A DNA stretch of 34,254 nt from positions 1 to 34,254 of the forward strand of contig NZ_AFPM01000015.1 in assembly GCF_000220565.1 (NCBI RefSeq), read 5' to 3'. The notes beneath the pieces were generated by a model, which did no database searches, had not been told where the DNA came from, and saw nothing but the letters and a program-made list of their open reading frames with translations. The position numbers were made by a program, and so were the translations under genes. Below, piece by piece: positions 1-34,254 of this stretch (its first letter is position 1; every line of letters begins with the position of its first letter). This DNA is from Oceanicola sp. S124 (lineage in GTDB: Bacteria > Pseudomonadota > Alphaproteobacteria > Rhodobacterales > Rhodobacteraceae).

Positions 1-285
1 TGGTACATGTCGGCCTGACCCGCGGTCACGGCGTCAAAGACCTCCAGCGCGCCGACCAGCTCGCCCCGCGGCCTTGGCTTCCACCACCATCGAGCCACCG
101 GACAGCTCGTTGACGTTGTTGACGAAACGCTCGACCGAGTCCCAGACACCGGCCAGGCCGCGCGGCCAGGTGGTGACCATGGTCAGCTTGACCTGGCCCT
201 GGGCGACGGCCGGAGCGGCCAGCGACGATGCGGCTGCCGCCGTGCCGCCGATGGCGGAAGTTTTCAGAAAAGAACGACGATCCAT
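1..285 (-). CDS. TRAP transporter solute-binding protein (DctP-type), 5' part, frameshifted
   Basis: The protein begins MDRRSFLKTSA and has a twin-arginine (RRSFLK) export signal that ends in AAPAVAQ at about residue 29, then a segment (VKLTMVTTWPRGLAGVWDSV) typical of periplasmic TRAP-type binding proteins for organic acids. The start is supported by GGGGAGGAG just upstream of the ATG. After about residue 72 the reading frame breaks. A run of four C at 64-67 (plus strand) appears to hold one extra base. Removing it restores GELVGALEVFDAVTAGQADMY, the expected continuation of this family, to the window edge. It would feed a DctQM permease, which would lie left of the window. It is divergent from the Cache-domain kinase pair, a common partner that may sense the same ligand (inference). 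The family call is firm; the exact substrate is unknown. Confidence 0.85.
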
Positions 286-421
286 TTGGGCTCCTCCCCA
301 TGAGTTTCTTGAAGCCCCGTCCCCGGGGCGGATCGTTAGCAGTGCAGCGGACCGTAGCCTTTGGCGAGGGCGCGGCGAAATACCAAAGATTGCGTAGATT
401 GGCCGCGATCTTGCCGAAAAC

Positions 422-438
422 TACCCGCATACCGGGTA
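422..438. promoter_or_regulatory. Inverted repeat, candidate operator in divergent promoter region
   Basis: TACCCG-CATAC-CGGGTA is a perfect 6+6 inverted repeat in the 264-nt gap between the TRAP binding protein (minus) and the sensor kinase (plus). Its size and position would suit a dimeric regulator such as the LuxR-type response regulator encoded at 2055. No clear -35/-10 pair was found around it. The operator role is inference. Confidence 0.35.
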
Positions 439-549
439 TTCCCCAGCGTCATGCCGGATCTCATTCGCGCTTTTCGAGCCCGGCGGACCCGAGTCGGCCC
501 ACCCCTCGCCGAACTGGGAATCACCGGCCGAAGCGCCTAGAACCGAGAC

Positions 550-2058
550 ATGACACGGCCCCGTGCCCGCCCCGCGCCACGGCTTCAGGACCGCCTGGCG
601 CTTTCCTACGGACAGAAGCTGTTCCTTCTGGCCACGCTGCCGCTCATCCTGGCGGTGGCGGCAATCTCGCTGCTGGTGGCGGCGCAGTCGCGCGCCCTGG
701 CCGAGCGCGAGATCGCGGCGCTGGAACGCCAGATGATCGCCGCCAAGAAGGCCGAGCTGCGCAACTACGTCGACCAGGCCCGCAACGGGTTGAACCGGAT
801 CTACGGCATGGCCGGCCCGGATGACGGCCGCGCCCAGGAGCAGGTCAAGCAGATCCTCTCGGCGATGATCTACGGCGACGAGGGCTTCTTCTTCGTCTAC
901 GACTACGACGGCACAAACCTGGTCTCGCCGCGCCAGACCGGGATGATCGGGCAGAACTGGCTTGATCTGACCGATGGCAACGGCGTGGCGGTGGTGCGCG
1001 AGTTCATCAAGACCGCGCGCCAGGGCACCGGCTATGTCACCCATCTCTGGCCCAAGCCCTCGACCGGGCAAGAGGCGCTGATGGTGACCTACGTGACCGC
1101 CCTGCATTCCTGGAGATGGGCCATGGGCACCGGCGTCTTCATCGACGACGTGCTGGCCACGACGGCAGCGGCGCGGGCCGATGTCGAGGCGCGGGTGCAG
1201 CGCACCTTCCTGCATATCGGCGGCATCACGGCGGGCGCGCTGGTGCTGGTCTTCGCCTCGGGCCTGTTGATCAACATCCGCGAGCGGCGGCTGGCCGATG
1301 CCAAGCTGAAGGCGCTGACCCAGCGGGTCTTCGATGCCCAGGAGGAAGAGCGCGGCCGCGTCGCCCGCGAGCTGCACGACGGCATCTCGCAGCTGCTCGT
1401 CGGGGTGCGGTATGCGCTGGACAGCGCGCGGCGCCGGCTCGATGCCGGCGACGCGCGCGCCGGCGAGACGCTCGACCGCGGCATGTCCTCGCTGTCGGAG
1501 GCGATCCAGGAGGTGCGCCGCATCTCGCGCGACCTGCGGCCCGGGGTGCTGGACGATCTCGGCCTCGGCCCGGCGCTGAAGGCGCTGATCGAGGACTTCG
1601 GCGCTCGCACCGGAATCGCCGTCGACTTCTCGACCGTGGTGTTCCGCAACCGGCTGCAGAACGACGCCAAGATCGCCCTTTATCGCATCGCCCAGGAGGC
1701 GCTGACCAATGTCGAACGCCACTCCGGCGCGTCCCATGTCGCCATGGACTTGCGTGGCCACCGCTCGGGCGCCACGCTGAAGATCTCGGACGATGGCTGC
1801 GGCCTGCCAGGGGCGGCGCAGCAGGCCAAGGGCATGGGCCTGAGGAACATGCAGGAACGGGTCGACCAGGTGGGCGGCACACTGCGCATCTTCTCGACCC
1901 GCAGCGGCGCCGAGACCGGCACGCTGATCGAAGTCACCGTGCCGCCCTCGAAGGTGATCGACGCCTCCTCCGACGATCTCGACGCCCGCGAGGCGCCGGC
2001 CCAGAAGAACCCGCGCGTGGTCTCCTCCCCGCGCCGCAAGGGAAAGGACAGCGCATGA
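550..2058 (+). CDS. Membrane sensor histidine kinase with Cache domain, NarL/HisKA_3 type
   Basis: This 502-residue kinase has a membrane helix at about 24-45, an extracytoplasmic Cache-type sensor (about 50-215, with GDEGFFFVYDYDGTNLVSP), a second helix at about 220-243, and a HisKA_3 dimerisation/phosphoacceptor segment with H276 in ARELHDGISQ. The C-terminal HATPase_c domain shows N387 in EALTNVERH, a G box near DDGCGLPG and GMGLRNM. It would autophosphorylate on His276 and pass phosphate to the response regulator whose ATG overlaps its stop (ATGA). Cache sensors of this type often bind small organic acids. The divergent TRAP binding-protein gene makes control of solute uptake a reasonable inference, but the ligand is not visible in the sequence. 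Confidence 0.92.
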   Translation: MTRPRARPAPRLQDRLALSYGQKLFLLATLPLILAVAAISLLVAAQSRALAEREIAALERQMIAAKKAELRNYVDQARNGLNRIYGMAGPDDGRAQEQVKQILSAMIYGDEGFFFVYDYDGTNLVSPRQTGMIGQNWLDLTDGNGVAVVREFIKTARQGTGYVTHLWPKPSTGQEALMVTYVTALHSWRWAMGTGVFIDDVLATTAAARADVEARVQRTFLHIGGITAGALVLVFASGLLINIRERRLADAKLKALTQRVFDAQEEERGRVARELHDGISQLLVGVRYALDSARRRLDAGDARAGETLDRGMSSLSEAIQEVRRISRDLRPGVLDDLGLGPALKALIEDFGARTGIAVDFSTVVFRNRLQNDAKIALYRIAQEALTNVERHSGASHVAMDLRGHRSGATLKISDDGCGLPGAAQQAKGMGLRNMQERVDQVGGTLRIFSTRSGAETGTLIEVTVPPSKVIDASSDDLDAREAPAQKNPRVVSSPRRKGKDSA

Positions 2059-2717
2059 CCAGCGCCCCGAAGCCGCAGCCCGCCCCGCCGGTGCGCGTCG
2101 CCATCGTCGACGATCACGCCCTGGTGGCCGAGGGCATCGAGGCCATTCTCGACAGCTTTCCCGACATCCAGGTCGTCGGCACCTACAGCAATGGCCGCGG
2201 CATCATCGAGGCGGTCGAGGACATCCGCCCCGATGTCATCCTGCTGGATCTCAACATGCCCGAGATGGGCGGCCTGACCGCCTGCGAGATCCTGCTGGAA
2301 GAACACCCCTGGCTGAAGATCCTGATCCTGTCGATGCATGACAGCCCCGAGTACATCTCGACCGCGCTGGACCATGGCGCGCGGGGCTACGTGCTGAAGG
2401 ACGTGCCGACGGACGAGATCAAACGCGCCATCGACGCGGTCATGGCCGGAGAGCGTTACCTCTGCACCGGCGCCCAGGGCTCTCTCGCGCCGCCGCGCGG
2501 AGCCGGGCACCTGACCAACCGCGAACAGACGATCCTGCTACAGCTGGCCCAGGGCAAATCCAACAAGGAGGTCGCCATCGCGCTGGATATCTCTGTCCGC
2601 ACGGTCGAGACGCACCGCAAGAACATCAAGAAGAAGCTCGGGATCTCCTCGACCGCCGGCCTCACCCGCTACGCGCTGGAACACGGCGTGCTGCGCGACG
2701 CGACGCAGAGGTTCTGA
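2055..2717 (+). CDS. LuxR/NarL-family response regulator
   Basis: This 220-residue protein has an N-terminal receiver domain with the acidic pair D19-D20 and phosphoacceptor D65 (LLDLNMPEMGG), and the conserved Lys in GYVLKDV. It ends in a LuxR-type helix-turn-helix (about 153-205: LTNREQTILLQLAQGKSNKE... VRTVETHRKNIKKKLGI). The start ATG overlaps the kinase stop codon, so the two are translationally coupled partners. Phosphorylation would promote dimerisation and DNA binding. Likely targets are the divergent TRAP transport genes and its own operon (inference). Confidence 0.93.
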   Translation: MTSAPKPQPAPPVRVAIVDDHALVAEGIEAILDSFPDIQVVGTYSNGRGIIEAVEDIRPDVILLDLNMPEMGGLTACEILLEEHPWLKILILSMHDSPEYISTALDHGARGYVLKDVPTDEIKRAIDAVMAGERYLCTGAQGSLAPPRGAGHLTNREQTILLQLAQGKSNKEVAIALDISVRTVETHRKNIKKKLGISSTAGLTRYALEHGVLRDATQRF

Positions 2718-3033
2718 GACCCCGCCGGCCGCGCTGCCTCCGTCCCTGCGCCCCGGCCCGGCGGGATGGTTCCCGGCGCCCGTTCGCGCCCAGGGGCCTG
2801 CGAGCGCGGGCCAGGGCGCCGGGAGGATCGGGCAACCGCAGGCCCACTCCGGTTGCCGCCCAGATGCCGCTCGGTTGCCCCCGGGTGCCGCGACGGCAGG
2901 AAAGCCCTTGTCCACAGGGCTCCGCCGCTTTTCGCTGCGACGCCGCGCCGTTTTCCGCAAAGATTTCCGCCAAAAGACGCAACTTTCGGAAACAAAATGA
3001 GGAACCAGCGAAACTTTTCTCTCGCATTAACGG
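2718..3033. other. Gene-free stretch with short repeats and hairpins
   Basis: No coding sequence is supported. GGCAACCG at 2831-2838 pairs with CGGTTGCC at 2850-2857, and a further direct copy of CGGTTGCC lies at 2872-2879. AGCCCT...AGGGCT forms a small hairpin near 2903-2921. CCCGCCGGCC (2721-2730) can pair with GGCCCGGCGGG (2754-2764) just after the response-regulator stop and may end that transcript, although no T-run follows it. Confidence 0.5.
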
Positions 3034-3062
3034 TTGACCTTCCGAAAATCCCCTCGTATGCC
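3034..3062 (+). promoter_or_regulatory. Candidate promoter of the ilv leader and ilvBN operon
   Basis: TTGACC (3034-3039) and TATGCC (3057-3062) are 17 nt apart. The local sequence is unusually A/T-rich for this window. Transcription would begin near 3069, about 24 nt before the leader-peptide start and upstream of its AAGGAG. The -35 is strong and the -10 weak, so the exact promoter is a best guess. Confidence 0.5.
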
Positions 3063-3092
3063 TCCCTATACGAACGAAGGAGCCCTTGGGAC

Positions 3093-3140
3093 ATGACCGC
3101 GCTAGTAATTATCGTAGGAGCTTGGCGCATGGGCCGGTGA
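3093..3140 (+). CDS. Branched-chain amino acid leader peptide (attenuator ORF)
   Basis: A 15-residue ORF encodes MTALVIIVGAWRMGR. It has AAGGAG (3077-3082) ten bases upstream of its ATG. The run Leu-Val-Ile-Ile-Val uses CTA, GTA, ATT, ATC and GTA; CTA, GTA and ATT are A/T-ending codons that are scarce in this GC-rich window, which would make ribosome stalling sensitive to charged tRNA levels. It sits between the putative promoter and an intrinsic terminator ahead of ilvB. This is the arrangement of the enteric ilv and leu leaders, where stalling prevents terminator formation. The arrangement is seen directly; the regulatory role is inferred from known attenuators. Confidence 0.85.
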   Translation: MTALVIIVGAWRMGR

Positions 3141-3170
3141 AAGCCGGAGACCCGTTCAGGACCCCATGCG

Positions 3171-3198
3171 CCCCCGGATCATCCCCCGGGGGTTTTTT
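3171..3198 (+). terminator. Attenuator terminator upstream of ilvB
   Basis: CCCCCGG (3171-3177) pairs with CCGGGGG (3186-3192) across an 8-nt loop and is followed directly by six T (3193-3198), a textbook intrinsic terminator placed 65 nt before ilvB. An earlier hairpin (GGGCCGG 3131-3137 with CCGGAGACCC 3144-3153) overlaps the leader stop codon and could be the pause or protector stem. The CCGG at 3144-3147 could alternatively pair with the terminator's 5' arm as an antiterminator. A third stem, CCCGCG/CGCGGG, lies at 3203-3220. Confidence 0.82.
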
Positions 3199-3262
3199 AT
3201 TGCCCGCGCCCAGGCGCGGGGGCGAGGAGAGCCGCAACAGCGGCGACAGACGGAGAAGCAAG

Positions 3263-5017
3263 ATGGCACGTCAGATGAGCGGTGCGAAAATGGTGGTCCA
3301 GGCCCTGAAGGATCAGGGTGTGGACACGGTATTCGGCTATCCCGGCGGTGCCGTCCTGCCGATTTATGACGAGATCTTCCAGCAGAACGACATTCGCCAC
3401 GTGCTGGTGCGCCACGAACAGGGCGCGATCCATGCCGCCGAGGGCTATGCCCGCTCGACCGGCAAGCCCGGCGTGGCACTGGTGACCTCTGGCCCCGGGG
3501 CGACCAATGCGGTCACCGGGCTGACGGATGCGCTGCTCGACTCGATCCCGCTGGTCGTGCTCTCGGGCCAGGTGCCGACCTTCATGATCGGCACCGACGG
3601 CTTCCAGGAGGCCGACACCGTCGGCATCACCCGTCCCTGCACCAAGCACAACTGGCTGGTCCAGGACACCGACGACCTGGCGCGGATCCTGCATTCCGGC
3701 TTCCATGTCGCCACCTCGGGCCGTCCCGGCCCGGTGCTGATCGACATTCCCAAGGACGTGCAGTTCGCCACCGGCACCTACCAGCCCAAGCCCAAGGCGA
3801 CCGAGTACCGCTACCAGCCGCGGCTCAAGGCCGATGTCGAGGATCTGACCGAGCTGGTTGCGGCACTGGAAACCGCCAAGCGTCCGGTCTTCTATACCGG
3901 TGGCGGCGTGATCAACTCGGGCCCCGCCGCGTCGCAGTTGCTGCGCGAGCTGGTCGAGGCCACCGGTGTGCCGATCACCTCGACCCTGATGGGGCTTGGC
4001 GCCTACCCGGCCTCGGGCGAGAAGTGGCTGGGGATGCTGGGCATGCATGGTCTCTACGAAGCCAACATGGCGATGCATGACTGCGACCTGATGATCTGCA
4101 TCGGCGCCCGTTTCGACGACCGTATCACCGGGCGCACCGATGCCTTCTCGCCGAACTCTCTGAAGGCCCATATCGACATCGACCCCAGCTCGATCAACAA
4201 GGTGATCCACGTCGACTTCCCCATCGTCGGCGACATCGCCCATGTGCTCGAAGACCTGCTGCGCATCTGGAAGGCCCGCGGCCGCCAGATGAACCGCGAG
4301 GGCCTGGCCAAGTGGTGGAAGAAGATCGAGGGCTGGCGCGAGGTGAAATGCCTCACTTACAAGACCTCCGACAAGATCATCAAGCCGCAGTACGCGCTTG
4401 AACGGCTCGAGGCGCTGACCAAGGACCGGGATCGCTACATCACCACCGAGGTCGGCCAGCACCAGATGTGGGCGGCGCAGTTCCTCGGCTTCGAGGATCC
4501 GAACCGCTGGATGACCTCGGGCGGGCTCGGCACCATGGGCTACGGTTTCCCCGCCTCGATCGGCGTGCAGATGGCCCACCCCGAAAGCCTGGTGATCAAC
4601 GTCGCCGGCGAGGCCTCCTGGCTGATGAACATGCAGGAGATGGGCACCGCGGTGCAATATCGCCTGCCGGTCAAGCAGTTCATCCTCAACAACGAGCGCC
4701 TCGGCATGGTGCGCCAGTGGCAGGAACTGCTGCACGGCGAGCGCTATTCCTCGAGCTGGTCCGAGGCGCTGCCCGATTTCGTCAAGCTCGCCGAGGCCTT
4801 CGGCGCCAAGGGCATCCAGTGCTCGGACCCTGCCGACCTCGATGACGCGATCATGGAGATGCTCAACTACGACGGCCCGGTGATCTTCGACTGCCTGGTC
4901 GAGAAGCACGAGAACTGCTTCCCGATGATCCCGTCGGGCAAGGCCCACAACGAGATGCTGCTCGGCGACGCCTCGACCAAGGGCGCCATCGAGGTCGGCG
5001 GCGCGGTGCTGGTGTAA
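3263..5017 (+). CDS. ilvB: Acetolactate synthase, large (catalytic) subunit
   Basis: This 584-residue thiamine-diphosphate enzyme condenses pyruvate with pyruvate or 2-ketobutyrate, the first common step of valine/leucine and isoleucine synthesis. The N-terminal domain carries the FGYPGGAVLPIYD motif and catalytic Glu52 (VRHEQGAIHAAEGYAR). A central FAD-binding domain and a C-terminal ThDP domain follow. In the ThDP/Mg motif the usual GDG is GEA (Glu450, in AGEASWLMNMQE), followed 26 residues later by NN. As far as I recall, this variant is common to alphaproteobacterial IlvB proteins and is not a defect. The ATG has GGAG seven bases upstream and aligns with family starts. It is transcribed with ilvN and preceded by the leader-peptide attenuator. 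Confidence 0.96.
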   Translation: MARQMSGAKMVVQALKDQGVDTVFGYPGGAVLPIYDEIFQQNDIRHVLVRHEQGAIHAAEGYARSTGKPGVALVTSGPGATNAVTGLTDALLDSIPLVVLSGQVPTFMIGTDGFQEADTVGITRPCTKHNWLVQDTDDLARILHSGFHVATSGRPGPVLIDIPKDVQFATGTYQPKPKATEYRYQPRLKADVEDLTELVAALETAKRPVFYTGGGVINSGPAASQLLRELVEATGVPITSTLMGLGAYPASGEKWLGMLGMHGLYEANMAMHDCDLMICIGARFDDRITGRTDAFSPNSLKAHIDIDPSSINKVIHVDFPIVGDIAHVLEDLLRIWKARGRQMNREGLAKWWKKIEGWREVKCLTYKTSDKIIKPQYALERLEALTKDRDRYITTEVGQHQMWAAQFLGFEDPNRWMTSGGLGTMGYGFPASIGVQMAHPESLVINVAGEASWLMNMQEMGTAVQYRLPVKQFILNNERLGMVRQWQELLHGERYSSSWSEALPDFVKLAEAFGAKGIQCSDPADLDDAIMEMLNYDGPVIFDCLVEKHENCFPMIPSGKAHNEMLLGDASTKGAIEVGGAVLV

Positions 5018-5035
5018 GGACGGGGCGCTGCCGGG

Positions 5036-5106
5036 GGTGGGATATCTCCCACCCTACGCCATGCGCGCCCGCCCGCCCCTCCGCGTAGGGTGGGAGTCAT
5101 CCCACC
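5036..5106. repeat. Inverted pair of REP-like hairpin repeats between ilvB and ilvN
   Basis: Two copies of a 23-bp unit lie at 5036-5058 and 5084-5106, in opposite orientation. Each is a GGTGGGA/TCCCACC hairpin flanked on its inner side by CTACG (left copy) or CGTAG (right copy). Related copies occur at 15671-15692, 19443-19465 and 19576-19598. The pair interrupts the 198-nt ilvB-ilvN spacer and could fold into two hairpins in the operon mRNA. A tetranucleotide GTAG before a hairpin is the known form of REP elements mobilised by REP-associated tyrosine transposases. Confidence 0.75.
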
Positions 5107-5215
5107 TTCCGCCCCCACGGCCCGGTCCCTCGGGCAGAGTAACAGCGCAGGCGGGGTCGCCCCGCCTCCCCCGGAAGCCCCTCGGGCGACGCGATCGCCG
5201 CAAGGAGGAAACGAG

Positions 5216-5782
5216 ATGAACGCACTTAAGATCAAGAAGGGCGCGACCAGCCACTCCGCCTACAACCTTCGCCCCACCTTCTCGGACGTGGTCGAACAGC
5301 ACACCCTCGCGGTGCTTGTCGACAACGAAGCAGGGGTTCTAGCCCGGGTCATCGGCCTGTTTTCGGGGCGTGGCTACAACATCGAAAGCCTGACCGTGGC
5401 CGAGGTGGATCACACCGGCAAGCGGAGCCGCATCACCATCGTCACCCGTGGCACACCCCAGGTGATCGAGCAGATCAAGGCCCAGCTTGGCCGCATCATC
5501 CCGGTGCACCAGGTCAACGACCTGACCGTCGAAGGCCCCTCGGTCGAGCGGGAGCTGGCGCTGATCAAGGTCGAGGGCAGCGGCGACAAGCGGGTCGAGG
5601 CCCTGCGGCTGGCCGATATCTTCCGCGCCAAGGTGGTGGATTCCACCCATACCAGCTTTGTCTTCGAGCTGACCGGCGCGCCCGACAAGATCGACGCCTT
5701 CGCCGAGCTGATGCGCCCCCTCGGCCTGGTCGAGCTGGCCCGCACCGGCGTCGCCGCCCTGTCGCGCGGCGGCGAGGCCTGA
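5216..5782 (+). CDS. ilvN: Acetolactate synthase, small (regulatory) subunit
   Basis: This 188-residue protein has an N-terminal ACT domain at about 28-105 (LAVLVDNEAGVLARVIGLFSGRGYNIESLTV) and the C-terminal small-subunit domain (LALIKVEG... VVDSTHTSFVFELTG). The ACT domain binds valine or other branched-chain amino acids for feedback inhibition, and the subunit activates IlvB. AAGGAGG lies seven bases before the ATG. It is about 25 residues longer at the N-terminus than the enteric small subunits, as I expect for alphaproteobacterial homologues. A strong terminator follows at 5822, closing the two-gene operon. Confidence 0.96.
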   Translation: MNALKIKKGATSHSAYNLRPTFSDVVEQHTLAVLVDNEAGVLARVIGLFSGRGYNIESLTVAEVDHTGKRSRITIVTRGTPQVIEQIKAQLGRIIPVHQVNDLTVEGPSVERELALIKVEGSGDKRVEALRLADIFRAKVVDSTHTSFVFELTGAPDKIDAFAELMRPLGLVELARTGVAALSRGGEA

Positions 5783-5821
5783 GCCCCGCGCCCGCCCGGC
5801 CCGACATCCTTAACGAAACAC

Positions 5822-5857
5822 GAAACCGCGCGGCAGAGCCGCGCGGTTTCCGCTTTT
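5822..5857 (+). terminator. Intrinsic terminator of ilvBN
   Basis: A perfect 13-bp stem, GAAACCGCGCGGC (5822-5834) with GCCGCGCGGTTTC (5838-5850), has a 3-nt loop and is followed by CGCTTTT. It lies 40 nt after the ilvN stop. Confidence 0.9.
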
Positions 5858-5898
5858 CCCATGGGAGGTTTCCGGCCTGGACACTCCGGGGTCGTCGA

Positions 5899-5915
5899 CC
5901 TGACGAGCCGTCAGG
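5899..5915 (-). terminator. Small hairpin, possible terminator of the 5943 gene
   Basis: CCTGACG-AGC-CGTCAGG forms a perfect 7-bp stem with a 3-nt loop, 28 nt beyond the stop of the minus-strand gene. No T-run follows on the minus strand, so termination here is uncertain. Confidence 0.3.
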
Positions 5916-5942
5916 CCTTCCCCATGGCCGCCCCGGTCCCTG

Positions 5943-6323
5943 TCAGGACAGCTTCACGGCCCGACGCCTCTTGGCGTCACGCTCCTCGGCTGTCGGGAAG
6001 GACACCACGATCGGGCGCCCTCCGTCACTGGGAGGCGTCGGGTGTGGCTTGCGCGCCGCAGTCCCTGCGACACCCCCCGCTTCCTTCAGTCGTCCGGCCA
6101 GCGAGGGATAATGATCCTCGGCTACAAGGCGCGGGTTCTCGGCCATGCGCATGTCGCCGCTCTCACTCAGGTCGAACTGCACCAGGTCACCCGGATCGAG
6201 GCCCACACCTCCATCCATATTACCAATTGATTTTGAACGAAAAAAAGCAAGATCTCCGTGATCTTCGCACCATATAACAGCCGCTTTGTCGTCGGCTGCC
6301 CGCCACAGCACTATCCCGAACAT
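5943..6323 (-). CDS. Small conserved hypothetical protein, 126 residues
   Basis: The first 50 residues (MFGIVLWRAADDKAAVIWCE..., then DPGDLVQFDLSESGDMRMA) read like a compact beta-rich domain, vaguely reminiscent of small nucleic-acid-binding barrels, with an alternating hydrophobic/charged pattern. The tail is proline- and arginine-rich (KPHPTPPSDGGRPIVV, ERDAKRRRAVKLS). I have an impression of similar proteins in other roseobacters but cannot name the family. GGGGAAG lies about five bases upstream of the ATG. It is divergent from the XRE regulator at 6560 across a 236-nt A/T-richer gap. It has no signal peptide or membrane segment, so it is probably cytoplasmic. Confidence 0.65.
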   Translation of the reverse strand: MFGIVLWRAADDKAAVIWCEDHGDLAFFRSKSIGNMDGGVGLDPGDLVQFDLSESGDMRMAENPRLVAEDHYPSLAGRLKEAGGVAGTAARKPHPTPPSDGGRPIVVSFPTAEERDAKRRRAVKLS

Positions 6324-6442
6324 TGGCTTCCCCGTGGTTCGTTTCCGCGTTTACCCTCGATTCAGGATGAGAGAAAACCCTTCTCTTTTACATATCTCGA
6401 AACGTGTCGGCCTGTCTGATTTTGTGTCGCCACACGCCCAAA

Positions 6443-6483
6443 ATGACGTTATACAGATACATGTATGACGTTGCATAGCGTCA
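6443..6483. promoter_or_regulatory. Repeat cluster in divergent promoter region of XRE regulator
   Basis: ATGACGTT occurs at 6443-6450 and again at 6465-6472, exactly 22 bp apart (about two helical turns). Between and overlapping them is the palindrome ATACATGTAT (6457-6466). The second copy also forms TGACG...CGTCA (6466-6483). The surrounding DNA is much more A/T-rich than the window average. Such clusters often form operators of the adjacent regulator; autoregulation is inference. Confidence 0.45.
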
Positions 6484-6559
6484 GCTCCAAGAAAAAGAAA
6501 CTGAAACAGTGGAATAGAAATGAAGAGATGCCATGAAGACGCGTCCGGGGTGGTAGAAA

Positions 6560-7381
6560 ATGGTTAGCCAGAGTCTCAAATCCGACCAGGGTGAGCTGAA
6601 GCCCGTCGAAATCCGCAATATCTTTGGCGCGAACCTGCGCCAGCTCAGCAGCGCCTATCCCTCGATCGCGGGCCTCTGCCGCGAGCTGGGGATCAACCGC
6701 ACCCAGTACAACCGCTACCTCTCGGGCGAGAGCTTTCCCCGCCCGGATGTACTGCACCGCATCTGCCAGTTCTTCGGCACAGATGCGCGGATCCTGCTGG
6801 AACCGGTCGACGATATCGGCACCGGCAGCACCGATCTTCTGAACCACCCCGTCATTTCTGAGTACCTCGGCAAATCCGCCACGCTGGTGGATGAGCAGAT
6901 GTTTCCCTCGGGTTTCTACCGGTTCACCCGCGTCAGCTTCATCGACACCGAGAAGGCCGTCATGGGGCTGGTCTACATCTCGCGCGCGGACGGGCTGACC
7001 TTCCTGCGCGGCTTCGAAGCCCGCGAGGCGATGCGCCAGCAGGGCCTGCCCGATGACCCCCAGACACGTGAATTCCGCGGCCTGATGCTGGCCCAGGAAC
7101 AGGGCGTGGCGGCGCTGGTGGCCCGGCGCGGCTCGGTCACCTGCTCGTTCAACTTTCTGGCCCGGGTCGCGGCCTTCGACAACAACTTCTGGGAAGGCTA
7201 CACCACCCGCACCATCCGCGAGGCCGTCTCGGGCCCCCGCGCGGCGCGCGTGGTCTACGAGCACCTTGGCCGCAACGTGAAGCAGGTCATGGCCTGCGCG
7301 CGCGAGGCCGGGCTGATCCCCGAAGAGCGGATCCCCCCCTTCCACCGCCGTCTGCTGCGGATCGGAGAAAGCTTCCGCTGA
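6560..7381 (+). CDS. XRE-type helix-turn-helix transcriptional regulator
   Basis: This 273-residue protein has a helix-turn-helix at about residues 20-75 (IFGANLRQLSSAYPSIAGLCRELGINRTQYNRYLSGESFPRPDVLHRIC, interrupted here for length) and a C-terminal domain of about 180 residues (from about DLLNHPVISEYLG to RIPPFHRRLLRI) that I cannot assign to a known ligand-binding family. The ATG lies in a weakly scored context (GGGGTGG about 11 bases upstream). The repeat cluster at 6443-6483 may be its operator. It is followed by a bidirectional terminator at 7409. The DNA-binding call is firm; the target and effector are unknown. Confidence 0.85.
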   Translation: MVSQSLKSDQGELKPVEIRNIFGANLRQLSSAYPSIAGLCRELGINRTQYNRYLSGESFPRPDVLHRICQFFGTDARILLEPVDDIGTGSTDLLNHPVISEYLGKSATLVDEQMFPSGFYRFTRVSFIDTEKAVMGLVYISRADGLTFLRGFEAREAMRQQGLPDDPQTREFRGLMLAQEQGVAALVARRGSVTCSFNFLARVAAFDNNFWEGYTTRTIREAVSGPRAARVVYEHLGRNVKQVMACAREAGLIPEERIPPFHRRLLRIGESFR

Positions 7382-7408
7382 AGCCGATCAACGTGTGGGA
7401 CCAACGAA

Positions 7409-7434
7409 AAGGGCGCCAGCAGGGCGCCCTTCTT
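7409..7434. terminator. Bidirectional intrinsic terminator
   Basis: AAGGGCGCC (7409-7417) pairs with GGCGCCCTT (7423-7431). The plus strand continues TCTTG-like and the minus strand reads CCCTTTTCG, so the hairpin can end both the XRE regulator transcript and the converging aminotransferase transcript. Confidence 0.8.
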
Positions 7435-7475
7435 GATGACGTCGAGATGCAGATTGGTCCCCGCCCGCGGGGCGG

Positions 7476-8633
7476 TCAGCCCGGTCGCTGCCCCCGGGCC
7501 TCCATGAAGGCCGAGAGGCGGCGCAGCGCCTCTTCGATATCCCCGGTGGAGCGCGCATAGGAAAAGCGCAGCGTCCCCTGCCCGCGCGCCTTGTCGAAAT
7601 CGAGGCCCGGCGTCACCGCCACCCCCGCCTCTTCCAGGATCTCGCGGGCAAACAGCAGCGAGTCCGACGTCAGCTCGCTGACATCGGCGTAGAGGTAGAA
7701 GCCCCCGTCGGGCGGAGCGATCCGGGTGAACCCGGCGCGCGGCAGCCCCTCCAGCAGCAGCTGGCGATTGCGGGCATAGACGGCACGGTTTGCCTCCAGC
7801 TCATCCACCGCGTCAAGCGCGGCCAGAGCCACCACCTGGCTGGCGGTCGGAGCGCAGATGAACATGTGCTGGGCCAGGCGTTCGACCCGGCGCACGTGAT
7901 CCTCGGGAACCACCATCCAGCCGACCCGCCAGCCGGTCATCGAGAAGTACTTCGAGAAAGAGTTGATGACATAGCAGTCGTCGGTGATCTCCAGCGCCGA
8001 AACCGCGCGGCCCTCGTAGTGCAGCCCGTGGTAGATCTCGTCCGAGATGAAGGCCGTGTCCTCGGCCTCCGCGGCGCCGATCAGCGCCTGCATCGCACCA
8101 TGGTCCAGCATGGTGCCCGAGGGGTTGCCCGGCGAAGCTACCAGCAGGCCATCCAGCCCCAGCCCCGAGATATCCCCGGGCGTCGGCTGGTAGCGGTTGG
8201 CGGCGGCGGTTTCGATCACCACCGGCTGAAGATCCATGGATTTCAGGATCTGCAGATAGGACGGATAGCCCGGCGCGCCGATCCCCACCCGCTGCCCCGC
8301 ATCGAAGAGCGAGGCGAAGCTCAGCAGGAAGCCGGCGGACGAGCCCGACGTCACCACCACACGCTCGGGGTCGAGATCGACGCCGTACCAGCGCTGGTAG
8401 AGCCGGGCGATACCCTGCCGCAGCTCGGGCAGGCCAAGGGTCAGCGAGTAGCCGAGAGAGCGCTGCTCCTGCGCCTGCGCCAGCGCCTTGCGGGCAACTT
8501 CGGGCGCGGGGGTGCCGGGCTGGCCGACCTCCATGTGGATGATCCGCCGCCCGGCGGCCTCAAGCTCGGCGGCGCGGGACATGACGTCCATCACGATGAA
8601 GGGCGCGACCTCTCCGCGACTTGAAACTCGCAT
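7476..8633 (-). CDS. Pyridoxal-phosphate aminotransferase, class I/II
   Basis: This 385-residue fold-type I aminotransferase has the PLP-lysine segment NSFSKYFSMTGWRVGW, the SDEIYHGLHYEG loop, the NPSG motif in ASPGNPSGTM and the C-terminal carboxylate-binding LRFSYARS. It would transfer amino groups between amino acids and 2-oxo acids; the substrate cannot be read from sequence. The start is placed at ATG 8633 (MRVSSRGE) because GGAG lies six bases upstream. An in-frame ATG at 8639 sits directly on that site and one at 8672 has no ribosome site. It is divergent from the M48 protease gene at 8727. Confidence 0.9.
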   Translation of the reverse strand: MRVSSRGEVAPFIVMDVMSRAAELEAAGRRIIHMEVGQPGTPAPEVARKALAQAQEQRSLGYSLTLGLPELRQGIARLYQRWYGVDLDPERVVVTSGSSAGFLLSFASLFDAGQRVGIGAPGYPSYLQILKSMDLQPVVIETAAANRYQPTPGDISGLGLDGLLVASPGNPSGTMLDHGAMQALIGAAEAEDTAFISDEIYHGLHYEGRAVSALEITDDCYVINSFSKYFSMTGWRVGWMVVPEDHVRRVERLAQHMFICAPTASQVVALAALDAVDELEANRAVYARNRQLLLEGLPRAGFTRIAPPDGGFYLYADVSELTSDSLLFAREILEEAGVAVTPGLDFDKARGQGTLRFSYARSTGDIEEALRRLSAFMEARGQRPG

Positions 8634-8726
8634 GGGCATCTCCGATGGTGGCTCAGGTTGGTCCCGTTTCATCAGGCGCGGCCGGCAAGGTCAAGGAAGG
8701 CCCCCGCGGGCCGGGAGGGTCAGTTG

Positions 8727-10037
8727 GTGCACCTGCGCACAATTCTTGCAGCCTGCCTGTTTTTCATCGCCGGCTCCGCACAAGCGGCGACGCTGCTGCG
8801 CGATCCGGATATCGAACATGCCCTGAACCGGCTGGCGCGTCCCATCCTTCAGGCGGCGGGGCTGCCGGCCAGTCTGCCCGTGCTGGTGGTCGAGGACGGG
8901 CGGCTGAATGCCTTTGTCATCGACCGCAACGCGATCTTCCTGAACTCGGGCATGGTGCTGCGCACCTCCAGCGCCGCCGAGCTGCAATTCGTCATCGCCC
9001 ACGAGGCCGCCCATATCGCCAATGGCCATATCACCCGCCGCCGCCTGAACGCCGAGCACAGTGCCAACATGGCCAAGCTGGGCGTTGCCATCGGCATCGC
9101 CGCCGGGGCGGGATCCGGGAACCCCGAGGCCGGCGCCGGGCTGGCCCTCGGGCTGGCCAATTCGGCACAGCGCGCGCTCTATGGCCATACCCGCGCCGAA
9201 GAGAGCAGCGCCGATCAGACCGCCATCCGCTGGATGTCCATCGCCGGGCTGGACACCGGCGGTGCGATATCGCTGATGGATGTCTTCCGCGGCCAGGAGC
9301 ATCTGTCGAGCAGCCGTATGGATCCCTACGCCCGCTCGCACCCGCTGTCGCGCGACCGGCTACGCCGCCTCGAGGCGCTGAACCAGAGCTACGGCAAGGC
9401 GGCTGTCAGCGATGCGGACCGCTATTGGTACGAACGCGCCAAGGGCAAGCTCTCGGCCTTCCTGCGTGAGCCGCGCTGGACCGAGGCCCGTGCCGGTGAC
9501 AGCCCGACCCGCGACATCGAATGGATGCGCCTTGCGGTGGTAAAGCATCGCCGCTCGGACTGGCAGGGCGCCGTGGCGCTGATCGACCGCGCCCTGGCCG
9601 AACGGCCCGGGGATGCCTTCTACACCGAGCTAAAAGGTCAGATCCTTCTGGAAGCCCGGCAATTCGCCGCTGCCGAGGCCGCCTATCGCCGCGCCGCCGA
9701 TCTTGCTCCGAAGGATGCGCTGATCCTTGCCTCTCTCGGTCATGCCATGGTCGTGCAGGGTGGTGACGCGCGGCTGCGCGCCGCCCTGCCGGTGCTGGAA
9801 CGCGCCCGGGCGCTGGACTACCGCAACGGCAAGGTGATGCGCGACCTCGGCTCGGCCTACGCCCAGCTTGGACAGCCCGGCATGGCGGCGCTTTCAGTCG
9901 CCGAACGCCATGCGCTTGCGGGCCGTGCAAAGGATGCGCGGATCCAGGCCGAGCGCGCCGCGGGCCTTTTGCCACAGGGGTCCCCGGCTTGGCAAAGAGC
10001 CCAGGATGTGCTCAATGCAACCAAGGACGAGGGCTGA
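8727..10037 (+). CDS. M48 family periplasmic metalloprotease with TPR repeats (BepA-like)
   Basis: This 436-residue exported protease starts at GTG 8727, seven bases after GGGAGG; a longer reading from 8658 would put about 23 unlikely residues before the signal peptide. The signal peptide (HLRTILAACLFFIAGSAQA) is followed by an M48 domain with the zinc motif HEAAH (His92-His96), the third ligand region in YGHTRAEESSADQTAIRWM, and C-terminal TPR-like helices (about 280-425). In enteric bacteria BepA degrades or matures stalled outer-membrane proteins such as LptD. It heads a co-directional group with two DsbA-like proteins, which suggests an envelope-protein folding role (inference). Confidence 0.92.
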   Translation: MHLRTILAACLFFIAGSAQAATLLRDPDIEHALNRLARPILQAAGLPASLPVLVVEDGRLNAFVIDRNAIFLNSGMVLRTSSAAELQFVIAHEAAHIANGHITRRRLNAEHSANMAKLGVAIGIAAGAGSGNPEAGAGLALGLANSAQRALYGHTRAEESSADQTAIRWMSIAGLDTGGAISLMDVFRGQEHLSSSRMDPYARSHPLSRDRLRRLEALNQSYGKAAVSDADRYWYERAKGKLSAFLREPRWTEARAGDSPTRDIEWMRLAVVKHRRSDWQGAVALIDRALAERPGDAFYTELKGQILLEARQFAAAEAAYRRAADLAPKDALILASLGHAMVVQGGDARLRAALPVLERARALDYRNGKVMRDLGSAYAQLGQPGMAALSVAERHALAGRAKDARIQAERAAGLLPQGSPAWQRAQDVLNATKDEG

Positions 10038-10118
10038 AAACCGCCCCCTGAACACCACGGCCACGGCCGTTTCCCCATGCCGCCCGGCCCCATCCGGGGG
10101 CCTGAAGAAAGACCGATC

Positions 10119-10940
10119 ATGTCCGAGAAAAGCCTGCGCCCGATCCTGACCACCGCCGTCGTGACCGCCGTCCTGACCGGCGCCGCCGTCTACGCGGTCA
10201 CCCACATGCCCGCCGAGACCGAGATCGAGGCCGCCGCCGCCGGAGCCGCATCCTCTGCCTCGGTCGAGCTCAGCGCCGCCGAGCGGGACAGCTTCCGCGG
10301 CGAGGTCCGCGCCTACCTGATGGAGCACCCCGAGGTGCTGCTGGAGGCGATCCAGGTACTCGAAGACCGCCAGGCGGTCGAGGCCGCAGAGGCCGAGGTC
10401 GACATGGTGCGTGACAATGCCGAGGCGCTGTTCAACGACGGGGTCTCGTGGGTTGGCGGTAATCCCGAGGGCGACATCACCCTGGTGGAATTCATGGACT
10501 ACCGCTGCGGCTACTGCCGCAAGGCCTTCGAAGAGGTCGAGGAACTGGTGGCCACCGATGGCAACATCCGTTTCGTGCTGAAGGAGTTCCCGATCCTGGG
10601 TGAAGAGAGCCTGGCCGCTTCGCAGCTGGCCATCGCCACCCAGCTGGCCGCCGGCGACGATGCCTACAAGCGGATGCATGACGCGCTGATGGTGCATTCG
10701 GGGGGCTTCGACGAGGTCACCGTGCGCCGCCTGCTGAGCTCTCTGGGCATCGAGGAAGAGCCGGTGATCGCCATGCTCGGAAGCCCCGAGGTGACCGAGG
10801 TGATCAACGCGAACCGCGCCCTGGCCCAGAAGCTGCAGATCACCGGCACGCCGACCTTCGTGATGCCCGAGACCATGCTGCGTGGCTACGTGCCGCTGGC
10901 CGGCATGCGCTCGATCGTGGCCGAGTTGCGCGCCGAGTGA
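10119..10940 (+). CDS. DsbA-family thioredoxin-fold protein (CGYC), exported
   Basis: This 273-residue protein has an N-terminal signal-anchor (LRPILTTAVVTAVLTGAAVYAV), a helical N-terminal extension (about 45-100, FRGEVRAYLMEHPEVLLEAIQ) like that of Com1/ScsC-type proteins, and a DsbA-type thioredoxin domain with redox pair Cys130-Cys133 (RCGYCRK) and the cis-proline loop in TGTPTFVMPE. It probably catalyses disulfide exchange in the periplasm. The ATG at 10119 is chosen over an in-frame one at 10077 because GAAGAAAG lies just upstream. Its stop overlaps the start of the next gene, a diverged paralogue. Confidence 0.9.
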   Translation: MSEKSLRPILTTAVVTAVLTGAAVYAVTHMPAETEIEAAAAGAASSASVELSAAERDSFRGEVRAYLMEHPEVLLEAIQVLEDRQAVEAAEAEVDMVRDNAEALFNDGVSWVGGNPEGDITLVEFMDYRCGYCRKAFEEVEELVATDGNIRFVLKEFPILGEESLAASQLAIATQLAAGDDAYKRMHDALMVHSGGFDEVTVRRLLSSLGIEEEPVIAMLGSPEVTEVINANRALAQKLQITGTPTFVMPETMLRGYVPLAGMRSIVAELRAE

Positions 10941-11719
10941 TGCCCCTGGCAAGCGGCTTGCTGAGCGGCCCGGCGCGGCAGCACATGTGGCGGCACATGC
11001 GGCGGCGGGCCCCTGCCCTCGCCCTGACCCTGCTGCTGGCCGGTCCGGCGGCTGCGGATCCGGGGCTGTGGCAGAAGCTGTCGGCCCAGCCCGACCTCTT
11101 CGCGCGCGAGCTGCGCGCGATGCTGCTGGAGCAGCCAGAGGTGATCGAGGCGGCCCGCGCCGAAGCCCGCCGCCGAATGGCCGAGGATGCGGCCTCGGAC
11201 CTCGCGGCCGAGATCGACGGGGATCAAGCGCTCATCGCCCGCCACGGAGAGTCTCTCTTTGGCGTCACCCCGCAGGGCTTCGGCGGCGATGGCCCCGCCG
11301 CGATCACCCTCTTCACCGCCGCCGGCTGCACTGATTGCCTTGCCGCAGAGACCGGACTGCGCGCCCTGGCCGACAGCCATCCCGGCCTGCGGGTCGAGGT
11401 GCGCAGCCTGTCGGACGCCCTGCCCGACCGGCTGAGCCGGGCGCTGGCCCGGCAAGAGGGCCCAGAGGCCGCCGCCCGTTTCCGCGCCGCGCTGGCCAAG
11501 GCTCCGAGCGATCCCGAAGCCCTTGCCACAAGCCTGTCGGACGCCCCCGAAGCGCTTCTGGCCCTCGCCGACAGTGCCGAGATTCGCGCCGCCCTGGCGC
11601 AGGAAAAGGCGCTTTTCGGCGCTCTGGGTCTGGATATGGCCCCTTCCTATGTCATGCCGGACCGGTTGATACGCGGGTCCATGCCGAAAATCGTCCTGGA
11701 GCGCTATCTCAACAATTAA
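10940..11719 (+). CDS. Second DsbA-like thioredoxin-fold protein (CTDC), tandem paralogue
   Basis: This 259-residue protein has a signal peptide (MRRRAPALALTLLLAGPAAA after an N-terminal extension) and the same architecture as its upstream neighbour: a helical segment (LFARELRAMLLEQPEVIEAARAE, similar to the paralogue), then a thioredoxin fold with CTDC at Cys130-Cys133 and a PSYVMPDRLIRGSMP end matching PTFVMPETMLRGYVP. The ATG shares one base with the upstream TGA, so translation is probably coupled; a later ATG at 10985 is also possible. The middle of the domain is shorter and more diverged. The substrate is unknown and a chaperone or isomerase role is possible. Confidence 0.82.
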   Translation: MPLASGLLSGPARQHMWRHMRRRAPALALTLLLAGPAAADPGLWQKLSAQPDLFARELRAMLLEQPEVIEAARAEARRRMAEDAASDLAAEIDGDQALIARHGESLFGVTPQGFGGDGPAAITLFTAAGCTDCLAAETGLRALADSHPGLRVEVRSLSDALPDRLSRALARQEGPEAAARFRAALAKAPSDPEALATSLSDAPEALLALADSAEIRAALAQEKALFGALGLDMAPSYVMPDRLIRGSMPKIVLERYLNN

Positions 11720-11792
11720 TTGACCGCTCTCAACACATATCACACACGCGACGCCATAGCGCGACAGGTGACGCTCGTGTTAAGGTAGTACC

Positions 11793-11954
11793 ATGGACAA
11801 GGATGGTATCCAGGGACGCCCCTACAGGCTTTCGGACAGGCTGATCGGCCTGGTTGCCCTGTTGCCGATCCTGCTGTGGAAGCTGCTGCGCGCCCTCTTC
11901 GGCATCGCCATCGGCATCCTGCTCGTGCTGCTGCTGATCCAGGGTAGCACCTAG
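11793..11954 (+). CDS. Small membrane protein, 53 residues
   Basis: A short ORF encodes a basic/polar N-terminus (MDKDGIQGRPYRLSDRLIG), then two adjoining hydrophobic stretches (LVALLPILLWKLLRALFG and IAIGILLVLLLIQ), and ends in GST. AAGG lies seven bases before the ATG. It sits 73 nt after the DsbA-like pair, in the same direction. I do not recognise the family. The composition indicates a one- or two-pass inner-membrane protein. Codon use (G/C-ending Leu and Ile codons) matches its neighbours, which supports it as real. Confidence 0.6.
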   Translation: MDKDGIQGRPYRLSDRLIGLVALLPILLWKLLRALFGIAIGILLVLLLIQGST

Positions 11955-11981
11955 TCAGCGCTGCGGCCGGGCGGGGCCAAG

Positions 11982-12008
11982 TGCACCTGAACCGCGCCGG
12001 CAGGTGCA
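11982..12008 (-). terminator. Inverted repeat at ispG 3' end, possible terminator
   Basis: TGCACCTG (11982-11989) and CAGGTGCA (12001-12008) form a perfect 8-bp stem with an 11-nt loop between the converging 11793 and ispG genes. Neither strand has a T-run after it, so termination is only possible. Confidence 0.35.
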
Positions 12009-12012
12009 GGCG

Positions 12013-13143
12013 CTACTCGGCCGCCTGAGCCTCGACCTTGCCGTCCTCGATCGCCTCGGCGCGTTTCTCGACCTCTTCGACGATATGGTCGATCATCTGG
12101 GCGTTGCTCATCTTGTGGCTGGCCTTGCCGGCCAGGTAGACCATGCCGCTGCCCGCACCACCGCCGGTGAAGCCGACGTCGGTCATCAGCGCCTCGCCCG
12201 GCCCGTTGACCACGCAGCCGATGATGCTGAGCGACATCGGCGTCTTGATGTGCTCCAGCCGCTTCTCCAGCGCCTCGACGGTCTTGATCACGTCGAAGCC
12301 CTGCCGCGCGCAGGAGGGGCACGAGATGATGTTGACGCCCCGGTGACGCAGGCCCAGCCCCTTGAGGATCTCGTAGCCCACCTTCACCTCTTCCACCGGA
12401 TCGGCGGAGAGGCTGACCCGCAGGGTGTCGCCGATGCCCATCCACAGCAGGTTGCCCATGCCGATGGCGCTCTTGATCGTGCCCGACATCAGCCCGCCGG
12501 CCTCGGTGATCCCGAGGTGGATTGGCGCGTCGGTCTGTTCGGCCAGCATCTGGTAGGCGGCGGCGGCCATGAAGACGTCCGACGCCTTCACCGAAATCTT
12601 GAACTCGTGGAAATCGTGGTCCTGCAGGATCTTGATGTGATCCATGCCGCTTTCGACCATGGCATCCGGGCAGGGCTCGCCGTATTTCTCCAGCAGGTGC
12701 TTTTCCAGGCTGCCCGCGTTCACCCCGATGCGGATCGAGCAGTTGTGGTCCTTGGCGGCCTTGATGACCTCGGCCACGCGCTTTTCGTCGCCGATGTTGC
12801 CGGGGTTGATGCGCAGGCAGGCCGCCCCCGCCTCGGCGGCCTCGATGCCGCGCTTGTAGTGGAAATGGATGTCGGCAACGATCGGCACCGGGCTTTCGCG
12901 GCAGATCTCCTTCATCGCCTTGGCAGAAGCCTCGTCGGGCACCGAGACGCGCACGATATCGGCGCCCGCCTCGGCGGCGCGGATGATCTGGTCCAGCGTC
13001 CCCTTCACATCCGTGGTGATCGTGTTGGTCATCGTCTGGACCGAGATCGGAGCCCCACCACCAACGGGCACATTGCCCACCATGATGCGGCGGCTCTCGC
13101 GGCGGTCGATGTTGCGCCAGGGACGGACGGGATTGTGCGACAT
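12013..13143 (-). CDS. ispG: 4-Hydroxy-3-methylbut-2-enyl diphosphate synthase (IspG/GcpE)
   Basis: This 376-residue [4Fe-4S] enzyme makes HMBPP from methylerythritol cyclodiphosphate in the MEP isoprenoid pathway. Cluster ligands are Cys275, Cys278 (CPSCARQ) and Cys310, with Glu317 in CVVNGPGE; the spacing equals that of the E. coli enzyme. The N-terminal TIM barrel is clear ([32 protein letters not shown]). The start at [12 protein letters not shown] fits family members, though only a weak AGAGG lies upstream; an in-frame ATG at 13206 adds a residue stretch with no family match. The methyltransferase gene lies 78 nt upstream and a RodZ-like gene follows, echoing the rodZ-ispG adjacency of enterics. 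Confidence 0.97.
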
Positions 13144-13221
13144 GGGGAGGAAACCTCTGATTGCCTGGCGCAGGGATACGACAGCGGCACCGGGCGTGCA
13201 ATGCACCCCGCGCCCTGTCTC

Positions 13222-13983
13222 TCAGATAGGCACCGGGGGCGTGGATGCAACCGCGACCGGCTTCACCCACTCCATGACATGGAACCAGGGCACGCGCGTG
13301 TATTTCTCGACCCGCTCGGCCGGGCCGCCATGGGGGGCGGGTTCGTCGAAATGCACCAGCTGCAGGCCGGCGCCCAGCAGGAGCTGCATGTAGAGCGTCA
13401 TCGGACGGTGCCAGTTGCGGATCTCGATCCCCGCCCACGAGACCCACTCGGCCCGTTCTTCCAGGTATCGGTCCATGGCGAAGGCGGTCGAGCGCCCCTG
13501 CCCATCCTTCTGCCAGGCCCCGGCGGTGCAGAAGGGATTGATGTTGGCGATCAGCAGCCGACCGCCGGGGCGGAGCACCCGCGCCGCCTCGGCAATGGCG
13601 GCCCCGATATCGTCGATGTCGATCAAGGTCAGGTAGGAGATCACAAGGCCAAAGCTTGCATCGGCGAAGGGCAACGCCTCGGCGCCCGCCCTGACGTAGC
13701 GGCCCTGCGGATCCAGGCTGCGGGCTCGGGCCAGCAGGCTCGGCGTCGGCTCGATCCCGGTCACCGCATGGCCCTGCGCCGAGAGCAGGCGGCAGAAGCG
13801 GCCCTCGCCGCAGCCGAGATCCAGCACCGGCCCCGCTTCAGATCCCGTCACCGAGGGCACACCGATCCGTTCAAGCATGGCCCGGTCCAGGATATACGCG
13901 CGGCTGAAATCGCCCTGGTCCTGCTGGCTGTCGATCCAGGCCTGGGCCGAGTTTTCCCAGCCGTTGTTCCCTGTCTCATTCAT
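13222..13983 (-). CDS. Class I SAM-dependent methyltransferase
   Basis: This 253-residue protein has the Rossmann-fold SAM motif VLDLGCGEGRF (about residues 53-63), an acidic motif II in VTGIEPTPSLL, GAEALPFADASFGLVIS, and the VLRPGGRLLIANINP post-motif. It most resembles Methyltransf_11/25-type small-molecule methylases; the substrate is not evident. GGAAGGAGAG lies just upstream of the ATG. It is separated from the RodZ-like gene by a terminator and probably shares a transcript with ispG. Confidence 0.88.
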   Translation of the reverse strand: MNETGNNGWENSAQAWIDSQQDQGDFSRAYILDRAMLERIGVPSVTGSEAGPVLDLGCGEGRFCRLLSAQGHAVTGIEPTPSLLARARSLDPQGRYVRAGAEALPFADASFGLVISYLTLIDIDDIGAAIAEAARVLRPGGRLLIANINPFCTAGAWQKDGQGRSTAFAMDRYLEERAEWVSWAGIEIRNWHRPMTLYMQLLLGAGLQLVHFDEPAPHGGPAERVEKYTRVPWFHVMEWVKPVAVASTPPVPI

Positions 13984-14052
13984 GACGCTCTCCTTCCCGG
14001 CAAGGTGGAGGGTCTACGCCCTCGGCGGCGGCAGCTCAAGTGAAGGTTCCAG

Positions 14053-14083
14053 GACGAAAACACCCGGCGCAGGGCGCCGGGTG
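14053..14083 (-). terminator. Intrinsic terminator of the RodZ-like gene
   Basis: CACCCGGCGC (14061-14070) and GCGCCGGGTG (14074-14083) form a perfect 10-bp stem with a 3-nt loop. On the minus strand it is followed by TTTTCG, 30 nt past the stop of the gene at 14114. Confidence 0.88.
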
Positions 14084-14113
14084 CGAAAGGGTCTGCGGGC
14101 CGCGGCGGCGCGG

Positions 14114-15367
14114 TCAGTCGGCCACGACACCCGTGTCCGCCTCGGCCAGGGCGATCATCTTCTCGGCCTCGGGATCGCGCGACAGGTCGGCAAGGATGTA
14201 CTTCGTCTTCAGGTCGTCGACCGAAAGCGCGACATTGCGGATCGTGCCGGTGCCCTCCCCGGCGGGACCGTAGTACTCGCCATCCACCTGGAAGTAGATC
14301 GAGCCCGACATCCCGGCGCGCAGCACCGGCGCGTCCTCGGTGTTGGGCAGCTTCCAGGTCTCTCCGGCGTCGAGGATCTTTTCGAACAGGATGGTGCCAT
14401 CCGAGCCCTGCACCCGCACCCATGCGGGACGCACGGCCACAAGGCTGACGCCCGGCTTCGGGGCGGCGACAACCTGCGGCGAGGCCACCGGCTGACCGTC
14501 GCCATCCAGACCCAGCGACATGGCCACGGCGCGGTCCTCGGCGCTCATCTGGCCCGGCTGGGCTTCCGGCAACACCGGGGCCGAGGCCTGGGCGAAGGTG
14601 CCGATCTGCGAGGGGTTCAGGGTAGAGATCGGCGCGTCACGCGACACGACCACGGGTACGTCGAGCGCCCGGGGGCGATAGAGCCGGTCCATGCCGTCGC
14701 TCGGCGGCAGGAACACGCCCGCGTTCTGGGTGCCGGCCACCGGGTCCTCGACCTGGCGGGTGGCCCCGGCGAGCGGATCGAGATCGGCCAGCACGTCGGG
14801 GGTGTTCTCGACCGGGGCGAACTGCACCCGCTGCACTTCGTTCAGGACGGCATAGCCGCCATAGGCCAGCCCGCCGATCACCGCCAGCAGCACCAGCGAC
14901 GAGCCGATGGCGGCCGGTTCGATGCGCGAGAAGAAGCTTTCCCCCTGCGGAATGAAGGGCGTGGTGGGGTCGGTAAAGGGATCGCTGCCGCGCGAGAGCT
15001 TGCGCGGCTCACGCGGTTCGGGACGCGAGCGCGAAGAGGCCTCGGCGGACATGCCATGGGCGGTGGTGAAACCGCTTTCGGCGCAGAACTTGGCGTAGGT
15101 CTGGTCGGGGTCCATGCCGAGGTAACGCGCGTAAGAGCGCACGTAGCCGGCGATGAAGCCGGGGGTATCGAAGGCGTCGGGGTCGGCATTCTCGATCGCG
15201 GCAATGTAATTTGCCTTGATCCGCAACTCGCGCTGAACATCCAGAAGCGACTTGCCCATGGTCGCGCGTTCGCCGCGCATGACGTCGCCGAGACGAAGCT
15301 CGAAGTCGTCGAAACCCTTGATGTCGCTGGATGCCTGTCCCCTGTCAGGCTGCTTACGCCGTATCAT
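14114..15367 (-). CDS. RodZ-like membrane protein with N-terminal helix-turn-helix
   Basis: This 417-residue protein has a cytoplasmic XRE-like helix-turn-helix at about 24-95 (GERATMGKSLLDVQRELRIKANYIAAIEN, interrupted; AFDTPGFIAGYVRSYARYLG), a basic linker, one transmembrane helix at about 152-174, and a periplasmic part ending in a DUF4115-type domain (about 310-400, RPAWVRVQGSDGTILFEKIL). RodZ anchors MreB to the membrane and sets rod shape. The periplasmic linker is longer than in E. coli. Only weak ribosome-site features precede the ATG. It lies upstream of the methyltransferase and ispG, but the strong terminator at 14053 separates the transcripts. Confidence 0.85.
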   Translation of the reverse strand: MIRRKQPDRGQASSDIKGFDDFELRLGDVMRGERATMGKSLLDVQRELRIKANYIAAIENADPDAFDTPGFIAGYVRSYARYLGMDPDQTYAKFCAESGFTTAHGMSAEASSRSRPEPREPRKLSRGSDPFTDPTTPFIPQGESFFSRIEPAAIGSSLVLLAVIGGLAYGGYAVLNEVQRVQFAPVENTPDVLADLDPLAGATRQVEDPVAGTQNAGVFLPPSDGMDRLYRPRALDVPVVVSRDAPISTLNPSQIGTFAQASAPVLPEAQPGQMSAEDRAVAMSLGLDGDGQPVASPQVVAAPKPGVSLVAVRPAWVRVQGSDGTILFEKILDAGETWKLPNTEDAPVLRAGMSGSIYFQVDGEYYGPAGEGTGTIRNVALSVDDLKTKYILADLSRDPEAEKMIALAEADTGVVAD

Positions 15368-15758
15368 CCCGCTGCCCCATCTGCATTACGGAAACCCGAT
15401 AATCCCCCGATTCGGATCTCCTTCTTTGTTTAGAAGACGGTAACATGTTTCAAGCTATTTGGTGCGGGGTTAACGAGGGATCCCCGAGATTTAGGCGTTC
15501 TTTTGCGCAGGCTGCCCGCATACAGACCCGGATGCCGGGAGGCATGGCGGCTCTTTCGGCGCATGGTTTGGCGACGGGGACAAATCACGAAGTCGCGCGT
15601 GAGACAACTGCCGGGCGCGCAACATGCGACCAAATGGGGGCAGAAGGGGTTGTTTGCGGGCGCTGTCAGGGGTGGATTGCATCCACCCTACGCGCGTGTC
15701 AGGCGTGGCGCCTTTCCCCCGGGCGACCTGACCTCCCCTGCCCGGACCGGTGCAATGT

Positions 15759-15810
15759 GACTGGCCCTATCCGACTGGCCCGATGCAATTGGCCCGATGC
15801 GAAACGGCCC
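15759..15810. repeat. Tandem repeat of 14 bp, about 3.7 copies
   Basis: Consecutive units are GACTGGCCCTATCC (15759), GACTGGCCCGATGC (15773), AATTGGCCCGATGC (15787) and the partial GAAACGGCCC (15801). The last unit runs into the hemA terminator stem. The array is short and degenerate; strain variation in copy number is possible. Confidence 0.6.
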
Positions 15811-15832
15811 GCCGCAGATGCGGTCGGGCCGT
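15801..15832 (-). terminator. Intrinsic terminator of hemA
   Basis: ACGGCCCGCCGC (15804-15815) pairs with GCGG-T-CGGGCCGT (15820-15832), with a 4-nt loop and one bulge. On the minus strand it is followed by TTTCG. It lies 34 nt beyond the hemA stop. Confidence 0.75.
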
Positions 15833-15865
15833 CCGGGGTCTCGGGAGAGACGGTGTCGACTGGGC

Positions 15866-17089
15866 TCAGCCCGCAAGCTCCTGGCGGTTCAGGGCGCAAT
15901 GCGACCACAGACCGTCCATCGCGCGTACCAGCTTCTCGGTCTCCAGCGGGCCATGCACCGGCGAAGGGGTGAAACGCAGCCGCTCGGTGCCGCGCGGCAC
16001 GGTCGGGAAGTTGATCGGCTGGACGTAGATGCCGTGGTCTTCCAGCAGCATGTCCGAGATCATTTTGGTATGCACCGGGTTGCCGACGATGACCGGCACG
16101 ATATGGCTGCCGTGGTCGATCAGCGGCAGGCCCAGGGCCTTGAACCGGGTCTTGAGGATCTTCGCCCCCTCCTGGTGCTTGTCGCGCAGCGCCTGGTCGC
16201 CCTTCAGGTGGCGGATCGAGGCGGCACAGCCGGCCGCGACCGCCGGCGGGATCGAAGACGAGAAGATGAAGCCCGGCGCATAGGAGCGCACCGCGTCCAC
16301 CATCTTGGCCGAGGCGGCGATATAGCCCCCCAGCACACCGAAGGCCTTGGCCATGGTGCCGTTGATGATGTCGATCCGATGGGCGATGCGGTCGCGTTCC
16401 GTGACGCCACCGCCGCGCGGCCCGTACATGCCGACCGCGTGCACCTCGTCGATATAGGTCAGGGCGTTGAATTCGTCCGCAAGGTCGCAGATCGCCTCGA
16501 TCGGGCCGAAATCGCCGTCCATCGAATAGACCGACTCGAAGGCGATCAGCTTGGGCGCGGCGGGGTCGTCGGCCTCAAGCAGCTCGCGCAGGTGCGCGAC
16601 GTCGTTGTGACGGAAGATCCGCTTGGCCCCACCGTTGCGCCGCACGCCCTCGATCATCGAGGCATGATTCAGCGCGTCGGAATAGATGATCAGCCCGGGG
16701 AACAGCTTGGGCAGGGTCGACAGCGTCGCGTCATTGGCCACATAGGCCGAGGTGAAGACCAGCGCCGCTTCCTTGCCGTGCAGGTCGGCCAGCTCGGCCT
16801 CAAGCGCCTTGTGATAGAGCGTCGTGCCCGAGATGTTGCGCGTGCCGCCCGATCCCGCCCCCGCCTTGTCCAGCGCGTCGTGCATCGCATCAAGCACCAC
16901 CGGGTGCTGCCCCATCCCCAGGTAATCGTTGCCGCACCAGACAGTCACCGGCTGCTCTGACCCGTCGGGCCTGCGCCAGGTCGCATGGGGGAACTGCCCC
17001 TTGTGGCGCACGATGTCGATAAAGGTCCGGTAACGTCCTTCTTCGTGCAGCTTGCCGAGTGCCTGGTCGAGTTGGGCTTCGTAAGTCAC
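15866..17089 (-). CDS. hemA: 5-Aminolevulinate synthase
   Basis: This 407-residue PLP enzyme condenses glycine and succinyl-CoA to 5-aminolevulinate (C4/Shemin pathway), the first step of heme and other tetrapyrroles. The PLP lysine is Lys248 ([14 protein letters not shown]), the same number as in the Rhodobacter enzyme. Glycine/PLP-site motifs ([25 protein letters not shown]) are intact. The start is GTG at 17089, matching the family N-terminus (YEAQLDQAL... [13 protein letters not shown]), with AAGGAAAG about 10-12 bases upstream. An FNR-type site with a matching -10 lies about 150 bases upstream, so oxygen control is likely. Confidence 0.97.
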
Positions 17090-17231
17090 GGGCTTGGTCT
17101 TTCCTTGCTTCGTCGTCTTCCCGGCAGGCCTTCGGGGCTCTCCGGCTGCGTTCCCCTGCGAGGTCCGGATGGTCTAACACCCTCTCCCGCAGTTTGGAAT
17201 GAAAATAAGATCGTTCCCACGCTGCGTAAGC

Positions 17232-17271
17232 GTTACAAATTGACGCTCCCTCCCGCTTTGACATGGGTCAA
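17232..17271 (-). promoter_or_regulatory. FNR-type site and -10 of a hemA promoter
   Basis: TTGAC-ATGG-GTCAA (17258-17271) matches the FNR-family half-sites TTGAT/ATCAA with one change in each arm. On the minus strand the -10-like TGTAAC is at 17237-17232, which would place the start near 17224 and the site centre about 41 bp upstream. This is the class II activator position. FnrL control of hemA is known in Rhodobacter. The rest of the 17090-17592 gap shows no gene; the dipeptidase promoter must also lie there. Confidence 0.65.
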
Positions 17272-17592
17272 GCCGCAGCCTGCCCCGGCGCATTCCCTTG
17301 CCGCCCGGCGACTCTCGGTGTCGAGGCCGCGCGGGGCAAATGAAATTTCCCTTAAAACAAGGCCGGCCACGCCCCGCTTCTACCCCCGTCCCGGCGCGGC
17401 CCGAAGCGCTTCCTGTCGCGCCTTCGTCGCGAATTGGAGCGATTGCCGCCCGACGGGGCGCCCGCACCCCGGCGCGCGCCTCCGTCTTGGCCACGTCGAT
17501 CCGGGCCGCCGCTGGACACTGCCCGTGCCGGTGCTAGGCTCCGCGCGACGCAGGTGGCCCGTCTGCCTGCCCGAACCGGAAAAGGAGCTTCC

Positions 17593-18984
17593 ATGTCCGC
17601 CCCCTCCCTGGATCCCGTGCTGTCGCGCATCGATTCCGACATCTCTGCCGCCACCGAGCGGCTGCTGGAGCTGCTGCGCATCCCCTCGATCTCGACCGAC
17701 CCGGCCTACAAGGGCGATTGCGAAACCGCCGCCGACTGGCTGGTCGCCGACCTGGCCTCGATCGGCGTCAACGCTTCCAAGCGCCCCACCCCCGGTCACC
17801 CCATGGTCGTCGGTCATGCCGGGCCCAAGGGTGAGGGCGTGCCCCATGTCCTCTTCTACGGGCACTACGACGTGCAGCCGGTCGATCCGCTGAACCTCTG
17901 GGACAAGCCGCCCTTCGCGCCCGAGCTGCAGGAGACCCCCAAGGGCACCGTGATCCGCGGTCGCGGCTCGTCGGATGACAAGGGCCAGCTGATGACCTTC
18001 GTCGAGGCTTGCCGCGCCTGGAAGGCGATCCACGGCGAGCTGCCCTGCCGCATCACCTTCTTCTTCGAGGGCGAAGAGGAATCGGGCTCGCCCTCGCTGG
18101 TGCCCTACATGAAAGAGAACGCGGACGAGCTGAAAGCCGATATCGCGCTGATCTGCGACACCGGCCTGTTTGGCGAGGAAACCCCGGCCATCGTCACCAT
18201 GCTGCGCGGGTTGCTGGGCGAAGAGCTGACCGTCAAGGCGGCCAGCAAGGACCTGCATTCCGGCATGTACGGCGGCATCGCGATGAACCCGATCCGGGCG
18301 CTGTCCAACGTCATCGCGCAACTGCATGACGAGACGGGCCGCATCACCGTGCCTGGCTTCTACGACGGCGTGCCCGAGCTGTCGGACGAGCTGAAGGCGC
18401 AATGGGCGGGCCTCGGCTTCGACGCGTCGCATTTCCTCGGCGAGGTCGGCCTGTCGGTGCCTGCGGGCGAAGACAGCGTGACGCCGCTGGAGATGATCTG
18501 GTCGCGGCCCACCTGCGAGGTCAACGGCATCTGGGGCGGCTATACCGGCGAGGGCTTCAAGACCGTGCTGCCTGCCGAGGCCCATGCAAAGATCTCGTTC
18601 CGGCTGGTCGGCCAGCAGGACCCGCTGGCGATCCGCGAGAGCTTCCGCGCCTATGTGCGCTCGCTGCTGCCCGCAGATGTCGAGGTCGAGTTCAAGGGCC
18701 ATGGCGCCTCGCAGGCAGGCCAGATGGAGACCTCGGACCCCGCCTTCGAGAAGGCCCGGGCGGCGCTGTCGGACGAATGGCCCCAGCCTGCGGCCTTCGT
18801 CGGCTGCGGCGGCTCGATCCCGATTGCCGGGCATTTCCAGAAAATTCTCGACATGAATGCCATGCTGATCGGCTTCGGCAAGGATGATGACCAGCTGCAT
18901 TCGCCCAACGAGAAATACGATCTTAATTCCTTTCATAAAGGAATCCGAAGCTGGGCCCGGGTGCTGGATGCACTGAGCCGCTGA
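17593..18984 (+). CDS. M20 family metallodipeptidase
   Basis: This 463-residue di-zinc peptidase has the metal and catalytic motifs YGHYDVQP, GRGSSDDKGQ, FEGEEESGSPS and the late HSPNEKY. The lid-domain motif ASKDLHSGMYGG is also present. Related enzymes (M20A/F, carnosinase-type or CNDP-like) cleave dipeptides in the cytoplasm; no signal peptide is seen. The ATG has AAAGGAG seven bases upstream; an extended reading from 17434 lacks support. A 13-bp hairpin lies directly after its stop, joined to the next small gene. Confidence 0.93.
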   Translation: MSAPSLDPVLSRIDSDISAATERLLELLRIPSISTDPAYKGDCETAADWLVADLASIGVNASKRPTPGHPMVVGHAGPKGEGVPHVLFYGHYDVQPVDPLNLWDKPPFAPELQETPKGTVIRGRGSSDDKGQLMTFVEACRAWKAIHGELPCRITFFFEGEEESGSPSLVPYMKENADELKADIALICDTGLFGEETPAIVTMLRGLLGEELTVKAASKDLHSGMYGGIAMNPIRALSNVIAQLHDETGRITVPGFYDGVPELSDELKAQWAGLGFDASHFLGEVGLSVPAGEDSVTPLEMIWSRPTCEVNGIWGGYTGEGFKTVLPAEAHAKISFRLVGQQDPLAIRESFRAYVRSLLPADVEVEFKGHGASQAGQMETSDPAFEKARAALSDEWPQPAAFVGCGGSIPIAGHFQKILDMNAMLIGFGKDDDQLHSPNEKYDLNSFHKGIRSWARVLDALSR

Positions 18985-18990
18985 ACCTTC

Positions 18991-19026
18991 GGCGTCTCTC
19001 CCGGGCAGGGCTGCGGGAGAGACGCC
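18991..19026 (+). promoter_or_regulatory. Perfect 13-bp hairpin sequestering the ribosome site of the 19027 gene
   Basis: GGCGTCTCTCCCG (18991-19003) pairs without mismatch with CGGGAGAGACGCC (19014-19026) across a 10-nt loop. The 3' arm contains the GGGAGAG ribosome-binding site and ends one base before the ATG at 19027. No T-run follows, so a simple terminator is unlikely. Folded RNA would hide the start and translation would need unfolding or coupling from the dipeptidase, whose stop is 6 nt before the stem. Confidence 0.7.
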
Positions 19027-19434
19027 ATGGCACTGAACATCGAGGAAGAGATCGACCTGCGCATCGCCGCGATGGAGGCCGAGCCCTATGCCTCGACCCC
19101 CGCCGCCGAGGTGCGGCGCGAGATCCTGCTGGTCAGCGAGATCATTCACACCACTGGCATGGAGGCGGCGCCGCAATTGCGCGGGCTGTCGCAGATCGAG
19201 CTGCTGGGACTCGCCACCCCCAGCTCGACCGTGACCCGGGGCATCATCCGCTTCCGCCCCGAGGGCGAGCTGCGTGCTCCCTATTACAAGGAAGAGGATC
19301 ACACGATCCGCCTCTGGCTGGATCTTCGCCACCTCGACCATGTGCTCTGGCAGCTCAATCACCGCAAGCGCTGGCTCTGGGTCGGCACCTGGCCCGACGG
19401 CTACACCTACGCCGACCTGCACAGCCGCCCCTGA
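19027..19434 (+). CDS. Small hypothetical protein, 135 residues
   Basis: This protein is acidic and helix-rich at its N-terminus (MALNIEEEIDLRIAAMEAEP, about 50 residues) and ends in a tryptophan-rich, basic segment (RLWLDLRHLDHVLWQLNHRKRWLWVG, interrupted for length). It has no signal peptide or membrane helix. GGGAGAG lies six bases before the ATG but is inside the perfect hairpin at 18991-19026. I do not recognise the family. Codon use (high G/C third position) is like its neighbours. It follows the dipeptidase by 42 nt in the same direction. Confidence 0.7.
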   Translation: MALNIEEEIDLRIAAMEAEPYASTPAAEVRREILLVSEIIHTTGMEAAPQLRGLSQIELLGLATPSSTVTRGIIRFRPEGELRAPYYKEEDHTIRLWLDLRHLDHVLWQLNHRKRWLWVGTWPDGYTYADLHSRP

Positions 19435-19442
19435 GCGCGGCT

Positions 19443-19598
19443 GGTGGATTGCCATCCACCCTACGATGTCGGGAGGTCCGCCCTGCGCGCCAACCCGCCC
19501 TGTGTACCCCAGGCCCTGCGCCCCTGGAACACCTGGGCCAGGGCGCGCCCGAAGGCCCGGCCCGTCGCCCTCCCGCGTAGGGTGGATGACAATCCACC
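19443..19598. repeat. Inverted pair of REP-like hairpin repeats
   Basis: A GGTGGAT-TGCC-ATCCACC hairpin followed by CTACG lies at 19443-19465, and the opposite copy, CGTAG then GGTGGAT-GACA-ATCCACC, at 19576-19598. The CTAC/GTAG ends face inwards, as in the pair at 5036-5106, here with a 110-bp spacer of no obvious content. The rest of 19435-19883 holds no supported gene. Confidence 0.78.
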
Positions 19599-19883
19599 TT
19601 TGCCCGCGACCGGCAATGCCATGCCGTCGATGGCGCGCGCATCGGAGTGAGGGCAAGCCCCGCCCCGATGGCACCACGGCTGCCGCAGCGTGACGCTACG
19701 TTTGAGACTGACCGTGCCAACCCCGGAAAGCCCCGCCCCTGCCCCTGATCGGGCGAAAGGCAGCACCCCGGCCTCTGCCGATCTTGCCGGCAGGACGACA
19801 TGACGAAACGGGCTTCGACCCGGACAGGTCGAACACCCTGCAAGACCGAAGACTTGCAAAACTTTCACAGACTGAGGGGAAAG

Positions 19884-19960
19884 TGGCGCGGTTGACGGGG
19901 CTCGAACCCGCGACCCCCGGCGTGACAGGCCGGTACTCTAACCAACTGAGCTACAACCGC
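19884..19960 (-). tRNA. tRNA-Asp (anticodon GTC)
   Basis: The minus strand reads a cloverleaf beginning GCGGTTGTAGCTCAG, with anticodon stem/loop GGCCTGTCACGCC, T arm GGGTTCGAGCCCC and acceptor end CAACCGC-G-CCA. The CCA is encoded. It is 77 nt long. The acceptor stem pairs fully (GCGGTTG with CAACCGC). A short hairpin ACTTTC/GAAAGT followed by TTTT just downstream (19857-19884, minus strand) may terminate it. Confidence 0.97.
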
Positions 19961-19978
19961 TCTCTCACCGTGGAGGGC

Positions 19979-20007
19979 CTTCTATTCGCCGCACCTCGGG
20001 GCGTCAA
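19979..20007 (-). promoter_or_regulatory. Promoter of tRNA-Asp
   Basis: On the minus strand, TTGACG (20007-20002) is 17 nt from TAGAAG (19984-19979). Transcription would begin near 19972, about 12 nt before the mature tRNA 5' end. Both boxes match the sigma-70 consensus well for this GC-rich DNA. Confidence 0.6.
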
Positions 20008-20230
20008 GAAGGAAAATCCGCCGCATCGCGAATTAATCGCCAAGCCCCTGCGCGCAGGCCTTTTTCCAAAGGTTCCCCTCAGCCTCCGCTGCCCACCCCG
20101 GCCTCGCCACGCGGGCCCGGCACGGCGCCTCGCGCCCTCTCAGACCTTGGTCCCGGGTGCTGCCAAACCGCTTGACCGCCGTCCCGCACGGGGCATCCTG
20201 TTGCCGGAGCCAGAACGCCAGGCAGTCCGA

Positions 20231-20695
20231 ATGGAGCTTTCACAACAAGACCTTGCGATGGTGCGCGCCTTCATCGCCGAGCTGGAAACGACCGCGCCCC
20301 CGGATGCCGAAAGGGTCCGCAAGCAGCGGCAGGCCCCGCGCCCGGACTGGTCCAAATTGGATCTGCCCGCGATCGACAGCGCCTATCGCCGCTTCTGGCT
20401 GGCACAGACCGGCACCGCGCGGCAGGCCTTCGCCGCGCAGCACGGCCCCGATTATCTGCTGGTGATCGCGAACGACCTGCCCCGACTCCTCGCCTACTGC
20501 CGTCATGTCCTGCAGGACCAGCGCGACCATGGCACCTGGCCCCGCCCCGATGCCTGTCGTCTGCTCTGCGAACACCTCTCGCACCGGCGGCGGTTCGACC
20601 TGGCACGCCGGGTCGAGATGGGCTTCGAGCGACAGGTCATCCGAAGCGACGGCCGCACCCGACAGCGCGCCTCGTGGCATCAATCCCCGGCCTGA
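20231..20695 (+). CDS. Hypothetical protein, 154 residues
   Basis: The likely gene starts at MELSQQDLAMVRAFIAELE. The frame is open much further upstream but that part overlaps the antisense of tRNA-Asp and is not credible. The protein is rich in Arg, Ala and Leu and mostly helical by composition, with no signal peptide or membrane helix. Conspicuous segments are RFWLAQTGTARQAFAAQHG and RLLAYCRHVLQDQRDHG. I do not recognise the family. The ribosome site is weak (AGGCAG). It stands alone between two tRNA genes on the opposite strand, so it may be an orphan or transferred gene; confidence is moderate. Confidence 0.5.
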   Translation: MELSQQDLAMVRAFIAELETTAPPDAERVRKQRQAPRPDWSKLDLPAIDSAYRRFWLAQTGTARQAFAAQHGPDYLLVIANDLPRLLAYCRHVLQDQRDHGTWPRPDACRLLCEHLSHRRRFDLARRVEMGFERQVIRSDGRTRQRASWHQSPA

Positions 20696-21358
20696 CCGGG
20701 AAAACCCGACTGCTCTTGTTTGTTTTATGTTTTGTTTCCATACACATGACACAAATTAGACGTTCCCATAGCGCCACCGCGGAACTACCCTTCAAGGGCG
20801 AACGGGTCGCATCGCGGCGCATTTTATGAGTGTGCAGACGGATAGATCGGCTGGCCGGTCCGGGTTGTCCCTCCCTGGCCCGGCGTCCCCGCAGCCAGAT
20901 CTTCGGTTCGCAGGTGCCGCGCCCGATGCCTGGCCGCAAGGCCGCCCGTTCGCCATGGTTCCGCTGCCCCGCCCTGAACGGACGGAAGATCGCTGCGCCG
21001 CCCCGGCCGCTCCTCCGGCAGCCCGGTCCACCGACAGGTGCCCCTGCCCCGCACGCCCCCATCAGTCAGAAAACGCCCACGAAACAGGCAAATCCGCCCG
21101 AGGGGCAAGCGGATTGTCAGGGCGGCACCACCGCCTTGCGCGGAAATGTTCCCCGGGCAGGTGGCGCAAATGGCCTGTCAGACTACTATGTCTTCAAGGC
21201 CCGCGGTTCTCGACGGGCTCGCCCTCGTCCCCTCCGGAGGCGGAAAACCTGCTGGACTTACCGTCCAACAGCGAGATCAACTGGGAACACAGACCCAAGG
21301 CGCAGGCCCTCAAGTCGCCACAAGGAAGACCGGAAGCATTGCGAAATAAAGAAAAAGT
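20696..21358. other. Gene-poor stretch between orphan gene and tRNA-Val
   Basis: Open frames on both strands here have random-looking composition and no ribosome sites, so I support no gene. Positions about 20700-20765 are distinctly A/T-rich (runs such as TTGTTTGTTTTATG). A T-rich tract on the minus strand follows tRNA-Val (21358 downwards) and may end that transcript. I see no direct repeat of the tRNA-Val 3' end that would mark an attachment site. Confidence 0.5.
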
Positions 21359-21434
<76 letters not shown>

Positions 21435-21482
21435 GCCGAGCGCCCACCTACCCCAAGCAACAGGCCGGGCGCAAGAGGTGAC

Positions 21483-22259
21483 ATGACGAAACCTCCCTTC
21501 ATGGTGTTCACGGATCTGGACGGCACGCTGCTGGATCACGAGAGCTATTCCTATGCCGCCGCCCTGCCCGCCCTGGCGCAGCTGAGGGCGCGCAATGTCC
21601 CTGTGGTGCTGGCCTCCTCCAAGACCGGCCCCGAGATCCATGCCCTACGCGAGGAGCTTCGGCTCTCGGCCTCGCCGGCCATCGTCGAGAACGGCGCCGG
21701 GCTGCTGCTGCCGCGCGAGGCGCCGCCCGGGCAGGGCGAGGCCTACCAGCGCCTGCGGGCCGCCCTCGACCTGCTGGACCCGGACCTGCGCCGCTGCTTC
21801 CGCGGCTTCGGCGACATCGGCCCCGAGGGCGTGGTCGAGGATGCCGGGCTGTCCTATGAGAAGGCCCGCATGGCCTGCCAGCGTGCCTGGTCGGAACCCG
21901 GGCTCTGGGAAGGCGACGCCGATCAGAAACGCGCCTTTCTCGCCGCGCTTGCCGATCATGGCATCACCGCGCGGCGCGGCGGGCGCTACCTGACGCTCTC
22001 CTTCGGGGGCACCAAGGCCGACCGCATGGACGAGGCGGCGGCGCTCTTCGGCCATCCGCCGAGGATCGCGCTCGGCGATGCGCCCAACGACCGCGAGATG
22101 CTGGAACATGCCGATATCGGCGTCATCATCGCCAATCCCCATGGCGCGCCCCTGCCCGAACTGCGCGGCGAGCGCGACGGCGCCATCCTGCGCAGCCAGA
22201 AATCCGGCCCCGCAGGCTGGAACGAGATGATGCTCAAGCTAACATCGAGACTGAGCTGA
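21483..22259 (+). CDS. gpgP: HAD-IIB phosphatase, glucosyl-/mannosyl-3-phosphoglycerate phosphatase type
   Basis: This 258-residue HAD-superfamily phosphatase has motif I FTDLDGTLLDHE (Asp11/Asp13), motif II in VVLASSKTGPEI, the Lys motif region (FGGTKADRMDEA) and motif IV GDAPNDREML. The SSKT and GDAPND forms resemble mannosyl-3-phosphoglycerate phosphatases (MpgP family). Because the next gene, 45 nt downstream, is a glucosyl-3-phosphoglycerate synthase, its likely job is removing phosphate from glucosyl-3-phosphoglycerate to give glucosylglycerate. It may act on both sugars. The ATG follows AAGAGGTG at about five bases. Confidence 0.88.
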   Translation: MTKPPFMVFTDLDGTLLDHESYSYAAALPALAQLRARNVPVVLASSKTGPEIHALREELRLSASPAIVENGAGLLLPREAPPGQGEAYQRLRAALDLLDPDLRRCFRGFGDIGPEGVVEDAGLSYEKARMACQRAWSEPGLWEGDADQKRAFLAALADHGITARRGGRYLTLSFGGTKADRMDEAAALFGHPPRIALGDAPNDREMLEHADIGVIIANPHGAPLPELRGERDGAILRSQKSGPAGWNEMMLKLTSRLS

Positions 22260-22304
22260 CAGACCTGACCGACAGACCTGACCGAGACAGCAAAGGGGGC
22301 CGAG

Positions 22305-23525
22305 GTGGCTGACTTTCACCAGAACGGCAATATTGCCACCATCCACAACCTGCGCACGCGCAGCTCGGAGGACATGACGCGCGAACTGACCTCCTTCGGG
22401 GCCAGCCGCAAGATCTCTCTCGTGCTGCCCTCGCTTTATTCCGAGCTGGAGGGCGAGGCGCTGCCGCGCATCCTCGACGAGCTGAAGCAGGTGCCCTACC
22501 TGCACCGCATCGTCATCGGTCTCGACCAGGCGACCGAGGAACAGTACCGCCACGCGCGCGAGTTCTTCTCGGTACTGCCGCAGAACCACGTGGTGATCTG
22601 GAACTCCTCGCCGCGGATGACGGCGATCCAGGACCGGCTGACGGCGCTTGGCCTGGGGCCGATCGAGAACGGCAAGGGCAAGAACGTCTGGTCCTGCCTC
22701 GGCTTCCTGATCGCCTGCGCCGACAGCTCGGTGGTGGCGATCCACGATTGCGATATCGTCACCTATGACCGCGACCTGCTCAACCGGCTCGTCTACCCGG
22801 TGGCGAACCCCTCGTTCCCCTACCAGATTTCCAAGGGCTATTACGCCCGGGTCGGCGGCAACAAGATCAATGGCCGGGTCAGCCGGATGCTGGTTTCGCC
22901 GATCCTGATCGCACTGAAGCGCACCATCGGGGATCGTGATTACCTCGATTACCTGCGCGCCTTCCGCTACCCGCTGTCGGGCGAGATGGCGATGCGCACG
23001 GGCATCTTGCCCGACCTGCGCATCCCGTCGGACTGGGGTCTGGAAATCGGCGTGCTGTCCGAGGCCTGGCGCAACCTGGCGCCGAAGTCGGTCTGCCAGG
23101 TCGAAGTGGCGGACAACTACGACCACAAGCACCAGGATCTCTCGCCAGAGGACAAGACCAGGGGCCTGTCGCGCATGTCGATCGACATCTGCAAGGCGAT
23201 GTACCGCAAGCTTGCCGCCGACGGCACGGTCTTCAGCGAAGAGATCTTCCGCACCCTCAAGGCCACCTACTACCGCTCGGCGCTGGACCTGCTGGACTGC
23301 TATTACAACGATGCCAAGGCCAACGGCCTCCATGTCGACCGCCATGCCGAGGAAAACGCGGTGGAGCTCTTCGCCGAGAACATCATCGAGGCCGGGCATA
23401 TCTTCCTCGACAAGCCCTCGGAGACGCCTTTCATCCCGACCTGGAACCGGGTGCATTCGGCGGACCCCGACCTGATGTCGGACATGCTGAAGGGCGTGGC
23501 CCAGGATCTGGAAGAGTTCAAGTAG
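22305..23525 (+). CDS. gpgS: Glucosyl-3-phosphoglycerate synthase (GT81)
   Basis: This 406-residue glycosyltransferase begins at GTG 22305 after AAAGGGGG and has the GpgS-like N-terminus (ADFHQNGNIATIHNL). The nucleotide-sugar motif is Asp148-Cys-Asp150 in AIHDCDIVTYDRD. PLSGEMAMR and DWGLEIGVLSE match the family's acceptor region. It would transfer glucose from a nucleotide donor to 3-phosphoglycerate, the first step to the compatible solute glucosylglycerate. It is paired with the phosphatase upstream. The family assignment is strong; donor preference is inferred. Confidence 0.93.
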   Translation: MADFHQNGNIATIHNLRTRSSEDMTRELTSFGASRKISLVLPSLYSELEGEALPRILDELKQVPYLHRIVIGLDQATEEQYRHAREFFSVLPQNHVVIWNSSPRMTAIQDRLTALGLGPIENGKGKNVWSCLGFLIACADSSVVAIHDCDIVTYDRDLLNRLVYPVANPSFPYQISKGYYARVGGNKINGRVSRMLVSPILIALKRTIGDRDYLDYLRAFRYPLSGEMAMRTGILPDLRIPSDWGLEIGVLSEAWRNLAPKSVCQVEVADNYDHKHQDLSPEDKTRGLSRMSIDICKAMYRKLAADGTVFSEEIFRTLKATYYRSALDLLDCYYNDAKANGLHVDRHAEENAVELFAENIIEAGHIFLDKPSETPFIPTWNRVHSADPDLMSDMLKGVAQDLEEFK

Positions 23526-23587
23526 CCGGGACCGGAAGGCAAAGGCGAAGGAAAGGGGGGGGCGCTGCCCCCCGTCTCCGTTCCGGA

Positions 23588-23753
23588 GCCTCCCCCCGGA
23601 GTATTTTCAGCCTGGTGATGCGCGAAGTGCAGTGCCCCTCCGGGTGCCGGACGTCCGCCATCGAGAGCGTGCACGCTCTCGTCGCCAAAGTCGGCCGCCC
23701 GGAAAGGCACCGTCCCGCTGCATCACCAGGCTGAAAGTACTCCCACCGGAGGC
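23588..23753. repeat. Long imperfect palindrome between converging genes
   Basis: A 24-bp arm at 23598-23621 (GGAGTATTTTCAGCCTGGTG then ATGC) is repeated in inverted form at 23720-23743 with one mismatch. Around and inside, complementarity continues imperfectly, and the centre is a perfect 20-bp palindrome (23662-23681). The two symmetry centres differ by one base, so the element is a single 166-nt palindrome. It occupies the gap between the gpgS stop and the phosphorylase stop and may be a MITE-like repeat or a bidirectional terminator. Confidence 0.75.
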
Positions 23754-23816
23754 CGCCCGTCATGAGGGGCCGCGCCGCAGGCGGGGTCGCGCGGGGCGGG
23801 CTTCCCCCTCTACGTC

Positions 23817-25565
23817 TTAACCCCGGTTGGTGACCCAGCGGCATTGGTAGGGGGCGAAAGGGATCGGGCCGCCGCCGGGCTCGATCGGCTCGCCCGAGAG
23901 CAGGTCGACCCAGTCCTCCCCCTCGATCAGGTTGATCGCCATCGGGTCGATGTCCAGCACATCGGAGGAGACATTGTGCAGGGCGAAGATCGACTGGTCG
24001 CGGTCGAGGCTCTGGCGCCAGACGCCGAAGACGCGGTGGTCGAGTTGCAGGGTGAACTGCGTCGCATTGGGATGGAAGCCGCGCTGGCGGCGGCGGATGC
24101 CGATGCGGCGGCGCATTTCCTCAAGCACCTGGTGCTGGGTCGTCGCGGGGTCTTCCAGTTTCGCCCGCAGGGTCTCGTAGTCCCAGCGGTGGCGGTTGAT
24201 CGCCCGGTTGTGGCCGGACTTCTCGACGCCCTCCTGGTCGTTGGGCGTGGCCAGCAGCGAGTGGATGTAGAAGGCCGGGATGCCTTCCAGCGCCATCACC
24301 AGCGTCTGGGATGCAAGGAAGCGCTGCACCTGGTGGTCGTCCTCGCCGGCGAAGGTGCCTTTCATCGCCTCGAACCAGGTGATGTTCAGCTCGTAGGGTG
24401 CCTCCCCACCCCCCGGCAGCGCGCGCATCGAGACGCGGCCGCCGAAGTCCTTCATCTTCTGCACCACCTGGCCCTGGTCCTCGGCCGAGAGGATCCCTTC
24501 GGCGGGGCGCATGCCGATGCCGTCGTGGGAGGCGGTGAAGTTCAGATAGGCGCAGCCCAGTTGCGCCGGCGGCATCGAGCCCTGCCAGCGGATCAGGTTC
24601 TTCGCCGTCCCCGAGAGCATCGCGTGCAGCACCAGCGGCGGCAGCGAGAAGTTGTAGACCGCATGGGCCTCGTTGCGGTTGCCGAAGTAGGAAAGGTTCT
24701 CCTGGTTGGGCACGTTGGTTTCGGTCAGCAGGATGATCGGCTCGGCCGCGTAATCGGCGAAGAGCCGCATCAGCCGCACGATGGCATGGGTCTGCGGCAT
24801 GTGGATCGAGCGGGTGCCGATCTGCTTCCAGATGAAGGCCACGGCATCGAGGCGGATGATCCGCACCCCGTTGTCCACGTGCAGGCGCATGACGCGCAGG
24901 AATTCCTTCAGCACCTCCGGGTTGCGGAAGTCGAGATCCACCTGGTCATGGGAGAAGGTACACCAGACGTGGCGCACCCCGCGCGAGGTGTTCACCTCGC
25001 GCAGCAGCGGATGGGTGCGCGGGCGCACCACGTCCGAAAGGTCGTCCTCGGGGGAGGCCTCGAAGAAGAACTTGTCGTAGGGCTCATGCCCCTGCCGGTA
25101 GGCGTTGAACCAGGCCGAGGAGCTGGACACGTGGTTCAGCACCAGGTCCGACATCAGCAGGAATTCCGAGCCGATGCGTTGGATGTCCGACCAGTCGCCC
25201 AGCACCGAATCCACCGCCCGGTAGTCGGTCACCGCGAAACCGTCATCCGAGGTCCAGGGGAAGAAGGGCAGGATATGCACGCCGTTGACCACGCCCGCCA
25301 GGTGGTTGTGCAGGAAGTGGCGCAGCAGATCGAGCGGCTTGTGCTGCCCGTCGACGATGGAATTGCCGTAGGTGATGACCAGCGCGTCACGCTCGGACCA
25401 CTGGCGGTTTCCGGGCACCCGACCGCGTCGGCGCCGCGTCGCGCTTTCCGGCCAGAAGGCCTCTGCCAACCCCTTCGCCTCGGCTTCGATATCGTGATCG
25501 GGGTAGATCTGGCGAACGAGCGCTTCCAGCTTGTGCCAGAAGGTCGAGGCGGACTCGTCTTTCAT
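23817..25565 (-). CDS. GH13_18 phosphorylase, probable glucosylglycerate phosphorylase
   Basis: This 582-residue GH13 enzyme is of the sucrose-phosphorylase subfamily. It shows LLMSDLVLNHVSSSSAWF, the nucleophile region IIRLDAVAFIWK (Asp240) and the acid/base region LLTETNVP (Glu282), then FTASHDGIGMRPAEG. GH13_18 includes sucrose, sucrose-6-phosphate and glucosylglycerate phosphorylases. The adjacent gpgP-gpgS pair makes glucosylglycerate the best substrate guess, releasing glucose-1-phosphate and glycerate. It is transcribed towards gpgS and has no signal peptide. The loop residues that set acceptor choice cannot be resolved by eye. Confidence 0.88.
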   Translation of the reverse strand: MKDESASTFWHKLEALVRQIYPDHDIEAEAKGLAEAFWPESATRRRRGRVPGNRQWSERDALVITYGNSIVDGQHKPLDLLRHFLHNHLAGVVNGVHILPFFPWTSDDGFAVTDYRAVDSVLGDWSDIQRIGSEFLLMSDLVLNHVSSSSAWFNAYRQGHEPYDKFFFEASPEDDLSDVVRPRTHPLLREVNTSRGVRHVWCTFSHDQVDLDFRNPEVLKEFLRVMRLHVDNGVRIIRLDAVAFIWKQIGTRSIHMPQTHAIVRLMRLFADYAAEPIILLTETNVPNQENLSYFGNRNEAHAVYNFSLPPLVLHAMLSGTAKNLIRWQGSMPPAQLGCAYLNFTASHDGIGMRPAEGILSAEDQGQVVQKMKDFGGRVSMRALPGGGEAPYELNITWFEAMKGTFAGEDDHQVQRFLASQTLVMALEGIPAFYIHSLLATPNDQEGVEKSGHNRAINRHRWDYETLRAKLEDPATTQHQVLEEMRRRIGIRRRQRGFHPNATQFTLQLDHRVFGVWRQSLDRDQSIFALHNVSSDVLDIDPMAINLIEGEDWVDLLSGEPIEPGGGPIPFAPYQCRWVTNRG

Positions 25566-26082
25566 GAGGGCCGGGCTCCGTATGGCGTTCCCCTGAAATC
25601 CCAGATCGGGGCGAGAGTTTCAAGCGCGCAGCCCACCGGGGCGGGTTCGGGCGCGCCGTGCTCGCAGGGATTGATCCCTGTCTGGGCACTCTGGCCCGGA
25701 TCACCGGTCGCGGCGGGCCCGCCGATGGACCTGGGGTGACACGCTGTGGTTGCGCCGGGGCGAAAGCCCGTTCGCTTTCCGACAGCTTGCTGAAGCCGGG
25801 CGTGTCGTCGGCGCGACTTTCGCGCGCCGGCAAGGGGCCAGCGCCGGGATAGAGGGTTGACTCGGCGCGGGTCACACCGCCCAATGTGGGCAATTAACGG
25901 TTGTTTCCCGGGCAGTTGTCCGCCCCAGCCGGGGGCGTGCAGGTCGGGAAGCGCAGGGATCGCCGGGAACGGATCGCGGGGCGGCACCGATGCCGGGACG
26001 CATTACGTCCCGCTGCCGGACCCGGGATGGCCCGCTCAGGTGCCCGCCCAGGACCGGACGGAAGGTTGAAGAGGTGCCATTG
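25566..26082. other. Divergent intergenic region, no gene seen
   Basis: This 517-nt gap between the phosphorylase (minus) and the secreted-protein operon (plus) must contain both promoters. TTGACT at 25857-25862 is a possible plus-strand -35 but no good -10 follows at 17 nt. Open frames have no ribosome sites and atypical composition. Confidence 0.5.
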
Positions 26083-28399
26083 ATGCCGGCCATTTGCCAA
26101 GACGCCACCCGCCCGCTCCGGGGCTGGGCCTTCGGTCTGCGTCAGCTCGCCCTCGCTGCCGGTCTTGCGCTTCTGGCCGGTCCGGCCAGCGCCCGCATCA
26201 TCTCGCTGCCCGAAGAGGGCGGCGCGGCGGGCGGCCCGGCGCTGATCGGCCTTGGCCAGTCGCTGCCCGCCCCCGAGGCCGAGGGGATCCTCTATTACGC
26301 CATCGACCACCTGCCCCGGACCGACGCGGTCGGCGAGCTGGTCACCGCGACGCTGCTGCAAAGCCGCGCCGTCTCGACCATCGCCGGGGCCGAGGCACCC
26401 GAGGGCGGGCTTGCGACGGCGGCAGAGCTTGCCGGGCTGTCGCTGGAAACCGCCTTCGCCCTTGGCGCCGAGGACGGCGGCCCTGTGCTCTCGATCCGCC
26501 TCGGCGATGAAAGCCTGCCTGCCCCGGCCTTCGCCGAGCGTATCGCCGCCCTGGCCGAGGGCTTCGGCCCTGCCCGGCGCGGCTTCGCGCTGGCGGTGGT
26601 GGCGGATCCCGAGGGTCTGTTCCCCGGCCGCATCGGGGCGATGCGCGAGATGCTGGCGGGCACCGGCTTTCCCATGTGGGTGCTGCTGATGACCGGCGCC
26701 GACACCGGGGCAGATTGCGCCCCTGCGCTCGGGCGCCACGTGAGCCTGTCGCTTCTGGGCGGCGTCGCCGACCGGCCCGCCTTCGGCAATGCCGACGGCC
26801 AGACCAGCTTTGCCGAGGCCGAAGCCTTCACCCGCCGGGTGCTGAGCGATGGCATCGCGCGCGGCGAAAGCTGCGCGGGCGCCTATGCGGTGGTGCTCGA
26901 CAATGGCGACGACCCGGCGCTGCTCCATGACAGCCCGGTCTATATCCCCGCCCAGCAGGAAACCCTGACCGTCGAGGAATTCGAGGCCGAGTTCCTCTCG
27001 GGCGCAGAGGATCCCGCGCCGATCCGCGCCTACCTCGACAGCTGCCGCTACTGCCCCGCCGCCGAGCGGCTGGAGGCCCGGCTGACCGAGATCGACCGCC
27101 GCGCCGCCCTGGCCCGGATCGAGGACAAGGTCTGGGCCCGCATTGCCGGGACCGCCCCGGATCAGGACCGGCTGGCCGTCTATCTCGACCGCTGCGTGCT
27201 CTGCGCCCACCGGGACGAGGCCGAGGCCGCCCTGGCCCGCCTGCAGGCCGCCGCCCGCGCCCTCGAAGAGGAAGACCGCCGCTTTGCCAGCCTTGTCGAG
27301 GGGCGCGACCTTGAAGGGCTGCGTGACTATGTCGAGACCTGCGAGGCCTGTTCGCACCGCGAGACCGCCCTGGCCCGCATCGAGGAGATCGAGGCCGATA
27401 CCGCCTATGCCGAGGAGCTGGCAGCGCTGGAGACCGCCATCGCGGCAGGCGACATGGCGGGGCTGCGCGACTGGATCGCCGCGTGTTCCTACTGCGACGC
27501 CCTGCCCCCGCGCCGAGACCGCCATCCACGACCTGCAACGGCGCGACCTCCTTGCAGGGCCCTGCCTGGCCGCTGCCGCCGTGCCGCAGCTTGGCGGCCC
27601 GCGCCTGCTGAGCCAGATGGACCAGCCCGCCGCCCTCTCCGCCTGCGAGGCCCTGCTGGCCGAGTTTCCCGGCGACGGCATCGGCCTGACGCTGCGCGGC
27701 CGCATTGCCCAGGCCGCCGGCGATCTCGCGGCGGCGCGCCAGGGCTACGAGGCGGGCATGCAGTCCGGGGTGCCCATGGCCTTCGGCATGGCCGGCTACC
27801 TGGCCTTCGATCCACCGCGCGGCGCGCCGGACATCGACCGGGCCGAGGCGCTGGCCCGGCAAGGGGCCGAAGCGGGCGACTGGCTGTCGCGGCAGTTGCT
27901 GGTGCTGCTCTACTCGCAGAACATGACCCCCGGGAAAGGCGTCGAAGATGCGCTCGGCATCGCCGAGGCCACGGCGCGCGAGGGGGATCCGGTGTCGCAG
28001 TATTTCCACGGCTACTTCCTGCTGGCCGGCAATGGCCCCACGGGGCGGCCCGATCCCGAGGCCGCGCGTCCCTGGCTGAGCCAGGCGGCCGAGGCCGGCT
28101 ACCTGCCCGCCATGACCCTTCTGGCCGAGACGCTGGAAACCGCCGTCGCCGCCGACCCCGGGGCCGCCGAGACCGCGGCCGGGCTGTACCTGCGCGCGCT
28201 GCAGGCAGGCGACGGAGCGGCCCGTGACCGGCTGACCGTGCAACTGCGCGAGCGCAACCGCGCCGTGGTGCGGGCGGTGCAGGCGCGGCTGCAACAGGAT
28301 GGCATCTATCGCGGCGGCCTCGATGGGCTGCCCGGGCCGGGCACCATCGCCGCGGTCGAGACATTTGCCGCCGCTGCGGAGGGCGGCGCACAGGAATGA
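26083..28399 (+). CDS. Exported protein with four CxxC repeats, Sel1-like repeats and PG-binding-like end (frameshifted)
   Basis: The protein starts at ATG 26083 (AGAGG eight bases upstream) and has a signal peptide ending about GPASA. Residues about 40-290 are an unassigned alpha/beta region. Then come four units of about 49 residues, each with a CxxC pair: CRYC (321/324), CVLC (371/374), CEAC (420/423) and CSYC (468/471), with a following RxEA...RIxEI pattern. The frame then breaks in a run of five C (27505-27509); one C fewer restores PRAETAIHDL and continues in the next frame with Sel1-like repeats and a peptidoglycan-binding-like C-terminus (VVRAVQARLQQDGIYRGGLDG) to 28399. Corrected length is about 771 residues. 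It heads the envelope operon. Redox or metal roles for the CxxC units are inference. Confidence 0.75.
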
Positions 28400-28484
28400 A
28401 CCACACCGCGGCCCCGCCCCGGATCCGGCAGAGAACCGGGCCGGGCCAGGGACGCGGGAACAGAAGAACCGGGGACAGAAGAGA

Positions 28485-29303
28485 ATGCTGCCGAAGACCA
28501 GACCGATGACCGCGCTGCGCCGCCTTGCGACCGCCTGCGCCCTGCCCCTTGCGCTGGCGCTGCCGGCCGCGCCCGCGCAGGCCCAGGGCGTCATGCCCAT
28601 CGTCACCTCGGTCGGGCTGGACAGCCTGACCTGCCCGCGCTCGACCGTGCGCCTCGGGGTGCTGGGCGACAGCCTGGCCGACGGGCTCTGGGCCGCCGTC
28701 GAGCGGGCCCTTGGCCAATGCGCCAGCGTCGAGGTGCTGCGCCTGACCCAGGTCTCGGACGGGCTGACCCATACCCCGCCCGAGGAATGGATGAGCCGCT
28801 TCGACGCCGCCACCCAGAGCACCGATGCCCAGGATGTCTTCATCGTGCAGATCGGCGCCAACGACCTGCGCGGCATCCGCGACGACCGCGAGCGGGTGAA
28901 CTACGGCACACCGGAATGGGACGCCCTCTATGCCCGCCGCGTCGGCGCCCTGGCCGAGGCCCTTTCGGCGCGCGCCGACCGCATCCTCTGGGTCGGCCTG
29001 CCGGTGGTCGGCGAAGGCAAGTTCGAACCCGAGTACCAGCACATCAACGCGCTGATCTCGCAGACGCTGACCGCGCTCAACCTGCCCTTCACCGACATCC
29101 GCGAGCTGTCGCGCTTCGGCGCGCCGGACTTTGCCATGAACGCCGTCGTCAACGGCTCCACCAAGCAGCTGCGCGCCCCTGACAAGATCCATTTCACCGC
29201 CCTGGGCTACGAGCTGATCGCCTCGGCCCTGGCCCCCGAGATCAAGGAGGCCATGGCTGCCCGTGACCGCAAGTCCCTCTTCGGCAATGCCGCGCTTCAG
29301 TAG
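28485..29303 (+). CDS. Exported SGNH-family hydrolase-like protein (DUF459 type)
   Basis: This 272-residue protein has a signal peptide (ending about AAPAQA) and SGNH-fold motifs: GDSLADG with Ser63 (block I), QIGANDLRGI (block III) and the catalytic Asp-x-x-His of DKIHF (Asp233, His236). AGAAGAG lies just upstream of the ATG. SGNH proteins of this type act as esterases or, beside an MBOAT protein, as the periplasmic half of O-acyl transfer to polysaccharide or peptidoglycan. It is followed by a second SGNH gene that overlaps its 3' end. Confidence 0.87.
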   Translation: MLPKTRPMTALRRLATACALPLALALPAAPAQAQGVMPIVTSVGLDSLTCPRSTVRLGVLGDSLADGLWAAVERALGQCASVEVLRLTQVSDGLTHTPPEEWMSRFDAATQSTDAQDVFIVQIGANDLRGIRDDRERVNYGTPEWDALYARRVGALAEALSARADRILWVGLPVVGEGKFEPEYQHINALISQTLTALNLPFTDIRELSRFGAPDFAMNAVVNGSTKQLRAPDKIHFTALGYELIASALAPEIKEAMAARDRKSLFGNAALQ

Positions 29304-30132
29304 GATCCGCCGCGCCCTCGGGCTGATGCTGCTGGCAGCGCTGCCGGTGGCCGGCTGCACCTCGGCGCAGGATCTCGGCCTGAAACTGCCCCGTTCGCCC
29401 GAAGCGGCGGCGGCCACCCCCACGGCGACCCGCGTCAGCGCCCCTGCCCGCCGCTTCACCGCCGAAGAGCCGGCGACGCTGCTGGTCATCGGCGACAGCC
29501 TGTCCGACGGCTTCGGCATGCTGCTGATCCAGCGCGCCGAGGCCCGCGGGCTGAACCTGCGCGTGGTCAACCGCGGCCGGAACTCGACCGGTCTGGCGCG
29601 CAGCGACTTCTACGACTGGCCGGGCAATTTCACCGGCATGCTTTCGGCCCTGCGCCCCGACTTCACCGTGGCGCATTTCGGGTCGAACGACATGCAGTCG
29701 ATCCGCACCGCCGAGGGCAATGTGCCCTTCCAGACCGACGCCTGGGATTCGACCTACAAGGCGCTGGCCTCGGGCATCGTCGCCGAGGCCAGCGCGGCGG
29801 GCTCGCTGTTCTACCTGATCGGCCCGGCCCCCGACCGGAACGAAAAGCTGAATGCCCACCTCGACCACGTGAACCCGCTGCTGAAAGAGGCCGCGCAGGA
29901 GAACGGCGGGATCTACTTCCCGCTCGCCCCCTATGCCTCGGGGCCGGACTTCAGCTGGATCGCCACCACCACGCTGGGCGACCAGACCCTGACCATCCGC
30001 TCTGGCGACGGGTCGCATTTCACCATGCGGGGCTACCAGATGGTCGCCGACCTGATCCTCGACGACCTCGTGCAGCGCGTGCCCTCGCTGGTGCCCCCGC
30101 CCGAGCAGCTGGCCTTCATGAAGTTGCAGTAA
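29287..30132 (+). CDS. SGNH hydrolase-like lipoprotein
   Basis: This 281-residue protein has a lipoprotein signal with lipobox LPVAG-Cys24 when started at ATG 29287, which overlaps the upstream stop by 17 nt. A GTG at 29263 in frame would add eight residues. SGNH motifs are VIGDSLSDG (Ser71), AHFGSNDMQS and DGSHFTMRGY, so catalytic Ser, Asp and His are all plausible. It is diverged from the preceding SGNH protein and was probably derived by old duplication. It is likely anchored to the outer or inner membrane facing the periplasm. Confidence 0.86.
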   Translation: MPRFSRIRRALGLMLLAALPVAGCTSAQDLGLKLPRSPEAAAATPTATRVSAPARRFTAEEPATLLVIGDSLSDGFGMLLIQRAEARGLNLRVVNRGRNSTGLARSDFYDWPGNFTGMLSALRPDFTVAHFGSNDMQSIRTAEGNVPFQTDAWDSTYKALASGIVAEASAAGSLFYLIGPAPDRNEKLNAHLDHVNPLLKEAAQENGGIYFPLAPYASGPDFSWIATTTLGDQTLTIRSGDGSHFTMRGYQMVADLILDDLVQRVPSLVPPPEQLAFMKLQ

Positions 30133-30139
30133 GCCCCGA

Positions 30140-31525
30140 ATGGTCTTCCCGACGCTCGACTTCGTGCTGTTCTTCGCCCTCGTGCTGGGCCTGAACCTTG
30201 CGCTGTTCCGCCTGAACGGCTGGCGCAAGGGGATGCTGATCGCGGCTTCCTTCTGGTTCTACGCGGTCTGGGATGTCCGCTTCCTGGCGCTGATGAGCGC
30301 GGTGATCCTGCTGGCCTGGATCGGCGGCCTGCCCGGCGCGCGGAAGGCCACCGCCCTGCGCACGCTCTGCATCGCGGGGCTTCTGGGCTGCCTGGCCTTC
30401 TTTAAGTATTTCAACTTCTTCCTGCTCTCCTTCTCGAACCTTCTGGGCGAGGCCGGGCTGTCGCGCGATTTCTCCTGGGCGCAGGTGGTGCTGCCCGTGG
30501 GGATCTCGTTCTACGTCTTCCAGGCGATCAGCTACATCGTCGACTGCGCGCGCGAGGACGTGCCGGCGCGGCGCAACCCCTTCGACGTGGCGCTTTACGT
30601 CAGCTTCTTCCCACAGCTCGTTGCCGGCCCGATCGTGCGCGCGGCAGACTTCCTGCCCCAGCTCGACCGCCCCGAGCGGCCCACCTCGGCCATGCGCGGC
30701 ATGGCCGTGGCGCTGATCCTGGCGGGCATGGTCAAGAAACTGGTGGTGGCGAACTACATCGCCGTGCTGCTGGTCGATCCGGTCTATACGAACCCCGCCG
30801 CGCAAGGCGCGCCGCAGGCCCTCGCCGCCCTGCTGGGCTACGCGGTGCAGATCTATTGCGACTTCTCGGGCTATTCCGATATCGCCATCGGCGTGGCGCT
30901 GCTGCTCGGCTACCGCTTCAGCGCCAACTTCAACCAGCCCTACCGCGCCGCCTCTTTCCGCGAGTTCTGGCAGCGCTGGCATATCTCGCTGTCCACCTGG
31001 ATCCGCGATTACCTCTACATCCCGCTGGGAGGCAATCGCGGCGGCAAGGCACGGCAGGCGGTGACGCTGCTGGTGGTGATGGGGCTGGCCGGGCTCTGGC
31101 ACGGCGCGGCCTGGACCTTCGTGCTCTGGGGACTGGCGCATGGCGCGCTGGTGGCGGGGGAACGGCTGAGCGGCCAGCACCGCGCCACCTCGCTGCGTCC
31201 CCTGCGCATCGGGGTGGTCTTCACGCTGGTGACGCTGCTCTGGCTGCCCTTCCGCGCCCGCAACATGGGCCAGGTGGGCGAGATGCTGGGGGCGCTTGCC
31301 CGCCCGGCCAGTGAGTTCTCGCTTGCCCTGCATCCCTTCGCGCTGGTGCTGATCGGCACGGGACTTCTGATCTCGGCCCTGCCGCTACGCTGGTTCACCC
31401 GCAGCGGGGAGGCCCTTGGCCGCGTGGGGCCCGAGCTTCAGGCGGGCGTGCTGGCGCTTGGCCTCGTGATCCTCTTCGCCATGGCGCAAGAGGGCACGGC
31501 GCCCTTCATCTACTTCCAGTTCTAG
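30140..31525 (+). CDS. MBOAT-family O-acyltransferase (AlgI-like)
   Basis: This 461-residue polytopic membrane protein has the MBOAT core: SFYVFQAISYIVDC, VSFFPQLVAGPIVRAADFLPQL, QIYCDFSGYSDIAIG, REFWQRWHISLSTWIRDYLYIPLGGNR (shown in parts) and the catalytic His321 in GLWHGAAW. Relatives (AlgI, PatA) carry acyl groups across the membrane for O-acetylation of exopolymers or peptidoglycan. It is preceded by two SGNH proteins, the known kind of partner, so a polymer acylation machine is likely. The polymer is unknown. Confidence 0.93.
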   Translation: MVFPTLDFVLFFALVLGLNLALFRLNGWRKGMLIAASFWFYAVWDVRFLALMSAVILLAWIGGLPGARKATALRTLCIAGLLGCLAFFKYFNFFLLSFSNLLGEAGLSRDFSWAQVVLPVGISFYVFQAISYIVDCAREDVPARRNPFDVALYVSFFPQLVAGPIVRAADFLPQLDRPERPTSAMRGMAVALILAGMVKKLVVANYIAVLLVDPVYTNPAAQGAPQALAALLGYAVQIYCDFSGYSDIAIGVALLLGYRFSANFNQPYRAASFREFWQRWHISLSTWIRDYLYIPLGGNRGGKARQAVTLLVVMGLAGLWHGAAWTFVLWGLAHGALVAGERLSGQHRATSLRPLRIGVVFTLVTLLWLPFRARNMGQVGEMLGALARPASEFSLALHPFALVLIGTGLLISALPLRWFTRSGEALGRVGPELQAGVLALGLVILFAMAQEGTAPFIYFQF

Positions 31526-31533
31526 GGGGCACC

Positions 31534-31764
31534 ATGGCGCGCAATCTCCGCTTCCTGCTGACCCTCTGGCTGGCGCTCATGTTGCTCTGGGCCTTCTCGG
31601 GCGAACGGATCGTGGACTGGGTGTTCGAGCTGCCCCTGCCCGATGCGCTGATGGACCCGCTGCTGGACGCGGTCTTCTGGGGCGAAGACCTGAAAGCCGC
31701 CCTCGGCCTGCCCGACCTCTTCGGCGCGCTGCGCGCCCTGTTGCACGGGCTTGCCGGGCTTTAG
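31534..31764 (+). CDS. Small membrane protein at end of MBOAT operon, 76 residues
   Basis: An N-terminal hydrophobic helix (LRFLLTLWLALMLLWAF, about 5-21) is followed by an amphipathic tail with the pattern PLPDALMDPLLDAVFWG. AGGGGG lies five bases before the ATG, and it follows the MBOAT gene by 8 nt. The stop (TAG 31762-31764) overlaps the stop of the converging Hsp70-like gene. The family is not recognised; a role as an accessory subunit of the MBOAT system is inference. Confidence 0.78.
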   Translation: MARNLRFLLTLWLALMLLWAFSGERIVDWVFELPLPDALMDPLLDAVFWGEDLKAALGLPDLFGALRALLHGLAGL

Positions 31765-32999
31765 GCCGTGGCCAGCGCCAGCCCGTCGACGATCGCGGTG
31801 AAGGCGGCAGAGCGGCGCAGTTCGGCGCCCGGACAAATCGCCTGCGCCTCTTCCTGCACCAGCGCCATCAGGCTGGAGCCGCCGACGAGGATCACCGAGG
31901 ACACCTGTTGCGGCATTACCCCGGCCTGCATCAGCGTGGCATAGATCGCCCCCTTCAGCGCCTCGCGCGCCTCTGCCAGCGCGGCATTGACCGAGCCCGA
32001 GGTGGTGCGCGCCGAAAGCCCTTTCTCGATCATCCCCATTTCGATCTGACCGGCACCCGAGGCGCTGTTCGCGCCGATCTTGCCCGCCTCGACCGCAAAG
32101 GCCAGCTCATGGCCCAGCTGGTCCTCGATCACCGAGGCCAGGCGCTCCATCGGGCGTTTCTCGACCGCATGGGCCAGCATGTCGGCCACGGCCCGCTGGG
32201 TCTCTCCGGTATAGAGGAAGGCGATCTTGGCCCAGGTGGACAGCTCGACGTAGATCGGTTTGGGGACCGGCAGCAGGCCCTCTCCGAAGCTGCGGCGCAG
32301 CTCTCCGCCCAGACCCAGCAATGGCATGGCATGGGTCATCGAGACCGCGTGGTCGAAGTCCGTCCCACCCAGCCGGATGCCGTGGCTGCCAAGGATCTCG
32401 ATCCCGTTGCCCTTGGCGCGGAACAGGGTGAAGTCCGAGGTGCCGCCGCCGATATCGACGATCAGCCCCATCTCGCCCGGATGCCCGTCGCCCAGACTGG
32501 CCAGCGCGGCGGCCTCGGGTTCGAACATGAAGGTGATCTCGGTGAAGCCCGCCGCCTCGTAGCAGCCGCGCAGGTCGGCTTCGGCGCGGGCGTCACGCTC
32601 GGGGTCGGCGGTGTGGAAATGCACCGGGCGCCCAGACAGCACGGCAGAGTAGCTCTGCCCGGTCTCGGCCTCGGCGCGGGTCTTCACTGCCACGAGGAAC
32701 TCGGTCACGATCTCGGCAAGCGTGCGGCGCTTGCCACCGACCAGGCGCTTTTCATGGAACAGCGAGGTGCCCAGCACCGACTTCAGCGCCCGCATGTAGC
32801 GCCCCTCTTCGCCGTCGATCAGCGCCTCGGCGGCGGCGGAGCCGATCAGCATCGGCCCGCCCTCGGCGCGGAAGAAGACGGCGGTCGGCAGGGTCTCTTC
32901 GCCCGCCTCCACGCTGATGTGGCGCAGCTGCCCGCCCTCCAGCACGGCGGCGGCGGAATTCGAGGTACCGAAGTCGATGGCAAGCACGGGACGGGTCAT
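31761..32999 (-). CDS. Hsp70-family ATPase domain protein (YegD-like), short
   Basis: This 412-residue protein has the actin/Hsp70 nucleotide motifs: phosphate-1 VLAIDFGTSNSAAAV, phosphate-2 LIVDIGGGTSDFTLF and adenosine motif VILVGGSSLMALV. The substrate-binding domain of DnaK is missing, as in YegD-like proteins. GGAG lies seven bases before the ATG. It follows the CBS-domain gene by about 70 nt in the nqr-nqrM-CBS row. Its client is unknown; association with assembly or turnover of the sodium pump is possible but not shown. Confidence 0.86.
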   Translation of the reverse strand: MTRPVLAIDFGTSNSAAAVLEGGQLRHISVEAGEETLPTAVFFRAEGGPMLIGSAAAEALIDGEEGRYMRALKSVLGTSLFHEKRLVGGKRRTLAEIVTEFLVAVKTRAEAETGQSYSAVLSGRPVHFHTADPERDARAEADLRGCYEAAGFTEITFMFEPEAAALASLGDGHPGEMGLIVDIGGGTSDFTLFRAKGNGIEILGSHGIRLGGTDFDHAVSMTHAMPLLGLGGELRRSFGEGLLPVPKPIYVELSTWAKIAFLYTGETQRAVADMLAHAVEKRPMERLASVIEDQLGHELAFAVEAGKIGANSASGAGQIEMGMIEKGLSARTTSGSVNAALAEAREALKGAIYATLMQAGVMPQQVSSVILVGGSSLMALVQEEAQAICPGAELRRSAAFTAIVDGLALATA

Positions 33000-33069
33000 G
33001 GGAAGGCTCCTGCGGCGGCGAGCCTGCCGGGCTAGAGCATGGGCGCGCGCCCTGCAAGGGCGAAACGCC

Positions 33070-33459
33070 CTAGCCCATGTCCAGCAGCGCCGAAAGCACG
33101 TCTGAGCGGCGCAGCATGCCGACAAGCTGGCCGCCCTCCAGCACCGGGAAGATGCGGTGCGGATGCGCCATGAAGGCCTCGGCGGCGGTGATCAGATCGT
33201 CATCGGCCTGCAGGCAGACCGGGTCGCGGGACATGGCCTCGGCCACGGTGCCCTTCCATTCCTGGTAGTAGCTGGCCTGCAGCGCGGGGCGGAAGCAGTC
33301 CTTCTGGCTGAGGATGCCGATCAGCTTCCCCGAAGCATCCAGCACCGGCGCGGCGGCCGCCCCGGCCCCGGCCAGCAGGGCGGCGGCGCGGCGCATCGGA
33401 GTATCGGGGCCAAGCGATACCCACTCCCTCTGCATGATCGTCGCGATACCTGTCCTCAT
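33070..33459 (-). CDS. CBS-domain pair protein
   Basis: This 129-residue soluble protein consists of two CBS motifs: about 5-60 (TIMQREWVSLGPDTPMRRAA ... GILSQKD) and about 70-125 (EAMSRDPVCLQADDDLITAA ... GMLRRSD). CBS pairs bind adenine nucleotides and sense energy state. Its ATG overlaps the NqrM stop (ATGA), so it is translationally coupled to the Na+-NQR operon. That placement suggests an energy or redox link to the pump, which is inference. Confidence 0.85.
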   Translation of the reverse strand: MRTGIATIMQREWVSLGPDTPMRRAAALLAGAGAAAAPVLDASGKLIGILSQKDCFRPALQASYYQEWKGTVAEAMSRDPVCLQADDDLITAAEAFMAHPHRIFPVLEGGQLVGMLRRSDVLSALLDMG

Positions 33460-33623
33460 GCCTCGTCCCCGCGCTTGCGGTTCGGGCAGACGGCGCAGTC
33501 GGCGCCCTTGATGCAGGAGGCCCCGCCGCAGGAGGTCTGCACCGGCCCGCGCCCGAACAGCAGCCCAAGCGCCAGCCCCCCGGCGGCCAGCAGGAAGATG
33601 GCGAGGGTGATGAGGAGTTCCAT
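33456..33623 (-). CDS. nqrM: NqrM-like Na+-NQR maturation protein, 55 residues
   Basis: This 55-residue protein has one N-terminal membrane helix (LLITLAIFLLAAGGLALGLLF) followed by a Cys-rich tail (TSCGGASCIKGADCAVCPN, four Cys). This is the form of NqrM, which is known to be needed for iron insertion into Na+-translocating NADH:quinone reductase. It has GGAG eight bases before the ATG and lies 30 nt after nqrF. Its stop overlaps the next start. The short length explains why it is easily missed in annotation. Confidence 0.85.
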   Translation of the reverse strand: MELLITLAIFLLAAGGLALGLLFGRGPVQTSCGGASCIKGADCAVCPNRKRGDEA

Positions 33624-33653
33624 TCAGTGCGCTCCTGACCGGTATGCCATGGT

Positions 33654-34254
33654 TCAGACCCCGAAATCGTCGTTGAAGATGTGGTCAGGCTGCACGCCCA
33701 GCCGGTCCAGCGTCGCCAGCACCGCCGAGATCATCACCGGCGGGCCGCAGAGGTAATATTCGCAGTCCTCGGGCGCGGGGTGGTCGCGCATCGCCCGCAT
33801 CACCGTATCATGGATGAAGCCCGTCGCCCCCGTCCAGCGGTCCCCGGGCGCCGGGTCCGACAGCGCCGGGGTCCAGGTGAAGTTGGGATGCCGCGCCGCG
33901 ATGGCGTCGAATTCCCCGACGTAGAACAGGTCCGCCAGAGAGCGCGCGCCGTAAAAATAGCGCATCCGGCGCGCAGTCCCCAGGCCCGCCTGCTCGTGGA
34001 TCATCGCGCGCAGCGGCGCCATGCCGACGCCGCCGCCGATGAAGACCATCTCGGCCCCGCTGTCCTGCACGTGGATCTCGCCGAAGGGGCCCGAAGCCTG
34101 CACTTCGTCCCCCGGCTGGCGGGCAAAGAGCCAGGACGAGACGACGCCGGGCGGGATTTCCTCTTCCCGGCCCGCCGGCGGCACGGCGAGACGGATGTTG
34201 AAGACCACCCGGCCCGCTGCCGTGTCCTCGGGGCGCGAGGCGATGGAATAGGCC
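33654..34254 (-). CDS. nqrF: Na+-translocating NADH:quinone reductase subunit F, 3' part
   Basis: The last 199 residues are visible; the gene continues past the window edge. The FAD site begins with AYSIASRPEDTAAGR, and the NAD-binding part follows: MVFIGGGVGMAPLRAMI, RYFYGARSLADLFYVGEFD and EYYLCGPPVMISAVL. NqrF takes electrons from NADH and passes them through FAD and a 2Fe-2S centre (beyond the edge) into the sodium pump in the cytoplasmic membrane. NqrM downstream supports the call. Confidence 0.95.
   Translation of the reverse strand, partial: AYSIASRPEDTAAGRVVFNIRLAVPPAGREEEIPPGVVSSWLFARQPGDEVQASGPFGEIHVQDSGAEMVFIGGGVGMAPLRAMIHEQAGLGTARRMRYFYGARSLADLFYVGEFDAIAARHPNFTWTPALSDPAPGDRWTGATGFIHDTVMRAMRDHPAPEDCEYYLCGPPVMISAVLATLDRLGVQPDHIFNDDFGV

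Follow-up and report, generated by a model that had tools for sequence, protein, structure and literature searches.

How might transcription of the acetolactate synthase genes of Oceanicola sp. S124 be controlled by the short stretch of DNA that precedes them, and how widely is this arrangement shared? In the window, i.e., the whole stretch of 34,254 nucleotides that was analyzed, ilvB (large subunit; 3263-5017, forward strand) and ilvN (small subunit; 5216-5782, forward strand) were identified with the NF006581 (1133.7 bits for a cut-off of 974) and NF008864 (226.8 bits for a cut-off of 119) models, respectively. A previous sequence-only reading had placed a promoter, a Shine-Dalgarno site, a leader peptide, competing hairpins and a terminator, in that order, ahead of ilvB and interpreted them as a leader-peptide attenuator. 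All the named parts were found in the sequence, in the order given, 5' of the ilvB start codon (ATG at 3263). We propose that the element is very probably a ribosome-mediated transcription attenuator of ilvBN that senses charged Leu, Val and Ile tRNA. This proposal is based on the conserved parts, the paired changes, the enrichment in rare codons and the modelled switch. Further upstream of the leader, the translations of the ORFs at 550-2717 (forward strand) resemble a sensor histidine kinase and a LuxR-type response regulator.

The leader ORF and its conservation in the order

The leader ORF, MTALVIIVGAWRMGR*, consists of 15 codons followed by a TGA stop codon (3093-3140, forward strand) and was delineated from the sequence, the relatives and shuffles. 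It is preceded by the Shine-Dalgarno sequence AAGGAG (3077-3082, forward strand). As relatives, we used the best 80 of 591 confirmed ilvB stretches, most of which were titled Rhodobacteraceae or one of its genera, with one titled Alphaproteobacteria (L050) and one Maritalea (L052). Using a script, the leader tail, then the T tract and the 3' strand of a stem named P1, were found before ilvB in 79 of these best 80 relatives. In the last one (L001), the contig begins inside the leader and the end of the tail is still visible. This locus was dropped, so that the alignment, named A1, had 80 rows, one for the window and 79 for the other loci; the L078 tail was located using a separate anchor.

The promoter candidate of the window is made of TTGACC (3034-3039) and TATGCC (3057-3062), on the forward strand, with a 17-nt spacer. 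A generic sigma-70 scan did not detect a promoter upstream of the leader, because the -10 box is weak. In A1, TTGAC was present 49-82 nt 5' of the leader start in all 80 rows, the first two positions of the -10 box were T and A in 73 and 76 rows, respectively, and a purine core was located at most 22 nt from the leader start in 79 of 80 rows.

At the scale of the order, a covariance model (R1) matched 264 of 292 genomes at an E value of 0.01, with a single match, at ilvB, in the genome of the window. Among the 28 genomes without a match, 20 were read by eye. In six of them (L135, L141, L144, L147, L149 and L151), ilvB has a divergent leader, again with L/I/V codons and a terminator. No ilvB leader was seen by eye in the other 14, which are L136 and all 13 from the genus g7 (L137-L140, L142, L143, L145, L146, L148, L150 and L152-L154), an apparent loss of the ilvB leader among the 13 listed genomes of this genus. 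In a phylum sample of 398 genomes, we obtained 27 matches, 24 in the family of the window and three weak ones elsewhere (E 4e-4 to 7e-4). Presence of the leader at 79 of the 80 ilvB loci and in most genomes of the order supports the leader-peptide attenuator reading. The alignment of relatives that had been suggested as a check of this reading showed conserved leader codons and stems, with paired changes in P1, in a second stem (P2) and in the terminator. The main weight of the case for a putative attenuator is this conservation in relatives.

Composition of the control codons

The control codons of the leader are CTA GTA ATT ATC GTA (Leu Val Ile Ile Val; 3102-3116, forward strand). Their unusual A/T-ending usage, pointed out from the sequence, was borne out by a family-wide enrichment compared to ilvB; the number given at that time, three, has to be corrected, as A or T is the last base of four of the five codons. 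L/I/V runs were counted in frame with the leader stop in the rows of A1. The longest run had five or six codons in 69 of 80 rows, four in seven, three in three and one in a single row, so that 76 of 80 rows have a run of at least four codons, and the run terminates at codon 8 in 65 of 80. With the commonest residues, the leader consensus is xxLVVIVGxxRMGR. By comparison, an ORF 8-35 codons long in which five L/I/V codons follow one another was present in just 3 of 5000 dinucleotide shuffles of 3033-3262.

We compared codon usage between the leader run and ilvB at the same loci. CTA accounted for 53 of 97 Leu codons in the run versus 70 of 3678 in ilvB, GTA for 109 of 210 Val codons versus 161 of 3458, and ATT for 39 of 83 Ile codons versus 438 of 2923; ilvB of the window itself has no CTA and one GTA. 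A bias toward codons read by rare isoacceptors would suit a starvation sensor. The bias could also stem from a need to keep the leader RNA unstructured. The window also carries a tRNA-Val gene with the anticodon TAC (21359-21434, reverse strand), which would read the GTA control codons.

Stems and terminator of the leader RNA

Two stems and a terminator were delineated, all on the forward strand. The 5' strand of P1, GGCGCATGGG (3124-3133), lies within leader codons 11-14 and is a candidate antiterminator; its 3' strand, CCCATGCGCC (3163-3172), has its last bases in common with the terminator. P2 (3134-3147), supported by folding and paired changes, is a small hairpin that encloses the leader stop codon. 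The terminator hairpin (3170-3193) has seven G-C pairs and one G-U pair, with the arms CCCCCGG (3171-3177) and CCGGGGG (3186-3192), and is followed by a T6 tract (3193-3198), where the attenuated RNA is expected to end. In comparison with shuffles, the fold of the leader RNA had a z score of -2.86, that of P1 with its loop -3.79, and that of 3136-3198, which lacks the P1 5' strand, -0.66. The terminator pattern taken by itself was found no more often than expected by chance (one found, 1.0 expected). A scan of the window with the Rfam 15 families at gathering score returned two tRNAs and no attenuator match.

In A1, 97.9% of the P1 and P2 cells were paired, and four pairs showed two-sided changes for a shuffled mean of 0.6, a number reached in none of 500 shuffles; sliding the partner by one to three columns gave at most two such pairs. 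For example, a G-C pair is replaced by A-U in L012 and L041, and L078 has G-C in place of A-U. Four of the nine P1 pairs are invariant, and paired changes were observed in two of the three pairs of P2, whose consensus is CCG-GUAA-CGG. For the terminator, 99.6% of the cells were paired and three pairs had two-sided changes (shuffled mean 0.1, 0 of 500 shuffles as high, at most two with the partner slid), with a tract of T5 or longer on its 3' side in 80 of 80 rows. These paired changes support the stems without proving them, because related sequences can exceed shuffles in the absence of structure. The stop codon and the base ahead of it read GTAA in 63 rows, GTGA in 13 and GTAG in two, with other sequences in two; the leader stop codon thus usually lies within a GNRA-type loop. 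In the window, P2 has a GAAA loop and a shifted register. A separate 1:2 hairpin was not evident, and P2, which is small and located at the stop codon, was all that was seen.

A modelled switch at the end of the control codons

According to the proposed mechanism, transcription would start near 3069 and the leader would be translated close behind the RNA polymerase. With Leu-, Val- and Ile-tRNAs charged, the ribosome would pass codon 8 and cover the P1 5' strand, so that the full terminator would form and the RNA would end near 3198. Shortage of any of these tRNAs would make the ribosome wait at codons 4-8, so that P1 (3124-3133 with 3163-3172) could form at the expense of two or three terminator pairs, the outermost ones, and the polymerase would read past the trimmed terminator into ilvB. 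Completing the last pairs of a terminator is generally regarded as the rate-limiting step of intrinsic termination, and we propose for this reason that the loss of the basal pairs would be sufficient for read-through.

To model the switch, the RNA was masked up to the 3' edge of the ribosome (P-site base +15) and the equilibrium pairing was computed. Averaged over the 80 rows, the probability of the terminator closing pair was 0.35-0.46 while the A site was at codons 3-7, increased to 0.79 for codon 8 and reached 0.95 for codon 9 onwards, the ribosome-free RNA being intermediate (0.57). The second basal pair rose on average from 0.53-0.62 to 0.97-0.98. In the window, the closing pair went from 0.06 at codon 7 to 0.87 at codon 9. 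The boundary of the modelled step is therefore the end of the control codons; when the footprint edge was varied from +12 to +18, the step remained between codons 6 and 10. In the naked whole leader, the Shine-Dalgarno sequence pairs with the 3' arm of the terminator instead. This pairing was considered as a candidate antiterminator and set aside by eye: among the 80 upstream sequences, its extra GCC/GGC match is absent in several (e.g., L016, L023, L071 and L080), and the remaining match is that of any purine-rich site with a T tract.

As an antiterminator candidate, P1 showed ribosome dependence in the model and a partial exclusion of the terminator, through two or three shared pairs. Just two pairs are shared in 79 of 80 rows, and a third is possible in the 30 rows with a G in column 33; L078 and L117 were left unassigned in this overlap count. 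In the window, a terminator hairpin of 6 bp is left once P1 has formed, and P1 and the trimmed terminator are both present in the minimum-energy state predicted for 3124-3198. Such a small overlap and such a joint state would fit a P1 that is not an antiterminator, and stacks on the terminator and helps it or protects the RNA, with another pairing deciding read-through in a leader that would still be a translated attenuator. We give this alternative a minor but appreciable chance. Against it, the position of the modelled switch coincides with the end of the control codons, and 5 of the 22 related copies upstream of MFS genes (see below) share four pairs, which points to competition. With P1 as the candidate antiterminator, the element may work by denying the terminator just its last two or three pairs.

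Conservation of the leader tail

The RMGR tail of the leader is conserved (R in 78, M in 77, G in 79 and R in 77 of 80 rows) and its codons are nearly invariant too. Such conservation could reflect a terminated leader RNA or a leader peptide acting in trans, besides or instead of the control in cis, and there is a precedent in Alphaproteobacteria: in Sinorhizobium meliloti, the RNA and the peptide of a trp attenuator (rnTrpL and peTrpL) are described as acting in trans (PMC10117765). For ilvB, we consider a trans role unlikely, because the conservation of the tail codons is explained by their being part of P1 and P2. In addition, the leader of one locus (L035) is interrupted by a stop at codon 11, 3' of the control codons, and retains the P1 and P2 sequence beyond it. 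This single natural case hints at a selection on the RNA and not on the peptide, and for this reason a function of the RMGR tail as a peptide was judged unlikely.

Related copies upstream of Bcr/CflA-type MFS genes

Two R1 matches were obtained in 19 of the 292 genomes of the order. The second copies were examined in 11 genomes and all 11 precede an MFS gene (L155-L164 and L166); in the other eight genomes, the second match is weak, with an E value no better than 0.00166. In a class sample of 385 genomes, 26 matched R1: five from the family of the window, 11 at E 6e-6 or better and 10 at 8.8e-5 to 0.0088. All 11 of the middle group (L113-L123) precede an MFS gene and all are outside the family of the window, and the 10 weak matches (L124-L134) were dropped after a brief look. 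A second model, R2, built from 22 MFS-linked copies, matched 16 of the 385 class genomes, which are the same five and the same 11 as with R1. Among nine genomes of one outside family, four matched and two of these matches were new (L196 and L197). No Rfam 15 match was found for five MFS-linked loci.

TIGR00710 (Bcr/CflA efflux) was the best NCBIfam match for all 21 transporter proteins scanned. Sixteen of them pass its cut-off of 200.9 bits and five are just below it (192.5-199.9), three of the latter having an N-terminus shortened by the chosen start. The proteins of L123, L196 and L197, outside the 21 scanned, align with the other leadered transporters. Overall, identities among the 24 leadered transporters range from 45 to 98%, with a median of 53%, and L167, a homologue from the genome of the window, has a median identity of 41% to them. 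By eye, no such leader was seen at two MFS homologues in the genome of the window, nor was an ilvB leader of this kind seen within 330 bases in the 11 outside genomes, where ilvB may be under other kinds of control. In L188, L191, L193 and L195, other short ORFs with 4/6 L/I/V codons and without the tail were found 5' of ilvB. In L185, L186 and L190, from genomes carrying the MFS-linked unit, a GC-rich stretch followed by Ts was observed 5' of ilvB.

In the MFS-linked set, 90.9% of the cells were paired and four pairs showed two-sided changes, a number reached in 28 of 500 shuffles; sliding by -2 gave five such pairs, and these paired changes are unconvincing alone. Several MFS-linked leaders have short or interrupted Val/Ile runs (e.g., L122, L162 and L164). 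Given the weak paired changes and the broken runs, the MFS-linked element rests on sequence likeness and position, and a tRNA signal is less certain there. Attenuation upstream of a drug transporter is described at bmrB-bmrCD of Bacillus subtilis, where it is ribosome-mediated (PMC4191407). According to this description, bmrCD encodes an ABC transporter of a Gram-positive bacterium induced by ribosome-targeting drugs, whereas the copies described here precede MFS genes and many have Val/Ile runs. By analogy with bmrCD, the MFS-linked copies may respond to translation-slowing drugs.

We see about an even chance that, in Alphaproteobacteria, two unrelated outputs depend on a single attenuator cassette, with ilvBN downstream of it in most Rhodobacterales and a Bcr/CflA-type MFS gene in scattered lineages. 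In that case, a branched-chain aminoacyl-tRNA or drug signal would control the transporter, and the cis element would have been passed between genes. The anatomy in common is a Val/Ile-rich leader usually ending in R-x-x-R or the like, a stop-codon hairpin, P1 and a terminator. In a limited literature search over titles and abstract openings, which is weak evidence of absence, we found no earlier description of the MFS-linked copies.

The related units upstream of transporters, together with the drug-sensing attenuation at bmrCD as far as described (PMC4191407), could also mean that the ilvB leader senses slowed translation generally, for example by drugs, and not branched-chain aminoacyl-tRNA. 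This seems very unlikely: the L/I/V run of the ilvB leaders is nearly constant and rich in rare codons, and the gene product makes those very amino acids. Finally, a chance association of an unrelated short ORF with a random terminator-like hairpin, with which the terminator pattern alone would agree, has a negligible probability and is already refuted by the conservation in relatives (264 of 292 genomes), the paired changes and the 3 of 5000 shuffles.

Comparison with known attenuators

In the enteric ilv and leu attenuators, stalling at Leu, Val and Ile codons selects an antiterminator over the terminator. This antiterminator takes most of the 5' arm of the terminator, and a separate 1:2 hairpin exists. 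The element described here differs by its two or three shared pairs and by the lack of an evident 1:2 hairpin. The sequence-only reading had regarded the mechanism as one established in enteric bacteria; it is not known from them alone, as alphaproteobacterial ilvB leaders have been described. Citing papers report an alphaproteobacterial ilvB leader peptide (Vitreschak et al., 2004, according to PMC1273637) and an ilvBN leader of Caulobacter crescentus with tandem Ile and Val codons (Tarleton et al., 1994, according to PMC4117421). As these leaders are already in print, we assign the element of the window to a known kind. In these citing descriptions, they are alike in having an ORF with Ile/Val codons before ilvB(N), a terminator and a switch depending on ribosome position, and belong to the same class; compared to the leaders as known from such descriptions, the order of the window has a leader of 15 codons, an RMGR tail folded into P1 and P2, and a two-pair overlap. 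The ilvB-II motif, or ilvBNC uORF, of Corynebacterium, rich in Ile, Leu and Val codons and placed with an antiterminator and a terminator before ilvB, is similar to the element of the window by its design and is, in the account that we used, reported in Corynebacterium only (PMC11109978). In Rhodobacterales, the order of the window, the cysS uORF (uORFC-8-2) is described as a candidate for ribosome-mediated attenuation; it differs by its cysteine codons and its position before cysS (PMC8632094).

Overall, for ilvBN, these results provide a precise anatomy for how most genomes of the order probably sense branched-chain amino acids. With its small overlap between P1 and the terminator, the element is a clean case for whether termination is decided by the last base pairs of a terminator. 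Of greater importance are the MFS-linked copies: they would link a transporter named for efflux to a signal of amino-acid starvation or translation stress, and they suggest that an attenuator can be transferred as a whole from one gene to another.
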